A stretch of DNA of 64,000 nucleotides from a bacterium (GTDB lineage: Bacteria; SZUA-182; DTGQ01). This document shows, piece by piece, positions 1 through 64,000 of this stretch. A program made the position numbers and the translations under genes. A model generated the notes under the pieces. That model saw only the letters and a program-made list of their open reading frames with translations. It did no database searches and had not been told where the DNA came from. The DNA lies in NCBI GenBank assembly GCA_040755755.1, contig JBFLZW010000010.1:62001-126000 (forward strand), read 5' to 3'. The stretch's first letter is position 1. Every line of letters begins with the position of its first letter.

Positions 1-2
1 TG

Positions 3-299
3 CATGAGCTTAAGGAGTTGCTTGTCAAAAACTTCCCGGACTATATTGATAGAGTGATCCTTTTTGGTTCACGTGCCCGGGGAAAGGCACACAGGTATTC
101 TGATTATGATATCCTTGTCATTTTAAAGAAAGCCTATGACTGGAAGCTCAAGGACGAGATCTACGACAAAACCTGGGAGATCGATTATAAGTATGATATT
201 TTGACAGATATTAAACTCATTTCAAGTGAAGAATTAAAAACTATTAAAGGAAAACAGCCATTCATTTTGGATGCACTGGAAACAGGGCTTGTCCTATGA
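3..299 (+). CDS. MNT-type nucleotidyltransferase (5' end outside window)
   Basis: Small nucleotidyltransferase-fold protein of the MntA/minimal nucleotidyltransferase group. These act as antitoxin-like AMP transferases on a partner HEPN protein. The signature GSRARG, then SDYD with the two metal-binding aspartates, lies at about residues 25-40. The frame is open to the window edge and reads HELKELLVKNF before the first possible start (TTG at 18). That looks like real family sequence, so the gene is probably truncated by the window. Its stop overlaps the ATG of the HEPN gene (ATGA), showing translational coupling. Family assignment is solid; the toxin-antitoxin role is inferred from the pairing. 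Confidence 0.8.
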   Translation, partial: HELKELLVKNFPDYIDRVILFGSRARGKAHRYSDYDILVILKKAYDWKLKDEIYDKTWEIDYKYDILTDIKLISSEELKTIKGKQPFILDALETGLVL

Positions 300-688
300 C
301 CTTAACGAATGAAGATCGAGAGGTATTAATCACCAACTATGTAAACAAAAGCAGGGAAACCGTTGGGAAGGTAGAGTTCCTGATTGAACACAATGAATTA
401 TCCCTGGCTGTAAACCGTATCTATTATGGGATTTATTACATTCTCTCGGCATTAGCGGTCAAATATCAATTCAAGACAGCTAAACATGCACAGTTAATTG
501 GCTGGTTTAATAAACAATTCGTGAAAGAGGGTATTGTTGATAGCAGGTATGGCAAGTTAATAAGGAAAGCATTTGAAAACAGGATGGAAGGTGATTATAG
601 CCTATTTTTTGACTTATCCAAAGAGGAAGTGGAGCAATCTTTTGGAGAGATGAAAGAAGTAATAGCTGAAATCCAGAGGTTGATTTGA
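296..688 (+). CDS. HEPN-domain protein (UPF0332-like), partner of the nucleotidyltransferase
   Basis: 130-aa all-alpha HEPN protein. Family-typical segments are AVNRIYYGIYYILSAL near residues 40-55, a K-H pair near residue 63 (AKHAQLIGWFNKQFV), and a late R...DY segment (RMEGDY). HEPN proteins paired with an MNT nucleotidyltransferase are commonly the RNase-toxin half of a two-gene toxin-antitoxin module, neutralised by AMPylation or complex formation. The RNase R-x4-6-H motif is not clearly present here, so toxicity is not certain. The start overlaps the upstream stop by ATGA. The NTPase gene follows 62 bp later. Confidence 0.75.
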   Translation: MTLTNEDREVLITNYVNKSRETVGKVEFLIEHNELSLAVNRIYYGIYYILSALAVKYQFKTAKHAQLIGWFNKQFVKEGIVDSRYGKLIRKAFENRMEGDYSLFFDLSKEEVEQSFGEMKEVIAEIQRLI

Positions 689-749
689 GGCAATCACCAT
701 GATCCCCCCAATATTGTCTCACCCACTCCTGCAAGTCAGGAATTCGTCC

Positions 750-1289
750 ATGAATTATCGAAAAAATATCCTTCTGACCGGACGTCCCGGGATCGGGAAA
801 ACAACCCTGATCCATAAGATCCTCTCGATTATCAACGGGAAAGGCAGGGAAGGGAATGCCGCGGGATTCTTCACTGAAGAGATCAGAGAGGGAGGGGCAA
901 GGAAGGGGTTTCGGATTAAGACTCTTTCCGGCGATGCAGCCTTGTTGTCTCATGTCACGATAAAGTCTCCGTATCGTGTGGGAAAATATGGGATAAATCT
1001 GGAAGAATTCGAGCGGGTGGCTATTCCATCGATCGACATCAGCCAGGAGGGAACAGCAATTATCGTGATCGATGAAATCGGCAAAATGGAGTGCTTTTCA
1101 CCGGTTTTTCAGCAGAAAACCGTTGAGGCTTTAAATTCAGGGAAAAGAGTATTAGCCACCATCGCTTTGAAGGGGGATGGTTTTATCAGCTCCCTTAAAA
1201 AACGCCCCGATGTGACTCTGATCCAGGTAACCGAGGCCAACCGCAACCAGCTTCCCGGTGTTCTGGCTGAGGAATTAACGCGATTGTAA
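750..1289 (+). CDS. THEP1-type nucleoside-triphosphatase
   Basis: P-loop NTPase of the NTPase_1/THEP1 family, which hydrolyses nucleoside triphosphates; its physiological role is poorly known. The Walker A motif GRPGIGKTT lies at about residues 10-18. The Walker B segment IVIDEIGKME is near residue 95. I chose ATG 750 because family proteins start a few residues before the P-loop (KNILLTGRPG). An upstream in-frame ATG at 699 would add 17 residues with no family similarity. The resulting length, about 179 aa, matches the family. Confidence 0.8.
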   Translation: MNYRKNILLTGRPGIGKTTLIHKILSIINGKGREGNAAGFFTEEIREGGARKGFRIKTLSGDAALLSHVTIKSPYRVGKYGINLEEFERVAIPSIDISQEGTAIIVIDEIGKMECFSPVFQQKTVEALNSGKRVLATIALKGDGFISSLKKRPDVTLIQVTEANRNQLPGVLAEELTRL

Positions 1290-1316
1290 AAAAGTTTTCG
1301 ATCATCAGTTTTTTTC

Positions 1317-1347
1317 CACTGACCACTGATCACTGGCCACTGACCAC
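1317..1347. repeat. short degenerate tandem repeat (CACTGACCACTGATCACTGG type)
   Basis: A run of imperfect 7-8-nt units built on CACTGACC/CACTGATC/CACTGGCC sits directly after the NTPase gene, between two convergent genes. No gene or hairpin terminator with a T-tract is visible in it. Confidence 0.5.
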
Positions 1348-1350
1348 CGC

Positions 1351-1710
1351 TCAAAGCCCCAGCCAGTGTCTATATCGGAAAAAGGCCAAGATAGCAATAG
1401 TCCATATCATCAGTGCAAGAAGTATAGCTATATTCGCGTTGAGAGAGGTTTTCCTCAACAGGAAGTAGAGAGGAATGAGATAAGCGAACATAAGCGGCAG
1501 AAATACTATATCGCTCCTGATCGTATCCGTCAGAGCATCGTGGCCGCTCTCATTGCCCACGATGAATGAACTGGTCAGGGTAACGATTGGCGCGGCCAGG
1601 AGAATCCCGGCCAGGGTAGTATCACCTTTATGGGCCAGATATGATACCCCGACAACAATACTGCCTCCTGCTAAAAACTTCACCACATACTCCAGAACCG
1701 GAATTTCCAT
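1351..1710 (-). CDS. small four-helix membrane protein, GlpM/DUF3147-like
   Basis: 119-aa integral membrane protein with about four hydrophobic helices. The pattern resembles GlpM and the related DUF3147 group: Ala-Gly plus a Pro-containing second helix (AGILLAAPIVTL), then VGNESGHDAL and TIRSDI, then a Tyr-Leu-rich third helix. GlpM-like proteins have been linked to exopolysaccharide or membrane functions, but the biochemical role is unknown. GAGGGTA lies about 9 nt upstream of the ATG. It is convergent with the NTPase gene. Confidence 0.5.
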   Translation of the reverse strand: MEIPVLEYVVKFLAGGSIVVGVSYLAHKGDTTLAGILLAAPIVTLTSSFIVGNESGHDALTDTIRSDIVFLPLMFAYLIPLYFLLRKTSLNANIAILLALMIWTIAILAFFRYRHWLGL

Positions 1711-1819
1711 CTTCTGATACCCTCGTATGGTTCAAAGTTGTAACAAACCTGTGAAAGGGCTGGGGCTCTTTCCTGGTACACGGTATACTTTATGTTTCGG
1801 TTATTGGCCAATGGAGGGT

Positions 1820-2227
1820 TTAGTTTGGCCTTTCAGACAATAATTGTGCGGTGATGGTCGGTAAGTTACTTAAGTCGCCCTTATCGATAAATTTGTCAAT
1901 TATACCGCTTCCGATAGACGACTTGACTTCATCTTCGACAAAATGGGGGGGATATCCTGAGATAAGGACAATCATCGTATTGGGATTAACTCTTTTTATC
2001 TGATTTGAGATATCGGAAGTGTCGAGGTCCGGCATTTCGAGGTCCACATATACCAGATCAGGAGTCTCCCTGGTGATGATGGATAATACATCTTCTTCAT
2101 TCTGGGCTACAAATGTCTGATATCCGCTCTGGTCAAGAATATCCTTGAAAACGGTACAGAGAGCAATATCGTCATCTATAATAAGGATCTTTTGCCTTTT
2201 TTTATTAGTTGGGTTGTTAAGGAACAT
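1820..2227 (-). CDS. stand-alone response-regulator receiver protein
   Basis: 135-aa single-domain receiver (CheY fold). It has the acidic pocket IIDDD near residues 17-21, the phospho-acceptor Asp in VDLEMPD near residue 58, and the Ser switch in LISGYPP. The conserved Lys appears as FIDKG, displaced from the usual F-K-P, so the switch region is atypical. No output domain follows, so it probably acts by protein-protein contact. No histidine kinase is adjacent, and its partner is unknown. Confidence 0.8.
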   Translation of the reverse strand: MFLNNPTNKKRQKILIIDDDIALCTVFKDILDQSGYQTFVAQNEEDVLSIITRETPDLVYVDLEMPDLDTSDISNQIKRVNPNTMIVLISGYPPHFVEDEVKSSIGSGIIDKFIDKGDLSNLPTITAQLLSERPN

Positions 2228-2448
2228 AGCTCGATAGTATCATTACACCGTGGTGGAGCTCAAGCTCATGATTTTTTGGCTGTTACTTTATAATCCGGCA
2301 TCGGTAATGTCAAGAGAAAACACTCGAATAAATAGACGAGGGACCTTGAGGAAAAATTATCATGATTCTTCAGAAAGGGGCTCATCAGCTTTTCGGATTT
2401 AAGGAGAGTGCCGCCAGCACGGGCATCAACGATATTCACTCCGGAAAG

Positions 2449-2760
2449 TTATCCCAAAAGGTCAATTAACCGCTGTTTTTCTTCCTCTGTTGCCTTTTCA
2501 ATTTCATCGAGGAGATGATCAATTTTTTTCCGGAAATCGCTCCTGTCGAGTTGATTGCCCATTTCATTGATTTTTCTTATGGCATCGTCGAGAAGCTCCT
2601 GCTTTTCCTGGATGTTTTTCACCTCTTCCAGGTATTTTGCCTTGGCCAGACCAGTAGCCTTACTTGCCCTGGCCTGGAAAATATCCACTTTGAGGTTAAG
2701 TTTTTGCAGTGTTGAAGATAATTTTTCGCTGTATTCCTCCTGAAGAGATTTGGTTTTCAT
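2449..2760 (-). CDS. coiled-coil protein of unknown function
   Basis: 103-aa, highly charged, almost wholly alpha-helical protein with heptad patterning (Lys/Glu-rich; leucines near residues 14-25 and 80-100). No signal peptide, no membrane segment and no catalytic motif are visible. GGGAGATAA precedes the ATG with good spacing, so it is probably translated. The 220 bp between it and the receiver gene hold nothing recognisable. I do not recognise a function. Confidence 0.5.
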   Translation of the reverse strand: MKTKSLQEEYSEKLSSTLQKLNLKVDIFQARASKATGLAKAKYLEEVKNIQEKQELLDDAIRKINEMGNQLDRSDFRKKIDHLLDEIEKATEEEKQRLIDLLG

Positions 2761-2788
2761 CGGTTATCTCCCTGGCTGTTTGAATTAC

Positions 2789-2868
2789 CCGGCTTTCAAA
2801 AGCCGGAAGTCAGGAGCAGGATAAAGGCTGTTTTTCAGGATCCGGAATTCTGACTCCTGTCTCCTCCC
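2789..2868. repeat. intergenic inverted repeats between divergent genes
   Basis: Two palindromic parts lie in the 257-bp gap before efp. The first is a tight hairpin with arms CCGGCTTT/AAAGCCGG (2789-2806). The second is an imperfect inverted repeat built from GTCAGGAG and CTGACTCCTG. The second motif family also forms the core of the MITE at 10887-11030, so this may be an old relative or remnant of the same repeat type. Confidence 0.45.
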
Positions 2869-3017
2869 TAAAACATTTATCGATCTTCAGGCTTGAACTC
2901 TTTATCTATTTCGGCAGGATTGAAAAGATACGCTCATCTGAATTTTACTTTAACTTGTCCTCCATTTTTGATATACTTTGTCTACGGCTATTTAATCCAA
3001 TACAGAAAGGGATTCTT

Positions 3018-3581
3018 ATGTACGAAGTCAGTGATATTAGAAAGAACCTCAAAATTCAGATAGATGGAGAACCGTATATTGTCGTGGACTTTCAATTTGT
3101 CAAGCCTGGCAAAGGAAATGCCTTTACCAGGACCAGGCTGAAGAATATGATTACCGGAAATGTCCTTGACCGGACCTACAAGTCGGGTGAAAAACTTGAG
3201 CCTGCTCAACTGGAAGAGCATCCCATGCAGTTTCTCTACTCTCAGGAAGGTATGTATCATTTTATGAATACCGAAAACTACGAGCAGATCGAGATGGAAG
3301 AATCCCAGGTTGGAGATGCCAAGGATTACCTGATCGAAAATCTCAACGTCAATGTGCTCGTTTTCAACAACCGGCCTATTGCCATAAACCTGCCCAACTT
3401 CGTAGAGCTCGAAGTGGTCGAGACCGAGCCCGGCTTTAAGGGAGATACGGTCAGCGGAGGCAATAAACCGGCTATCATGAACACCAGGGCCAGGATCCAG
3501 GTACCGATATTTGTCAACAGCGGAGACCGGATCGTAGTCGATACCCGGACCGGTCAGTATGTCGAGCGGGCGAAAAAGTAG
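3018..3581 (+). CDS. efp: translation elongation factor P
   Basis: 187-aa EF-P, which binds ribosomes between the P and E sites and relieves stalling at polyproline stretches. All three beta domains are present. The modification loop reads KPGKGNAFTR, with the acceptor lysine at residue 32, equivalent to E. coli Lys34. The domain-III signature GDRIVVDTRTGQYV closes the protein. I chose ATG 3018 because the MYEVSDIRKN start is family-typical and GAAAGG lies 7 nt upstream; a start at 2955 would add 21 unrelated residues. The lysyl-transferase EpmA follows directly, so beta-lysylation of Lys32 is expected. The aminomutase EpmB is not in this window. Confidence 0.97.
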   Translation: MYEVSDIRKNLKIQIDGEPYIVVDFQFVKPGKGNAFTRTRLKNMITGNVLDRTYKSGEKLEPAQLEEHPMQFLYSQEGMYHFMNTENYEQIEMEESQVGDAKDYLIENLNVNVLVFNNRPIAINLPNFVELEVVETEPGFKGDTVSGGNKPAIMNTRARIQVPIFVNSGDRIVVDTRTGQYVERAKK

Positions 3582-3586
3582 GGGTG

Positions 3587-3607
3587 GACAGACTCTTTCT
3601 GTCTTTT
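3587..3607 (+). terminator. weak hairpin with T-run between efp and epmA
   Basis: GACAGA-CTCTT-TCTGTC forms a 6-bp stem followed by TTTT. It could attenuate read-through from efp into epmA. It is short and may be chance. Confidence 0.3.
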
Positions 3608-3614
3608 GATAAGC

Positions 3615-4511
3615 ATGATCCAGCCTGAAATGCATTTCTTTCGTCATCAGATGCTGCGAAGCATTCGCAACTTTTTTGAACAGCGGGGGTACCTGGAAGT
3701 TACCACCCCTGTTCTCGTTCGCTGTCCAGGAATTGATCCCCATATCGATGCTATTTCCGCAGGGAAGAATTTCTACCTGGCAACCTCTCCGGAGCTGCAC
3801 ATGAAGCGGCTGCTCGGCTGCGGCCTGGAAAAAATCTATCAGGTTACCCATGCTTTCCGGTCCGATGAGGCCGGGAAATACCATAATTGCGAATTCTCGA
3901 TTCTGGAGTGGTATGAGACGGGAATAAATTATCAGACCCTGATGGAGATGACAGAGTCTCTCATCCAAACCGTCGATGGAGAGATGGGCAATTGTCTGGA
4001 CAGAGCACCTCTTTTCTCCACACCCTTTCCCCGAATCACGATCGATGATGCCTTTTGGCAGCACGCCCGCTGGCGTCCCTCCAGGGAATGGGATGAAGAT
4101 CGATTCTTTCTCGATTTGATTGAGATCGTAGAGCCAGCCTTAGAGGATATTCCTGCCTTTTTTCTGTGTGATTTTCCCGCTCCTCTGGCCAGTCTGGCCA
4201 GGTTGAAACCCGATGCTCAAAACCTCTGTGAAAGATTTGAGCTTTACCTCAAGGGAGTGGAAATCGCCAATGGATTTTCCGAGCTGACCTGTGCCAGGGA
4301 GCAGCGGGAGCGGTTTGAGCGGGATTGCGCCAGGCGGATAGCCATGAACAAGGAGGCTTATCCCCTGGATCAGCATTTTCTTTCGGTCCTGGAAAAGGGA
4401 CTCCTGCCGGACTGCGCCGGAATCGCCCTGGGGGTTGACCGCCTGTTGATGGTGCTCACTGAGGCCGAAGATATCTCACGGGTAATGGCTTTTCCCATGG
4501 CGCAGGTATAG
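3615..4511 (+). CDS. epmA: EF-P--(R)-beta-lysine ligase EpmA (GenX/PoxA)
   Basis: Class II lysyl-tRNA-synthetase paralogue, about 298 aa, lacking an anticodon-binding domain. It activates (R)-beta-lysine with ATP and transfers it to the conserved EF-P lysine. Motif 2 is visible as FRSDEAGKYHNCEFSILEWY near residues 83-102. Motif 3 is GIALGVDRLLMVL near residue 272. It lies 33 bp downstream of efp on the same strand, which fits the substrate. No good ribosome-binding site is visible; ATG 3615 is the likely start, with TTG 3606 and ATG 3630 as alternatives. Confidence 0.92.
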   Translation: MIQPEMHFFRHQMLRSIRNFFEQRGYLEVTTPVLVRCPGIDPHIDAISAGKNFYLATSPELHMKRLLGCGLEKIYQVTHAFRSDEAGKYHNCEFSILEWYETGINYQTLMEMTESLIQTVDGEMGNCLDRAPLFSTPFPRITIDDAFWQHARWRPSREWDEDRFFLDLIEIVEPALEDIPAFFLCDFPAPLASLARLKPDAQNLCERFELYLKGVEIANGFSELTCAREQRERFERDCARRIAMNKEAYPLDQHFLSVLEKGLLPDCAGIALGVDRLLMVLTEAEDISRVMAFPMAQV

Positions 4512-4588
4512 TTGGGCTACGAGATAGGGTACACCAATACACTGATAAACCCGTAAGGAGCTAACCCGGAAAAACAGGGAGAACAATC

Positions 4589-5503
4589 ATGAAATATAAT
4601 ACGCTGATCTGGTATGATGGAAAGTTTGTCGAGTGGCAAAATGCCACTACCAGCATTATGTCGCACGTCGTTCATTATGGAAGCTCTATTTTCGAGAGCC
4701 TGCGCTGCTATAAATCCCTCAAAGGGTCAGTCATCCTGAGACTTCAGGCTCACGTGGAGAGGTTGCTCGACTCGGCGAAAATTTACCGCATGGATATCCC
4801 GTACACAGCACAGGAATTCGGTGAGGCAATTATTCAGACCGTCAAAAAAAATAACCTTGAAGAATGCTATATCCGGCCCTTTGTATTCCGGGGCTTTCAG
4901 GAAATGGGCATCAATCCGCTGAAAAACCCGGTCCATTGCGCCATTGCTGCCTGGGAATGGGGAAAATATCTCGGCGAGGAAGGGATGGAAAACGGCATCT
5001 CGGCCTGCGTTTCCTCCTGGAACCGGTACGCTCCCAATACCCTGCCATCCCTGGCCAAGGCCGGTGGTAACTATCTTAATTCTCAGTTGATCAAGATCGA
5101 GGCCATCGAAAACGGCTTCGATGAGGGAATCGCTCTGGACAGCATGGGCTATGTTTCCGAAGGGTCAGGCGAGAATATCTTTCTGGTCAGAAGTGGTGTA
5201 CTGTATACCCCTCCCACCAGTTCCTCGATCCTGGCCGGGATTACCCGGCACTGTGTATTTCAGATCGCCAGGGATCTCCAGCTCAGGATCGAACAGCATA
5301 CCATTCCCCGCGAAGCCCTCTATATCGCCGATGAGGTTTTTCTTACCGGCACGGCAGCGGAAATCACTCCTATCACCTCAATCGACCGGCGAAAAATCGG
5401 GACGGGAAAAGTCGGCCCCATCACCAAAAAAATCCAGGAGCAGTATTTCGGCATCATCAAGGGTGAGCTTGAGGATAAATACAACTGGCTGACGTATGTT
5501 TAA
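4589..5503 (+). CDS. ilvE: branched-chain amino acid aminotransferase
   Basis: 304-aa fold-type IV PLP enzyme that interconverts branched-chain amino acids and their 2-oxo acids using glutamate. The start [16 protein letters not shown] is typical of the family. The PLP lysine lies in [12 protein letters not shown] near residue 154. The cofactor-binding segment [11 protein letters not shown] follows, then the late motif [20 protein letters not shown] precedes the ATG. It lies 77 bp after epmA and probably has its own promoter or is read from upstream. D-amino-acid transaminases share the fold, but motif details and length favour IlvE. Confidence 0.9.
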
Positions 5504-5635
5504 TTCTTCTGGCATGCTTTTGATTGCCGTTTCAAAGCCTTCTGCTCAGTATATTAGTGGCACCGGCATCCTGCCGGTACTTGCTGCACAGAAGGTGGGC
5601 TAAAAACCCAAAACCCACCCCTACGGTTGTTCATT

Positions 5636-5672
5636 CTCCCTCTCCCTTTGGGAGAGGTCTGGGGTTGAGGGG
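5636..5672. repeat. REP-like palindrome (CTCTCCC-TTTG-GGGAGAG type)
   Basis: CCCTCTCCCTTTGGGAGAGG is followed by a G-rich tail. This is the same element type seen at 9824-10069 and inside the export-protein gene at 60584-60627. It lies in the 343-bp gap after ilvE. Confidence 0.7.
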
Positions 5673-5749
5673 GGCAGAAACTAGGGGTTGAGGGAACAAA
5701 AACCAGGGGGAGCAGATATCAAGGTAGCAAATTTTGCTGGGGGAAGGAA

Positions 5750-5804
5750 GACCAGGAGGCAGATTCTGGCCTTGCTGGAAGAATCTCTTCTGCCTCCTGG
5801 TTTT
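5750..5804 (+). terminator. rho-independent terminator after ilvE
   Basis: A perfect 13-bp inverted repeat, ACCAGGAGGCAGA (5750-5762) and TCTGCCTCCTGGT (5788-5800), is followed by TTTTT on the plus strand. It sits between the convergent ilvE and cohesin/dockerin genes and could serve both directions. The 25-nt loop is long for a classical terminator. Confidence 0.6.
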
Positions 5805-5846
5805 TCTGCTGCCTTACTTCTCTACTTCCTTACTTCAAATCTAACT

Positions 5847-7796
5847 CTAATCTAAACAGGATGGCTGACCCAGATATTTTCTGAACAGGCAAAGAGCGTC
5901 AGCCGGAGTAACCTCACCATCTTCATTGACATCAGTACAATCGGGGCAGGGGCCTAATTTCAGATAGCACCGGAAGACAATCAGAGCATCAGCCGGGGTA
6001 ATTTGTCCATCTCCATTGAGGTCTCCATCACAGGTTTTGATACAGAAGCAGCCCCCGCTTGATGAGAATCTGGCTATATCATCCTTCAGTCTCTCAACCT
6101 GGAAGGTATAGCACAGATTTCCCTGGCCACCCTTGACCTTAAATTTCAGCTCTACCAGGCCACCGCTTGTTCCCTGGGGAATGCTGCTCGCGGTGAACAG
6201 ACCCCCTACGATGAGCTGGCCAGGGTTATCAGGATCAGGATTGACATTAAACTGATCGAACGGCCTGGCTACCTCTCCCGTCTCAAAACCCAGGTATTCG
6301 AACACCGCAGGATCATAGTTGACTCTCAGGCCAAGCGAGGCAATCTTACTAGGTGCATTCTGAATCCTGACCAGAATCTTGGCCTCACTTCCCACTCTCC
6401 CGCTGGCTCCCTGAATATCCACTGCCCCTGAATCATCCTCACTGCACGAGGGGCGGGGAGTAATCTCATCCTCAATAGCAATCTCGGCAGGCTGAAGGGT
6501 AGGCGGAAACTGATTCGTGCCATCATAGCCAAAGTTATTCACCTGGGCAGCTAGGCCAAAGCTTCCCTTGGCCGTAGCCTTGAGCTTTAGCTCGAGCAGG
6601 CTGACTGTGGCTGGCCCTGCCAAGCCATCGGTGCTAAAGCCATTAAATACCACCTCACCCGCAGTTTTGGTGCTGATCGAGCCTGAGAAGCTATTCCCTG
6701 CCGGCTTTTTGGCCTCAGCGAGTGAGGCCAGGCCGCTATTGTAGGTGATGGTGAATTTATACAGCCGCAAGGTCTTTGAGGCTGGAACCTCAGCCTTGAG
6801 GATCAGGTGAATCTCATCACCCTTTGATACCTTGAGAGAGCCCACCTTTTGCCCGGCCTGGTTCGACCAGAAGGCGGCAGTTTGTGGCTTTGGACCGCAA
6901 TTTCGGTAGATACTCTTATCGGCATCATCACAGTCAGTGTTATCGGCCACATAACCAGAAGGAGCAGAGCAGGCTTGAATGCTCACCGAAGGGTTGCCAT
7001 AGCCATCACCATCAGCATCCTGGAAGTAGCTGCTTTTGACCCCTTCATCGACCTGACCATCACAGTCATTGTCCTCGCCGTCGCAAGTCTCGTCTTGAGG
7101 CTGGGGAGCGGTGCAGCCAACCCACTTTCCATCTTGGCAGACTTCTGTGCCGCTGCCGCAGGCAGTTGAGCAGGCACGGGTTAGGTCTTCGTCGATTTTG
7201 CCATCGCAGTCATTGTCCTTGCCATCGCAAGTCTCAGGAGCAGCGATGCAAATTGGAAGCTCCTCAATAGCAATCTCGGCAGGCTGAAGGGTAGGCGGAA
7301 ACTGATTCGTGCAATCATAGCCAAAGTTATTCACCTGGGCAGCCAGGCCAAAGCTTCCCTTGGCCGTAGCCTTGAGCTTTAGCTCGAGCAGGCTGACTGT
7401 GGCTGGCCCTGCCAAGCCATCGGTGCTAAAGCCATTAAATACCACCTCACCCGCAGTTTTGGTGCTGATCGAGCCTGAGAAGCTATTCCCTGCCGGCTTT
7501 TTGGCCTCAGCGAGTGAGGCCAGGCCGCTATTGTAGGTGATGGTGAATTTATACAGCCGCAAGGTCTTTGAGGCTGGAACCTCAGCCTTGAGGATCAGGT
7601 GAATCTCATCACCCTTTGATACCTTGAGAGAGCCCACCTTTTGCCCGGCCTGGTTCGACCAGAAGGCAGTATTGGCATAACCTGCCCAGACAGTGGCGGC
7701 TGGCATAAGCAAGGAGCAGAGGGCTAACCAGAGGCCGCAGAGGAGTGAGCAAGAGGAGACTCTAGGGGTTACTTCTGACTTCATCAGCTTTATCAT
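5847..7796 (-). CDS. secreted cohesin/MopE-motif/dockerin protein with internal duplication
   Basis: About 649-aa exported protein. Signal peptide: MIKLMKSEV... with cleavage after VWA. It has two near-identical cohesin-like beta domains (roughly residues 45-180 and 310-445). Between them lie MopE-type Asp-rich metal-binding motifs ([15 protein letters not shown] and [15 protein letters not shown]) plus a DADGDGYG calcium-type loop. A third, more canonical cohesin domain spans about 455-590. The C-terminus is a type I dockerin with two calcium loops ([12 protein letters not shown] and [12 protein letters not shown]). Start 7796 is set by AAGGAGGTGAT just upstream and by the signal peptide. 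It lies 13 bp after the preceding dockerin gene, so they form an operon. Cohesin-dockerin pairing suggests self- or partner-assembly on the cell surface; the ligand is unknown. Confidence 0.85.
6469..6875 (-). repeat. 407-bp direct repeat, copy in second cohesin-like domain
   Basis: This stretch matches 7261-7667 with only two differences I can find (an encoded Gly versus Cys, and one silent change). The offset is exactly 792 bp, or 264 codons, so the duplication keeps the reading frame. The identity points to recent duplication or gene conversion. Confidence 0.95.
7261..7667 (-). repeat. 407-bp direct repeat, copy in first cohesin-like domain
   Basis: Partner of 6469-6875. It encodes the cohesin-like domain directly after the signal peptide. 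Here the distinguishing codon encodes Cys (YDCTNQ) where the other copy has Gly (YDGTNQ). Confidence 0.95.
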
Positions 7797-7809
7797 GAAG
7801 ATCACCTCC

Positions 7810-9633
7810 TTAATCGATCCATCTGCATTCAAGCTTTGAGACAAGACCCACATCATACTCGGCGATCATCAGAGCATCGCAAAGATCCACTACCCCATCC
7901 TTATTGATATCGCAGGCCTTAAAGCCGGACAGTTGAGATGAGTCTTTGAGGCCAACATCATACTCGGCGATCAGCAGGGCATCGCTGATATCCACCGTGC
8001 CATTGCCATCCGCATCGCCGCAGGGGATTGTGGGAGTGGGAGGAGGGGGAGGAGTGGTGCAGCCAACCCATTGGCCATTCTGACAGGTGGCTATGGTTTG
8101 GCCATCTGGGCAGAGTTGGGTCAGGTTTTCATCATTCAGGCCGTCGCAATCATCATCGATCCCGTTGCAAATCTCAGTGGCCTCGGGATTGATCTGCCCA
8201 TCCTGGTCATTACAATCTCCGAAGTTATCCACATAGCCTGCGGGAGCCTCAAGCGCCTGGATCGATTGAGTGGGATCACCATAATTATCCTGGTCGCTGT
8301 CTCGGTAGAAGGTAGGCAGGGGAGCATTAGGATCTGGCTCGGTGAGGAAGGGATAATACTCCACCCTGCCTCTGCTGCTGTCGTCAAAAAAGTCGAAGAT
8401 GCGCTCCATGATTTCAGATTCATCCTCACTGCACCAGTAGTTTTGAGTGGCATCGAGCGTAGACGAGGTTGAGGGATCATTGCGATAGAGCTCATACTTG
8501 ATATTGCTGTTGCAGAAGTTATTGTGGTTTATGGCATAACTGCTGAACCCATTGACCAATATAGCCGTACCCTTTGAGTGTTTATTGCAAACAAAGGTAT
8601 TACCAATAAGCTTTAAGGAGCTGCCGCTACAAAACATAGCCGCTGCATGATCTGCGGAGTTATCCATTATTAAGCTGTAGGAGACCCAAACCTTGCCGTA
8701 GGTGCCGTAGGCCCAAATTCCACCTCCATGAGCATTGCCACTGGTGTTGGAAGCTTTGTTACTGCTAATGACAGATGAAGTTATGGTCAAGCTGCCGGAG
8801 GAGGAAGAGACCCCGCCGCCAGAGCCGCTTGCTGTATTATTGCTGATCTGGCTTGAAGTTATGGTCAAGCTGCCGGAGGAGGAAGAGACCCCGCCGCCAG
8901 AGCCGCTTGCTGTATTATTGCTGATCTGGCTTGAAGTTATGGTCAAGCTGCCGGAGGAGGAAGAGACCCCGCCCTTACTATTATTGTTAATAGTGCATGA
9001 GGCAATGGTCAGCGAGCTGCTGTCGGTGGTATTAATCCCTTGGCCAGTATTCTTCTCTATGATGCAGTTACTTACCATCAGGCCAGAGGCGCCTTTTGTC
9101 CTTATTCCCTGGGTGGCGTTATTCCTGATCTCGCAATAGCTGATAAACGGCGAGGCCTTTTCGCAGATCACCGCGCCTTCTCTATCCATACCGCCTGCAT
9201 ATTCCACAATGCAATATTCCAGGATCGAGCCATCAACATACTGCTCCTTATCAAATTCAGCACCCACACTGCTATCGGTAAACAAGATATATCCCCACTT
9301 TTTATTCACCGTGCTATTGGTAAACAGAATCTTGGCTTGCGCTGTTCCCCGGGCGATCAGGGTGCCGTCCACCTGAATGGCCTTACTTTCATCAAACCTC
9401 ACCTCTACGCCAGGTTGAATGGTCAAGGTGGCCCCCTGGTTGACAATAACAGAGCTTTTCACAATATACGGGCTTTTATCCAGGCTCCAGACAATGTTTC
9501 CCCTTATAGGACCGCCAACGTTCGTCTCGGCAAAGCAATAAGAGCTGAACCTAAAGCCCCTGAGTCTAAGAGTTGTGAACTGAAGCAGAAAAAATAAGCT
9601 AAATATTATTCCTTTCCACCAAAATTTCTTCAT
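7810..9633 (-). CDS. secreted parallel beta-helix protein with MopE motif and dockerin
   Basis: About 607-aa exported protein. N-terminal signal segment ([19 protein letters not shown]) is followed by a domain typical of right-handed beta-helix proteins, rich in ITSS/ISNN/IxNNT rungs (about residues 60-390). A run of three 26-residue rungs is repeated almost exactly. Then come an Asp-rich calcium/MopE segment ([23 protein letters not shown]) and a C-terminal dockerin with two calcium loops ([12 protein letters not shown] and [12 protein letters not shown]). ATG 9633 is preceded by AAAGGAGATG. Right-handed beta-helices often bind or cleave polysaccharides, but no catalytic residues are evident. 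It is the first gene of a two-gene operon with the cohesin protein. Confidence 0.82.
8781..8973 (-). repeat. 78-bp in-frame tandem repeat in the beta-helix gene
   Basis: Units start at 8781, 8859 and 8937; the third is partial. Each full unit encodes 26 residues ([17 protein letters not shown] and so on), one or two beta-helix rungs. The near-identity makes rung-number variation by slippage likely. It is coding, so not CRISPR. Confidence 0.9.
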
Positions 9634-9823
9634 TGCCACATCTCCTTTGGTTAACATGATGGGAATCCATTCCCAACCAACACCTTATTTCCTTATCACT
9701 TTCCTGAAAAACCTGAAAAAATTTTACTGACAAACCTTAGTCCTGAATAATTTTAGTCGATTCACCTCCTTATCTTCCTTAAGTACTGGCCGCGGGAATT
9801 CTATGGCCAGTTGGTCTGAACTT

Positions 9824-10069
9824 CCCCCCTCACCCTGTCCCTCTCCCAGAGGGAGAGGGAAGGTGGTGGCATCCTACTCCCTCATCTACCCTTTGGGAGA
9901 GCACCTTATCCCCCCTCTCCCAGAGGGCAATGTCATATACAACTTAAGGATCAGCCGTGACCAACGCCCCTCACCCCGGCCCTCTCCCCAGAGGGGCGAG
10001 GGGGAAAGCGCTGGCTTAAGTTAATGACATTGCTCCCTTTGGGTAGGGACCGGGGGTGAGGGGGCGGAG
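9824..10069. repeat. cluster of REP-like GC-rich palindromes
   Basis: At least three elements of the type CCCTCACCC-n-CCCTCTCCC-loop-GGGAGAGGG lie here: about 9826-9860, 9888-9927 and 9967-10005. An opposite-facing remnant lies at 10027-10066. They fill the gene-free stretch upstream of the beta-helix operon. No protein gene is supported in 9660-10120. Confidence 0.75.
9925..10037. repeat. inverted-repeat-bounded small element enclosing a REP unit
   Basis: Left end GGGCAATGTCATATACAACTTAAG-like (9925-9948) is matched in inverse by 10015-10037 (rc: GGGAGCAATGTCATTAACTTAAG-like) with small indels. About 66 bp between them hold one REP palindrome. This resembles a miniature element; no target duplication is clear. 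Confidence 0.4.
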
Positions 10070-10082
10070 AACTGGTCGCGTA

Positions 10083-10118
10083 CTTACCGCGCCGTGTACT
10101 CTTACCGCGCCATGCACT
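10083..10118. repeat. 18-bp tandem duplication beside the IS end
   Basis: Two adjacent 18-mers starting CTTACCGCGCC differ at two bases. They end 3 bp before the left terminal repeat of the IS element. Confidence 0.6.
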
Positions 10119-10241
10119 AATTAACTGGACATTGGCGATTTTTAACCTTGAGAAGCCTCATATACCCCTCCTGTTGACCTTTCTCAGGGCGCACCTGTCC
10201 CCCGGAGTGCCAAAACCTTTTTGACACCTAAAATCCCAAGA

Positions 10242-11494
10242 CTATGCTTGGAGCCGTCGCAATGAGGAGCTACACTCATCCTCGCGCATGAATCGCTGGA
10301 CTACGGCCTCGACATCACCAGTAGCAATGGCCTCCTGACAAGCTCCAACCAACCAGTCTCGGGTATGCTCATCTCGATGCCTTCGAATGACATCGGCTGG
10401 GGTCCGCAGGTGATCATCCTGCTCCAGGGTCAGTCTCCACTGAACATAGGCCCAACCCAAGTGTACCACTGCACACCACTTGTCAGTGGCTTCGTAAGAC
10501 TGGCCACGAAAGTCTGCCAGGCCCAAACGAGTCTTCAGGTAAAAGTTGTCGGTCTCACAACCCCAACGTTTGGCATACCACTGGAGCGGTTGAGAAAGCC
10601 CCAGGGACAGATCCGTACAGACAAAGTACGCAGGGTGTCGATCCCGGTAATGCCTCTTTGATACCTTGCCGATGAATATACTTTAAGGAGCGAGCCGATG
10701 CATACCAGATGTCAAACAGAACATAGACTGAAAAATCCTTGGGTAACAGTGACTTTAGCTCCTTGAGGATTTGACGAAGCAGACTGTTCTTGCTGACAAA
10801 GTGCAAATGATGAGCGGATGCACGCGTTCGGTTGAGGCGGCGGATAGTCTTCTCTCGCAAGTAAAGCCGAATGGTGTACGTGAAAGTATACTGTGAACGG
10901 GTGAATATTGAACTTCTTATTAGGAGTCAGAAGCCAGGAGTCAGAAGTCAGAAGAAAAGATAGCCTTTATTCTGACTCCTGACTCCTGAATTCTCGACAA
11001 AAAGTAAAGTTTTAACCCGTTTACAGTATAAGTCCCCCGATCCACAGGTTGCAATCCAAATAGACAAAGCCGTTCTTGTACCGTGGCTTACCCTTGCTAC
11101 TCTCAGTATGGTCATAGTGCCAATCCACTACTTCCAAATGGCGGGTGGCTTTGTCCTTGGCACCTAATGAGTCGTCCAAACTGATGCAGATAACTTTGGG
11201 CAATCCCAAACGCTCAACTCGATCTATGGCCTCGGTAAGGAGAAAAGCACCCACTCGGTGACGAATAGCCTCTGCTGTCCAAGGTGCAATCCGTAGAGTA
11301 TCGGCCATGTTAGAAGCATCAACACATTGAACAAATTGTCGTTGTAGTTCGGATAGGGTCTTATCCGAATCGCAGACCAAAAGAGCATCAACCAGATTTA
11401 TTACATGCTGCCGTTGTGGCTCTGTCAACGGCAAATCAAGATGCTCTATAAATTCACATAGGTTGGGAGAGTTGTGTAATATTCGGGTCAACAT
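10242..11494 (-). pseudogene. IS4-family DDE transposase, broken by a MITE and a frameshift
   Basis: Reassembled product is about 370 aa. The first Asp lies in CISLDDS, the second in VLFDIWY, and the Glu in the signature Y-AK-R-WGC-E-TDNFYL-K, which is an exact Y(2)R(3)E(6)K match to IS4 transposases. ATG 11494 has AGGAGGT upstream. Two lesions are visible. The MITE at 10887-11030 brings an early TAA. A one-base-type frameshift lies near 10653-10660, where HRQGIK should continue as RHYRDRHPAYF. With both repaired the frame runs to the TAG at 10242. No active transposase is expected. Confidence 0.88.
10887..11030. mobile_element. MITE (142 bp plus TA target duplication) inside the transposase
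   Basis: Terminal repeats TATACTGTGAACGGGT (10887-10902) and ACCCGTTTACAGTATA (11015-11030) are inverted with one mismatch. The interior is a large imperfect palindrome of GGAGTCAGAAG/CTGACTCCTG units with no coding capacity. Removing 142 bp and leaving one TA joins CTT to ACT TTC ACG and restores the transposase frame (GGLTFTYTIRLYL). The TA duplication is typical of IS630/mariner-type mobilisation. Confidence 0.85.
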
Positions 11495-11589
11495 AGGATG
11501 ACCTCCTGGATAATATATTAACCTCCTCTCCCAGTTTACTCCTAAATTACCCATTTTCAAACCCGGTCATTTTCGCCAATGTCCAGTTA

Positions 11590-11668
11590 TATTCTCTAAT
11601 TCTAAGGCTTGCTCAATTGAATCAATAGCTACCTGCTTCTTACTTTCTTTTTGATTGTTCTGCGGCAT
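11590..11668 (-). pseudogene. 5' fragment of a gene cut by the IS element
   Basis: ATG 11668 follows AAGGAGAT with good spacing and opens a frame (MPQNNQKESKKQVAIDSIEQ, then ALELEN) that runs straight into the IS right end. Only about 26 residues remain and I do not recognise the protein. No convincing continuation is visible beyond the left IS end. The rest of 11669-11864 holds nothing I can support. Confidence 0.4.
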
Positions 11669-11864
11669 CAAAATATCTCCTTGAAAGTTTCACTCCTTAG
11701 AATCATTATATTAAAAAATTAAACCCCTTTATGAGCTTTTCTGGTTTATATTACCATAAACCACCGGTCACCGTCCACCCCCTTTTACATGGTCACAGTA
11801 ATTCACCTGCGGTTCCCATTTGAGGGACCTTCATCACAATGCTCTGACGGGATAGATGATCACG

Positions 11865-12773
11865 TTAAATAAGGTGCTGAAATTTTTGACAAGGCAACAG
11901 TTCCAATCCCTGAACCGGCTGAGGGATTTCTCCCATCTCATGCAAGTACTTGTAGTACCGCAGTAACCCTTGCTGGTAGCGGGATGAAAGCTCATAGCGT
12001 AGGTTCTGGATGTAGCTGCGGCAAACTGCCGCAGGCAGCTTTGGTTGGGTTTTGACCGAAGCTATAAATTCTTCAAGATGGGTAAGGCTATAATCGCGGG
12101 AGTCCAAAAGTGCCTGCTGGACTTGAAAAACAAGCTCCGGTGCCTGGCAAAATGCCTCCTTCCTGACCATCCAGAGTGCAAAAACAAAGGGCAGGCCGGT
12201 CATTTTTTTCCATTCTTCTCCAAGGTCATACAGGTATGAATAAGGGCCGCGCTCCTTCTCCGATTGCCATAAGTGCAAAGCCCGGTCGCCAATCACCAGA
12301 AATGCAGTGAACTCAGGAGGAGGGCAGCAGCTTCCATTTCCTCCATTCCCTCCCGCCTCTGGTCCCCCCTGCCCCGGCACTTTTCCCCGAATATAAACCG
12401 GCTCGATTCCCCGCTGCGACAGCAGGATTTTCACCAGTCCTACCGAGGTTTCAGAATCGCTGGTGAGCAAAAGGGGCTGCCCGTGCAATTCCTCCATCGG
12501 AGCCTTGCTCAGGAGCAGTACACTCTGCACCGGCCCGTCCGAGCTGATGGAAAGGTCGGGCAGAATCAGGTAACCTTCAAAGTTCCGGGCATATTCGATG
12601 GAAGAGGCAACCGTCAGGTCTATTTCCTTCTGCCGGATGCAGTGGTTGAGGTAAGATGGGGGGCCTTCCACGATTGTGCAGCTTTCGGTCAGCAGCGAAT
12701 GATTATTCCTCGGCAGGCCGTAATACATTGGGGCATTATTCAAATATGAGAGCTTGCCAAGGCGCAGTTTCAT
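11865..12773 (-). CDS. mqnA: menaquinone biosynthesis protein MqnA (chorismate dehydratase)
   Basis: About 302-aa enzyme of the futalosine menaquinone pathway. It dehydrates chorismate to 3-[(1-carboxyvinyl)oxy]benzoate. It has the periplasmic-binding-protein-like fold, with family segments LGKLSYLNNAPMYYGL at the start, SSIEYARN near residue 75, FLVIGDRAL near residue 165 and GLPFVFALWMVRKE near residue 200. ATG 12773 is preceded by AGGAGAGAGGGAG; an upstream in-frame start would overlap mqnX and add unrelated Gln-rich sequence. A Gly/Pro-rich stretch near residue 150 is a local insertion. It is the last gene of the tetR-mqnEC-mqnX-mqnA operon. Confidence 0.9.
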   Translation of the reverse strand: MKLRLGKLSYLNNAPMYYGLPRNNHSLLTESCTIVEGPPSYLNHCIRQKEIDLTVASSIEYARNFEGYLILPDLSISSDGPVQSVLLLSKAPMEELHGQPLLLTSDSETSVGLVKILLSQRGIEPVYIRGKVPGQGGPEAGGNGGNGSCCPPPEFTAFLVIGDRALHLWQSEKERGPYSYLYDLGEEWKKMTGLPFVFALWMVRKEAFCQAPELVFQVQQALLDSRDYSLTHLEEFIASVKTQPKLPAAVCRSYIQNLRYELSSRYQQGLLRYYKYLHEMGEIPQPVQGLELLPCQKFQHLI

Positions 12774-12814
12774 TCTCCCTCTCTCCTGATAATGGCGCAT
12801 CTGCATTGGCTGAT

Positions 12815-14134
12815 TCATAGATCGATTCCCTGGTTGCCCTTGCTGATTTCCCGCTTGATCCGCTGACTGATCCATGTGACCTCTGTATCGCAACCTTCCA
12901 GAACCACTGCTTCCTCAATTTCGTCGCCTGATGAAGCAGTGACTGGAAGGAAAATCAATGAAGCATGCTTTCCGGCCTCGATACTCCCAAGCTCCTGCTC
13001 TCCCAGGGCCAACGATCCGCCAAGAGTGGCCATACGGAGAATCTGCCTGCCGGATAGAGAGGGGAGGGCGGTCTTTAAAAAAGCCATCTCCTGCCAGAGG
13101 CAGAGGCTGGTATTACTGGCTAAACTGTCCGTTCCGAGGCAGAGTGGAATTCCCCGCTCGATGAATTTTTGAACCGGCGCACATCCCACGCCAAGGTTAT
13201 GATTGCTTTGCGGACACAGGCAAACCCGGCTGCGGGTTTTGGCTAAAAGCTCGATATCCTCGTCGGATACCTGGACTGCATGCACGCATATCGTTTCCGG
13301 CCGCAGGATTCCCTGCTGATAAAGGTACTGGACCGCCGTTGCCTGGGGAGGGACCCAGGCCGGGTCCCATGCTTCCCGCTCAATCAGGAACGACCGGAGT
13401 CCACCCTCTCCGGTGGACAGGAAGACTGGTTCCTCTCTGGGTTCGGCCACATGGATGGAGAAGGGCCGGTCCGGCCAGAGCGGACTTTTCCGCAGGAACT
13501 GCAGGTAGCGGGAAGACACGCTGTAGGGAGCATGAGCGGCCAGGCAGAGGTGAATACCTTGTCCCGAAAGCGGGTAAGAGCTGAGGATAGCCTGAATAGC
13601 CTGCTGGTTTTCAAGCTCCTTCTGTTCCTCAAAACCAATGGCTTCCAGAAAAACCCGGCCAGCCAGGGCGCTTTCCCGAAGCGGCGCAATTGAAGCTCCG
13701 GTGTTTGAAACATCGCCAACCAGGCCAGTCCCCCGCTGCCAGAGCTGCCTGATTGCAGATGCAATTCCTGCGGCAGTATCCTGGCTGCTGCACTCCTGTC
13801 TGGCCTGAATCAGGCTCCTGACCCAGTTGACAAAATCGCCTTCTACCTGAACCCTGCCGGCCAGGCAGGAAAGCTCAAGGTGGGTGTGAGCATTCACCAG
13901 AGAGGGAAGGATCGCGCCATCCCCATGATCGATCAGCCGGACTTTGAGTCCGCCAGCCTGGACATACTTTTGCCGCATCGACTGTGCAGGCCCGGCCTCG
14001 ATAATCCTGCCATCCCGGACAGCCACGATTCCATCCTCGACAGGAGGCGAGGAAATCGGCAGGATCCAGGCGGCCCGATGAAGAATCAGTTCGGCAGGGG
14101 AGGGGGAACCTCTTAGGAGATCAGAGCAGGGCAT
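12815..14134 (-). CDS. mqnX: aminodeoxyfutalosine deaminase-like amidohydrolase (MqnX)
   Basis: About 439-aa metal-dependent amidohydrolase (TRZ/ATZ/deaminase group). Metal-site motifs are NAHTHLELS near residue 70, AAHAPYSVS near 190, HVAEPREE near 220, CVHAVQVSDEDI near 270 and LGTDSLASN near 320. In the futalosine pathway this enzyme deaminates 6-amino-6-deoxyfutalosine before MqnB-type hydrolysis. Its place between mqnEC and mqnA supports that substrate; sequence alone fits other deaminases too. ATG 14134 overlaps the end of mqnEC by 14 bp, indicating coupling. Confidence 0.82.
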   Translation of the reverse strand: MPCSDLLRGSPSPAELILHRAAWILPISSPPVEDGIVAVRDGRIIEAGPAQSMRQKYVQAGGLKVRLIDHGDGAILPSLVNAHTHLELSCLAGRVQVEGDFVNWVRSLIQARQECSSQDTAAGIASAIRQLWQRGTGLVGDVSNTGASIAPLRESALAGRVFLEAIGFEEQKELENQQAIQAILSSYPLSGQGIHLCLAAHAPYSVSSRYLQFLRKSPLWPDRPFSIHVAEPREEPVFLSTGEGGLRSFLIEREAWDPAWVPPQATAVQYLYQQGILRPETICVHAVQVSDEDIELLAKTRSRVCLCPQSNHNLGVGCAPVQKFIERGIPLCLGTDSLASNTSLCLWQEMAFLKTALPSLSGRQILRMATLGGSLALGEQELGSIEAGKHASLIFLPVTASSGDEIEEAVVLEGCDTEVTWISQRIKREISKGNQGIDL

Positions 14135-16409
14135 AGTCCATGGTTCTCCGGTTGGGCTGAAACCCGGCACCCTCGATTATCCTGATCAGCTCTGATTCCG
14201 GCAGCCGGTGCGAGACTCCGGCAGCGGCCACGACATTTTCCTCGATCATGGTGGAGCCAAGATCATTGGCACCAAATCTTAAGGCGATCTGGGCAACCTT
14301 GGCCCCCTGAGTGACCCAGGAAGCCTGAATGTTGGGGACATTGTCCAGGAATATCCGTGAGATAGCCAGGGTTTTGAGGTATTCGAAGCCCGAAGCTGCC
14401 GGTCCTGAAATCAGGGAGGTATTGCCCGGCTGAAACGGCCAGGGGATAAAGGCGGTAAATCCTTTTGTCTTATCCTGCAACTGCCGGATCAGAAAGAGGT
14501 GTTCGATGCGCTCTTCAAGGGTTTCGATGTGGCCGAACATCATGGTGGCTGTGGTCTTTAAGCCGATCCGGTGAGCTGTTTCCATAACCTCGAGCCATTC
14601 GCGGCAGGTGCACTTGCAGGGGGAGACCTCCCTGCGCACCCGGTCAACCAGAATCTCCGCCCCTCCGCCGGGGATGGAGTCAAGGCCGCAGGCCCTCAGT
14701 CGCTCGAGAACTGTCTGCACCGGAAGATTATTCAGCCGGGAAAAGTGAATGATTTCCGGTGGGGAAAAGCCATGAATATGGATCCGGTAGCGGGACTTGA
14801 TAAAACCGAGCAGGTCCTCGTAATAGTCCAGCATCAACCGGGGATGAAGCCCGCCCTGCATCAGAATCTGGATGCCGCCAAGCTCCAGGGTCTCTTCAAT
14901 CTTGCGGGCCAGCTCTTCACGGGAAATAACATAGCCGCCCTCAGCACCCTCTTCCCGAAAAAACGCACAGAAGCGGCACTTTGAAAGGCAGATGTTGGTA
15001 TAATTGATATTGCGGTCCACGATATAGGTGACCAGGTTGTCCGGGTGCATCCTCTGCCGTCTGACATGGGCCAGGCTACCCAGAGTCAATAAATCAGCCT
15101 CCCGGAAGAGGATAGCGGCCTCTTCAGGGGATATGCGGGTATCTTCCAGGACCTTGTCGGTAATGGATTTCAGGGTATCGGCATCCGCCCTTCTTGCTGC
15201 TCCCCCGTTGCGGGGCAGGGCAGTATCGTGCTCCCTGGTATTCCCGATTCCGTTCTCGATCAGGTTGTATAAGGTATCACGCTGCCGGGGGCACCGTCCG
15301 GCTTCCTGGATCAGGCTGATCAGGTAAGACTGGGGCAGCCCCTGGGCGGTTTCCCCGCCAGCCATGTGGGTGATGCGCTCCTCGATAACCGTGCCGTCCA
15401 TGTCATCCGCACCGAAGGAGAGAGCGATCTGGGCGATTTTGGGGGTTACCATGATCCAGAAGGGTTTGATGTGGACGAAGTTGTCCAGAAGCAGCCGGGC
15501 AATGGCAATGTTTTTCAGATCGTCGAAACCGCTCGTTTTCTTCAGGGAGGACAGCCGGGTATTGTGCGGGTGAAAAGCCAGGGGAATGAAGGTCAGAAAG
15601 CCGGCGTACTCATCCTGCAAGTTCCGCAAAGCCAGAAGATGATCCACCCGCTCCTCCAGGGTCTCGACATGGCCGTAGAGCATGGTGGCATTGCTCCTGA
15701 TCCCAAGGCGATGAGCGGTCCTCATGATTTCCAGCCAGCCATGGGCAGGCAGCTTTTTCGGGCAGACCAACTGGCGGACCCGCGGGCTGAAAACTTCCGC
15801 TCCTCCACCCGGCAGGGAGCCAAGGCCGGCCTCACGCAGCTCCAGCAGGGTTTCTGCTGGGGTCTGGCCCGAAATTTCAGCCAGCCAGGCAATTTCGACA
15901 GCCGTAAAAGCCTGGATATGAACGGCAGGACGAATCCTCTTGATAGTGGAAAGCATGTCCAGGTAATAGGAGTAAGGAAGCTCTTCGTTCAGACCGCCGA
16001 CAATATGAACTTCGGTTATCGGCTCGTTCAGCCGCGAGCGGACCTTTTCCGCTATCTCATCGAGAGACATGGTGTAGGCCCCCTGTTCCCCATCCTTCCG
16101 GCTGAAAGCACAGAAGCTGCACCCGTTTCTGCAAATATTGGTATAATTAATGTGCTGATTGTAAATATAATAAGCATCCTGACCATTGATTCTCTCCCTG
16201 ACCAGGTTGGCCAGAAAGCCAATACCCAGGAGATTGTCCGATCGATACAGGGTCAATCCGTCGTCAGCCGAAAGCCGCTCCCGGCGAATAACCTTTTCAT
16301 ATACAGGCTCAAGCACTGGGTCAAGAAAGAGTTGTGCGCCCTCTTCCCGGCTTATCGCCACTCCTGCTGGAGAAGCTGTAAGCTCTATAAACTCCATACT
16401 GGATCTCAT
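14121..16409 (-). CDS. mqnE-mqnC: fused MqnE-MqnC radical SAM protein (aminofutalosine synthase + dehypoxanthine futalosine cyclase)
   Basis: About 762-aa tandem radical SAM protein. The N-terminal half (about 1-375) is MqnE-like: the cluster motif CRNGCSFCAF follows YNQHINYTNI, then HIVGGLNEELP and GGGAEVF. The C-terminal half (about 405-762) is MqnC-like: CLSKCRFCAF follows VDRNINYTNI, then MQGGLHPRL, PGGGAEIL and IPWPFQPGNTSL. MqnE joins the adenosyl radical to the MqnA product, and MqnC closes the dehypoxanthine futalosine ring. A roughly 30-residue polar linker (NGIGNTREHDTALPRNGG) joins them in one uninterrupted frame. These are normally separate genes. ATG 16409 has GGAG 8 nt upstream; it lies 28 bp after tetR. 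Confidence 0.9.
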   Translation of the reverse strand: MRSSMEFIELTASPAGVAISREEGAQLFLDPVLEPVYEKVIRRERLSADDGLTLYRSDNLLGIGFLANLVRERINGQDAYYIYNQHINYTNICRNGCSFCAFSRKDGEQGAYTMSLDEIAEKVRSRLNEPITEVHIVGGLNEELPYSYYLDMLSTIKRIRPAVHIQAFTAVEIAWLAEISGQTPAETLLELREAGLGSLPGGGAEVFSPRVRQLVCPKKLPAHGWLEIMRTAHRLGIRSNATMLYGHVETLEERVDHLLALRNLQDEYAGFLTFIPLAFHPHNTRLSSLKKTSGFDDLKNIAIARLLLDNFVHIKPFWIMVTPKIAQIALSFGADDMDGTVIEERITHMAGGETAQGLPQSYLISLIQEAGRCPRQRDTLYNLIENGIGNTREHDTALPRNGGAARRADADTLKSITDKVLEDTRISPEEAAILFREADLLTLGSLAHVRRQRMHPDNLVTYIVDRNINYTNICLSKCRFCAFFREEGAEGGYVISREELARKIEETLELGGIQILMQGGLHPRLMLDYYEDLLGFIKSRYRIHIHGFSPPEIIHFSRLNNLPVQTVLERLRACGLDSIPGGGAEILVDRVRREVSPCKCTCREWLEVMETAHRIGLKTTATMMFGHIETLEERIEHLFLIRQLQDKTKGFTAFIPWPFQPGNTSLISGPAASGFEYLKTLAISRIFLDNVPNIQASWVTQGAKVAQIALRFGANDLGSTMIEENVVAAAGVSHRLPESELIRIIEGAGFQPNRRTMDYALL

Positions 16410-16437
16410 CCTCACTGCTCCATTGTAAAAATCCCGG

Positions 16438-17211
16438 TCAATTCTCTGGTGAATTCCCTGGATGCATCCCGCATCCTTCAGGGTTATCCACCGCATCTGG
16501 TGTTCTCAGCCGCTCAATCTCCCTTTCCTCTCCAGGCCGGGCTTTCAGCCCCCGCTCCAGTATTTTCATCAGTTCCATGAGGTCCTGTTCCAGATTTTCC
16601 GGCCTGAGCCAGGGAGAAGATGAAGGAGACGACGAAGGAGAACCAGAATCTGAAGCTGAGTCGAGATAAGCCCAAAGGTATGATTGAAGAAATCGATCGA
16701 TTATTGCCATAATCATGAAAGCAGCCAACTGGGGCTTGCAATCACTCCGGATATCTCCCCGTGCCTTTCCTTCTTCCAGAAGGGGAACCAGATAAGCCAT
16801 CGAGAACAGGTGAATCCTTGATACCAGTTCCTGTTTGAATGGCAGATCACTTTCGAAAACCGTCCGCAGGTAAAGGCGGAATATGAGCGGGTATTTTTTT
16901 ACAAAGACAATGGCTGAAGAAAAAAAGGTCTGAATCTTGGTGAAGGTATCCTGTCCGGGCGAGGCAATGCTTTCCGTCTGATGGACATTATCCTTCAACA
17001 GCCGGACCCCATATTCGAAGATATAGCGAAACAGGCTTTCCTTATTTTCAAAGTACTGGTACATCGAGCCCTTGGCAATACCCAGACTGGCAATCATAGT
17101 ATTAATGCTGGCCTTCTGGTATCCCCTGGTGGCAAACTCCTGTATGGCCACCTCGATGATTTTCCTCTGCTTTTCGTGCGGAAGGTTGCAGAATGTCTTT
17201 TTCGCCAGCAT
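16438..17211 (-). CDS. TetR/AcrR-family transcriptional regulator
   Basis: 257-aa regulator. The N-terminal helix-turn-helix is clear: IIEVAIQEFATRGYQKAS, then IAKGSMYQYFENKESLFRYI (residues about 18-65). An alpha-helical ligand-binding domain follows, then a Ser-rich linker and a polar tail. It is the first gene of the menaquinone operon, 28 bp upstream of mqnE-mqnC. A 22-bp palindrome lies 54 bp upstream of its start codon, so autoregulation, and with it control of the mqn genes, is likely. The inducer is unknown. Confidence 0.88.
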   Translation of the reverse strand: MLAKKTFCNLPHEKQRKIIEVAIQEFATRGYQKASINTMIASLGIAKGSMYQYFENKESLFRYIFEYGVRLLKDNVHQTESIASPGQDTFTKIQTFFSSAIVFVKKYPLIFRLYLRTVFESDLPFKQELVSRIHLFSMAYLVPLLEEGKARGDIRSDCKPQLAAFMIMAIIDRFLQSYLWAYLDSASDSGSPSSSPSSSPWLRPENLEQDLMELMKILERGLKARPGEEREIERLRTPDAVDNPEGCGMHPGNSPEN

Positions 17212-17264
17212 GTCTCTTCTTCTTTTTCCCTGACTTGGTCACACAAGGCAACACGTTTGAGAAC

Positions 17265-17286
17265 AATGTGACCACCCGGTCACATT
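17265..17286. promoter_or_regulatory. palindromic operator, probable TetR binding site
   Basis: AATGTGACC and GGTCACATT form perfect 9-bp arms around ACCC. A further GGTCACA half-site lies at 17237-17243. Position and symmetry fit binding of the adjacent TetR dimer; this is inference from layout. Confidence 0.65.
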
Positions 17287-17651
17287 CGATATTCTACTTT
17301 TCCTGCAAGGGAATGTCAACGGCAAAATTACCTTTCCCCTGGTGGTGTCGCCTGTACTACTTTAGTACTGGCTGCCTTATTTACCCGGTCAGTTTGGAAA
17401 GCATATTCCCCTGGCAACAAGTTCATATTTTATACACCACAGAGTGGTGTTCTTTTGACCGGTTGTTGGTTAATTCCTATCTAAAATCAATTAGATAAGT
17501 GACAATATTCAGCTCAATCAAGCACATAGCATAACCAGGTCGAACACGAAACAGACCTCACCCAATAATGCTTAAGTAACTACTTAATTTTATTGGATGA
17601 TCAAGCATCACTGGTACATTGTTAAGGTATTCATCCGGGTATAAATAAAAA
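17287..17651. other. gene-free stretch upstream of the sugar transferase
   Basis: AT-rich sequence between the tetR operator and the sigma-54-type site. No protein frame with a credible start, and no RNA gene, is visible. The same holds for 17668-17968, apart from the ribosome-binding site of the next gene. Confidence 0.5.
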
Positions 17652-17667
17652 AGGTATAAAATTTGCT
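17652..17667 (+). promoter_or_regulatory. sigma-54-type promoter candidate upstream of the sugar transferase
   Basis: AGGTATAAAATTTGCT has the GG-N10-GC spacing and matches the -24/-12 consensus except for its first base. It lies about 300 bp upstream of the transferase gene, leaving room for activator sites. PrsR, a sigma-54 activator, is encoded just beyond that gene. Confidence 0.5.
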
Positions 17668-17968
17668 TGTACAATCTGCAAACATCAAAGAGATTTTATG
17701 ATTAATCATTGGGTAGAAAAATATGTTTGCCGAAGTTCATAAAATTAATGTAAATAACCGCATGTTATCGAGTTTATTGCGAAAGAGAGGTACTTCATAG
17801 GAAGGTAATCATCCATATCCTTCCTCGCCAAATCCTTCAGGAGGATAGGTAAGGGGGAGCGGTTACACAGGAGGTTCTTGGAACTTATCAGAAGATTGGT
17901 CGTAGGTATTGAGCCGTCACTCTTGCGAAACCATGTAGTTGAAGCTTGCATCCTTGAGGTTACATCTT

Positions 17969-19357
17969 ATGTTTGATTACATAGAAAAACACTATTCAAG
18001 ACTTTACCTTCTGGTTTTCTCAATCGACTTCCTTGTCCTATTATCTGCCGCGCTTATAGCCTTTCGAGTAAATGGTAACTTTGGGAATAATGCTGAACAC
18101 CTGAAGTATGCCTACCTGGGCTTTATCTACTCAGCTATCTTTGTCTTCATCAGCCAGATAATGCTTTTTGTCAACGAGCTTTACTCTCTGGAGAAAAAAT
18201 ATCAAAAGAAGTGGTTGATATTCCGATGCATTCTCTCTTTTTCCTTAGTCTCCGTGGGCCTTTATTTTCTCCTGAGCAATGTCATGCACTATTCTAATTG
18301 CTTTATTATTTCCATGATAGCCTGCGGATCCATCTTGTGCTGGAGACTCATATTCTACTGGATTGTTCCCAAAATCAATATTCAGCAAAGGATACTGTTT
18401 CTGGGGACCGATGAATTGAGCAGAATGGCGGTACGGGAAATATTAGCTGATGATAATCCTCAATTCAAGGTGGTCGGATTTGTCGGGGACGATCCCGGTC
18501 TGGTGGGAAAACGTATTGCCAATCAGAAAGTTTTGGGAACAATCGAAGACCTTGATGTCATAATTCAAAAAGAAAAAGTGGAAAAGCTCATTATCTCCCT
18601 TCCCCATGACCGGAAAGAATTTCCCGCCGAAGATCTTATCAGGTGTAAATTTAAAGGCATCGAAATTATGCAGTTGCATACCTTCTATGAAAGGTTAAGG
18701 GGGAAGATCCTGATTGATGGTCTGCATCCAAGCTGGCTGATATTTGCACAGGGATTTAAAAAGAACAATTGGATAAAATGGGAGAAAAGAATTCTCGATA
18801 TCTCTCTTTCCTTGATTGGTTTATTGATTACCCTGCCCATTTCGCTTATCACAGCCTTACTTATTAAGCTAGAATCGGACGGCCCGGTTATTTACCAGCA
18901 GGAGAGAGTCGGTGATAACGGCAAAGTTTTCAGGATCTTTAAATTCAGATCAATGAGGATAGATGCAGAAAAAGATAGCGGCCCGATCTGGGCGGGAGAA
19001 AATGATCCTCGCATCACCCAGGTTGGAAGATTCATCCGTAAGGTGCGCATCGATGAAATACCTCAAATGATCAATGTGCTCAAGGGCGATATGAGCTTTG
19101 TTGGTCCCCGCCCTGAACGGCCGCATTTTGTTGAGATGTTGACCAACAGCATTCCCTATTATAATCAGAGACACTCGGTCAAACCTGGTATAACCGGATG
19201 GGCTGCTGTCAATTACAGCTATGGAGCTTCGGTTGAGGATGCTGTTCAAAAATTGCAGTATGATCTTTATTATATAAAAAACATGTCGATCTTTCTTGAC
19301 CTGGTTACTATCCTCAAGACTGTTGCTACGGTATGCGGAAGAAAAGGATCGAGATAG
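17969..19357 (+). CDS. polyprenyl-phosphate sugar-1-phosphate transferase (XrtA-locus EpsB type)
   Basis: About 462-aa membrane enzyme that starts exopolysaccharide repeat assembly by moving a sugar-1-phosphate onto the lipid carrier. There are four to five N-terminal membrane helices (residues about 10-140), a CoA-binding-like middle region (RILFLGTDEL...VVGFVGDDPG), one further helix near 285-305, and the C-terminal bacterial sugar transferase domain. Visible motifs are KRILDISLSLIG, FKFRSMRIDAE, DEIPQMINVLKGDMSFVGPR and PGITGWAAVNY. ATG 17969 has GAGG 9 nt upstream. It is the only plus-strand gene of the locus and converges on prsR. Confidence 0.92.
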   Translation: MFDYIEKHYSRLYLLVFSIDFLVLLSAALIAFRVNGNFGNNAEHLKYAYLGFIYSAIFVFISQIMLFVNELYSLEKKYQKKWLIFRCILSFSLVSVGLYFLLSNVMHYSNCFIISMIACGSILCWRLIFYWIVPKINIQQRILFLGTDELSRMAVREILADDNPQFKVVGFVGDDPGLVGKRIANQKVLGTIEDLDVIIQKEKVEKLIISLPHDRKEFPAEDLIRCKFKGIEIMQLHTFYERLRGKILIDGLHPSWLIFAQGFKKNNWIKWEKRILDISLSLIGLLITLPISLITALLIKLESDGPVIYQQERVGDNGKVFRIFKFRSMRIDAEKDSGPIWAGENDPRITQVGRFIRKVRIDEIPQMINVLKGDMSFVGPRPERPHFVEMLTNSIPYYNQRHSVKPGITGWAAVNYSYGASVEDAVQKLQYDLYYIKNMSIFLDLVTILKTVATVCGRKGSR

Positions 19358-19426
19358 GAATTAGTTTTTAGGAATTGGTTTTAATGGTAAGATTAATTCG
19401 AGGGTAAGATCGCAGAGATATATGGA

Positions 19427-19465
19427 CAGCGAAAACCCCGGACTTTCAGGCCGGGGTTTTCGCTG
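19427..19465. terminator. bidirectional terminator between the sugar transferase and prsR
   Basis: Perfect 15-bp arms CAGCGAAAACCCCGG and CCGGGGTTTTCGCTG enclose a 9-nt loop. A-rich and T-rich stem bases sit at the outer side in both orientations. It lies between two convergent genes. Confidence 0.8.
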
Positions 19466-19506
19466 CGCTGTCTGCTCAAAATCGGTGTTCAATCGGTTAT
19501 CCACCT

Positions 19507-20877
19507 TTATTCATCCACTTCGTAAGTGAGCGCATATTTTTCTATAAGCTCATAGACTGTAGACCTGGCAATGCCTAAGCTTTTTGAGACCTTTGTCAGA
19601 TTCCCTTTGTGTTTCTCAAGGCTGTACTGAAGCATTTCTTTTTCTACTTTTTCTCGGGCTTCTTTCAGCGTTATTTCCATTTTGCCCGCTTCTTCATGAT
19701 CACAGCCTATCCCCAGGTCTTCTGGTTTGATATACTTATCAGTCGATAAAACCAATGCTCTTTTAATCTTGTTTTCCAATTCCCTGATATTGCCAGGCCA
19801 TTGGTAGGCTTTCATTATCCTGATTGATTCGGCAGTCAGCTTCTTTGGGCTTTCTCCCATGTCCTGGGCATACTTTTCAAGGAGGTGAGTTGCAATAAGA
19901 ACGATGTCATCCTCTCTCTCCCGCAATGGAGGTAACTCAAGAGTTATTCCATTCAGCCGGTAATAAATGTCTTCACGGAAGTTTCCCTTGAGTATTTCCT
20001 GCTCCAGGTCCTTATTACTTGCGGAAATGATCCGTACATCGACTGTTATAAATTCAACTCCACCAAGTCGTTGAATTTTTTTTTCCTGCAGGAACCTCAG
20101 CAGCTTGGCCTGCAAGCTCAAGGGTAATTCCGCTATTTCATCGAAAAAGAGAGTCCCTTCGTGAGCAAGCTCAACCTTTCCGATTTTTTGACTTTTGGCA
20201 TCGGTGAAAGCTCCCTTTTCATGACCGAACAATTCACTCTCCAGCAGAGTCTCCGGGATCGCTCCGGAATCGATAGGAATAAAGGGTTGAGCAGCCCTTT
20301 GGCTTAAGTTATGAATTGCCCGGGCTATCAATTCCTTTCCTGTTCCACTTTCTCCATGGATGAAGATGGCAATATCGGTTTTTGCCACTCTTCTGGCCAG
20401 ACTGATAACCTTTCTGATCTTTTGGCAATTGCCGAGAATACCAAACAATTTCCCATCCTCATCGAATTGCGATTGTAACCGTTTATTTTCAATCTCAAGT
20501 TCCCTGATATACAGGGCGCGTTTTAAGATGATCTTCAGTTCGCTCAGGTCTACAGGCTTGACGTAGTAATCGTAGGCTCCAAGCCTGAGAGCATTCAGAG
20601 CGCTTTCTTTGCCTTCACTGCCGGTTACCATGATAATTTTGACATAGGGATCAATGGCCAGAATTTCTTCAAGGACCTTGAATCCCTTTTCGTGATTATC
20701 ATGTGTGGACAGGTTTAAATCAAGGGTTATGATGTCCGGCCTCTGTCCATGAAACTTTTTTAAAGCCTCGCGGTCAGTGTGGGCTGTCTGGACTTCATAC
20801 TCACTGCTTAATCCCCATTGAATCTGCTTGCAGATGTATTCTTCATCATCAACTATGAGAAGTTTCGGCTTGCTCAT
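19507..20877 (-). CDS. prsR: sigma-54-dependent response regulator PrsR
   Basis: 456-aa NtrC-type activator of the XrtA/PEP-CTERM system. The receiver has Asp10/Asp11, phospho-Asp53 (TLDLN) and Lys in YYVKPVD. The AAA+ domain has Walker A GESGTGKE near residue 175, the sigma-54 loop HEKGAFTDA near 215, Walker B LFFDEIAELP near 240 and the R-finger region. The C-terminal Fis-type helix-turn-helix reads LTKVSKSLGIARSTVYELIEKY. The usual GAFTGA is GAFTDA here. ATG 20877 has GGAG upstream. It follows prsK by 68 bp; together they should switch on PEP-CTERM and EPS genes from sigma-54 promoters. Confidence 0.93.
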   Translation of the reverse strand: MSKPKLLIVDDEEYICKQIQWGLSSEYEVQTAHTDREALKKFHGQRPDIITLDLNLSTHDNHEKGFKVLEEILAIDPYVKIIMVTGSEGKESALNALRLGAYDYYVKPVDLSELKIILKRALYIRELEIENKRLQSQFDEDGKLFGILGNCQKIRKVISLARRVAKTDIAIFIHGESGTGKELIARAIHNLSQRAAQPFIPIDSGAIPETLLESELFGHEKGAFTDAKSQKIGKVELAHEGTLFFDEIAELPLSLQAKLLRFLQEKKIQRLGGVEFITVDVRIISASNKDLEQEILKGNFREDIYYRLNGITLELPPLREREDDIVLIATHLLEKYAQDMGESPKKLTAESIRIMKAYQWPGNIRELENKIKRALVLSTDKYIKPEDLGIGCDHEEAGKMEITLKEAREKVEKEMLQYSLEKHKGNLTKVSKSLGIARSTVYELIEKYALTYEVDE

Positions 20878-20945
20878 TTCTTGCTCCAGATCATGACAGG
20901 AAATTAACGTTAGGACAAGAGATCTTCAGTTAATTTACTGATACC

Positions 20946-23048
20946 TTACTTCTTCGCTGGCAGGTATATTCTAAACAGGGCTCCTGATCCCTCTTCGCTC
21001 TCCACTTCTATCTTCCCCTGATGGGCTGCGACAATCGCTTTACATTGGTAGAGGCCAATACCCAGCCCTCGTTTTTTGGTTGTCTGAAAAGGTTTGAATA
21101 ATTTTTCCTTCAGAAATTCACGGGGTATGCCAGGCCCGTTATCCTTTACCTCAATGACAATGTCTCCATTTTGGGTAAAAGTCGAAACCGAGACAATTCC
21201 GCCATCCGGTATGGATTCCTGGGCATTGATAATAAGGTTGCGGATAACACTTTGAATTTTTTCCGGATCTAAATTGACCATAGGCAACTTGCCGTAGTTT
21301 TCGATTATCGTAATCCCGTTCTTGCATGATTTGATCTTCTCGATGGTATCTTTCGATAATTCAGACAGATTACAGGGTATCTTATTGAGCAGTATTTCCC
21401 TGGGCAGACTGGACATCTTGGCCATGAATTCCTTCATGTTTTCTATCGTTTTTGAAATGGTCAGCAAGACGTCCCGTTGAAATTCAGGATTATCCATATT
21501 TTGGGCAGCATTCTGGACAATCAGGGAGAGCATCGAAACGTAATTTTTCAAATCATGGAGAACAAATGATGAGACCCTGTTCATAAGCTCCATTTCACGG
21601 GCAAGTCCGAGACGCTCTGCCAGCTTAATCTTTAAGATGCCATTGGCCACCTGATGGCACATGGTTTTCAGGATATCGAAATCTTCATAATTATAAACCG
21701 CTCCGGTAACTTCCTCCCCCAGGGTCATAAAGCCGATAAGATCATCTTTGACCATCAAGGGTGTTACTGTACAAATTTTATATCGGTTAAAGAATTTCCT
21801 GTGGGCATGATACAGCTCTTCGGCCTTATGATCTTCTGTTTTGGGAACAAGAGAAAAAGGGCCGGCTTTTTCCTTGAGATATCCAATTAAAGGATGATCC
21901 AGGCTCACGAACATTTCAGATTCCGGCAGATGGAGATAACGGGAAGCAGAAAGATGAAATTTTTTATCTTCATCATCAAAAAGCCAGATCGATACCTCGC
22001 TTACGCACATTGTTTCAGCGATAAGATCGATAGACCGGGCTAATAACTCCTTAATCTCAACCACGGAACTGATTCTGTTGGTCAGCTCGATCCATTCAAA
22101 CCGATAGTCATACTTATTCTTATAAAAATGTCTGTCGATATACCTTTTGAGCACGGTCCAGTTCTTTTTAGACAGGCAGATGGCTGCCAGGGCCATAAGG
22201 CTTGACAGAACAAAGACCGGATAAAATAATTGATTAAAACCGAGTCCCAGGATTTTCACCAATTCACCGATGAACCCAACCATAATGAGATAGAGACTGA
22301 TTGTCAGCAGGGTAAACGATCCATAAAATACCTGCCGTGAGATGAAAATATCAATATGCATGAGTCGATGCCTGATAAAGCTGTAGGCGAGCAGGCCGGA
22401 GCAGAATAAAATGACTGATGATCCGACAGGCAGATATGACACGTACATGAGACGAAAAAGCAATGCCCTGCTGATAATGTATATGAAATAGCTGAAGGCA
22501 GCAAATATGGCGATAATGCTGTACTTGATTTGCCACCTTTGAGCTCCCTGGGAATTTCGATAAATTGCCTCCAGGTTGACCAGAATAAAAGCAATGGTCA
22601 CTAAGAGAAAAAGGGTGAAAAGCCTGCCTGCGACTCTCAGGAGAACGAAATCATACCGGCTGCTCTGAAAATCCGGCAGGCTGATGAAGCGGTTTGAAGG
22701 AACGAAAATGAGAAAGCAAAATGCCACGATGTATACGGCCGCCAGAAAAAATTTATGCTTTTTCGGTATTGTCTCATAGCTGGCCTTGGCAAAAACCAGA
22801 CTGAATAAAGACCAGTTGGGCGGTATAAGGCAGCATCCCACTAAGCTGATGCGTGCCCAAAATAGTAATCCACCGGGATGAGATGAATTCAAGGCCATGA
22901 AATTGCCAAACTCCATAATGCTCACGCTCGTCGCGGCAAGAGCAAAGGCTTTATTCTGCAACCTGTCATGGCCTTGATGAAGGACGAAAAGGGCCAGCCC
23001 AAAAGTAAACAGGCAGCTCATAAGTGTTGGAATGGAATAATAATTCAT
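20946..23048 (-). CDS. prsK: membrane histidine kinase PrsK
   Basis: 700-aa sensor kinase of the XrtA/PEP-CTERM system. Eight or so N-terminal membrane helices fill roughly residues 5-300. A GAF domain follows at about 325-480, then the dimerisation/phosphoacceptor region VLHDLKNYVSML near residue 500. The HATPase domain has the N box RNLIINAQESI, G1 DNGPGIP and G2 GLGIGLYQCK. It phosphorylates PrsR, encoded directly downstream. The stimulus is unknown. Confidence 0.93.
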   Translation of the reverse strand: MNYYSIPTLMSCLFTFGLALFVLHQGHDRLQNKAFALAATSVSIMEFGNFMALNSSHPGGLLFWARISLVGCCLIPPNWSLFSLVFAKASYETIPKKHKFFLAAVYIVAFCFLIFVPSNRFISLPDFQSSRYDFVLLRVAGRLFTLFLLVTIAFILVNLEAIYRNSQGAQRWQIKYSIIAIFAAFSYFIYIISRALLFRLMYVSYLPVGSSVILFCSGLLAYSFIRHRLMHIDIFISRQVFYGSFTLLTISLYLIMVGFIGELVKILGLGFNQLFYPVFVLSSLMALAAICLSKKNWTVLKRYIDRHFYKNKYDYRFEWIELTNRISSVVEIKELLARSIDLIAETMCVSEVSIWLFDDEDKKFHLSASRYLHLPESEMFVSLDHPLIGYLKEKAGPFSLVPKTEDHKAEELYHAHRKFFNRYKICTVTPLMVKDDLIGFMTLGEEVTGAVYNYEDFDILKTMCHQVANGILKIKLAERLGLAREMELMNRVSSFVLHDLKNYVSMLSLIVQNAAQNMDNPEFQRDVLLTISKTIENMKEFMAKMSSLPREILLNKIPCNLSELSKDTIEKIKSCKNGITIIENYGKLPMVNLDPEKIQSVIRNLIINAQESIPDGGIVSVSTFTQNGDIVIEVKDNGPGIPREFLKEKLFKPFQTTKKRGLGIGLYQCKAIVAAHQGKIEVESEEGSGALFRIYLPAKK

Positions 23049-23097
23049 GGCATTCTCAGCATATAGACTGGAATGATGGCTTCAACCCTGCTTATTC

Positions 23098-25971
23098 TCA
23101 CCTGGTCATTTCCCTTAACAACTGCTCGGCCTCTTTCTTTTCAGGGAATTCCTTTTGCTTCGACAATACCTGATTCAGTTGAGCCAGAGCCTTTTCCTTT
23201 TCCCCATTCCGATATAACGCCAGAGCGAGATGATACCCGATAGCCGGTTGATTTCCCTTATCCAGATCTGCTGCCAGGGTCAGTTTTTCTATTGCCTGGC
23301 CCGGCTTGTTCATCTTGATATAAACCATTCCCAGAGTATCGAGTACATAAGGATTCCGGGGAGCCAGACTGTTTGCTTTTTGGGCAAATACCAGTGATTG
23401 ATCAAGGTTTTTCCCTTTATCGGTGTAGAAGCAGGCCAGATTGTTATAAGCCATGATATTATTGGGATCCGATTGAATGGCCTTTTTATAGGAATCTTCC
23501 GCTTTGCCTTCTTCATGTATCTTCAGGTAGGTATCGGCCATGAGAAGATATACGATGCTTTTTTTGACACCTAATTTTTCAACAAGGTACTGGCATTGTT
23601 CGATACTTTCCTTTGGCTTGTTGAACCGGGAATAAGCATTTCCTAGATTCAATCTCAAATCTGCGGAATCGGGTAATTTTTCAATGCCTGCCTGTAAGAC
23701 GCCAAGAGCTGCTTCAGATTGCTTAAGCCGCATATAAGCGGTATAAAGCATGAGATAGTTTTTTTCATTCTGGGGATCTGCTTGTAAAGCCCTGTTCAAG
23801 TATTCCACAGCTTTCTGAGTATCGCCGCTGTTTAAAGCATATACCGCTAAATTACCCAGGATGGCAGAGGCATCTTTGGGTGATTTGGATAGGCTGTCCT
23901 CCAGCATTGCTTTTGCTTTATCATATTCCTTATTAAGACCATACGTATGAATCAGGCGTGCCTGGGCCGATAAATCCTTTGGATTCATCTGGACTATCTT
24001 TTGCGTTTCGGTAATGGCCGGACCATATTCCTTGTTTCCCAGGTAGGCTGCGGCAAGAATGCTCTGCGCCAGATTCGAATCCGGTACTGCTACAAGGACT
24101 TTCCTGGCTATTTCTATGACAGCTTTAAAATTACCTTGCTGAGAATATATCTGAGCCAGTTTTACCAAGGCGCCCTCATGCTGAGGCTTTGTGGCAAGCA
24201 CTTCCTGAAGAGAGGCGATTTGTTTCTCCCGGTTGCCGGTTTTTGCATAGATGTCAGCCAGGCCGATGAGAGCCTCAACATTTTCAGGATCCTGTTTGAC
24301 AATCTTTTCATACCCGGCTATGGCCTGCTGAGGATGACCTTCCTGGAAATCCAGCTTGGCAAGGTTATACTGTGCGCTCAGGAACCTGGGATTGAGAGAA
24401 GCGGCCTTGGTAAAGCTTTCCCTCGCCTTATCCAGTTTGCCCTGCCGCACATAGGCCAAGCCCATGAGGTTATGGAATATCTCCGGACTGGGACCGCCGG
24501 ATGCAAGAGCAGTGGAGCAGATATTCAGTGCCTGCTCGGGCGAATTCTGATCGAGATAGGCTAAAATCAGAGGAGGGTAAAAGCTTATATTGTGAGGATC
24601 GATCTTAATGGCAGACTCATAAACTTTAATAGCATCATCTTTCTCTCCGCTCACCTGATGAAGAGTGGCCAGGCTTCGATAGGTCATCATAAAATTCGGG
24701 TCTTCCTGGAGTGCCAATTGCAGCTCTTCCATCCCCTTGTCTAACTGATTCTGGCCGATATATGCAAGACCCACAAGGTTATGGAGATATGGATTTTCCG
24801 CAGACAGGCTTAACCCCTTTTGTGCTTCCTCCAGAGCTATATCATACCTCTTCAGATCGAGGTTTGCGGCAGCAAGGAGGGAACGGGCACCAAGATGATC
24901 GGGATCAAGCTTGATTACCTCCTGAAGTGAGCTGATGCTTTGGTCCTTTTGGTTGATTTTATAGTATGCCATGCCAAGCAGGTAATGTGCATTGATGCTT
25001 GCCGGATATATACTGACTGCTTTCGAAAGGTCAAGGATCGCTTCATTCGTTTTACCTTGGTAAAATTTTGCCTCTCCTCTGATATGATATCCATACGGCT
25101 GCTTCGGATACTTCTGGATAATCACACTCCCCTGTTTGATAGCCTCGTCAAGCTGATTCCGATGGATCAAGATATCTCCCAGGACAGTCATGGCTTCCAG
25201 AGAAGAGGGATCTATGTTCAGGACCTTTCGGTAGGAAGCTTCCGCTTGCTGATACTCTTTCAGTGAATAGGCATATTTTCCTAATGCCAGATAAGGCTTG
25301 ATATCGTTCGGCGCAAGATCCCTGGCTTTCTCGAATCTCTCTTTGGCATCGACATAATTTTTCATATCCATGGAGAGGCAGCCCTGATTGATAATAAATT
25401 CGATATTGGCAGGATCCAACTCCAGTGCATGCTCAAAGTGTGACTTGGCCAGAGGATATTCCTTCGTTTGCCGGTAAATTGTCGCCAGGAGATTATGGGT
25501 TTTAGATTTTTGCAGCCGTGCTTCCTCAGTATTCTGGCCATCTTTTTTCAACAATTCCAAAGCGAGCCTGGCCTCTTTGAGAGCATTATCATTTTCCTGC
25601 CTGACCTGGTAAATGGAAGCCAGGAGGAAATGTGCCTGACTGATATCGCTTTTTTTGCTGATTATCCGCTTGAGTTCCTTTTCAGCATTTTCCGGTTTAC
25701 CTGTCTGGAAATACGTTTCAGCAAGTTTCAGTCGTACCTGGTGATCGTCAGGATCAAGGTTGACAGCGCACTTAAGCTCGATAATGGCTGCATTGTAATC
25801 TTTTTTCTTCAGAAAATTTTCACTTCTCTCAACATGCTGCTGCTTTGTTTTCGTGCATCCGCTCAAGGCCGAGACTGGCAGCAGGCACGAGACACAGAGC
25901 AGGAAAATGAATGAAAGTGAAAGAGACATACTGCTTTTGGGGTGATTTTTATTCGTTTTCACCTGGATCAT
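23098..25971 (-). CDS. prsT: TPR-repeat lipoprotein PrsT
   Basis: 957-aa protein made of about 25 tetratricopeptide repeats, as in the XrtA-linked PrsT family. An N-terminal hydrophobic segment ends in a lipobox (ALSGC), so it is probably an outer- or inner-membrane lipoprotein facing the periplasm. Repeats such as ALELDPANIEFIINQGCL and AVSIYPASINAHYLLGMA show the TPR pattern. GGGAGG lies upstream of ATG 25971; a second ATG at 25929 is possible. It is the first gene of prsT-prsK-prsR. It probably scaffolds polymer secretion or sensing. Confidence 0.9.
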   Translation of the reverse strand: MIQVKTNKNHPKSSMSLSLSFIFLLCVSCLLPVSALSGCTKTKQQHVERSENFLKKKDYNAAIIELKCAVNLDPDDHQVRLKLAETYFQTGKPENAEKELKRIISKKSDISQAHFLLASIYQVRQENDNALKEARLALELLKKDGQNTEEARLQKSKTHNLLATIYRQTKEYPLAKSHFEHALELDPANIEFIINQGCLSMDMKNYVDAKERFEKARDLAPNDIKPYLALGKYAYSLKEYQQAEASYRKVLNIDPSSLEAMTVLGDILIHRNQLDEAIKQGSVIIQKYPKQPYGYHIRGEAKFYQGKTNEAILDLSKAVSIYPASINAHYLLGMAYYKINQKDQSISSLQEVIKLDPDHLGARSLLAAANLDLKRYDIALEEAQKGLSLSAENPYLHNLVGLAYIGQNQLDKGMEELQLALQEDPNFMMTYRSLATLHQVSGEKDDAIKVYESAIKIDPHNISFYPPLILAYLDQNSPEQALNICSTALASGGPSPEIFHNLMGLAYVRQGKLDKARESFTKAASLNPRFLSAQYNLAKLDFQEGHPQQAIAGYEKIVKQDPENVEALIGLADIYAKTGNREKQIASLQEVLATKPQHEGALVKLAQIYSQQGNFKAVIEIARKVLVAVPDSNLAQSILAAAYLGNKEYGPAITETQKIVQMNPKDLSAQARLIHTYGLNKEYDKAKAMLEDSLSKSPKDASAILGNLAVYALNSGDTQKAVEYLNRALQADPQNEKNYLMLYTAYMRLKQSEAALGVLQAGIEKLPDSADLRLNLGNAYSRFNKPKESIEQCQYLVEKLGVKKSIVYLLMADTYLKIHEEGKAEDSYKKAIQSDPNNIMAYNNLACFYTDKGKNLDQSLVFAQKANSLAPRNPYVLDTLGMVYIKMNKPGQAIEKLTLAADLDKGNQPAIGYHLALALYRNGEKEKALAQLNQVLSKQKEFPEKKEAEQLLREMTR

Positions 25972-26213
25972 GACTGAAATTCCCTCCCTTTTGGATCTTT
26001 ACAGAGTAAACAGAGTGCTCGAATACAAACACTGTTTATTTCGAAGCCGCCCGATATGGCCTGATATCTTTATTATGAGCCGTCGTCTTGAGTAAGGAAC
26101 TGGCCGAAGGTGAGCCAAGATTGAACCAGGATGGTGAACAATGGCCAGTTGGTGAGAGCATACTGGTTTATCTTGCCCGGAATGGAAGAGGGAGAAAGGG
26201 GTCAGACAAGCGA

Positions 26214-26246
26214 AAGAAGGAGCGAGAGGGCCTCTCGCTCCTTCTT
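26214..26246 (-). terminator. hairpin terminator after the PEP-CTERM gene
   Basis: 16-bp arms AAGAAGGAGCGAGAGG and CCTCTCGCTCCTTCTT lie 32 bp past the stop of the PEP-CTERM gene. The tail is TTTCGC, a poor U-tract. The rest of 25972-26213 shows no gene. Confidence 0.6.
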
Positions 26247-26278
26247 GAATATTTCTTCTGCCTGAAGCGCATTAAACC

Positions 26279-26989
26279 TTATACTTCCATTTTTTTCCTT
26301 CCGATGATCCCGAGGCCAAGGAGTCCTAATCCGACCAGGAGGATGGTTCCGGGTTCAGGGGTTGGTACAAGCGAGAAATCCAGTGAAGTGAACTGGGCAC
26401 CAGTATGGGTTATCGTCGCTATCATGGTCAGAGAGAAAGGAGAATTTGCAGGAATACCCGCTGGGTTATCTTCCACACCGAAGCTTCCCGTTTGTGCCGG
26501 CAGAGAAGAAATAAGGTGTTGCGTCCCAGCTCCAGTTAAGGGGTCGTAGAGGGCATCGGTATCGTCCCAATAAACGGCTCCTGAAACAGTACCAGGTGTT
26601 GTACCACTGTACTCGATATGAAATCCGCTCAGGCCAGCATTCATAGGTCCAAAGCCATTATCGCTTACGCTGACCTGAATAGTTCCGCCGGATGAAGAAC
26701 TTGTTTCAAATGAGTTGATGTCCATCATCGGTACGTTAGCTGAACCGATACCCGGTTTCGAGCTTCCGGTAGTGACGTTCATTACAAAGGTACCATAGTT
26801 GCCTATATAGGTGACATAGCCAGTGGCGGAATTAGAATCATTTAGGTCACCATCGGCAACCGTTAGAGGGGCATTGGTACCATCCCATAAAGTAACCTGT
26901 AGAGCCTGGGCAGATGACAAAAAGGCTAAACTTATCACGATCGCCAGAGTAATCACTAAGTATTTGTGTGCGTTCAGAATACCTTTCAC
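26279..26989 (-). CDS. PEP-CTERM sorting-signal protein (exosortase substrate)
   Basis: 236-aa secreted protein. It has an N-terminal signal peptide (cleavage after SSAQA) and a Gly/Ser/Thr-rich beta-type middle region. The C-terminus reads PEPGT, then a hydrophobic helix, then GRKKMEV, the classical PEP-CTERM tripartite signal cut by exosortase at the membrane. Start is GTG 26989 with GAGG 8 nt upstream. It stands alone between gaps, with a sigma-54-type promoter upstream. It is the only PEP-CTERM protein in this window. Its role on the surface or in the polymer matrix is unknown. Confidence 0.92.
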   Translation of the reverse strand: MKGILNAHKYLVITLAIVISLAFLSSAQALQVTLWDGTNAPLTVADGDLNDSNSATGYVTYIGNYGTFVMNVTTGSSKPGIGSANVPMMDINSFETSSSSGGTIQVSVSDNGFGPMNAGLSGFHIEYSGTTPGTVSGAVYWDDTDALYDPLTGAGTQHLISSLPAQTGSFGVEDNPAGIPANSPFSLTMIATITHTGAQFTSLDFSLVPTPEPGTILLVGLGLLGLGIIGRKKMEV

Positions 26990-27108
26990 TTTTTTTCCTC
27001 CTCATGTGGTGGTCAGATTGGCCTGCTGTTTCCAGATGAATTCCTGCCAGTAGCTGAATTATCCGTCTGTAGCCGATCTAGATCGTGTGCTTAAGCACTT
27101 CTTATTTT

Positions 27109-27124
27109 TGCAACAACCATGCCA
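27109..27124 (-). promoter_or_regulatory. sigma-54 promoter of the PEP-CTERM gene
   Basis: TGGCATGGTTGTTGCA (minus strand) is a near-perfect -24/-12 element with GG-N10-GC spacing. It lies about 120 bp before the GTG start. PrsR is the expected activator. The remaining 27125-27476 holds no gene I can support and may contain activator sites. Confidence 0.8.
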
Positions 27125-27476
27125 GGGGAATTGTAGGGTTAAGCTCCCGTTTTGAATTCAGTCAAAACCCTTTTTTCCCGTCCTGGTAGCTTTAGCAAAA
27201 ACAGCAGCCGATCCATCCAGGTTAAAAGTGAAGGGCTTCTTTAATGACTTAGAGGGGAAGAATGCTGGATAGCACAATAAAATACTTATTCATCAAATAG
27301 TTAAGAAGATTTAACTTTGCCGGTCAACTGTTTAGATTTCAGACAATGTTTTTTTGAGAACTCTCGCACTTTTGAGAAAAAAGAACCATATATCAAGCAG
27401 TTACAATAAAAATCTTACCTTATCCAATGTCCGGTTTTCAGACACTCGACGGCTTCAACAGCCTGGCTCGCCAAAA

Positions 27477-29750
27477 CTAGAAAACCACTTCATAGAAATT
27501 ACCCTCCCAGGGCCTGAAGTCATCCGAAAACACCCGGCCGCCTCCCCCAAGGACCTTACGAGACCGCAGGTTGATCAATTTCTGTACTGGTTCCCTGAAC
27601 TCCAGGCGAATCTTGACTTCCTTGCCGGTTATATCCTGAATGGTTGATTTTTCAGATACTCTCTGAGGACCTTTTTGTTCCGCCGGATTTTTTACCAGGC
27701 CAAGATAATGCCTGCTGCCGTTTTTCCAGGAGAGACACTCGATCATGTTTGCAGCATTACCCTGTTCAAAAACTTTCACTCTCGGCTTCAGTCCGGCCAT
27801 CTTCATGATACCGGACATTATCTCCCTCCAGGTATCGCCATAGCGTGAGAACCGTTTGCCTGTATCCCAATATTCTATCGGTGAGAGGTTAAGATAAACG
27901 GCATACCCCTTGTCAGCACGATTCCTGATAAGAACCGATGTATTCTGATCAAGCCAATGAAATAAACTTCGTGTATCTTTGACCTCAATCCCTTGAGCCT
28001 GCGGCCCATGACCGATCCCCAGCTCGAAAACCACGATCTCTTTATACCGGGAGGCGCCATCATAGTATGAAAGGCGTTTGAGAAATGGCTGCCGATATTT
28101 TTCGGCATTGATCTCGGTGATTCCCTTACCATTCATATATCCTGCTGATTCCCTCCTCCGGATCCCGAACAGGTCATCGAGCACTCCCTGCTTTTGCCCC
28201 TTGCCGTGCTCATCAAGCACTCCGCACAGATTATCAGCGACCAGGATACCTCCGGCAGCCACAAATTTTCGAAGGGCATTCACTTCGATCCCGGAAAGGC
28301 AAATGGTTTTGGGTAAAATAATTACCTTGAATTTTGAGAGCAGATCAATAACCCCCTCCCGGACATCAAGGTAGCTTATGAAATCATATTGATATCCCAT
28401 ATCTTCCAGGAGCTTGCACCACACCTGGCGAAGTATGCCGCTCGATTGGTTCACGTTATCTATCGAGTCCTTCCGGTTAAACCATGTTCCGCCGTGAACA
28501 ATGGCATCCATTGCCCATCCTGCCTGAATACTGGGATGGCTGTAGTAGATGCCGATAGGGTCCGCTTCAAAGACGGTTTCAGAGCTCAGCAGCGGTTCGC
28601 TTATTTCTCCCTGAATCTCCTGAAAGGTATTCTTATTGGCGAGGATATAGGGTGCGATGTCATACCCCTCACCCCGGAACCATCCCTCCGGCCAGGCGAT
28701 CACCGCTTGATTACCATGAAGCAGATAGTACCAGAGGAACCATGAATCTAACTTTGGATTTTGCGTGGAAAAAAAGGTCTGCATACGGAGCCGCCGGTCA
28801 TTATTCCAAAACGACCGCAGGATTTCATTAGTGCCATGAATATTGTATGCTTCCATCCACTGAACCGCCCGGCTCAGCAGGGCGTAATCGTAACCACCCC
28901 AGGGCCCCGGAGCCTGCCCTCCGACAAAACCTGCCGGGGTATTGGGATCAAGAGTGTTTGCATGGTGCGTAAGGTCGGCCAGCACCGAGGCAAACTGAAA
29001 GTCCATAAAGCTCCTGAAGTCCATCCAGGGTGAAAGATTCCATCGGGAAAGATGCTTGACGGGTAATTTCTTTCGCACCTCTTCAAAACCCTGCGGCAGG
29101 ACCTCGGAAAAACTCCCGAATGAGGTTCCCCACTGGTTATTTAACCTGTCAACATTTCCATATCGGTTCTGCAACCATTTTCTGAACCAGGCGATTGATT
29201 CAGGATGTATGTCCACATCACACGGCGTTACCATACGCCCTAACGAGATCTCATCATCAAAGGCATACGCAAGAACATATCCCTCTTTGGTTGCCATAAT
29301 ATTTTTAGTGATGTGCTGTTTTATCTGCGCAATGGTCTTTGGATCAGCCAAACTGTGAGGCCGGGTGGCTAAACCATGCTTATCGGTAACCGAAGCGATT
29401 CTATTTCCCGTGAGATAGAGAAACCCCTTGTCACCTACATGATCCACATAATAGGGAAGCCGGTTTTCGAGCGAAAACTGAGCAAGTTTTTCTTTCCCTG
29501 ATCCTCTATCGATATGAAATCCGCAAAATCCGGCTTTCCGGTACAGATCAAGATCTTTCATCACCGATGTGCCGTATTGCCAGATTAAGATTCTGAATTG
29601 CTTGTATTCCGGCCGTATCGGAATTGCCGGAACCCGCTGGAATGAGCCGGTAGTCTGGTTCATGGCCAGAAGTAGCGGAGCCTGAGAAAAAATTCCCGGT
29701 AAGATGATCAGAAACAACAACAAAATTAATTTTCTAGAGCTCACTATCAT
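27477..29750 (-). CDS. secreted GH42-like glycoside hydrolase
   Basis: About 757-aa exported protein. After a signal peptide (MIVSSRKLILLLFLIILPG) comes a TIM-barrel domain resembling beta-galactosidases of the GH42 group. The likely acid/base region is YAFDDEISLG near residue 165, and GTNEILRSF lies near 315. Around residues 450-570 is a class-I-glutamine-amidotransferase-like domain (IILPKTICLSGIEVNALRKFVAAGG) like the GH42 trimerisation domain. The C-terminal part is beta-rich. ATG 29750 has AGGA upstream and overlaps the ligase stop by 17 bp, so it is in the EPS operon. Likely trims or remodels the polymer; substrate unknown. Confidence 0.75.
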   Translation of the reverse strand: MIVSSRKLILLLFLIILPGIFSQAPLLLAMNQTTGSFQRVPAIPIRPEYKQFRILIWQYGTSVMKDLDLYRKAGFCGFHIDRGSGKEKLAQFSLENRLPYYVDHVGDKGFLYLTGNRIASVTDKHGLATRPHSLADPKTIAQIKQHITKNIMATKEGYVLAYAFDDEISLGRMVTPCDVDIHPESIAWFRKWLQNRYGNVDRLNNQWGTSFGSFSEVLPQGFEEVRKKLPVKHLSRWNLSPWMDFRSFMDFQFASVLADLTHHANTLDPNTPAGFVGGQAPGPWGGYDYALLSRAVQWMEAYNIHGTNEILRSFWNNDRRLRMQTFFSTQNPKLDSWFLWYYLLHGNQAVIAWPEGWFRGEGYDIAPYILANKNTFQEIQGEISEPLLSSETVFEADPIGIYYSHPSIQAGWAMDAIVHGGTWFNRKDSIDNVNQSSGILRQVWCKLLEDMGYQYDFISYLDVREGVIDLLSKFKVIILPKTICLSGIEVNALRKFVAAGGILVADNLCGVLDEHGKGQKQGVLDDLFGIRRRESAGYMNGKGITEINAEKYRQPFLKRLSYYDGASRYKEIVVFELGIGHGPQAQGIEVKDTRSLFHWLDQNTSVLIRNRADKGYAVYLNLSPIEYWDTGKRFSRYGDTWREIMSGIMKMAGLKPRVKVFEQGNAANMIECLSWKNGSRHYLGLVKNPAEQKGPQRVSEKSTIQDITGKEVKIRLEFREPVQKLINLRSRKVLGGGGRVFSDDFRPWEGNFYEVVF

Positions 29751-31020
29751 ATATTTCCTGTGATGCTTCAGATAATAAGTTTCGGGCAACGTTTTCCAGG
29801 CAGATAGGCAGAGCAAGTAATATCCAGAGTATTTCTTTATAGAGTGTTGTATGAGTCATTCCATAGCCTGTCAAATACACTATAAGTGCTCCTCCCAAAG
29901 CCAATGCATAAAAGGTTATCTCATTCTCCGGCAGGTTTATCGCCATAAGGTGAATCCGCCTCAATTGCAGGAAGGTTTCGGCAATGATAATAAGAAATAG
30001 AATTATTCCTAAGATGCCTGTTTCGCTGTAGCATATGACGTAGGTATTATGAGCATCCATTCCCGGATTGCGAGGGTCATAAGCCGTTACTATTTTTTGA
30101 AAATTCTTGACGCCGATCCCCAAAGGGTGATCTTTGAATATCTGGAGAGATGTCCTCCAGTAATCTGTTCTCGACAGTCTTTCTTCCTGATCATATTCCA
30201 ATTCCTCTGACATTGTCTTCATCCGGGTCATGAAGTTTCCACTTACGAGCGTTACAAAAAGTACAATACCCACTCCGGCAAAGATACAGATTTTTTTACG
30301 GTATTGGGAAGGTGCCCAAAGAAGGATATAGGGAATCACGATGAGAAGGCCTGCAAAAACCCCGCGGGATTGGGTTAAGATGATGGTATCTATAGTAAAA
30401 GCAGTCCCAAGCAGGTAAAGTGATTTCTTCCACCATGTTGAGGCATATAATATTCCAAGACCTAAGAAAAGGGTACCTATAGCCGATACGGCAGCAACAC
30501 CATTTGCCTCGCCGAAATCCACACCTCCAATGAATTCCAGTCTCCCTTTATAATAATAGCCGGCTGAAACTGTATGACCCTCGTAGGACAAAAACAGTGT
30601 GCTTATGATAAATATCCAGACTAACAGATTATAATCGTGGAGGGAATGGACAACCCTGATTAACAGGAAAATAAAGACGAACATTTTGGCCATCTTTACG
30701 ATATATACCCAACTGTCATCCTGTACACCAATGCCAAAAACGAAAGAGCTTAAAAAGATCATTCCAAGAAATAAATAAAGCTCATACTCTCTCCGGGAAA
30801 AAGACCAGTCTAATTCACCTAGGTGTATTATTGCACCGATTACTAAAAACGCCATAGCCATAAAGGATGGTCTCGGCAAATACTGGTTAATGGCCTTTCC
30901 CCACCACATGCCTGGATCCCAGATTAAATAGACGGCAAGATAGCCTAAAATTCCAAAGATTGGCTGCCATAATGCACCAATGAATAAACCCAAGAATAGA
31001 GCAAGTACGAGTAAGAACAC
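29734..31020 (-). CDS. O-antigen-ligase/Wzy-like membrane protein, exosortase-A-associated type
   Basis: 428-aa protein with ten or more membrane helices. A large external loop near residues 270-320 carries the Wzy/WaaL pattern RTDYWRTSLQIFKDHPLGIGVKNF and DAHNTYVICYSETG. It resembles the ligase/polymerase family linked to exosortase A loci and probably polymerises repeat units or attaches glycans in the periplasm. Start is GTG 31020 with GAGG upstream. It lies 21 bp after a glycosyltransferase gene and overlaps the GH42-like gene. Confidence 0.82.
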   Translation of the reverse strand: MFLLVLALFLGLFIGALWQPIFGILGYLAVYLIWDPGMWWGKAINQYLPRPSFMAMAFLVIGAIIHLGELDWSFSRREYELYLFLGMIFLSSFVFGIGVQDDSWVYIVKMAKMFVFIFLLIRVVHSLHDYNLLVWIFIISTLFLSYEGHTVSAGYYYKGRLEFIGGVDFGEANGVAAVSAIGTLFLGLGILYASTWWKKSLYLLGTAFTIDTIILTQSRGVFAGLLIVIPYILLWAPSQYRKKICIFAGVGIVLFVTLVSGNFMTRMKTMSEELEYDQEERLSRTDYWRTSLQIFKDHPLGIGVKNFQKIVTAYDPRNPGMDAHNTYVICYSETGILGIILFLIIIAETFLQLRRIHLMAINLPENEITFYALALGGALIVYLTGYGMTHTTLYKEILWILLALPICLENVARNLLSEASQEIYDSEL

Positions 31021-31041
31021 TGTCTGGCCTCAGTTGGCTGG

Positions 31042-32220
31042 TTACCTGCTCAAGACCATATCGAAAATCGACTTGACTTCATCAGCGACTGTAAACCAGG
31101 TGCGGTTCTTTACATGGGCATGTATCGATTCTCTGTTCCAGGCAGTTTCCAGAGCTGTTTTTAAGCCTTCAGAGAGGGATTGAGGAGTGCTGTCCACCAA
31201 TATTCCAACCGCGGCTGAGGTTATTATTTCAGGAGCACCATAAACTCTGGTTGCAACTACCGGTGTTCCACATGCCAGGGATTCCATAATGACGTTGGCC
31301 CAGCCTTCTCGTGAACTGGCCAGGCAGAAAACATCAGCCGAACTGTACCAAAACTTCAGTTCGTCATTCGCCACCTCGCCCACGAGGGTCACGTGCCGGT
31401 CCAGATGCAGGTCTTTTATCTGTTTTTCCAATGAGGAGCGGTAGTGGCCTTCTCCGATAATATAAAGATGAATTTTCGCATCCCTCTGGATTAACCCTGG
31501 CAGGGTTTCCAGGATAATATGGAATCCTTTGCGTGGGATAAGACTGCCAACCGATACAATGACCTTGTGATCCTGGTTGATGAGAAGCTTTCTTCGGGCT
31601 TCCTCTTTATCTATAGGATAAAAAATATCTATGTCAACTCCATTGGGTATGACACTGATTTTTTTTTCATCAATGCCAAGATCGGTCATCTCCTGCTTTA
31701 AAGCATTACAGACCGAAATGACATGATCTGCCTGATTCAATGTATACCGTATCATGGGTTTAATAGACTTAAAACGGGTAAACTGGTTTATGTCGGAACC
31801 TCTCGCTGATAAAACGAGAGGCCTGTTGATGCACTTGCTGCACAGTAAGGCCGCCAGGCCATCGGGAAAAATGTAATGGCCATCTATAAGGTCAAAGGGA
31901 AAGACCTTAGAGATTTTTTTAATCAGACCAATGGTAGAAAGGTACATGGCAAAACCATGAAAAGGCATGCTTATTTTCGGGACAAGGGGATAGCGGGGGT
32001 GAAAAACTTCGATGTTGTTCATGAGCTCGTACTTTTTAATCTGGGAGTATTGATATTTTTTGCCGAAAACAGGCAGGGGAGGGCAGTAGGGGATCGGAGC
32101 GACGACTTTAATTTCGCAGTTCCTGAGCTGGGCAAAGTGGAACATGCGCTTTTTTATGAATATATTGTTGTTCGGCTGGTGATGGTTTGGGAAAAGGGTA
32201 GTATAAACAAGGACTTTCAT
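31042..32220 (-). CDS. GT4-family glycosyltransferase
   Basis: 392-aa cytoplasmic GT-B transferase for repeat-unit assembly. The N-terminal acceptor domain starts MKVLVYTTLFPNHHQPNNN. The donor domain has VIPNGVDIDIFYP, VSVGSLIPRKGFHIILE near residue 215, and the nucleotide-sugar EX7E segment SREGWANVIMESLACGTPVVAT near 300. It sits six bases after the next GT gene, in the same operon. Sugar specificity cannot be read from the sequence. Confidence 0.87.
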   Translation of the reverse strand: MKVLVYTTLFPNHHQPNNNIFIKKRMFHFAQLRNCEIKVVAPIPYCPPLPVFGKKYQYSQIKKYELMNNIEVFHPRYPLVPKISMPFHGFAMYLSTIGLIKKISKVFPFDLIDGHYIFPDGLAALLCSKCINRPLVLSARGSDINQFTRFKSIKPMIRYTLNQADHVISVCNALKQEMTDLGIDEKKISVIPNGVDIDIFYPIDKEEARRKLLINQDHKVIVSVGSLIPRKGFHIILETLPGLIQRDAKIHLYIIGEGHYRSSLEKQIKDLHLDRHVTLVGEVANDELKFWYSSADVFCLASSREGWANVIMESLACGTPVVATRVYGAPEIITSAAVGILVDSTPQSLSEGLKTALETAWNRESIHAHVKNRTWFTVADEVKSIFDMVLSR

Positions 32221-32226
32221 AGGCGC

Positions 32227-33387
32227 TTATCTTTCATTTGCGAGCACTCTTCGATACAGATTATGATAGGCATTTATCATCTGATCATGCCGGTATTCGG
32301 ATATGCACTTGTGCCTGTTTTTCATGCCAAGGTATGACCGTTTTTCCCTGTTCGTGATCAATTGCTCAAGTGCTGCCTGATACTGTGGTTCATTCTCCCG
32401 GGGAACAATAAAAGCGTGATTTTCCCTATCCACCATGTTCCGGATATCTCCGACATCAGTACTCAATACCGGCAGTCCACTGGCCATTGCTTCCAGAACC
32501 GACACAGGCATCTGCTCGGTTTTTGAAGACAGGGCAAATATGTCCATCATTTGATAGTAGCGGGGAGTATCTTTATGATGCCCGAAAAAATGGATTCTTT
32601 CTTTGATTCCCAGTTCTTCGGCTAAATTCATCAGCCCGTCCTTTTCCGGCCCATCGCCGACGATTATAAGATGCGGTGGAGGGATGAGTGTCTTGATACC
32701 TGCCAGGGACCGGATGAGTAAACCGATATTTTTTTCCTCCCGCAGATGGGCTACTGTGCCAATGATACAGGTTTCATTTCCTATACCCAACTCTTGGCGG
32801 GCTTCATCGGTTTTCCGGAGCGAAAAACGGTTACAATCAACACCGTTCGGAATATAAATGATTTTATCCCGGGGTATCTGCCAGATATTTTCAGCAATCC
32901 CCCGTAAATTAGCCGATGGTACGATCACTCCTGATACATGGCGAAACAGAAAACGCCGAAAGAGGATTCTTCGTTTCTTCTGCGGTACCTCTGCCTCATC
33001 GGGCCGAAAGCCCGCTTCCATATGGATAATCTTATTGAAATTGCATATCTTGGCTGCTAAGATGGCATCGATGGCACCCCAATTGTATGTTAGAACAATG
33101 TCTGGAACCATCGAGTAAATTATCTTCGCCAGTTTGGGAATGGTAAAGAAGGAAGGGCTTTCTTTACGCACAGGAGTTATATAATTTACGGTAACTTTAT
33201 CATCGTGGACAAGATTCTTTGCATCTAATCTTTGGTCCATGGCCATGATGGTATGGTGAAAATATTCAGGAAGGGCATTAATAATCATAGACATTCGTAC
33301 CTGCACCCCGCCTGGTACAAAGGTGGAAAATATATGGAAGAACTTAATTTTCCTATTAATCAACGAATTCACGCATCCATAATTCAA
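32227..33387 (-). CDS. GT4-family glycosyltransferase
   Basis: 386-aa GT-B transferase. Visible parts are FFHIFSTFVPGGVQVRM at the N-terminus, YIPNGVDCNRFS, VGDGPEKDGLMNLAEELG near residue 250, and the EX7E segment EQMPVSVLEAMASGLPVLST near 300. It resembles sugar transferases found in PEP-CTERM loci. The start is uncertain: TTG 33387 overlaps the end of the amidotransferase gene by 32 bp. A TTG at 33363 gives an N-terminus closer to the family. Confidence 0.84.
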   Translation of the reverse strand: MNYGCVNSLINRKIKFFHIFSTFVPGGVQVRMSMIINALPEYFHHTIMAMDQRLDAKNLVHDDKVTVNYITPVRKESPSFFTIPKLAKIIYSMVPDIVLTYNWGAIDAILAAKICNFNKIIHMEAGFRPDEAEVPQKKRRILFRRFLFRHVSGVIVPSANLRGIAENIWQIPRDKIIYIPNGVDCNRFSLRKTDEARQELGIGNETCIIGTVAHLREEKNIGLLIRSLAGIKTLIPPPHLIIVGDGPEKDGLMNLAEELGIKERIHFFGHHKDTPRYYQMMDIFALSSKTEQMPVSVLEAMASGLPVLSTDVGDIRNMVDRENHAFIVPRENEPQYQAALEQLITNREKRSYLGMKNRHKCISEYRHDQMINAYHNLYRRVLANER

Positions 33388-35254
33388 AGGTTACTATTCC
33401 CCATATCAGCCGGTCGCGGTCACCCACACCGCTCATATGTTCTTCGACAATTTTTCGTATAAAAACCGGATTCAATATTCCGCGGCCAATACACTGTTTC
33501 CCCAGAACGATATCAAGGATAAAATCTTTTAACTCCTTGCGCATCCAGAGAGCAGTAGGCTGGCTGAATCCCCGTATTTTTTTATGCAGGCGGATTTCTT
33601 CCGGGATCAAACCCTGGATCGCCTTCCGGTAGATCAGCTTTTTCTCAGCGCTTTGTGGTGTATAACCTGTCAGTTTATATTTAGCCGGGATTCTGAAGGC
33701 CAGTTCTACCAATCTATAATCAATGAAGGGGGTTCTGTTCACCACCCCGTGTGCGGCTGACATCCGTTCATTTTTAAAGAGAAGATCATTAGGCAGATAG
33801 GTCTTGCATGCCCCGTACTGATACAGGTTTATCCCGTCCTTGAATTGTGCGCGCCGCAGGTAAAATTTGCCGGGCTCAAGCTCATCCCAATTTCCCACAA
33901 GCCGCTGATATTCTCCGGTGAGGAGCTGGCGTCTGGTTTCACGGTCGAATGCAGGCAGCCAGGTCAACATCCGGTCGATGGGCGACATGCAAACCCTTTG
34001 ACACAAGCGCCTGAAAGCGGCTACTTTCCCTGTCCTGTTGATCTGCAGCGAACCTGCCCAAGGACCAAATATTACGGTGCGGAACAATTTGGGGATTCTC
34101 TCGAACAGTTCGACAAGATTTTCTCCCACAACACCGCCGCCGCCACAAAAAATTTCGTCAGCAGCTTCACCATCAAAAACAGTTTCCAAACCAGCAGATT
34201 TAACCTGTTCCATACAAAGGTATGTGCCCATGGCCGAAGCGTTATTGATAGGATAGTCGCTGTTCCTTATTACTTTCTGAAGAAGATCAGCAGCCATTTC
34301 AGCCCGTAAGGTTGCCTTGTTCTTCAGAAGGTTGTATCGGCTCAGCATAATTTCCTGCAAAGAAGAATCGTCAAACGATTCTTCTTCAAATCCGATGGAA
34401 AATGTCTGGAGTTTTTTATCTGGTGCGGCCTGAGCAAGGACGGAGGAAATGAGACTGGAATCGACACCTCCGCTGAGTATCGCTCCAAACGGCTTTTCTC
34501 CTATCATCCTTATCTTGATGGCATTGAGCGCAAGCTCTCGTATTTGATCCTGAAAATCTCCCTCACTGGTAGAATAATCCTCGACAATAGTATTGAGGCT
34601 CCAGTACTCATGTTCTCTGCACGAGCCGTTTTCCCAGATAACGGCATAGCCGGGACGTACACTCTTGATTTCCTCGAACATGGTATAGGGATGAGGAACA
34701 CAGGTGCCGGCGAAATATAGATCCACTGCCTGGAGAGATAGCTTGCGTCCTATAATACCAGTACCCAGGAGAGCTCGAATCGTGGTCGCGAATATAAATT
34801 TCGAGTCTTTTTCACTGTAGAAGACAGAGCGGGAACCAAGGTGGTCACGGATCAGGAGAAGACGTCTGCGGTGTGCATCATACAGGGCTATGGTAAAAAT
34901 TCCATTCAGCTCAGCAGCAAAACTGTCACCGCGCTCTTCATAAAGATGGGGAATGATTTCCGTATCCGATTCTCTTGACAGCTTATGGTCTCTGCCCAGG
35001 AGCCAGGACCCTATTTCCTGGTGGTTGTAGATCTCTCCGTCACAGACAGCAATCACTTCACCTGTTTCGTTGGTAACAGGCTGAGTACTATCACCAACGG
35101 TCCTCTGAATACTGGCTCCCAGACCGATGGTATCTTCCCCATATATGCCTGTACCGTCCGGCCCTCGAAAAGACATGGCCGCAAGCATACTTGCAAGTAT
35201 CTGGCGAATGCTATCTTTCGATTGGTCAGCGATTATTCCACAAATAGCGCTCAT
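33356..35254 (-). CDS. AsnB-type glutamine amidotransferase (paralogue 1, Cys at residue 5)
   Basis: About 632-aa asparagine-synthetase-like protein. The N-terminal glutaminase domain reads MSAICGIIADQ, with FRGPDGTGIY and CDGEIYNH. The C-terminal ATP-pyrophosphatase domain has LSGGVDSSLISS near residue 265. In normal AsnB the nucleophile Cys directly follows the start Met; here it is residue 5. Activity therefore needs N-terminal processing, or the enzyme uses ammonia. In EPS loci such proteins probably amidate sugar carboxylates. It is the first gene of the operon running to the GH42-like gene. Confidence 0.85.
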   Translation of the reverse strand: MSAICGIIADQSKDSIRQILASMLAAMSFRGPDGTGIYGEDTIGLGASIQRTVGDSTQPVTNETGEVIAVCDGEIYNHQEIGSWLLGRDHKLSRESDTEIIPHLYEERGDSFAAELNGIFTIALYDAHRRRLLLIRDHLGSRSVFYSEKDSKFIFATTIRALLGTGIIGRKLSLQAVDLYFAGTCVPHPYTMFEEIKSVRPGYAVIWENGSCREHEYWSLNTIVEDYSTSEGDFQDQIRELALNAIKIRMIGEKPFGAILSGGVDSSLISSVLAQAAPDKKLQTFSIGFEEESFDDSSLQEIMLSRYNLLKNKATLRAEMAADLLQKVIRNSDYPINNASAMGTYLCMEQVKSAGLETVFDGEAADEIFCGGGGVVGENLVELFERIPKLFRTVIFGPWAGSLQINRTGKVAAFRRLCQRVCMSPIDRMLTWLPAFDRETRRQLLTGEYQRLVGNWDELEPGKFYLRRAQFKDGINLYQYGACKTYLPNDLLFKNERMSAAHGVVNRTPFIDYRLVELAFRIPAKYKLTGYTPQSAEKKLIYRKAIQGLIPEEIRLHKKIRGFSQPTALWMRKELKDFILDIVLGKQCIGRGILNPVFIRKIVEEHMSGVGDRDRLIWGIVTFELWMREFVD

Positions 35255-35334
35255 AGTTGATCTCACTTTGTAAAAAGGGTGTTGGGGGTAGAGGGTAGCG
35301 CGGGCAAAAGGCCCCGTTGATTACCGAGATGGGA

Positions 35335-35404
35335 GAATTCAGAAATCACAGGAGCCACGAGAGGGTGGTTCCCTCTGAGCACTGGCTCCCGGATTTTTGA
35401 ATTC
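35335..35404. repeat. 70-bp imperfect palindrome (terminator or miniature element)
   Basis: It begins and ends in GAATTC. AGGAGCCA pairs with TGGCTCCC and GAGAGGG with CCCTCTG. It lies between two same-strand genes: just after the M64 gene stop (35443) and before paralogue 1. It may terminate the M64 transcript; no strong T-tract. Confidence 0.5.
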
Positions 35405-35442
35405 TTTTGATAGCAGATTCCTCTGTAATAGGATTGAATTAA

Positions 35443-38400
35443 TTATTGAGCAAAGTATTTCATAGCAAAATAATACGTCTTATCTGGATCATAGGTAATG
35501 AATGACGGATTATTTGGTTCCAGATTTCGTGAAGTATTATAGGAGCTTATCACTCCGGGGATATCTATGGTACAGCTCTGTTTGCTGCCTGGCTGATCAG
35601 GCTGAGGTTCGTTATCAATGTTGGCTGCGGCAAAAAAGGCTGTAAAGCTGGCAGGATCATATTGAAATTCCCGGGTTGCCTGGTTGAAACCCAGCCAGTC
35701 GACAATAGGTTTGTCTGAAAACTTTATCTGATAGGAAACCGCTCCATCAGGTACTGTCCAGGTCAAGGCGTAATTATTATTGCCATTGTTGACTACTTCA
35801 AGGTTATCGAGGTAATGCCAGGTATTCAAACCATACAGGTCTGCATACATCAGGTCCTGGGCAGGGTATGGGGTTGCAGCATTCAGCCCGCCTCCAAAAG
35901 CAAGGAGCTTTTTACCTCGCTCCAGGTATTTCACATCTCCCGTCTTGAGATATGCAAACCACATTGCTCTCGATGAGTCGAATTTACCCATTTCACCATC
36001 TACCCACTGGTTAGCACTGTGGATAAGATAGCGATTGAGATAGCCAAAATCAGTTCCCCCCGGCTCATCGAAGTAAAGCTCATGGTATATACACTGACTT
36101 ACACCAAGGAGATAATCCTCCAGTTCCTCACTTCTCGGATAAGTCGTGTCACAGGTTTTCAGAACTCTTAATCCCTGCCAGACAGCATCCGGATGTATTG
36201 AGATAAAGAAAAACCTGAGATGCGGATTTTCCTCATTCGGCCACTCCCACACATAACCTCGCTCCGGGTTTCTTCCGGGCTTCGAATTTTCATCTCTTGA
36301 ATCAAGAAGCATATCAGTCATTGATTCGAGTATAGACTTGAGCCGTTCATCCTGTGAAAATTCAAAACCCAGTGCTATAGTACTGTAATACCGGGAGTTG
36401 GAACGTGTATCTCCATCCTTTAACCTGATCGGGCCTTTTTTAATGAATTCTTCGAGGTAATCATGTATAGCCTCTTTTATTTCCTCGTTTCCGGTCAGGT
36501 AATAATATAACGGCATTGCCCACCAGTGGTTATGGCTATAATAATCGAAGTGGTTCTGCCCTCCACCTGCATTATAGGCGTCTGTTTCGACGATTGCATA
36601 CCGATAATCAGATTTGATAATTGATTTTGAATAATCGAAATCATCTGTCCTTCGAATGGCGGAATCCGTGTTGAATAGCGTTTTCTGCAAGCCCCCCATA
36701 TATCTTCCGCCAGCACCATTCTTTAAAAATGTAAATAAGCTGCAAGCAGGCACATCAGTTCCCTGTACACCGCTATACCAAAACGTTCTCCATACTAAGA
36801 CCCCATTATTGCAATGAGACCACTCATCCTTGGGAATACCATATCTGGGCTGGCCAAAATTCCTCAGAAACCAGTCATCCATTGCTGTAGCGCTGACGAG
36901 CCCCTCCTGACCAAAAAGAGCCTTTGTTTTTCCATAGTAGTTGATGGATGCTCTTCCTACGAGCGGCTGTTCTATGCGGTAAAGAGCTGTCAGGTTATCG
37001 ATTGGATCGGTATGGAAGTCAAACAGAATTTCCCGTGTCTCATGCGTTCCCCATCCCATAACGATGTCCTTTTTCGAGTTGTATCTGGAGAATACTCCGA
37101 CTTCTACATTGCCCTGAGAGGTAAATGTAATACTCGACGGCCAATAACTCGACATGTATTTCATGGCTATCGATAATCCGATGTTACTCTGATCCTTGAT
37201 TTCAGCAAAACCTCTCGTCCAATGGCTTGAATCACCCAGAGGGTTAAGAGTAGCTGAACCGTTTTTCAGTTCCAGCCCTCTTTGAATATAGTTAGTTCCC
37301 ACATCACCAGCAGCCCTTTCCATTGGAGGATGAGGCCAACTGGTCGTGGCATCAAGTTTGTCGTTCTCAACCGTACTTCTCCGATGGGCTTCACTGAAGG
37401 CCTGAAACAGAGAGGCAGTATTATCAATGGTTCCAGAAACGATGCTGTCTCTGGTGGCAAACTCAAATTTTGGCCTGTCCCCAAGGTTCAGGGGAATAGA
37501 TAACTGCATTTGAGAAAAGATCCTTGGCATCTGAGAATACTTGCCCGATTCATTGATATGTTTCTCTTCTTTCCCATGCCTCATGATTACATAAGTCTTC
37601 ACGTAAGATTTATTCTTATAGAAATGGAACCGTATAGTATAATCCATTAACCGGTTACCCAAAGTGTCCTTAAATGAACCCATCGCCTTGACAACCGCTC
37701 TTACCGGCCCATTTTCTTCAATCACGGCTCCTGAATCAGCGTCATTTTTTGAATCATAGGTTTCATTCATCTTTAATGTATGAGTTGTGCCATCCAATAA
37801 GGTGTAAGTCCTGTTTTCATAACCTACCATAGACAAGCCTCCTGAATTATTGGGAAGGACAAGTCTTTTACCATTAACCACAACCTCGTCAAACAGGTTA
37901 AAATTTCGTTTCTTTAACCTGAATTGGGCCGGGCCGGTATCTATGATAATATAATCACCATTATCAGCGGCCAGGGCAGAGCCACCGGAATTGCCCGTTC
38001 CTTCAACCAGGTTGATAACTGCCAAATAGTCTTTTGGAACACTTATCTGGGTATCTACGAGCACCCATTTGAGGTTGCCATTTGGCCAATAGGCCAGAGG
38101 TCTGAACTGCTGGATGTTTGCACCACGCAACCCAAGTTGAGCAATGTCAGTAATTCCTGAATCCTCTGCCAGAGGAATTCCTACGGTCAGGGGTTCATTA
38201 ATTCTGTCCATTCCCGGCATAGTACGTATTTTACCTGTCCGGGCACAGTAATCGCTGTCTTGAGTCAAGGCTTCATGAACAGTAATTGGAACATGCAAAC
38301 CAGCAACCGGAGGATCACCGGGATCCTCATGACCCCCTGGATCACCCGGATTGCCGGGATCATCAGGGTTATTGGCGATGGTAAATGCCGTGGTCAGTCT

Positions 38401-39399
38401 GGTATAATTCCAGTTCTTATCATAGGAATAGGTATCCAGGTAGTACCGGCCATTTTCATATCGGGTTGTATCAATAAATAAGCTGTAAGAGGGGGTCCTG
38501 GCTATCTTTATCGACTTTGAAGTTTCTCCTTCTTTTGACCAGTAAAATTCTACCCTTTCAATGCCTGATTCATCGTGAGTTATTGCTTCTATGTTCAAAT
38601 TTCCACTTTTTGTATCACCACTTTCTACACCAAAGATGTCCAGGCTGGGAGGGTCTGATTCGATGGTCCCAAGAATTTTGCCGGCACCGAGATCCATGGC
38701 TTTATATCCAACCGCATCGAAATAGGTACTGTGAGCCGAATCCCTCATGATTGAATTTTCGGATGGACGAAAAAGACCCGCTTCACAATAACGGGCCCCT
38801 TCATAGGGAGGAGTGTCGATCAAATCAGACCATTTTTCATTGCTAGGTTGATCATGGATATTCAGGGTACGCTTACTCAGACCATCGCATTTCCAGGCAG
38901 TAGCCGGAGTATGGTATTCATCGTCCAGTTTTCCAATGACATGGCCAAGTTCGTGAGCAAGAACAACATAACTACTAGAGTATTTATAGAGATGCACCGA
39001 TGATTGGCCATAGCTTTCCTGACCATCGTAATTGTGCAAAACGATCAGGATATCACAGGGAGTCTGAGCGGCAAGAGAATTAATTTTTGCCTGATCAAGG
39101 TCCTGGCCCGATACCGGGGAATTGGCATCTATCATCCAGACATTAAACTTGGCATAGTTATTGACAAACCAATTAACGGTGAGTATTCTGCTAAGGTTTT
39201 CAGCTACCTTGGCTTCATATGTTTGCATCTCGTTTGACGTGAACCCCGATCCTATGAACGTCAAGTCAATGTGGGTCGAAGGGTCACCATTGTCAACTAT
39301 TTTTGTGACTCCCTGGTTATCATACAGGCAGGCAGAAATGGACAACGCTGCAATCAGAAGACAAATCAAGAGAAGATAAGATTTTAGCTTGCTGGACAT
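35443..39399 (-). CDS. lipoprotein fusing an M64 metallopeptidase to a PcRGLX/YetA-like lyase domain
   Basis: About 1318-aa exported lipoprotein, lipobox SISAC with Cys24. Residues about 40-290 match peptidase family M64: HELGH (149-153) followed by GKLDDEY, and later SIMRDS. A beta-sandwich follows (about 290-355), then a Gly/Pro/Asp linker. The remaining 900 residues resemble PcRGLX/YetA-type rhamnogalacturonan-lyase-like proteins: INEPLTVGIPLAEDSG, PLAYWPNGNLKWVLVDT, and an alpha/alpha-toroid part with YYSHNHWWAMPLYYYLTGNEE. ATG 39399 has GAGG upstream and sets the signal peptide. It stands alone between gaps inside the EPS locus. The lyase-like assignment is moderate; the M64 motif is clear. 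Confidence 0.75.
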   Translation of the reverse strand: MSSKLKSYLLLICLLIAALSISACLYDNQGVTKIVDNGDPSTHIDLTFIGSGFTSNEMQTYEAKVAENLSRILTVNWFVNNYAKFNVWMIDANSPVSGQDLDQAKINSLAAQTPCDILIVLHNYDGQESYGQSSVHLYKYSSSYVVLAHELGHVIGKLDDEYHTPATAWKCDGLSKRTLNIHDQPSNEKWSDLIDTPPYEGARYCEAGLFRPSENSIMRDSAHSTYFDAVGYKAMDLGAGKILGTIESDPPSLDIFGVESGDTKSGNLNIEAITHDESGIERVEFYWSKEGETSKSIKIARTPSYSLFIDTTRYENGRYYLDTYSYDKNWNYTRLTTAFTIANNPDDPGNPGDPGGHEDPGDPPVAGLHVPITVHEALTQDSDYCARTGKIRTMPGMDRINEPLTVGIPLAEDSGITDIAQLGLRGANIQQFRPLAYWPNGNLKWVLVDTQISVPKDYLAVINLVEGTGNSGGSALAADNGDYIIIDTGPAQFRLKKRNFNLFDEVVVNGKRLVLPNNSGGLSMVGYENRTYTLLDGTTHTLKMNETYDSKNDADSGAVIEENGPVRAVVKAMGSFKDTLGNRLMDYTIRFHFYKNKSYVKTYVIMRHGKEEKHINESGKYSQMPRIFSQMQLSIPLNLGDRPKFEFATRDSIVSGTIDNTASLFQAFSEAHRRSTVENDKLDATTSWPHPPMERAAGDVGTNYIQRGLELKNGSATLNPLGDSSHWTRGFAEIKDQSNIGLSIAMKYMSSYWPSSITFTSQGNVEVGVFSRYNSKKDIVMGWGTHETREILFDFHTDPIDNLTALYRIEQPLVGRASINYYGKTKALFGQEGLVSATAMDDWFLRNFGQPRYGIPKDEWSHCNNGVLVWRTFWYSGVQGTDVPACSLFTFLKNGAGGRYMGGLQKTLFNTDSAIRRTDDFDYSKSIIKSDYRYAIVETDAYNAGGGQNHFDYYSHNHWWAMPLYYYLTGNEEIKEAIHDYLEEFIKKGPIRLKDGDTRSNSRYYSTIALGFEFSQDERLKSILESMTDMLLDSRDENSKPGRNPERGYVWEWPNEENPHLRFFFISIHPDAVWQGLRVLKTCDTTYPRSEELEDYLLGVSQCIYHELYFDEPGGTDFGYLNRYLIHSANQWVDGEMGKFDSSRAMWFAYLKTGDVKYLERGKKLLAFGGGLNAATPYPAQDLMYADLYGLNTWHYLDNLEVVNNGNNNYALTWTVPDGAVSYQIKFSDKPIVDWLGFNQATREFQYDPASFTAFFAAANIDNEPQPDQPGSKQSCTIDIPGVISSYNTSRNLEPNNPSFITYDPDKTYYFAMKYFAQ

Positions 39400-39748
39400 A
39401 ATGTTTTCCTCACCCGGGGCTTCCTGAACCCTGTTCTCCCCCAACCCAGTGTTAATAAAATACTCCAAGTTGATAAAAACTCTCCTCTGCTGTTTATGAG
39501 AGATCTTTATACCCACATCGCAGAACTCAGGACAGAAATTGTTATTACATAGTTTACTTATTTTTTCAGTAGATTTCCAGTGGCAAGATATTTTTATCGT
39601 TTTCAGTTAACCTTATAGATATTCATTTCGTTATTTACAATACCTATAAATATAGTATAGACAGGCTCAGAAATCAAGTTAAAAATAATTATATTTATTT
39701 ATATATGATCATTATTTACTTAACTGATCCTGTATCAGTAAGTATCTT
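39400..39748. other. AT-rich intergenic stretch upstream of the M64 lipoprotein
   Basis: About 350 bp, very A/T-rich near 39600-39720. It should hold the promoter of the M64 gene, but no clear sigma-54 element or gene is visible. Confidence 0.5.
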
Positions 39749-41221
39749 CTAGTCAGAACAATCTGCCAGTGGTGTTTTGGCCCTCACCTTGCCGATGATG
39801 TTTTTCACATCATCGAGGATGTCTCTTGAAAAAATAGATATATACAATACGTAGAAAGCTGCACCGATCAGGATGTAGGTGGACATGCTGAGAATGGATA
39901 CAGTATCTTTGAAGAGGGCAGTTTTTATCAGGGTGATGAAGATAAACATCAGGAGTGACCCGATCAGGGGCATGCTGACTACCTTAAAAAACCTGCTGAA
40001 TGAGACGTCAACCTCTTTCAACACATGGTAGAGAAGGTAGCTGAATTCCAGCGGGTAGATAATCAGCCAGGAGAGGGCAACAGCGAGCAGGCCATACTGA
40101 ATGGTAGCAAGGAAAGCCAGAGGCAACAGGGTGGCGCACAGCAGTGAATAGGTGAATAACTGCCTGGTTTTTCCAACGGATTTAAGAACAGTAAGTAACA
40201 CACCGGTGTATGAGTAGGCGATCCCTAAAAGGCAGAATACTCTGAAAACAGGGAGACTGGGAAGCCATTTTGGCGTCATGACAATGACAAAAATTTCTTC
40301 GGAAATGGCAGACATACCCAGCAGGATAGGAAGGGAAAAGATTGAAATAAAATAGGTGAGCTTTAAGAAGTAATGCTGTAGATCTTCTCTGCTATCCTGA
40401 ACTTTTGTGAATACCGGGTAGGTGACCTTATTAACTATTACAATGACCTTATCGATAGCTATTCTGGAGAAATCCATGGCCACTCCATAGTAACCCAGTG
40501 ATTTCTCGCCAAGGAATTTGCCAATGATAATCGAATCGCTTTTTTGACAGACGTAATTCAGCAGGTGGTGGCCGGTTATGGGGATTCCGAATCTTAGGAG
40601 GTTATAGATCCTCGAAAAACTGAAATAAAGCTGCGGCTTCCAGCGGGAATAGTAGAGGATGATAATGCAGGAAGCAAAGTTTTGCAGCAGCGTGCACATA
40701 ACGAGGCTCCAGACACCATATCCCATGAATGCCATCACCAGACTGACTGCATTGCTGAAAACAACCGATATAAACTCCGCAAGCGATATTTTTTTGAATT
40801 CAAGATTTCTTGCCAGCAGGCTATTCGGTATTCCCTTTACGGCCATGAGGAAGGTTACAATACTTAAGGCCCGAATTATATGGATAAGCTCCTGATTGCC
40901 GAAAAACAGGGCGATGATTTTGGCAAGGAACCAGGTGGCGAAACACAGGCACAATCCGAAGGTCAATGAAAACCAGAATGCGCAGTTGATATCCTCGATG
41001 GTCAGATTTTTTTTCTGGATCACGGTTTCGCCCATGCACAGATCGTATACGATAACGATGACCGCTTCGTATACCAGGGCCATGTTCATCAATCCAAAAT
41101 CGTTCGGGGAGAGCAACCGAAGCCAGGCCAGGGTCACGAGCCATGAAAACAGTTGTCCAAAAAATTTGGCGGCTCCAATCCAGAATACACTTTTAACGGC
41201 CTTTTCGGCTAAATCCCGCAT
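39749..41221 (-). CDS. Wzx-type lipid-linked oligosaccharide flippase
   Basis: About 490-aa MOP-superfamily membrane protein with 12-14 helices, of the polysaccharide-synthesis/PST group. Typical N-terminal segments: KSVFWIGAAKFFGQLFSWL and RLLSPNDFGLMNMA. It moves lipid-linked repeat units across the inner membrane for Wzy-type polymerisation, matching the O-ligase-like protein here. ATG 41221 overlaps the upstream amidotransferase stop by 13 bp, so translation is coupled. Confidence 0.88.
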   Translation of the reverse strand: MRDLAEKAVKSVFWIGAAKFFGQLFSWLVTLAWLRLLSPNDFGLMNMALVYEAVIVIVYDLCMGETVIQKKNLTIEDINCAFWFSLTFGLCLCFATWFLAKIIALFFGNQELIHIIRALSIVTFLMAVKGIPNSLLARNLEFKKISLAEFISVVFSNAVSLVMAFMGYGVWSLVMCTLLQNFASCIIILYYSRWKPQLYFSFSRIYNLLRFGIPITGHHLLNYVCQKSDSIIIGKFLGEKSLGYYGVAMDFSRIAIDKVIVIVNKVTYPVFTKVQDSREDLQHYFLKLTYFISIFSLPILLGMSAISEEIFVIVMTPKWLPSLPVFRVFCLLGIAYSYTGVLLTVLKSVGKTRQLFTYSLLCATLLPLAFLATIQYGLLAVALSWLIIYPLEFSYLLYHVLKEVDVSFSRFFKVVSMPLIGSLLMFIFITLIKTALFKDTVSILSMSTYILIGAAFYVLYISIFSRDILDDVKNIIGKVRAKTPLADCSD

Positions 41222-43149
41222 GTCAGAATTTCGAGCTCCCCGGAAAAATTTACGCTTGGTTGAGTGTCTATAAATATCCTGTGCCAAAGCTCCAGAGTGA
41301 TGAGCGATATAATCGCTGCCTCCGAACCCGATGCGTAATCGGTACGGCCTGACACAAAGTCTTCAACCATTTTGGTTATAAATTTCCTGCTGAAATAGCC
41401 ACGGTTTAAGGTTCGGGAATCCAGGAGTATATCCCTCACATAATGAGGTATCTTCCTGATAAGCCATTCCTGAATTGGCATGGCAAATCCCTGTTTCTTC
41501 TTTTTCAGAGTATATTCCGGAAGCAGGGGCCGCAAAGCTTCCTTCATGAGGTATTTTCCAGCGCTGCCCCTGATCTTTAAATCCGTTGGGATGGTAAGGA
41601 TAAACTCTACCAGTTCGAGATCATGAAAGGGACTTATGGCATTGAGGCCATGAGCCATGGTCATCCGTTCCACCTTGACCATGAGATCATCCGGAGCATA
41701 GGAAATCATGTCGAAGTAAAGAATTTTATTCAAAAGGTCCTGATCCGAAACATGCTCATAGATAGAGCGGGCTATGGAAAGGGGATTGTTTTGGGCATTG
41801 ATCTTCAGCATGTCAGCGCTGTAGAGACATTGTTTGAGCAGCTCCGGGATCGGCATATCCAGGATTACCCGCTGTTCCTCGATCGGATGGGTCTGCCGGT
41901 AAACCATTCTCTTGGTCCTGTCCAGCAATGAGTTGCTGCCCGCGGACAAGGTCATGCCTGTCAGCATCCGGTTTACGCTTTTGCATTTGAGAAGCCGGAA
42001 CGGCAGGCAGTCATGCTGTAAGCTGCGGAGGGCTTTAAAATGGTGACCCGATCCGCCAAGAAGCTGGTCCGGAAAGTCGCCGGTTAAAACATCGCTTCCC
42101 TGTTCCCTGGCAAGTTGAGCGGCAAAATAGGATGGGATAGCCGAGGTATCGGCAAAAGGTGCATCGTGGTGATAGACTAACTTTTCCAGCAGTGAATGAA
42201 AGTTATCATCAAAATCAACCAGAATTGTATAGTGGTCAAGGCCGAAATAGTCAGCGACCACTTTGGCGTCATTTATTTCATTATACCGTTCTTCCTTGAA
42301 TCCTGCGGTAAATACCTTGAACGGCTGCCTCCCTTTGAGCTCATACATGACAGCGGCAACTGCACTCGTATCGAGTCCGCCACTCAGGAAAGCTCCGGCA
42401 TCCGGGTATTTCCTCAAGCGTCTTGATACTGCATTTTTGAAGGTCTCAAGGAATTTTTCCCGATAATGGTTTTCCGGTGTATCCTGGCCATTCAACCGGT
42501 ATTTGATTTCCCAGTATGATTTTTCACTGATATTTCCATCTTTGCAGACGAGTATATGCCCCGGTTTCACCTGGTAGATTGATTCAAATAACGTGTCCGG
42601 GTTTGGAACATATCCATAGGAGAGAAAATTATTCAGACTCCGTAAACTGACTGATTTTTCAAAGTCCTCACAGGTAAGAATTGCCTTGATTTCTGAAGCG
42701 AATATCATGGCATTTTTCAATCTGGAATAAAAAAGAGGCTTATAACCCAACCGATCCCTGATGAGTAATAATTGAGGTATACTCTCATCCCAGACGGCAA
42801 TGGCGTATGAGCCGTCGATTTTCTCTCCAAAATTAACTCCGTATTTGCTGTAGAGCTGGAGGATAAGATCAGCGTTCGAAAGAGAACCAGGATCGAAGCT
42901 CTGGTCGCGTACGCTGAAGATATCACCATCTATCACCGCCAACAGCCTCTTCGAATTGTCATAAACATACTCTTTGAGATATCCATGCGGTTGGTGAGAC
43001 CTGACGCCAAAAGCCCCCCAGCCTTTCAAAGACTGCACCTTGCAGTCTGCTCCCCGGTGTTGCATCGCAGCAACCATCCGGGAAAGTAACTCCTCCCCTG
43101 TACCTGGTGCCTCAGCGGACCAATAGGTAATGCCGGCTATTCCACCCAT
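41209..43149 (-). CDS. AsnB-type amidotransferase (paralogue 2, nucleophile Cys replaced by Gly)
   Basis: 646-aa asparagine-synthetase-like protein. The N-terminus reads MGGIAGITYW where active glutaminase domains have MCGI, so glutamine hydrolysis should be lost. The ATP-pyrophosphatase domain is intact, with FLSGGLDTSAVAAV near residue 255 and TGDFPDQLLGG near 360. It may use free ammonia, borrow it from a partner, or form amide or other acyl-adenylate products. ATG 43149 overlaps the ATP-grasp stop by 13 bp. Confidence 0.87.
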   Translation of the reverse strand: MGGIAGITYWSAEAPGTGEELLSRMVAAMQHRGADCKVQSLKGWGAFGVRSHQPHGYLKEYVYDNSKRLLAVIDGDIFSVRDQSFDPGSLSNADLILQLYSKYGVNFGEKIDGSYAIAVWDESIPQLLLIRDRLGYKPLFYSRLKNAMIFASEIKAILTCEDFEKSVSLRSLNNFLSYGYVPNPDTLFESIYQVKPGHILVCKDGNISEKSYWEIKYRLNGQDTPENHYREKFLETFKNAVSRRLRKYPDAGAFLSGGLDTSAVAAVMYELKGRQPFKVFTAGFKEERYNEINDAKVVADYFGLDHYTILVDFDDNFHSLLEKLVYHHDAPFADTSAIPSYFAAQLAREQGSDVLTGDFPDQLLGGSGHHFKALRSLQHDCLPFRLLKCKSVNRMLTGMTLSAGSNSLLDRTKRMVYRQTHPIEEQRVILDMPIPELLKQCLYSADMLKINAQNNPLSIARSIYEHVSDQDLLNKILYFDMISYAPDDLMVKVERMTMAHGLNAISPFHDLELVEFILTIPTDLKIRGSAGKYLMKEALRPLLPEYTLKKKKQGFAMPIQEWLIRKIPHYVRDILLDSRTLNRGYFSRKFITKMVEDFVSGRTDYASGSEAAIISLITLELWHRIFIDTQPSVNFSGELEILTCGI

Positions 43150-44399
43150 GAGGATATCCTTTGTGTTACTTGTTTTGACATATCAGTGATCATCAGGGCA
43201 AGGGAAATAAGGAATGGCAGGGGATCCTTTCTATCCCAGACCGCGTAATTGATGTTCCCGCCCAATTTATGAAGTATATCCCCCGGTTTTTTTCTCCGGG
43301 TGAACAATTCGCTGGTGAAATGCTTGATAAAGCCATCTTCGGCAATCCAGGTAGCTGGCTGATATTTTGAGGAGGAGGATGGAGGCCTGCCTTTGCCAGT
43401 GAGGTCAGAGTAGGCGACCAGAGGGAGGTTGATGCCAAAGCTTCCACTCAGCCGGTGCTGGTCCCAGAACCGGGGATTTATTTCAATCAGGTAATAGATT
43501 CCGGTGGCAGGGTCCCTTTTGTACTCAATTTCCGATGTGCCGGTAAATCCGATAAATTTTAACAGGCGTTTGCTGCATTCAGTGATTTCATTATTAACAG
43601 CGCTTTGAACAACAATCCCGGTACCGAACCTCTCCGGTCTCTGGATTCTCTTTCGGGTATTGAAAGAAACCAGAACATGAGAATGCCGGTCACAATAGGA
43701 ACAAAAGGTATAAATATCGTCATCCGCACCCTCGATATATTCCTGCAGCAATACCGTAGGATTGATGTGCTTGAATCTATTGTATTCCCGCCAAAGAGTT
43801 TTCTCGGATGGGCAATAAATCGCTTTCCTTTTTACAATCTTCCAAATTCTGTCTTTTCTCCAGTCAGCCGCACGAAGAGGTTTTATGATAACCGGGTAGT
43901 CAATTTGAGAGCTTATTGAACCTAATTCATCCTCTCTGCCAATTACATATGTTTTCGGTGTAGTGACATTGCACCTTTTGGCAGCTTCAAACAATTTCCA
44001 CTTATCCATGACCGTATTCAGGGTGTTCTTTTCCGGCAGGGCAATGATAAAATAGGGTTCGAGTTTTTCCCGGTACCTGTTGAGGAAAAGAATATCATGG
44101 TCTCTGGTGGGGAAGATGACCGGCTTTTGGGTTTCTCTTTGAGCAAGGGCTATCAGAAACTGAGAGAGCCTCTCCGGTTCGGCCTGAGAATCCGGAGAAT
44201 GGAAAAAATTAACATATCTGCTATAATTACCGCATGCCCATCTTTTCGATCCTATTCCGAAAACCTTTATCCCTGTTTCGGCAAAAGATCTGGCGATGCC
44301 AAGTCCCGTATATGCTAAGTTGAGTATGAATACCGATGGAAATCCACGTGAATCGAGGTCAACTTCCGTATCAAAATCAATTTTTAATTTTGGATTCAA
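43137..44399 (-). CDS. ATP-grasp ligase
   Basis: 420-aa ATP-grasp protein of the carbamoyl-phosphate-synthase-like/peptide-ligase group. The pre-ATP-grasp fold comes first (VFILNLAYTGLGIARSFAETG). ATP-binding segments are YPVIIKPLRA near residue 170, LLQEYIEGADDDIYTF near 220, and the metal site LIEINPRFWDQHRLSG near 305. It probably joins a carboxylate to an amine in EPS modification; substrates unknown. The TTG start at 44399 has GAGG about 10 nt upstream and overlaps the preceding gene by 23 bp. Confidence 0.83.
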   Translation of the reverse strand: MNPKLKIDFDTEVDLDSRGFPSVFILNLAYTGLGIARSFAETGIKVFGIGSKRWACGNYSRYVNFFHSPDSQAEPERLSQFLIALAQRETQKPVIFPTRDHDILFLNRYREKLEPYFIIALPEKNTLNTVMDKWKLFEAAKRCNVTTPKTYVIGREDELGSISSQIDYPVIIKPLRAADWRKDRIWKIVKRKAIYCPSEKTLWREYNRFKHINPTVLLQEYIEGADDDIYTFCSYCDRHSHVLVSFNTRKRIQRPERFGTGIVVQSAVNNEITECSKRLLKFIGFTGTSEIEYKRDPATGIYYLIEINPRFWDQHRLSGSFGINLPLVAYSDLTGKGRPPSSSSKYQPATWIAEDGFIKHFTSELFTRRKKPGDILHKLGGNINYAVWDRKDPLPFLISLALMITDMSKQVTQRISSWVE

Positions 44400-45588
44400 T
44401 CTCGTGCTTTCCTCTTCTTATGAGGTTGTAACAACCGGTTAACAATCTGTACATATTCTCTTGCGTGGAGCGTCTGGATATCCGTATTTCCAGTAAATCC
44501 CGTGAATAGTTCTCCCACATTTCCTTATAACCGGCACCCTGGCCTCCTATCTTGAGAAAATCATACTCCTTATAGCCTTCATGAATCGCCTCCTCTATGC
44601 AGTAGCTGTGCAGCAGCAATCCAAGCCGTACATGGGTATTTTCGTGAGGAATAAGCCCAGCCTGGAAAAAATGAATTTTGTTGTCAAAGGCAAAATTATA
44701 ATTAGCGGCCACGGGTCTGTTCTCTAAATGTAAAAAGCACAGCTTTAACCAGCCGTTATTGAATGCCAGAGGTATCAGTTTCTTATGGAATGCCTTCCAT
44801 TTCCGGCTGAAAAAAGCTCCGGGCTGTCCCTTGCCCTGCCATCTGTGCTGATGCAAGGCTTCCAGATCATCGAATGCTTTCGAAAGCTCATGTTCATGCT
44901 GAACCACATGATAGGTTCCTGACAGTTTATTGAATTCTTTTCTCCCTCTGGTGATCTTGTAGCGGAGACTTCCCTGAATGGATTGAAGATATTCATCCCA
45001 GGTATCAGGGAGTTTAATCAAGATGCTCGGAGTGCGTTTGGTGATTTGAAAATTTAACCCATTCTTTCGGGCAGCCTCATGGAGCAGGGTTGAAGCAGGA
45101 GACTCGGCGGAAACGTTTTCTAAAATTATTTCATCCCAGGCAGGGAGACCGGAAAGGCATTTCACCAGGCCATCGATAAAGTCTTTTTCTCTGCCTTCCC
45201 GAATGATCAAATCAAGATAATCGGAAACAACGTTTCTCTCACTGGTTCTGCCGGAACCGAGGAAACCTGCGGTTTTGTACGGTAATAACTTGAAATACCG
45301 GATATTTTCACGGTGTATCGAAAGAGGAGCTATCCCGATGATTTCCTCACCTTCAGATCCGAGAATAATAAACAGATATCTTTCATCACCATAGATTTCC
45401 CACCAGGTATACAGCCATTCCCAGGTCTGGGTTATGGCCCTGTTTGAGCTTCTCTGAACAAGTCTGTTCCAGACAGTGTGAAGGCTTTCAAATTCCTCGG
45501 AATTATCAATAATCCTGAAACTTAATCCGCGAGGCGAGGATAGTTCCGTATCCAGTATTCTGGATTTTATCAGAGCTGAGTTACTCAA
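44377..45588 (-). CDS. GNAT/CelD-type acyltransferase
   Basis: 403-aa protein of the BcsL/CelD acetyltransferase_6 group, related to FemAB. Visible segments: AITQTWEWLYTWWEIYG near residue 55, IGIAPLSIHREN near 85, RYKITRGRKEFNKLSG near 210, HQHRWQGKGQPGAF near 245 and YDFLKIGGQGAGYKEMW near 350. It likely N- or O-acylates a sugar or amino acid of the repeat unit. Start is TTG 45588, whose TTGA overlaps the stop of the frame upstream, supporting translation of the downstream part of the rhodanese gene. Confidence 0.83.
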   Translation of the reverse strand: MSNSALIKSRILDTELSSPRGLSFRIIDNSEEFESLHTVWNRLVQRSSNRAITQTWEWLYTWWEIYGDERYLFIILGSEGEEIIGIAPLSIHRENIRYFKLLPYKTAGFLGSGRTSERNVVSDYLDLIIREGREKDFIDGLVKCLSGLPAWDEIILENVSAESPASTLLHEAARKNGLNFQITKRTPSILIKLPDTWDEYLQSIQGSLRYKITRGRKEFNKLSGTYHVVQHEHELSKAFDDLEALHQHRWQGKGQPGAFFSRKWKAFHKKLIPLAFNNGWLKLCFLHLENRPVAANYNFAFDNKIHFFQAGLIPHENTHVRLGLLLHSYCIEEAIHEGYKEYDFLKIGGQGAGYKEMWENYSRDLLEIRISRRSTQENMYRLLTGCYNLIRRGKHEIESKIKN

Positions 45589-46055
45589 TGTTTTCCAATG
45601 AGAATTTTTCCATTTCTTACGAGGACAAAACCTGCTTTCGGCATCTCATCAAGCCCGCCTAAGATACACAGTGCATTTGTATATCCCTGCTCACGTAATA
45701 AGATCGCTGCACGAGCGCTCTGTGCCTCACCCGCTCACCTGCAGAAGAGTAAAATTGTCTGGTCTTTTGGATATGGGAGGTTAATTTTCTCCAGCGTCGA
45801 TAAAGGAATGTTAACAGATCCAAGAATACGTCTGCTCTTGTAGTAATTTGCTCCATCAACTGAAATCAGGATGGCTTTGCCGGATTTATAGATTTCAAAT
45901 GCCTCTTGAATGCCAATTCTTTTTGCACTTTGAGTTTCTTCTCGATACTCGTTAACTATATCTTCATGTGAGGCATTCTCGGATGTCGCCCAAACCGGGT
46001 ATGGAGGGCACAAGAGCAGGATACCAAGGGCAAGGACCGGAATAATTTTCAGCAT
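45585..46055 (-). CDS. periplasmic rhodanese-like protein with in-frame TGA (candidate selenoprotein)
   Basis: Read through codon 107 (TGA at 45735-45737), this is a 156-aa protein. It has a signal peptide (MLKIIPVLALGILLL...VWA) and one rhodanese domain: RIGIQEAFEIYKSGKAILIS, RRILGSVNIPLS, QTILLFCR-[TGA]-AGEAQSARAAILL, and ALCILGGLDEMPKAG. In rhodanese relatives with a CxC(P)xEAxSAR-type loop, the TGA position holds Cys. The open frame continues 49 codons and ends with a TTGA overlap with the CelD-like gene. ATG 46055 has AGAGG upstream. Selenocysteine fits best; a nonsense mutation or sequence error remains possible. If TGA acts as stop, the product is a 106-aa fragment. The role in the locus is unknown. 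Confidence 0.7.
45709..45725 (-). promoter_or_regulatory. possible bacterial SECIS hairpin downstream of the TGA
   Basis: In the mRNA, GCAC starts 10 nt after UGA and pairs with GUGC. A bulged A and GA/UC continue the stem to a GCGC loop about 17-20 nt after UGA. Distance and a loop-leading G fit bacterial SECIS rules, but the stem is short. Confidence 0.4.
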
Positions 46056-46087
46056 AGTTACCTCTATAATTTCCACTGGTTATCATC

Positions 46088-47035
46088 TTAAAGAATTTGA
46101 GATAATTCCCAGGGGTACCACCGCTTCAGTGCAAATGCTTCAGTATGGTGATTGTTTGAACCTATTATCGTTGTTACTGCACAGTTAAAATGAAGTTTCC
46201 GCAATATATTGAACATCTCAGGGCTGTACTGGGCTTCTTTGCCAAATGGATAAGCAAAACTGCTCACCTGTTTACCAACCTTTTCCTCGATCGTTTTTTT
46301 TGATTGCTGGATTTCCTCTTCAGCCACAGCAAGCGGTATCCTGGTCAATATCGGATGGTTGACGGTGTGGGCCCCAAAGGAAATCCCCTGTTCAGACATC
46401 TCCCGGATTTCATCCCAGCTTAACATGAGGTTATCAAGCTCCCTGAAATCATTAACTGCAAGTCTTATGCCCAATTCATCGAGCAGACGGAGCCGCTGCT
46501 CATCGGGACAATCTTTGAAATATCTCATGACCTTCTCGGATGCAGCAAACTTTTCCTCTCTGGTTCGCAGGGGAGCGGTAATGCGCTTATCAGCGGCAAG
46601 CTCCAGATATGTTTTGTCTGTTTTCATAAACATGAAGCGCAGCTTGATAAACCAGGGTGCGATCCCGCTTTCAACATAGCTCGTAGTTACAAAAATAGTA
46701 GCCGGAACCTGATATTTTTTCAGAATCGGGTAAGCTTTCTCAAAGTTATCTTTGAACCCGTCATCAAAAGTGATGGCTACACAACCGCGCAGGGATTCTC
46801 CTTTTTGGGATCTCTCCATGATTTCGTCAAGTGACATAACATGGTAATTCTTTACCAGGAAGGCAATTTGCCGTTCAAAATGACTGGTTGATGTTTCCGG
46901 ATAAAAGCCGTTGGGCTTATCGGTTATCATATGATAAGGCAATACGAAAAATCTCTCTAAAAGAAGACTGAAACGGTAAATTTTAGCCTTAAATAACAAC
47001 TGCTTGCATGCGCTTTTCACTGGGGACGGTACCAT
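46088..47035 (-). CDS. polysaccharide deacetylase family protein
   Basis: 315-aa NodB-homology (CE4-type) enzyme. The metal motif ITFDDGFKDN lies near residue 95 and the second motif, GAHTVNHPILT, near 225. SSFAYPFGKEAQYS follows near 270. An N-terminal hydrophobic stretch (YRFSLLLERFFVLPYHMI) is not a clear signal peptide. It would remove N-acetyl or similar groups from the polymer or its precursor. It lies 32 bp before the rhodanese gene and five bases after the glycosyltransferase gene. Confidence 0.87.
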   Translation of the reverse strand: MVPSPVKSACKQLLFKAKIYRFSLLLERFFVLPYHMITDKPNGFYPETSTSHFERQIAFLVKNYHVMSLDEIMERSQKGESLRGCVAITFDDGFKDNFEKAYPILKKYQVPATIFVTTSYVESGIAPWFIKLRFMFMKTDKTYLELAADKRITAPLRTREEKFAASEKVMRYFKDCPDEQRLRLLDELGIRLAVNDFRELDNLMLSWDEIREMSEQGISFGAHTVNHPILTRIPLAVAEEEIQQSKKTIEEKVGKQVSSFAYPFGKEAQYSPEMFNILRKLHFNCAVTTIIGSNNHHTEAFALKRWYPWELSQIL

Positions 47036-47040
47036 GGTGT

Positions 47041-48348
47041 CTATTCCTTTGAAACAGGGATGAGCTGATAGTTACCTGAAGGCTTTTGGGGAGCTTTCAC
47101 CTTCCCCAGTTTTTGAAGCAGTTTTTCAGCGTTTCCCAGCCAGGTAAATTGATTCATCACTTTCTCCTTTGCCCTCCTGCCCATACGGTTTCTCATCTTT
47201 CCATCATCCAGCAATTCTCTGATTTTCATCCTCAATGATACCGTATCATTGGGTGGAAACAGGCTTCCGTCTTCACCGTCACGGATTATCTCCCGCAGAG
47301 GAGGATAATCCGCTGCAATCGGCGGGACTCCCAGAGCCATATATTCAAATATCTTCATTGGCGAACCATGCATATTCGAGCCCGCCATCAAGCCTATGTC
47401 AAAGAGCTCAATATATCGTGGAACATCCTGATAATCGACAAAGCCGGTTATCGTAACCCTGTTCTGGATATTCAAGACATTGATGAGTTTTTCAAGATCT
47501 TTCCGGACCGGTCCATCACCTACCAGTAAGACATGGATATCCATTTCCTCAAGAAGATCATGGACAGATTGAAGGAGAAAATCCAGGCCATGCCAATATA
47601 CGAATGCTCCAACGCAGCCGATTACATATCGGGCTTGAATACCAAGATATTCTTTCCTCAGTTTTTTCGATGGAGGTATCTCAAACCGTTGAGGATCTAT
47701 GGCATTGGGCAGGACTAAAATTTTTTCTTCGGGGATTTGCCGGTATTGATCGAGGATCAATTGCTTAAAGTGGTGAGTAATGGTTATCAAAAGGTTTGCT
47801 TTTTCAAATACTTTTCTCTCTATCGACCGTGCCATCTCCTTGAGGGCGCAGGGCCTCGATCTTTCAATGACAGTTGCATCGTTTACCTCAAGCACGAGGG
47901 GAATTCCATATCGTTGAGCCAGAAAAGTCGAAGCAAAGTTGTTGAGAGCGTATCTCTCATATAAAAAGTCATATTTATAAAGGCTTAACATCTTACGTAA
48001 ACTTTTATAGGCATAAACGTTATAGCCAAGCTCCATAATTTCAAAGGCAACCTGAGGTGTGTTTTTACTCACCATGTGCCAGAACCTGTTTAACAATGAA
48101 CCATGAGAACCATTATTTGCGCTTGCAGTCTCAGGTTTTACTGATACGGCAAAAGGGTCGATTCCGGGAGGACCGATAATGTCGACCTGATATCCGCAAT
48201 TTTTGAATCCTCCTGCCATGCCCCGGATATGAACACCCTCTGCACCTTGTCCCTGGGTGCGGTGATGGAAAAGAATCCGGCTGCTCCATGCCCGTGGCTG
48301 AAACCGCTCGGCATACTGAGAATCAGCTTTCAGTAAAGCTTCAGGCAA
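47041..48348 (-). CDS. GT4-family glycosyltransferase
   Basis: 435-aa GT-B transferase. The N-terminal part has FHHRTQGQGAEGVHIRGM. The donor domain has VLPNAIDPQRF near residue 215, IGCVGAFVYWHGLDFLLQ near 245, LLVGDGPVRKDLEK near 280, and GSPMKIFEYMALGVPPIAA near 330, where the EX7E-type motif is partly changed. The TTG start overlaps the acyltransferase stop by 8 bp. It probably adds a sugar to the lipid-linked repeat. Confidence 0.85.
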   Translation of the reverse strand: MPEALLKADSQYAERFQPRAWSSRILFHHRTQGQGAEGVHIRGMAGGFKNCGYQVDIIGPPGIDPFAVSVKPETASANNGSHGSLLNRFWHMVSKNTPQVAFEIMELGYNVYAYKSLRKMLSLYKYDFLYERYALNNFASTFLAQRYGIPLVLEVNDATVIERSRPCALKEMARSIERKVFEKANLLITITHHFKQLILDQYRQIPEEKILVLPNAIDPQRFEIPPSKKLRKEYLGIQARYVIGCVGAFVYWHGLDFLLQSVHDLLEEMDIHVLLVGDGPVRKDLEKLINVLNIQNRVTITGFVDYQDVPRYIELFDIGLMAGSNMHGSPMKIFEYMALGVPPIAADYPPLREIIRDGEDGSLFPPNDTVSLRMKIRELLDDGKMRNRMGRRAKEKVMNQFTWLGNAEKLLQKLGKVKAPQKPSGNYQLIPVSKE

Positions 48349-49447
48349 TTGCTTGTATCCCTTTTTGAAATAAAGAGGCCAACAGCATGGTCACCATCAG
48401 GAGAAATGCAAACTGAACTGATAGACTCAGTATGGAGCTGCCCGAAACAATCGGGTTATACTTGATTAACAAAGCTCCATGCAACAGAAACAACTCATAA
48501 GAAATATTGCCGATATAGGTGAGAAACTGGCTATAGTAATTCCAGGACCCGATGCATGCGAAGAGATAGATCAATCCCATGCAAAAAAGGATGCCGATGA
48601 CTTCACTGGCAAATTCATACACGATGGAGGGTATGACAGTAATTACGGCAGGCAGGAAAAATGATTTAATCCCTATGCTCAAGACTATGCACAACAGGGA
48701 TACGCCAAAGAGGATTGGTTTATTTTTGGTATTGGTAAACGATTCCCTGAAAAACGGATGATAATAGCCTAACGCGCAGCCGACCGGGAAAGCGAAGATC
48801 TGATTCCAGCCGAGATGAGTGACATAATAGTTCAGGGAGAACATTATCGCTGAACAGGTCAGGAGAAAGAGCATAACCTTCTTCCTGCCGGGTAGAGAAG
48901 CAGCAACAAAAAACAAAATGTACCATAAAATTAACACGGTAATATACCACCGTACGTAATCGATATGGCGTGTTGTGGTATTGATATTGATTCCCAGGAA
49001 GGTTAACAGGATATCTCCTGATGGATAGGATCTTCGCAGAATCAGATAGTCTAATACAATCAATAAAACCGTTGCAATCCAATAGGGTACCATTACCCTT
49101 TTCATTCTCTGGAGAAAATAATCTCTCAAGCCGGGCTTTTTGTTTTTGCTCGACATAGTCAGGCCATAGCCGGAAAGGAGAAAGAATAAGGCAACGGCAT
49201 CACCACTGAGGATGATACTGCTTTTTGTCTTTGACACATGAAGCCACAGGTGTCCAATAATCACCAGCAAAATGGCCAGACCTTTGAGTTGACCTGTCTG
49301 TAACTTGTCAAGGAGTTGTGAATCAGCCTTTTTCAAGGTAAGAAAAGAGGCAATGAGCAGGATCGAAAAAATCACCGCATTGGTCAAATTGGCATTACCT
49401 GCGGATAACTTGGCGACTTCGTAATTGGTGAAAATGGACTGGAACAT
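48341..49447 (-). CDS. membrane acyltransferase (acyltransferase 3 family)
   Basis: 368-aa protein with about ten membrane helices. Family segments: LKGLAILLVIIGHLWLH near residue 60 with the key His, LFFLLSGYGLT near 90, and YFLQRMKRVMVPYWIA near 115. It transfers acetyl or other acyl groups to sugars at the membrane, complementing the deacetylases in this locus. It lies in the operon between amidotransferase 3 and a glycosyltransferase. Confidence 0.86.
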   Translation of the reverse strand: MFQSIFTNYEVAKLSAGNANLTNAVIFSILLIASFLTLKKADSQLLDKLQTGQLKGLAILLVIIGHLWLHVSKTKSSIILSGDAVALFFLLSGYGLTMSSKNKKPGLRDYFLQRMKRVMVPYWIATVLLIVLDYLILRRSYPSGDILLTFLGININTTTRHIDYVRWYITVLILWYILFFVAASLPGRKKVMLFLLTCSAIMFSLNYYVTHLGWNQIFAFPVGCALGYYHPFFRESFTNTKNKPILFGVSLLCIVLSIGIKSFFLPAVITVIPSIVYEFASEVIGILFCMGLIYLFACIGSWNYYSQFLTYIGNISYELFLLHGALLIKYNPIVSGSSILSLSVQFAFLLMVTMLLASLFQKGIQAIA

Positions 49448-49471
49448 TTCTTCTCGCTTATTGTCGGGAGG

Positions 49472-51415
49472 TTATTTTTCTTGGATATCCTGGAGCCAGT
49501 TTCTTCCCCAAAACTCAAAAAACAGGATACTCCACAATTCTGCCGAATACTCTCCTGATCCGGCCTGATGCTCCTTCCACAGAGTGGCAACGGTTTTTGT
49601 ATTCAGATACCTTTCACAAATGGAGCCTTTCTCGAAGACGGAGCTTTCAAACATGGTTTTTAAATCATTCTTCAGCCACCCGGAAATCGGCATCGAAAAC
49701 CCCATTTTTCTCCGATACAAAATTTCCTCCGGGACCAGGGGTTCGATTGCTTTTTTGAATATGTACTTTGGCTTCTTCCCCTTGAGTTTCAGGCTGGAAG
49801 GTATGGTTGCCACCAGTTCCACAAATTCGTGGTCCAGCAGCGGGACTCTCACTTCGAGGGCATGGGCCATACTGGCCCGGTCTACCTTGGTGAGGATATC
49901 GTCAACCAGATAGGTTTTAAAATCAACATATTGTACTCTGGAAAGCGGATCGTCGGTATTGGCCCGTTCATAATATTCGTGAAACAGGCGGGATGGATGA
50001 TAGCCATGCAGCTCTTTTTTCAGGTCGGGATTCAGAATGCTTTCCCTGAACTGGCCAAAGCAGGACATGGAGTTATAAAACCCTTCCACGGGATCAAGAG
50101 AGAGGTTTGTCAAAAGCGTTTTGGCCCGAAACATCTGGGGCAGCCAATCCGCCTTGGGATACAATCTGGCTAAGGTACCGATGATATTCTCTCGTACCGA
50201 AGCAGGGAAAAGGGACCGGGCGGTATTTTCCAGCCGGTCGAAATAGTAGCGCCGGTAACCGGCAAAATTTTCATCACCGCCGTCACCGGAAAGCGCCACC
50301 GTCACTTTTTGCCGTGCTGCCCAGGAGACGTAATAGGTGGGAATGGCAGAGGAATCAGCAAAGGGCTCATCAAAAAACCAGGTCAGTTTTTCCAGGGCCT
50401 CTACGGCATTTGGCGAGATCTGCATTTCATAATGATCCGTTTTATAGCGATTCACCATCAATCGGGCATAGGGGAGCTCATTGAACTTTTCTTCATGAAA
50501 GCCGATGGAAGTTGTCTGCACCGGCTTTGGCACGAGGAGGGACATCAGGGCCACGACTGCACTGGAATCCACCCCGCCACTTAAAAAGGCACCTAACGGC
50601 ACCTCGCTGATAAGCCTGATGGAAACAGCCTCCTTCAGTTTGGCCAGAATCGCTTCACACCACTCACTCTCTGTCTGGTGGGTTGTTTCACCGAAATTCA
50701 GGTCCCAATACCTGTTGAGCGTAATTTCGCGGGATCGTACCGTGAGGGTGCATCCGGGGAGGAGCTTGGCGATTCCCTGAAAAATAGTTTTCGGGGCCGG
50801 GACATAGAGCAGGGAGAAGTAGTCATTGAGGGCTTCCAGGTTGAGGTCTCTGGATATTTCGGGATGTTGCAGAATGGCCTTTATTTCTGAGCCGAACAGG
50901 AATTTGGTCTGGTCTGCATAAAAATAGAGAGGCTTTATTCCAAGCCGGTCCCTGGCTAAAAAGAGCGTCTGAGCTTTTTCATCCCAGATGGCGAAAGCGA
51001 ACATGCCCCGCAGCCTCTTGACGCACTCTTCTTTCCATTCTTCATAGGCATGAATAATGACTTCGGTATCGCAGTTGGTTTTGAACCGATGTCCTTTATT
51101 GCGCAGCTCGGTTTTCAAGTCGGGAAAATTATAGATCTCGCCATTAAAGGTAATCCAGACGGTTTCATCCTCATTGGTCATCGGCTGGTGACCTGAAGAA
51201 AGGTCGATGATACTGAGCCGGGTATGAACGAAGCCGACATTCCCTTTTCCGGGAGTGATCTTCCACCTGGGTGTTGGTGGATCGGCCTGGGTGCTGTTCA
51301 GAAAATATCCTGCATCATCAGGCCCACGGTGTTTCAGCACTTCAGCCATCGTCGTGAGCAAAGATTCGCCAACCGGCCGATCCTGGTAATAGAGTATCCC
51401 TGAGATTCCGCACAT
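49472..51415 (-). CDS. AsnB-type amidotransferase of the XrtA locus (paralogue 3, intact Cys2)
   Basis: About 647-aa enzyme. The N-terminus MCGISGILYY places the nucleophile Cys at residue 2. Other glutaminase motifs are KHRGPDDAGYF, HTRLSIIDLSSGHQPM and FNGEIYN. The synthetase domain has FLSGGVDSSAVVALMS near residue 260 and VALSGDGGDENFAGYRRYY near 370. ATG 51415 is chosen to give Cys2. This matches the amidotransferase family typical of exosortase A loci and is the only one of the three paralogues with a textbook active site. It lies 7 bp after the glycosyltransferase gene. Confidence 0.93.
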   Translation of the reverse strand: MCGISGILYYQDRPVGESLLTTMAEVLKHRGPDDAGYFLNSTQADPPTPRWKITPGKGNVGFVHTRLSIIDLSSGHQPMTNEDETVWITFNGEIYNFPDLKTELRNKGHRFKTNCDTEVIIHAYEEWKEECVKRLRGMFAFAIWDEKAQTLFLARDRLGIKPLYFYADQTKFLFGSEIKAILQHPEISRDLNLEALNDYFSLLYVPAPKTIFQGIAKLLPGCTLTVRSREITLNRYWDLNFGETTHQTESEWCEAILAKLKEAVSIRLISEVPLGAFLSGGVDSSAVVALMSLLVPKPVQTTSIGFHEEKFNELPYARLMVNRYKTDHYEMQISPNAVEALEKLTWFFDEPFADSSAIPTYYVSWAARQKVTVALSGDGGDENFAGYRRYYFDRLENTARSLFPASVRENIIGTLARLYPKADWLPQMFRAKTLLTNLSLDPVEGFYNSMSCFGQFRESILNPDLKKELHGYHPSRLFHEYYERANTDDPLSRVQYVDFKTYLVDDILTKVDRASMAHALEVRVPLLDHEFVELVATIPSSLKLKGKKPKYIFKKAIEPLVPEEILYRRKMGFSMPISGWLKNDLKTMFESSVFEKGSICERYLNTKTVATLWKEHQAGSGEYSAELWSILFFEFWGRNWLQDIQEK

Positions 51416-51422
51416 CGCTTTA

Positions 51423-52745
51423 TCAATCAGCTCCTGACAATATGGTTGAATGGTGACTGTATTCTCTCCGGGCGGCCAAATCACGGTCATGGCCTTCCTG
51501 CAGGAGAGACTCCAGTTTTTCCATGCAGGCGGACCAGTTATACCAGGCTCTTACCTGCTGGCGCGCCCTGGCTCCCAATTTTGCCCTGAGATCTTCATCT
51601 TCCAACAGGGTTATTGTTGCACGCGAAATGCTGTCCTGATCGTTGCCTACCAGGAGATGTTCTCCCGGTACTGCATGAATGCCCTCGATGGTTTTGGAAG
51701 TGGTAACTATAGCCCTGCCCATGGCCATAGCCTCCAAAACCTTGTTCTGTACTCCCCGGCCCAGCCGCAGAGGGATGACACAAATATCAGCTCTCTGGTA
51801 GTAGGGCCTTACATCTTCGACAAAGCCGGTTACCCTGATAGTATCTCCATTATCGAGGGCTCTTACCTTCCGTCCGGGATTGCTGCCGACGATATAAAAC
51901 CGTACTTCCGGTACGGCTTTCCTGATCATGGGGAAAATCTCCTTACTGAACCAGATCACTCCGTCCGCATTAGCATGATAGTCCATGGCCCCGGTAAACA
52001 GGAGAACAGGATAGCCGCTCTTTTTCCCGGGAGCTGAATACAGCGAAGAGTCCGGAGGGAGAGGATGCAGCTCGTCAGGATCGAAATAGTGATAATCGAC
52101 GCCGTTGGCAATGACGGTCAACCGGCAGATATGAGGATTCCGGGTTTGAAAGATCTCAGCCTCTTTTTGGGAAATGACTACCGAGTGGTCAAAAAACTCC
52201 GCAGTTTTCCTCTCGTAGCGGGCCAATCTTCGGCCCTCCAGCCGATAGATGCGGGAGAGGGGAAAGGATGCAGTCTGTCCGTACTGGAGCCATTTATCAG
52301 AATCCACATCGCAAAAATCCATAACCAGGCGGGGAGCAGAGGGTGCACCGGAGCTGCGCCTGCCAAGGGCAGGCGAGCGGAAGATGTACTCAGCCATCGG
52401 CGAGGAAAAGCACAGAATGCAATCAAAAGCCACAGTTGCCAGCAAATGGTCAACTGCCGTTTGCAGGGTTTTGGCATAAAAGTAGGGTATGGAAAGAGAT
52501 TCTCCGGAAAAAAGAGCGAATACGCTTTTCAATTTGGCAATCCGGGGATTGACAGGCACTATCTTCACCTGCTGACAATAAGCCAGAAGATCGTCTCCAT
52601 AGTGAAGATCTTCCGGATTATCCGCCAGACAGCAGAGATAAATCTGGTGCTTCTTTGATAACCATTTGATCTCATTGAATGAGCGAATCTTATCCCCTTT
52701 GTTGGGAGGATAAGGGATTCTATGCGCAAGGTAAAGTATTTTCAT
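51423..52745 (-). CDS. GT4-family glycosyltransferase, PEP-CTERM-locus type
   Basis: 440-aa GT-B transferase with the typical start MKILYLAHRIPYPPNKGDKI of a family tied to exosortase A loci. Other segments: VMDFCDVDSDKW near residue 140, VIANGVDYHYFDP near 205, VLLFTGAMDYHANADGV near 240 and RLGRGVQNKVLEAMAMGRAI near 340. It lies between FemAB and amidotransferase 3 in the same operon. Confidence 0.9.
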   Translation of the reverse strand: MKILYLAHRIPYPPNKGDKIRSFNEIKWLSKKHQIYLCCLADNPEDLHYGDDLLAYCQQVKIVPVNPRIAKLKSVFALFSGESLSIPYFYAKTLQTAVDHLLATVAFDCILCFSSPMAEYIFRSPALGRRSSGAPSAPRLVMDFCDVDSDKWLQYGQTASFPLSRIYRLEGRRLARYERKTAEFFDHSVVISQKEAEIFQTRNPHICRLTVIANGVDYHYFDPDELHPLPPDSSLYSAPGKKSGYPVLLFTGAMDYHANADGVIWFSKEIFPMIRKAVPEVRFYIVGSNPGRKVRALDNGDTIRVTGFVEDVRPYYQRADICVIPLRLGRGVQNKVLEAMAMGRAIVTTSKTIEGIHAVPGEHLLVGNDQDSISRATITLLEDEDLRAKLGARARQQVRAWYNWSACMEKLESLLQEGHDRDLAARREYSHHSTILSGAD

Positions 52746-52768
52746 TCGGCCTATACCGGGAATACTTT

Positions 52769-53917
52769 TTATACCAGATACTTCGACAGGGATGGTCCGA
52801 TAGTCTGGGTAACCCAGGGGGGCAGCTTTTTCCAGAGCTTTATCTTTCTCTGGTACTTGGGATTTGCAGGGCTGAGATTGGGCATTTCCGTGAGCCTGTT
52901 CAGGAAGTACTGGTAATACAATGGCTTTGGCTCAAAACCCCAATGTCTTTTAAAATGGAATGATCCGGTATTTTCCTTGCTTCTTCCGAAATCGAAAAAG
53001 CGATAGCCGTTTTCACAGCCATATTTCATTAATTGCCAGTACATAAAGTCATTGGGTGCCAGATCCCGGTATTCAACCAGGGAGCCCGCATAATACGGGA
53101 GAACCTGGTCTTTATAGAAGAACGTGAGAACTCCGGCAATCGGCAGCTTGTCCTGGTTCTGGATGATGAGCAGAAGGCAGTTTTCCTTGAATTCATCGCA
53201 GATGTTCTCGAAAAACCTGAAGGTAAAAAGTGGTGTTCCCAGATTATGGAAGCTCCTCGCCAATACACTGTAAAATGACTTCAGGTTATGGTTTCCAAAC
53301 TCGAAAGAAAGGTTAAATTTTTCACCCTGCCGGATCATGCGCCGGGCTTTTCTTGGAATGGCCTCCATGTTTTGGTCAAGGTCCGGGAATATCTCCCGTT
53401 TGAAGTTATAATAGAGGCTCTTGAGTGCAAGCCCATTGAGCAGTTTATCTTTATACCGGAGCTCAAGATAGTCGAGTCCCTGGCTTTTGGTAATTTCCAC
53501 AGCCCGTTGCAGTAATAAATTTTCTATCTCGGTGTTATTGGCAAGTGCACCCCCGACTTCTGCAAAAGGGCTGGAGATTATAAACTTTCCAAAAAGAAAG
53601 CTTTTGATGAAGAAGAGAGGAAGTACGCCTGCAAGGGTGGTTTGAGATGATCTCTGATCATCAGGGGTAATGGCTTCCGGCGGGTCGAAGGTCTGCTCGG
53701 CGAGCAGGTAACAGGGACTGTGCCCGAAGGTCTTTTCGACAATATTTTTCCAGCCGATGAGGTGAAAAAAACTCCCATCCGGATGTGCTTTGACGTAATT
53801 ATCCCACGCTGGTTGATCATTTGGCCGTAACTGCCTGATTGTTATGGTCGCTTTTCTGGAATCGGTTTTCTGAAGGTCGATCATCTGCTGACTTGAGTGA
53901 GGTGTAAGAGTGGCCAT
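52769..53917 (-). CDS. FemAB-related protein, PEP-CTERM-locus type
   Basis: 382-aa GNAT-fold protein related to FemAB aminoacyltransferases. Segments: WDNYVKAHPDGSFFHLIGW near residue 40, ARRMIRQGEKFNLSFEFG near 190, PNDFMYWQLMKYGCENGYRF near 295, and FDFGRSKENTGSFHFKRHWG near 315. Such proteins are regular members of XrtA loci and probably attach an amino acid or acyl group to the polymer. GGAG precedes ATG 53917. The gene overlaps the 3' end of xrtA by about 100 bp, an unusually long overlap. Confidence 0.88.
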   Translation of the reverse strand: MATLTPHSSQQMIDLQKTDSRKATITIRQLRPNDQPAWDNYVKAHPDGSFFHLIGWKNIVEKTFGHSPCYLLAEQTFDPPEAITPDDQRSSQTTLAGVLPLFFIKSFLFGKFIISSPFAEVGGALANNTEIENLLLQRAVEITKSQGLDYLELRYKDKLLNGLALKSLYYNFKREIFPDLDQNMEAIPRKARRMIRQGEKFNLSFEFGNHNLKSFYSVLARSFHNLGTPLFTFRFFENICDEFKENCLLLIIQNQDKLPIAGVLTFFYKDQVLPYYAGSLVEYRDLAPNDFMYWQLMKYGCENGYRFFDFGRSKENTGSFHFKRHWGFEPKPLYYQYFLNRLTEMPNLSPANPKYQRKIKLWKKLPPWVTQTIGPSLSKYLV

Positions 53918-55718
53918 TGGTGTTCACTTTCTCCTGTAATCCGTGCTCCTTACCGTCGATATCCATAAGATACTGGAAGCAGGTCGTGAAGTGGCATTGT
54001 TCGAAATTCTGTACGAACTGGAACAAGTTAGAGAGAGTTTTATTCAGGTTTGTGTAGTGTCTGAATTTCCCGTAGAGTGAGGCTTCTTTTACCACAGGCT
54101 GCTCCGGGTCAATTTCCCACGGATGCAAATAGAAGAGATAAGCATGGTCATTTTTGAGTATGTATCGAACACCCATTATAAATGCTGGAAAGGGTATCAG
54201 GCGGAAATATCCACCTCCTCCCCAGGGAAGAACGCAATCCGAGAAGGTAATATTACTGATAGGAAGCTCGTATAAATTTTCCGAAACCTTGTGAGCGATA
54301 CCTTTTTTCCAATTTCCGGCTAAAGCCAACCGCCCGTATCGAGCATTGACGCCGAATGAATTAAAACTTGAATCGTAAAGGTACCCGCACTCTTCAACCA
54401 TTTTCAGAATTTCATCACTGATAGAGAAGCTCGGAGCGCGGTAGCCAAGAACAGGAAAGCCAATGATATCTTCCAGGAGCATTTTACTCCTGGCAAGATC
54501 ATCTTCCATATTTTGGCTTGATTGCCGGGAACAGAGCATATGGTTATATCCATGAGATGCGACTTCATGTCCGCGGGAATGGATCTCCCGGACAAGGCCG
54601 GGGATTCGCTCGGCGAGCCACCCAAGTACAAAGAATGTGGCTTTTACTTTGGCCTCGTCAAAAAAATCCAATAAGCGATAGGTATTTTTCTCTACTCGCA
54701 GATCTTTATTCGGCCAGTCAGCAAAGGGGATAACCGGCTTAAAGTTTTCCACCTGGAACCAGTCTTCAACATCAATGGTCAATAAGAGAGAAGGTCTTTC
54801 AGGGGGTGAATTGGAGAAACCGATTTCATCTTTTCTCTCCGGGCAGTGGTTATATATGAGCGGTTCCTGATGGACTACTGTTTTCCCACCTGTTCCGAGC
54901 CGGCCAAGAACATTATGGAAGCCAAGGAGCAGGAGTAATCCGAGAAGGAAGACCACCATTCCTGAAAACTCATGGAGGAAACCCTGGGCAACTGCGGCAC
55001 CAAAGCGGCTGGCAAACCCGGCTGTCATACTGAGCCGAAACACATTAGCCATGATGGCAATGGGTATGGCTGAGAGAAACAATAGCCATTTCTTTATCCA
55101 GGAATGACTGGAAAAATACGCGAATGCCGAGCTCAGGGCCAGGAGTGAGACCAGTGAGCGAAGGCCGGAGCAGGCATCCACGACCTCCAGGGTCGTATTG
55201 GCCAGGTACAGAACATTTCCCTCCCGCACAATGGAAATCCCGATGGTTTTGATGAGGTTTTCAGCCATAGCCGAGGAGAATATCTGCAGGGGAAAGGCAA
55301 TCGCATTCCAGATGATGGCCGGGATCGGGACCATGAACAGGAGATAACCCAGGGGAAAAGCGATCTTGCGGGTAATTCCTTTTCCCAGGAGAAAGAACGA
55401 AAGGCCAAAGAGAGATATGATGACAGCCAGTCTCATGGTAAACAGCTCGGCACCGAGGTTGCTCACAATATGCACTGCCATCCCAAGAACGAGGAGCACT
55501 ATTCCCCAGTTGCCTGATTCCACAGAATACGAAGACAGCTCTTTTCTCTTATGCCATATCATCGAGACCGCAAGAAGAGGAATGAAAAAACCATGTGAAT
55601 AGTTAGGGTCTTCCATCCAATCCCTGCCGAGCTCAATAAGAGTAGTGCTAAAGAGCATAAAGAATGAAGACAGTAAAATAGTCATATAAAGGTAAGTTGA
55701 GGAGAGGAGTTTTTTCAT
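53817..55718 (-). CDS. xrtA: exosortase A fused to an XrtA-type polysaccharide deacetylase
   Basis: 633-aa bifunctional protein. Residues 1 to about 275 are exosortase/EpsH: eight or so membrane helices with the catalytic triad Cys183 (VVDACSGLRSL), Arg228 (NVFRLSM) and His249 (HEFSG). It cleaves PEP-CTERM signals. After a roughly 35-residue linker, about 310-600 is the XrtA-linked deacetylase: LTIDVEDWFQVENF, ATFFVLGWLAERIP, HEVASHGYNH, LGYRAPSFSIS and LPWGGGGYFRLIP. These are usually two genes. The frame is uninterrupted. It follows epsI by 24 bp and overlaps the FemAB gene. Confidence 0.93.
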   Translation of the reverse strand: MKKLLSSTYLYMTILLSSFFMLFSTTLIELGRDWMEDPNYSHGFFIPLLAVSMIWHKRKELSSYSVESGNWGIVLLVLGMAVHIVSNLGAELFTMRLAVIISLFGLSFFLLGKGITRKIAFPLGYLLFMVPIPAIIWNAIAFPLQIFSSAMAENLIKTIGISIVREGNVLYLANTTLEVVDACSGLRSLVSLLALSSAFAYFSSHSWIKKWLLFLSAIPIAIMANVFRLSMTAGFASRFGAAVAQGFLHEFSGMVVFLLGLLLLLGFHNVLGRLGTGGKTVVHQEPLIYNHCPERKDEIGFSNSPPERPSLLLTIDVEDWFQVENFKPVIPFADWPNKDLRVEKNTYRLLDFFDEAKVKATFFVLGWLAERIPGLVREIHSRGHEVASHGYNHMLCSRQSSQNMEDDLARSKMLLEDIIGFPVLGYRAPSFSISDEILKMVEECGYLYDSSFNSFGVNARYGRLALAGNWKKGIAHKVSENLYELPISNITFSDCVLPWGGGGYFRLIPFPAFIMGVRYILKNDHAYLFYLHPWEIDPEQPVVKEASLYGKFRHYTNLNKTLSNLFQFVQNFEQCHFTTCFQYLMDIDGKEHGLQEKVNTNGHSYTSLKSADDRPSENRFQKSDHNNQAVTAK

Positions 55719-55742
55719 TGGATAATCCGGACCCCTTATATC

Positions 55743-56399
55743 TCAGGAGGGTATATATGCCTGGAGCACAGGGATAAGTTGTTGAGTAAACTCTTTCAAA
55801 TAGTTGACAGTTTCTTCTTCACTGACTGCAACCGGGGCCAGGAGCCTGACCATGGCTTCATCCGTTCTGTGCCGGGTAATGGAGTCGGTAACCAGGTAAA
55901 TTTTCTGCATATATTCGGAGGTCATAAATCTTCCCCGGCCCTGGTACCAGTAAAACATGACCTGCCGATCATTTCCCCGCTCTAGGAGAACATTGTTGAC
56001 GGTGATATTTTGCCCCTGAAGATCAGGAGAGATAATCGTCGTTTTTCCGGTTCTGGCAAAATTCCAGCCGGCCCCGGGCATACAATTTTTGGGAGAATGA
56101 ATGATATCGCCTTTCCGCTGGCGTTGATAAAAGCCGATGTAAAGCTCAACCGGGGAGCCGTCAGGGGTACGATAATTGCACAGGATCGAATCATCGACAC
56201 CGAGCTTTTGGTAGATTTTCTGGTCAAAATGCTCTTCCTTGCCGGTCCACTCGCCTATTTGCCTGGGAAAGGTTGAAAAGGGCTTGCGAGAAGGAATATT
56301 TTCATCCCGACTCAGGTATTTGAGGCAGCCCATCGTTACCAGCATAATGGCAGCAGCTATAACAATCCGAAAAGGAGATATTTGCTTGACAGGAGACAT
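55743..56399 (-). CDS. epsI: exosortase-associated protein EpsI
   Basis: 218-aa membrane-anchored periplasmic protein. One N-terminal hydrophobic helix (IVIAAAIMLVTMGCLKYL) is followed by the EpsI/DUF3485 domain: FPRQIGEWTGKEE near residue 45, LYIGFYQRQRKGDIIHSPKN near 85, CMPGAGW near 107, and VMFYWYQGRGR near 145. It supports exosortase A function in EPS export or protein sorting. It is directly upstream of xrtA in the operon. A 212-bp gap separates it from the wzz gene and may hold a promoter. Confidence 0.9.
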   Translation of the reverse strand: MSPVKQISPFRIVIAAAIMLVTMGCLKYLSRDENIPSRKPFSTFPRQIGEWTGKEEHFDQKIYQKLGVDDSILCNYRTPDGSPVELYIGFYQRQRKGDIIHSPKNCMPGAGWNFARTGKTTIISPDLQGQNITVNNVLLERGNDRQVMFYWYQGRGRFMTSEYMQKIYLVTDSITRHRTDEAMVRLLAPVAVSEEETVNYLKEFTQQLIPVLQAYIPS

Positions 56400-56611
56400 G
56401 TATTTTTTTGTTTAATTACTTGCCGGAAATGTGATACTATTATACTATATTGGTGCCTAACGGTCGGATTTCAATGGCATAGCTTCGCCCCGTGAAGTCA
56501 AGGCTCTTTTCCATTCCGGTCGATAATCAGAAAACAAGACCCTGACTCGCAGAATAACGAAAATGATGTTGTCTGTCCTCTCCTTGAGGAGAGTATGAGA
56601 GGGTTACCGTA

Positions 56612-58231
56612 TCACTTCAGGAAAAATAAGGTAAAGGTAGAGGTAACCGCCAATTCTCTTACTATTATCAGCAATACCGAAATAACAAACATTCCGGCTG
56701 TTGATAAAAACAGTATATCCCCTTTTCTTTTTCTTTTTTTATCTTCCTCTGATATTATGAGAGGGATACCAGCCAGTACAGGGTAATCGAAATATGCCCT
56801 GGCTTCATCCAGGTTCTTTGGAGAACTATCAAAATGTTGGAGCAGATAAATTGTGGCGAGAGCACTCAGGAGACCAAGGGCCATGCTGATTACTATAAGT
56901 TGAGGTCTTTTCGGCTTGCTTGGAATCAACGGTAATTGAGCCAGGTCTATGATCTGGAAATTACTGCCTTTTTCCCGTAATTCAAGCTCCCGTGATATCC
57001 TTGCCTCTTCCAGTTTATTCAGGAGGGTCTTATAAATTCCAGCATTGACATCATAACCTCTTTGTAATTGAATCAACTCTTCTTCAAGTTTGGGTATATT
57101 TTGAACCCTCTGTTCGTATTCTTCTGTTTTTTCCTTATATTCCTGCACGCGTGCTGCCAATACATCGATCTTGATCTCGATATTACCCAAATCCTGTCTC
57201 ATTTGTTGATACATGGGATTCAACGCTTCAGTTGTTGAGTCTGCTCTCTTGTGTTCCTCAGATGCTTTCTTTTCTCCCCTGCTTTTGTTTTTATTTTTAT
57301 TCTTGGCCTCTTCAGCAATCTTTTGCTCGATTTTTTCTATCTGCGCTTTGGTGCTGATTACTTCCGGATACTTTTCAGTATATTTATTCAATAAATAACT
57401 GAGCTGAAGCTTTAATTGAGCCAATTGATTTTCTAAAGGCTGAGTGTCACTGCTGCTGGAGCTGAAAAACAGGATAAGAGGCTGTTCCGCAGCAAGCTGA
57501 TGTTCCAGGAGGGATTTCTGAAGCCGTGCTTCCTGGAGCTCTCTTTCCGTTTCGGTGAGTAAATTCCTGTACTCTTCCAGTTTTTTGAGGTTATCGCCTT
57601 CCTCGCCCGGTAATTGTCCTAAATTTTGTTCTTTAAATACCCGGATCGCAGTTTCTGATTCCTCAAGTTTTTTCTTGTAAGTGCTGAGTTGTGCTTCAAT
57701 AAAGGAGAAGGCATCTTGAGCATGACCTCTGGTTGCACCTAAATTCTCTTCAATGAAAAGATTACAGATAGTATTAACGACATTCTGGACTACTTTTGGA
57801 TTATCGCCTCCGTATGATATTCGATAGAGATTTTTACCGGTGATTTCTATGCTGGTAGATTCTCTCATCCTTTCAATCAGCATTTCAAGCTCAAGAGGTG
57901 TCTTGATCTTCAGGTCCAGATCAAGCTTTTTGATAACCTGAGTCAGTCTGCTTCTGCTCAAAATAAGTTGCCTGATGGTGGTTAATCTTTCAGCGGGAGT
58001 CTGCGTTACAGCCAGGCCTTGAATGAGAGGATTAATGATTTTGTCTTTCTCGACGAGTATAGTTGCAGAAGCTGTATACACTTTTGGGGCCATATAACTA
58101 TAGACAATGCCTATTATGGTAATGAGTGCAAAGATAGCTAAGAATAGATATCTCCTGCGGGTTACCATATCGAGAAATGAAACTATCGTATATCTACTTT
58201 CTACTTTCTTTGTATTTGGCATTGACCTCAA
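56612..58231 (-). CDS. polysaccharide chain-length determinant (Wzz/GNVR, XrtA-locus type)
   Basis: About 539-aa inner-membrane protein controlling polymer length. Wzz domain with membrane helix FLAIFALITIIGIVYSYMA near residue 30; long coiled-coil middle (about 190-400) rich in Glu/Lys; GNVR-type segment IPKLEEELIQLQRGYDVNAG near 400; second membrane helix near 460 and a third at the C-terminus. No tyrosine-kinase domain is fused and no kinase gene follows, unlike many XrtA loci. The start may be TTG 58231 (GGAG 8 nt upstream) or ATG 58222. Confidence 0.9.
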   Translation of the reverse strand: MRSMPNTKKVESRYTIVSFLDMVTRRRYLFLAIFALITIIGIVYSYMAPKVYTASATILVEKDKIINPLIQGLAVTQTPAERLTTIRQLILSRSRLTQVIKKLDLDLKIKTPLELEMLIERMRESTSIEITGKNLYRISYGGDNPKVVQNVVNTICNLFIEENLGATRGHAQDAFSFIEAQLSTYKKKLEESETAIRVFKEQNLGQLPGEEGDNLKKLEEYRNLLTETERELQEARLQKSLLEHQLAAEQPLILFFSSSSSDTQPLENQLAQLKLQLSYLLNKYTEKYPEVISTKAQIEKIEQKIAEEAKNKNKNKSRGEKKASEEHKRADSTTEALNPMYQQMRQDLGNIEIKIDVLAARVQEYKEKTEEYEQRVQNIPKLEEELIQLQRGYDVNAGIYKTLLNKLEEARISRELELREKGSNFQIIDLAQLPLIPSKPKRPQLIVISMALGLLSALATIYLLQHFDSSPKNLDEARAYFDYPVLAGIPLIISEEDKKRKRKGDILFLSTAGMFVISVLLIIVRELAVTSTFTLFFLK

Positions 58232-58258
58232 GATGTTCTCTCCTCACACAAAGCGATG

Positions 58259-59716
58259 CTAAAATACGAATTTTAAGCCAAGACTGGATTTATGATTACT
58301 GTACTCATCAGTCGGAATATCCTTCTGCGGCAGCAGATCATATGCGGACTTTTTTTCCAGGTATTGGTAGCCAAGCTCAAAAAAGGCATTCGTGCTCATC
58401 TTGTACGATAACCTGCATTTTCCATCATAAAGCTTCTGCCGACGATTTTCCGGCTCATAGTTGGATTCAGTATAATTACCGTTCAGATATACGATTAGCG
58501 GTTTCAGTATCTCCCATCTCAAGGCCGCTCCTCCCCCGGAGGATGTATCTTGCCTGGTATCTAAATGATAGGTATAGTTAGACTTTGTCCAGGCACCATT
58601 GAGGGAAAGTAAGATAGATCTGGATATTTTCCAGTCCAGATTGGCGGTTCCATGGTAGGATTTGTCTGACCGCTCTTCCGAGTAAGAGTTGTCTGACGTC
58701 TCTTCCGGGCCATAATCCAGGAAATTGTAAGTTGCACCATATCGAATAATAACTTTTTGATTAAAAAGATCATGCTGGATATTGCCCGAAACCTTGTGAG
58801 AGATATAAAAATCGTTGTTTATCTCGTGGGTTGGCAAATAGGAAGAAGACCTGGTATATCCGGCAGTGATGAGGGTCCTTTTTATCAGGGAAATGTCTAT
58901 TTGTGAGTCAATAACTTCATAGTCATCTTTTTTGTCCATCTCATCTTTTTTCCAAACATGCCCTATTCTTCCCCTCACCCTCACTTTTGATTTCACAAGG
59001 TCAAGAGCCAGGCCACCGCTGGCTCCCTGTTCCGAATAAGAAAGCGTGTCCTCAGAAAAATCCGTATGGGAATACCAGTATCCCCCGATGATCGAAACGT
59101 TTTTGCTCAGCCTGCATTGAAGATCAGCATTTTCCTCTTGATATTCACTGTTCTCAAGGTCTTCTTCTTCGTCTTCACGCTCATTCCTGTATTTTCTTTC
59201 TGAGTAGGTATGAGCCAGAAGGATATTCCATCGTTTCCCGATTTCCTTTTCCAGATAGGGAGTAACTGAAAAGCAGTTAAGCCTGGCAGTATTGTCCGCC
59301 AATAATTCTTCCCTTTCGTCTACCTTGATAAAATCGTAGGTATCATTGCCTTTCATACCTATTTTCAATTTTGATCCCGGAGTTATCCCTGTATCCCAGG
59401 AACCGGTGTGATGATATTGATTTTCCTGGTGATAGGTATCATGGTATGTTAAATTCGCGCCATAACGAAGGTTGAGGTAAAAATTGCTTTCTGCCTTGTC
59501 AAAAGATACGGATGGAACAATATGGGTAAGACGATCACTTTGTTTATCCCGGTCAGTCAGGTAAACGTTATCATCATAGATTTCTTCTACCAGGACATTG
59601 GTCAGCAATTCAGCTCCCCTGATCCTCGCAGCCTCTCCCGGCTGGACCGTCAGGAAAGAAGACAATACAACAAAGAAATAAAGCAGAAGATGTAATCCTG
59701 TATTTTTCTTCATCAT
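58259..59716 (-). CDS. outer-membrane beta-barrel protein of the XrtA locus
   Basis: 485-aa exported protein. Signal peptide with cleavage after GEAA; then about 450 residues of alternating hydrophobic beta-strands ending in GLKFVF with a terminal Phe, the outer-membrane insertion signal. The pattern EEIYDDNVYLTDRDK near residue 45 and repeated aromatic strand ends match the barrel family found beside exosortase A. It probably helps polymer exit across the outer membrane. It lies between the export protein and wzz. Confidence 0.87.
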   Translation of the reverse strand: MMKKNTGLHLLLYFFVVLSSFLTVQPGEAARIRGAELLTNVLVEEIYDDNVYLTDRDKQSDRLTHIVPSVSFDKAESNFYLNLRYGANLTYHDTYHQENQYHHTGSWDTGITPGSKLKIGMKGNDTYDFIKVDEREELLADNTARLNCFSVTPYLEKEIGKRWNILLAHTYSERKYRNEREDEEEDLENSEYQEENADLQCRLSKNVSIIGGYWYSHTDFSEDTLSYSEQGASGGLALDLVKSKVRVRGRIGHVWKKDEMDKKDDYEVIDSQIDISLIKRTLITAGYTRSSSYLPTHEINNDFYISHKVSGNIQHDLFNQKVIIRYGATYNFLDYGPEETSDNSYSEERSDKSYHGTANLDWKISRSILLSLNGAWTKSNYTYHLDTRQDTSSGGGAALRWEILKPLIVYLNGNYTESNYEPENRRQKLYDGKCRLSYKMSTNAFFELGYQYLEKKSAYDLLPQKDIPTDEYSNHKSSLGLKFVF

Positions 59717-59751
59717 TATTCTCTCTTACGACAGCTTTCATTTCAAGAGGG

Positions 59752-60738
59752 TTATAAGATACCTGCCGGCACATGGACTGTATCGCCCGGCTCCAATTTT
59801 ATGTTTTTTTCCAACTTCCCTTTTTTCATGATATCTTTCAATTTCACCTTGATAACGGCTGCCTTGCCCTCTTTACTATTCCCCTGGAGTGTTTTCCTGA
59901 CGATTCTCGTATCATTTAAATCTGCATCCTCGGTAGGACCGCCAGTCATTAACACTGCATCAAGAACCGTAATGCCATTTTTATAAGTTATCGTTCCAGG
60001 GGCTTTTACTTCACCGATTATCGTGATTCGCTTGGGAAAATTGTCCGGTATATAGATCACATCATCCGGGAGAAGGTCAACATTCTGGTTTATGTCACCT
60101 TCTTCAACCAGCTTTTCAAAATCTACCGGCAACCGCTTGTTGTTCCGCAAGATGTAAGCCTTCTTAAGGTCAGCGTTTTGGGCTAAAGTCAAACCACCAC
60201 TCATTGCCAGGAATTGCAATAAATTCGTCTTTCTTTTTAAGACAATCACGCCGGGAGAGCTTGCAGCACCTATCACATAGATCTTATAACTGTTGATACC
60301 TTTCACAACGACCGATACTTCAGGATTACTGATGAATGAAGCAAGTTTTTCGGTAATTATTTTCCGCAAATCCTCGGTAGTTAAACCGATTATTCTGAGA
60401 TCGTTCACCAAAGGGAAAGATATTTTCCCGTCTGGCCTGACTATAACCTCCTGGTTGAGATGTTCGTTCCCCCAAACAGAAATCTGGAGGACATCTTCGG
60501 CTCCAATTTTGTAATCATCGTCATGGTCATTAGAGTCTATCCGAAAAGTGGGGACGGCTCCAATGCTGATGCTGCCGCAACCACTCACTCCCTCTCCCCT
60601 GGGGGGAGAGGGTTGGGGTGAGGGGGACTTTTCGGATAGGCCCTTAGTCGCCACAGCATGGAGATGACTAAAATATCCTGAAAACAATAATAAGGTGGAG
60701 AACAGTAAGGCTATGACATATTTTGACTTGCCTGGCAT
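59752..60738 (-). CDS. Wza-type polysaccharide export protein with a REP-derived insert
   Basis: 328-aa outer-membrane export protein. Signal peptide MPGKSKYVIALLFSTLLLFSG-like; poly_export domain DDYKIGAEDVLQISVWGNE near residue 75; two SLBB domains (KIYVIGAASSPGVI near 155, ITIIGEVKAPGTITYKNG near 240); end EPGDTVHVPAGIL. Between signal peptide and mature domain lies a Pro-rich stretch (KSPSPQPSPPRGEGVSG), encoded by a REP-like element inserted in frame. A Cys follows (VSGCG), but the usual lipobox right after the signal helix is missing. First gene of the export block. Confidence 0.92.
   Translation of the reverse strand: MPGKSKYVIALLFSTLLLFSGYFSHLHAVATKGLSEKSPSPQPSPPRGEGVSGCGSISIGAVPTFRIDSNDHDDDYKIGAEDVLQISVWGNEHLNQEVIVRPDGKISFPLVNDLRIIGLTTEDLRKIITEKLASFISNPEVSVVVKGINSYKIYVIGAASSPGVIVLKRKTNLLQFLAMSGGLTLAQNADLKKAYILRNNKRLPVDFEKLVEEGDINQNVDLLPDDVIYIPDNFPKRITIIGEVKAPGTITYKNGITVLDAVLMTGGPTEDADLNDTRIVRKTLQGNSKEGKAAVIKVKLKDIMKKGKLEKNIKLEPGDTVHVPAGIL
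60584..60627. repeat. REP-like palindrome inside the export-protein gene
   Basis: CTCCCTCTCCCCTGGGGGGA and its continuation form the same palindrome type as at 5636-5672 and 9824-10069. Translated on the minus strand it gives the PSPQPSPPRGEG peptide, in frame. Confidence 0.85.
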
Positions 60739-60990
60739 CGATTTCCTTCCTTATCTATCTTTCTATCACGCTATGAGGAATAGACTCTGCGATTCGCTGA
60801 TATTTTTCTCTTCGACATAAGTGAAAGCTTCCTTCGGAGAAGCAGGAAGGGGACCCCTGTCACCCGATGCGATCCGATGGCAGAGGGTAGCGAATTGCGT
60901 GATCTGGCCAGAATGATCCTTGCATAGTATAATGAGAGGGGGAGAGACGCTAACCGGAAGAAAAGTCAAATTTACCAAGAGGGATAACCT
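60739..60990. other. divergent promoter region between the EPS operon and the Fe-S gene
   Basis: About 250 bp. It should carry promoters for both directions. Short hairpins are visible (AGGGGACCCCT near 60847-60857; GCTTCCTTCGGAGAAGC near 60827-60843). No sigma-54 element, riboswitch or gene is recognised. Confidence 0.5.
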
Positions 60991-61827
60991 ATGAAATGGA
61001 CAAGTCAGGCCGAAGAGGCTGTATCAAAGATACCCTTCTTTATTCGAAAACGGGTGAGAAAGCGAGTCGAAGAGGAGGCGCTTCGCTCCGGGGCCCAGGA
61101 GGTCAACCTCTGTCATGTTCAGACATGCCAGAAAAGGTTTATTGATAGCATGGAGCAGGAAGTCAGGGGATATCGAATTGAGACATGTTTTGGTTCAGCA
61201 GGATGCCCTAACCAGGCAGTACCAGGCTCAGGTTTAGTCCAAAGCCTGGAAGCCTGCCTTTCCGCCAGAAATCTGAGGGATTTTCTGAAAAACCACGTTA
61301 CAGGGCCGTTAAAGATGCACCATGACTTTGTAGTTTCGGTCTCCGATTGCCCGAATGCCTGCTCACGCCCTCAAATCGTAGATATCGGGCTCATCGGTGC
61401 CAGCAGGGTAAAAATTTCTGACAAGCCGTGCAGTCAGTGCGGCGCTTGCGGTAATGTCTGTAAGGAACAGGCTGTCTCGCTTTCACCGGGCATGGATGCC
61501 CCGCTCATTGATCCAAACCGCTGCCTTTCCTGCGGCCAGTGTCTCAAAGTCTGCCCTGCGGGAACCCTCCAGCAGGCAGACACCGGCTATCGCATCCTGA
61601 TAGGAGGAAAGCTTGGCCGACATCCTCGACTGGGAACAGAGCTCCCCGGCATTTACTCAAGGGAAGAAGTGCTGAAAATCGTGAACCAGTGCCTTGATTT
61701 TTACCTGCTGCATAATAAGGAAGGAGAACGCCTTGGCGAGACAATCAAGAGGGCAGAAGATATGGATTTTTTCCCCAGGCTGATCGGAGAGAAACAACCA
61801 GCAGTATTGGCCAGCGGATTCAGGTAA
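60991..61827 (+). CDS. small siroheme/Fe-S reductase-like protein with ferredoxin domain
   Basis: 278-aa cytoplasmic redox protein. The start WTSQAEEAVSKIPFFIRKRV resembles the short PCP_red-type domain. Next comes a nitrite/sulfite-reductase-like Fe-S region: TCFGSAGCPN near residue 75 and SDCPNACSRPQ near 118, the C-x5-C...C-x3-C pattern. A two-cluster ferredoxin domain follows (CSQCGACGNVCK near 150, CLSCGQCLKVCPAG near 178). The catalytic alpha/beta partner of true sulfite reductases is absent. Probably a small sulfite/nitrite reductase relative or electron carrier. GAGGGATAA precedes the ATG. Confidence 0.78.
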   Translation: MKWTSQAEEAVSKIPFFIRKRVRKRVEEEALRSGAQEVNLCHVQTCQKRFIDSMEQEVRGYRIETCFGSAGCPNQAVPGSGLVQSLEACLSARNLRDFLKNHVTGPLKMHHDFVVSVSDCPNACSRPQIVDIGLIGASRVKISDKPCSQCGACGNVCKEQAVSLSPGMDAPLIDPNRCLSCGQCLKVCPAGTLQQADTGYRILIGGKLGRHPRLGTELPGIYSREEVLKIVNQCLDFYLLHNKEGERLGETIKRAEDMDFFPRLIGEKQPAVLASGFR

Positions 61828-61842
61828 AGGAAAGGAACAAAG

Positions 61843-62465
61843 ATGTTTCTGAGCATAATACCCTTTATAATCGCCTCTCTTCTGTCAGGGGCGCACTTTA
61901 TGAGAGCCGGAAGTTTCAACCATGCTCTTGCTGGAGCAGCGATGCAGGCGCTGCACAGCAATGGGCATGAGGTCGTCTTTCACGATCTCTACCAGGAGCG
62001 ATTTGATCCTGTTCTCCCGGCTGAAGAGATTCCCCGGGGGGCTGCGCTCGACCCGGTCGTCAAAGCGCATTGCGATGAAATCACTGCGGCTGACGGGATT
62101 ATTATCATCCATCCCAACTGGTGGGGACAGCCACCGGCGATTCTCAAAGGCTGGGCTGACCGGATATTTCGCCCGCAAAGGTGGCCTGTGAATTCCCTGA
62201 GGGCGGTGGCGGCGAGGGAATTGCGGTTGGTCTGTTGAAAGCGGAAACAGCGATTATCTTCAACACCTCGAATACGCCGGAGGAGAAGGAACGCGAAGTG
62301 TTCACCGATCCCCTTGAAGCTCTTTGGAAAAACTGTATCTTTGGCCTGTGCGGAGTTAAGAATGTTCATCGGCGAATGTTCGGAGTCGTGGTCACAAGCT
62401 CAATCGAGCAGCGGAAGAGCTGGCTGAAGGAGGCTCAGGAGCTTGTCAGAGGCTGTTTCCCCTGA
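61843..62465 (+). pseudogene. NAD(P)H oxidoreductase (flavodoxin-2 family), frameshifted
   Basis: The first part (61843-about 62175) encodes RAGSFNHALAGAAMQAL and IIIIHPNWWGQPPAILKGWADRIF, a quinone-reductase-like flavodoxin fold. The correct continuation (VACEFPEGGGGEGIAVGLL, FNTSNTPEEKER, FGLCGVKNVHRRMFG) is in another frame to 62465. One missing base near 62175 (CCG-GCAAAG) would explain it. The first 18 residues look unlike the family, so the N-terminus may be damaged too. GGAAAGGAAC precedes the ATG. Either a pseudogene or a sequence error. Confidence 0.75.
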
Positions 62466-62528
62466 TTTTTCCATTTGCGGATTTACGCGCTGTATACTTA
62501 TCCTGCTGCCTATTATGGTGAATATCCA

Positions 62529-62569
62529 CCAGCCGGAAAGCCCCCGCCACAGGGGGGCTTTCCGGCTGG
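62529..62569. terminator. strong hairpin between convergent genes
   Basis: 17-bp perfect arms CCAGCCGGAAAGCCCCC and GGGGGCTTTCCGGCTGG around a 7-nt loop. A T5 run follows on the plus strand about 8 nt later. Likely a bidirectional terminator. Confidence 0.7.
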
Positions 62570-62601
62570 CGGCTGCGCCTTTTTCCTCTGAGGAAAAGCC
62601 C

Positions 62602-62769
62602 TTATGTTTCCCTTTCAGGATTTTCCTTCAAATGTTTACCGATGATCTTGCTCAGTTTCCTTGCCGTTTCCGCCGCTTCTCTGATATCGATTGCGGGACC
62701 AAACCCCGGAAGCCTTTTCCGGGAAATCTCTTTCAGTTCTTTAAGCTTTTCGTTACTGATATCTATCAT
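62602..62769 (-). CDS. 55-aa small protein of unknown function
   Basis: Short charged helical protein (MIDISNEKLKELKEISRKRL...). ATG 62769 is 3 nt after the stop of the DUF362-like gene. The ribosome-binding sequence GGAGGT lies inside the end of that gene, so translation is probably coupled. No signal peptide or known motif. Below usual annotation length but well supported by spacing. Confidence 0.6.
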   Translation of the reverse strand: MIDISNEKLKELKEISRKRLPGFGPAIDIREAAETARKLSKIIGKHLKENPERET

Positions 62770-62772
62770 GGT

Positions 62773-63999
62773 TCACCATACCTCCCCGTTCTGAAACCTG
62801 GCTGTAAAGACCTTTGCGGAAAAGTCCGGATCATACTTTGGATTTTGCTCTCCATTGGGAAGAAATTCTCTACTGCTTATTTCCCTGATATCGGGTATCC
62901 CTTCAGGGTTATAGGCAGCAGGTGAAAAGTAGGGTACGGAATCCGGCACAAAGAGGATAAATTCTCTGCCGGTTGCCTCCGAAAAGGCTTTGGCATTTGC
63001 GTAAAGGTGATCGTGTATTATGGACATTTCAAAGCCGTAGCGTGCAAACTGCAGGCTGGGCCATTTGGGGATTCCCCTCCTGCCGGTCCCGTAGGTGATC
63101 TGGAAAAAGGGATCCATACCTTCCGGCCCTGTTGCCAGCGCCAAGGCAACAGCCACAGCCAGTGAGTCCAGAAAAACTTTCAGGCTCTCGACATGGCGGG
63201 CTTCCAGCCCGGTGGTATCGATATTCCAGGCTTTATTGGCATATTTCAGCATTCTTGAATAGATGAAGAAATCACTGTGGTGTATCTCACCCTTTCCTGC
63301 CAGATGAGAGCCAATGCCGGCTACAGAAAGAAAGCAATCCCATCCGCCCTCTCTCCCCAGTTCGAGGTCATCGATAACGCCATCTCCATTCTCATCCAGG
63401 GACATGAACTCATCGGAGTACCCGGGGTTATAGCCATAGGCTGCCTGAGTCAGGGCATCGGTTGCCCGCGCATATGCCAGCACCGTAGTCTGCAGATCCC
63501 AGAGGGTATTCAACTGGCTGAAATAGAATTCCCGAGTCATGATATCTTCGAATTTTCCCTGCTCAATCCTGCCAAGGTGGCCGTCTTTCGATGCCAGACG
63601 CGATGGTTTTGAGGCTGCCGTATCCGCTCCCTTCACATAATAGCACAGCTTCCCAAGCCCCCTGCCTGCACTGTAGCCGAAGAGCGTGGATCTGGACAGA
63701 CGCGAATCAACCCCAAGACGGGTAACGATTGACTTGCGGGCCTTGTTATACCAGGGCACCGGTACACTTCGGAGAAACCGAGTGGGAGCAAGAGAACTTC
63801 TCGGCACATTTTTGAACATATACCGGCTGCAGAGCAGATCAAGGGCCACAGGGTCTTTCGAGGCAAAGATAAGGCCCTCGTCCTGGGCCACACCCGTGCC
63901 GCCGCCGGAATGGTCGATGTTTATCGCCTGGATAGAATCAACGATGTGCAGTATGCAAGGTACCTGGCTTTTCAAGGCCAGATTGATGTCTACCATCGT
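62773..63999 (-). CDS. DUF362-like protein (5' end outside window)
   Basis: At least 408 residues are visible and the frame is open to the window edge, so the N-terminus is missing. The visible start resembles the end of a DUF362 domain: LHIVDSIQAINID, GLIFASKDPVALDLLCSRYMF. A long C-terminal part of unknown type follows, with an EF-hand-like loop DENGDGVIDDLELG near residue 205. DUF362 proteins are often iron-sulfur-associated; the N-terminal part that would show this is outside the window. The stop overlaps the ribosome-binding region of the 55-aa gene. Confidence 0.7.
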   Translation of the reverse strand, partial: TMVDINLALKSQVPCILHIVDSIQAINIDHSGGGTGVAQDEGLIFASKDPVALDLLCSRYMFKNVPRSSLAPTRFLRSVPVPWYNKARKSIVTRLGVDSRLSRSTLFGYSAGRGLGKLCYYVKGADTAASKPSRLASKDGHLGRIEQGKFEDIMTREFYFSQLNTLWDLQTTVLAYARATDALTQAAYGYNPGYSDEFMSLDENGDGVIDDLELGREGGWDCFLSVAGIGSHLAGKGEIHHSDFFIYSRMLKYANKAWNIDTTGLEARHVESLKVFLDSLAVAVALALATGPEGMDPFFQITYGTGRRGIPKWPSLQFARYGFEMSIIHDHLYANAKAFSEATGREFILFVPDSVPYFSPAAYNPEGIPDIREISSREFLPNGEQNPKYDPDFSAKVFTARFQNGEVW

Positions 64000-64000
64000 G

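Follow-up and report, generated by a model that had tools for sequence, protein, structure and literature searches.

The 64,000-nucleotide stretch of DNA analysed here (the window) very probably encodes an exported selenoprotein of the rhodanese fold, in which an in-frame UGA at codon 107 would be read as selenocysteine (Sec) by means of a SECIS hairpin and SelB. The predicted gene occupies positions 45585..46055 and, like every window feature given below, lies on the minus strand. It encodes 156 residues when UGA107 (45735..45737) is read as Sec, and it closes on a terminal TGA at 45587-45585. Gene finders stop at UGA, and this protein would consequently appear in annotations as a short fragment or not at all. 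The first-pass annotation had already proposed selenocysteine at this codon, and we judge that proposal well supported, as the decoding machinery, a column of TGA codons in homologous genes, and a conserved hairpin have all been found.

Translation of the frame from 46055 to 45585 reads MLKII...LLFCR-[TGA]-AGEAQSARAAILL...GKH-TGA, and the rhodanese frame is broken exactly once, at codon 107, as originally described. The frame ends in a TGA that shares bases with the TTG start codon of the next gene in the operon (TTGA, 45588-45585), again in agreement with the initial description. A Shine-Dalgarno-like AGAGG (46061..46065) stands 5 nt 5' of the ATG, and residues 1-23 (45987..46055) form a hydrophobic N-terminal segment resembling a signal peptide (...PVWA, followed by TS); both features were read directly from the sequence. 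The 49 codons located 3' of the TGA, previously described as good rhodanese sequence, are real rhodanese sequence as judged by profile and by predicted structure. The Pfam PF00581 score increases from 17 bits with the pre-TGA part alone to 34 bits with the whole frame (E 4e-8; cut-off 22.2), covering residues 56-137 (45645..45890), and AlphaFold2, run with nine family members, models the domain at a pLDDT of 93-98 both before and after residue 107. When this model was used in Foldseek, the solved rhodaneses YgaP (5hbo) and E. coli rhodanese (2jtq) were matched; these fold matches and the PF00581 score above the gathering cut-off place the protein in the Rhodanese superfamily. The canonical D-V-R and tryptophan motifs are lost in the window protein. 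An open frame of 49 codons has a probability of approximately 7% by base composition and is weak evidence if taken alone. The reading of UGA107 rises above chance because TGA is found in the same column of 18 homologous loci and is followed by a rarely matched hairpin motif.

A first scan of the genome contigs found no relative. The homologue search, in which the NF041203 model was run against 386 genomes plus three genomes of the G032 group, identified TGA in the UGA107 column at 18 distinct loci from 16 other genomes belonging to many families, and Cys in the same column at three loci (L062, L073, and L080). Homologues with Cys at codon 107, as expected in the first-pass annotation, do occur, alongside those with TGA. 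Of 18 genomes with TGA-bearing matches, 17 encode SelB, compared with 8 of the 21 in which the rhodanese matches have no TGA; this comparison leaves out one genome without any rhodanese match (G074) and concerns related sequences rather than independent trials. The single TGA-bearing genome without SelB (G081) may reflect an assembly gap, as G352 of the same genus has SelB. The tree groups the window protein, on a long branch, with the CxU proteins of G032, G180, G318, and G284 at moderate support (88/85).

A double TGA with the motif Y-U-x-U-P is found in the rhodaneses L059, L065, and L076 (G040, G325, and G081; also in G352), where TGA occupies both the catalytic Cys position and the one two residues further along. 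For this rhodanese form, the sections of PMC13188914 and PMC9312934 available to us list CxU alone, with no double-UGA motif. In L057 (G294), a DedA-like membrane protein is fused to a CxU rhodanese with an in-frame TGA. Loci L089-L093 belong to one small lineage in which CxU rhodanese selenoproteins are predicted in all three genomes (G318, G180, and G032), with two copies each in G032 and G318, and lipoprotein-like N-termini are seen in L068/L089 and L078/L090.

Directly downstream of UGA107 we identified a SECIS-type hairpin (45701..45721) composed of 3 bp, a 1x1 mismatch, 4 bp, and the 5-nt loop CGUGC at +22 to +26 (45713-45709). A 5-nt loop is found at this distance after the UGA in all 19 of the 19 genes, with the loop pattern N-G-[GU], and only 0.2-0.5% of positions or triplets match the loop-hairpin pattern. 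The first-pass annotation had proposed a hairpin with its loop at +17 to +20 as fitting SECIS spacing; this proved to be one alternative fold that is not conserved in the family, and the family loop position must be substituted for it. The stem covaries: in 18 distinct sequences, pairing holds for 88% of its cells and 21 double-sided changes are observed compared with 9.5 in shuffles, a stem signal that collapses once the partner is slid by one column. In a synonymous-codon test, the hairpin of the window gene gave a z of -1.96 (p 0.051) and the other family genes mostly gave z values of -1.6 to -3.0 (family z about -2; a combined probability for the family hairpins draws on related sequences, so its trials are not independent). 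The 41 controls lack the hairpin (mean z -0.05); most of them are non-Sec rhodaneses, aligned at the equivalent residue. The window gene's hairpin is among the weaker ones (-5.7 kcal/mol locally) and rival folds exist. Plain single-sequence folding of the window gene was no better than shuffles (z +0.6 to +1.1), and the SECIS claim is therefore carried by the family comparison. The bSECIS criteria, as given in PMC13188914, are a 3-9 nt loop that has G in its first two positions and lies 16-37 nt after the UGA, a stem of at least 4 bp, and an MFE of -7.5 or lower; the window gene agrees with them, having the loop CGUGC, a spacing of 21 nt, and -9.7 kcal/mol over an extended stretch, while the short hairpin has only the local value given above. 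These results map a SECIS signature for the CxU rhodanese family, namely a 5-nt N-G-[GU]-N-N loop 21 nt after the UGA.

It could be argued that the gene is a pseudogene, that is, an ordinary rhodanese in which TGC or TGT mutated to TGA to leave a truncated product, and the long branch, the missing D-V-R and tryptophan motifs of canonical rhodaneses, and the lack of an orthologue in relatives would be consistent with such an origin. However, the TGA coincides exactly with the TGA column of the Sec family, the family hairpin follows it at the family spacing, the frame stays open as far as the stop overlapping the start of the next gene, and the domain is modelled confidently on both sides of residue 107, making a pseudogene highly improbable. 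A sequencing or assembly error at a true TGC or TGT codon is scarcely credible; the genome is indeed a draft, but the error would need to strike the one Sec codon of the family with the family SECIS hairpin already in place downstream.

On genomic grounds, the predicted capacity of the source organism for Sec decoding is not in doubt. Its genome (5.26 Mb, 97.6% complete, a draft of 88 contigs) encodes one SelA (563 bits), two SelB (383 and 349 bits), and SelD (385 bits), together with two tRNA-Sec-like genes above the Rfam cut-off (69 and 59 bits), and selA, selB, selC, and selD, on which the first-pass annotation had made its proposal depend, are thus all present. The selD gene itself contains an in-frame TGA, and four formate dehydrogenase-like matches carry one within their catalytic motif (V/L/T-U-H). 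The hairpins of SelD and these formate dehydrogenase-like genes (L048, L095, L098, L099, and L100) seem to form two classes, one with a GGUCU loop at a spacing of 18 and the other with a UGG-type loop at a spacing of about 22, and these classes might reflect the two SelB.

The genome also appears to encode a second UGA decoder. Contig C2 (L002, 1444-3556; other decoder loci are L001 on C31 and L039 on C7 of the same genome, and L106 on C90 of the same-genus genome G001) carries a second tRNA with a UCA anticodon, U73, an 8-bp acceptor stem, and a 4-bp T-stem with one bulged A (GAGGGTAA...GGAGGTTCGATTCCCC-TTACCCTC-T), and the second selB is located 57 nt downstream. The two SelB of the genome share 38% identity. 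As this tRNA and two SelB also occur in G001, the C2 pair is not a contamination of one assembly. A U73, a UCA anticodon, an A-bulged 4-bp T-stem, and a downstream selB characterize the selC* tRNA-Cys that functions with SelB* (Mukai et al. 2017, summarized in the review PMC7609411). The C2 pair shares U73, UCA, the 8/4 arm with the bulged A, and the downstream selB, but differs in having no adjoining cysS* and an acceptor G1:C72 rather than A1:U72.

It is conceivable that UGA107 is read as Cys by the C2 SelB and its selC*-like tRNA, always or under selenium shortage, yielding a CxC rhodanese. The resemblance of the tRNA directly upstream of the second selB to selC* (PMC7609411), the retention of this tRNA and of the second SelB in G001, and the three homologous loci with Cys in the UGA107 column all point in this direction. 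However, the other SelB-positive CxU genomes have one SelB each, which suggests that the ordinary SelB is the usual reader of hairpins of this class; moreover, the window's genome has a separate tRNA-Sec (with encoded G73 and CCA), SelA, and SelD, and cysS* was not found beside selB*. We consider decoding as Cys improbable and favor Sec at UGA107, since the single-SelB CxU genomes carry the same hairpin. A further, rather unlikely arrangement is that both decoders share UGA107 in one cell, with SelB and Sec-tRNA-Sec acting when selenium is present and SelB* and selC* inserting Cys when it is not; if true, the active site of the secreted rhodanese would alternate between CxU and CxC. With two UGA decoders in the genome, this gene could serve as a natural test case for Sec versus Cys decoding.

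Under the preferred Sec reading, a ribosome arriving at UGA107 would meet the SECIS hairpin, with its 5-nt loop 22-26 nt downstream, and SelB bound to this hairpin would deliver Sec-tRNA-Sec. Sec would thereby be placed at the end of the C-x-U motif (C105-R106-U107) of the active-site loop CRUAGEAQS (residues 105-113; 45717..45743, defined by alignment). As predicted from the alignment, C105 is the rhodanese catalytic Cys, and in the cell envelope it may pair with Sec107 in a selenenylsulfide or persulfide relay that serves thiol/persulfide or peroxide chemistry. The protein's most likely function is redox chemistry of the persulfide or peroxide/thiol type, carried out by this Cys-Sec pair. 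Its signal peptide-like N-terminus points to the envelope as the probable site of action. Activity as a thiosulfate sulfurtransferase of the GlpE/PspE type seems unlikely because the C105-S113 loop exceeds the canonical CxxGxRS by two residues.

The rhodanese gene lies in an exosortase/EPS cluster, between an upstream operon gene of the polysaccharide deacetylase family (46088..47035) and the downstream, translationally overlapping gene with an acetyltransferase domain (Acetyltransf_6, FemAB-like; 44377..45588). The locus type is defined by an EpsH/XrtA-type exosortase at 53817..55718, where the exosortase domain and a polysaccharide deacetylase with DUF3473 are fused in a single frame, in agreement with the earlier assignment to an EPS (XrtA) locus. 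The position of the gene and its overlapping stop and start would allow co-production with the EPS/exosortase operon, and a link of the rhodanese to EPS assembly is suggested by operon position only. None of the relatives tested share the exosortase/EPS context. An orthologous locus was not found in same-genus or same-family genomes; no rhodanese homologue was recovered from G001, and its best counterpart of the neighboring acetyltransferase is a match of only 31%. Literature on exosortases with rhodaneses yielded nothing relevant by title and abstract.

Judged by its sequence, the predicted protein is a divergent member of a known selenoprotein kind. CxU rhodaneses have been described as NCBIfam NF041203 (rhodanese_LYCAU), termed 'rhodanese-like domain-containing protein form 3' in PMC13188914 and 'COG0607 form 2, CxU' in PMC9312934. 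NF041203 is the best NCBIfam match of the window protein (46.7 bits, E 2.2e-12), although the curated cut-off of 115 is not reached, and the motif [LFY]-[YF]-C-x-U with TGA at U is found as LFCRU in the column alignment. The two are alike in the rhodanese fold, CxU, the TGA column, and the SECIS hairpin directly downstream. They differ in the loop, for which C[ATS]UPxEATSAR is commoner in NF041203 whereas the window protein has CRUAGEAQS without Pro after U; the window protein also has a replaced canonical D-V-R, a C-terminal tail, and an exosortase/EPS operon. Its closest relatives in the tree, the CxU rhodaneses of G032, G180, G318, and G284 (L069 and L089-L093), similarly have a pre-loop strand without canonical DVR, but share 28-30% identity with it and, where neighbors were read (L010), have no EPS genes nearby. 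Canonical single-domain rhodaneses (GlpE, PspE, and the YgaP domain) share the fold and the catalytic Cys position, but their CxxGxRS loop is two residues shorter in the alignment and they contain no Sec; GlpE/PspE thiosulfate sulfurtransferase models gave 22-28 bits against cut-offs of 102-126, and the longer loop does not correspond to the six-residue CxxGxR. The CxU rhodanese selenoproteins are thus extended to a divergent, probably exported form encoded in an exosortase/EPS operon, and what is new compared with the known systems is this genetic context, the mapped family SECIS signature, and the apparent coexistence with a second UGA decoder.
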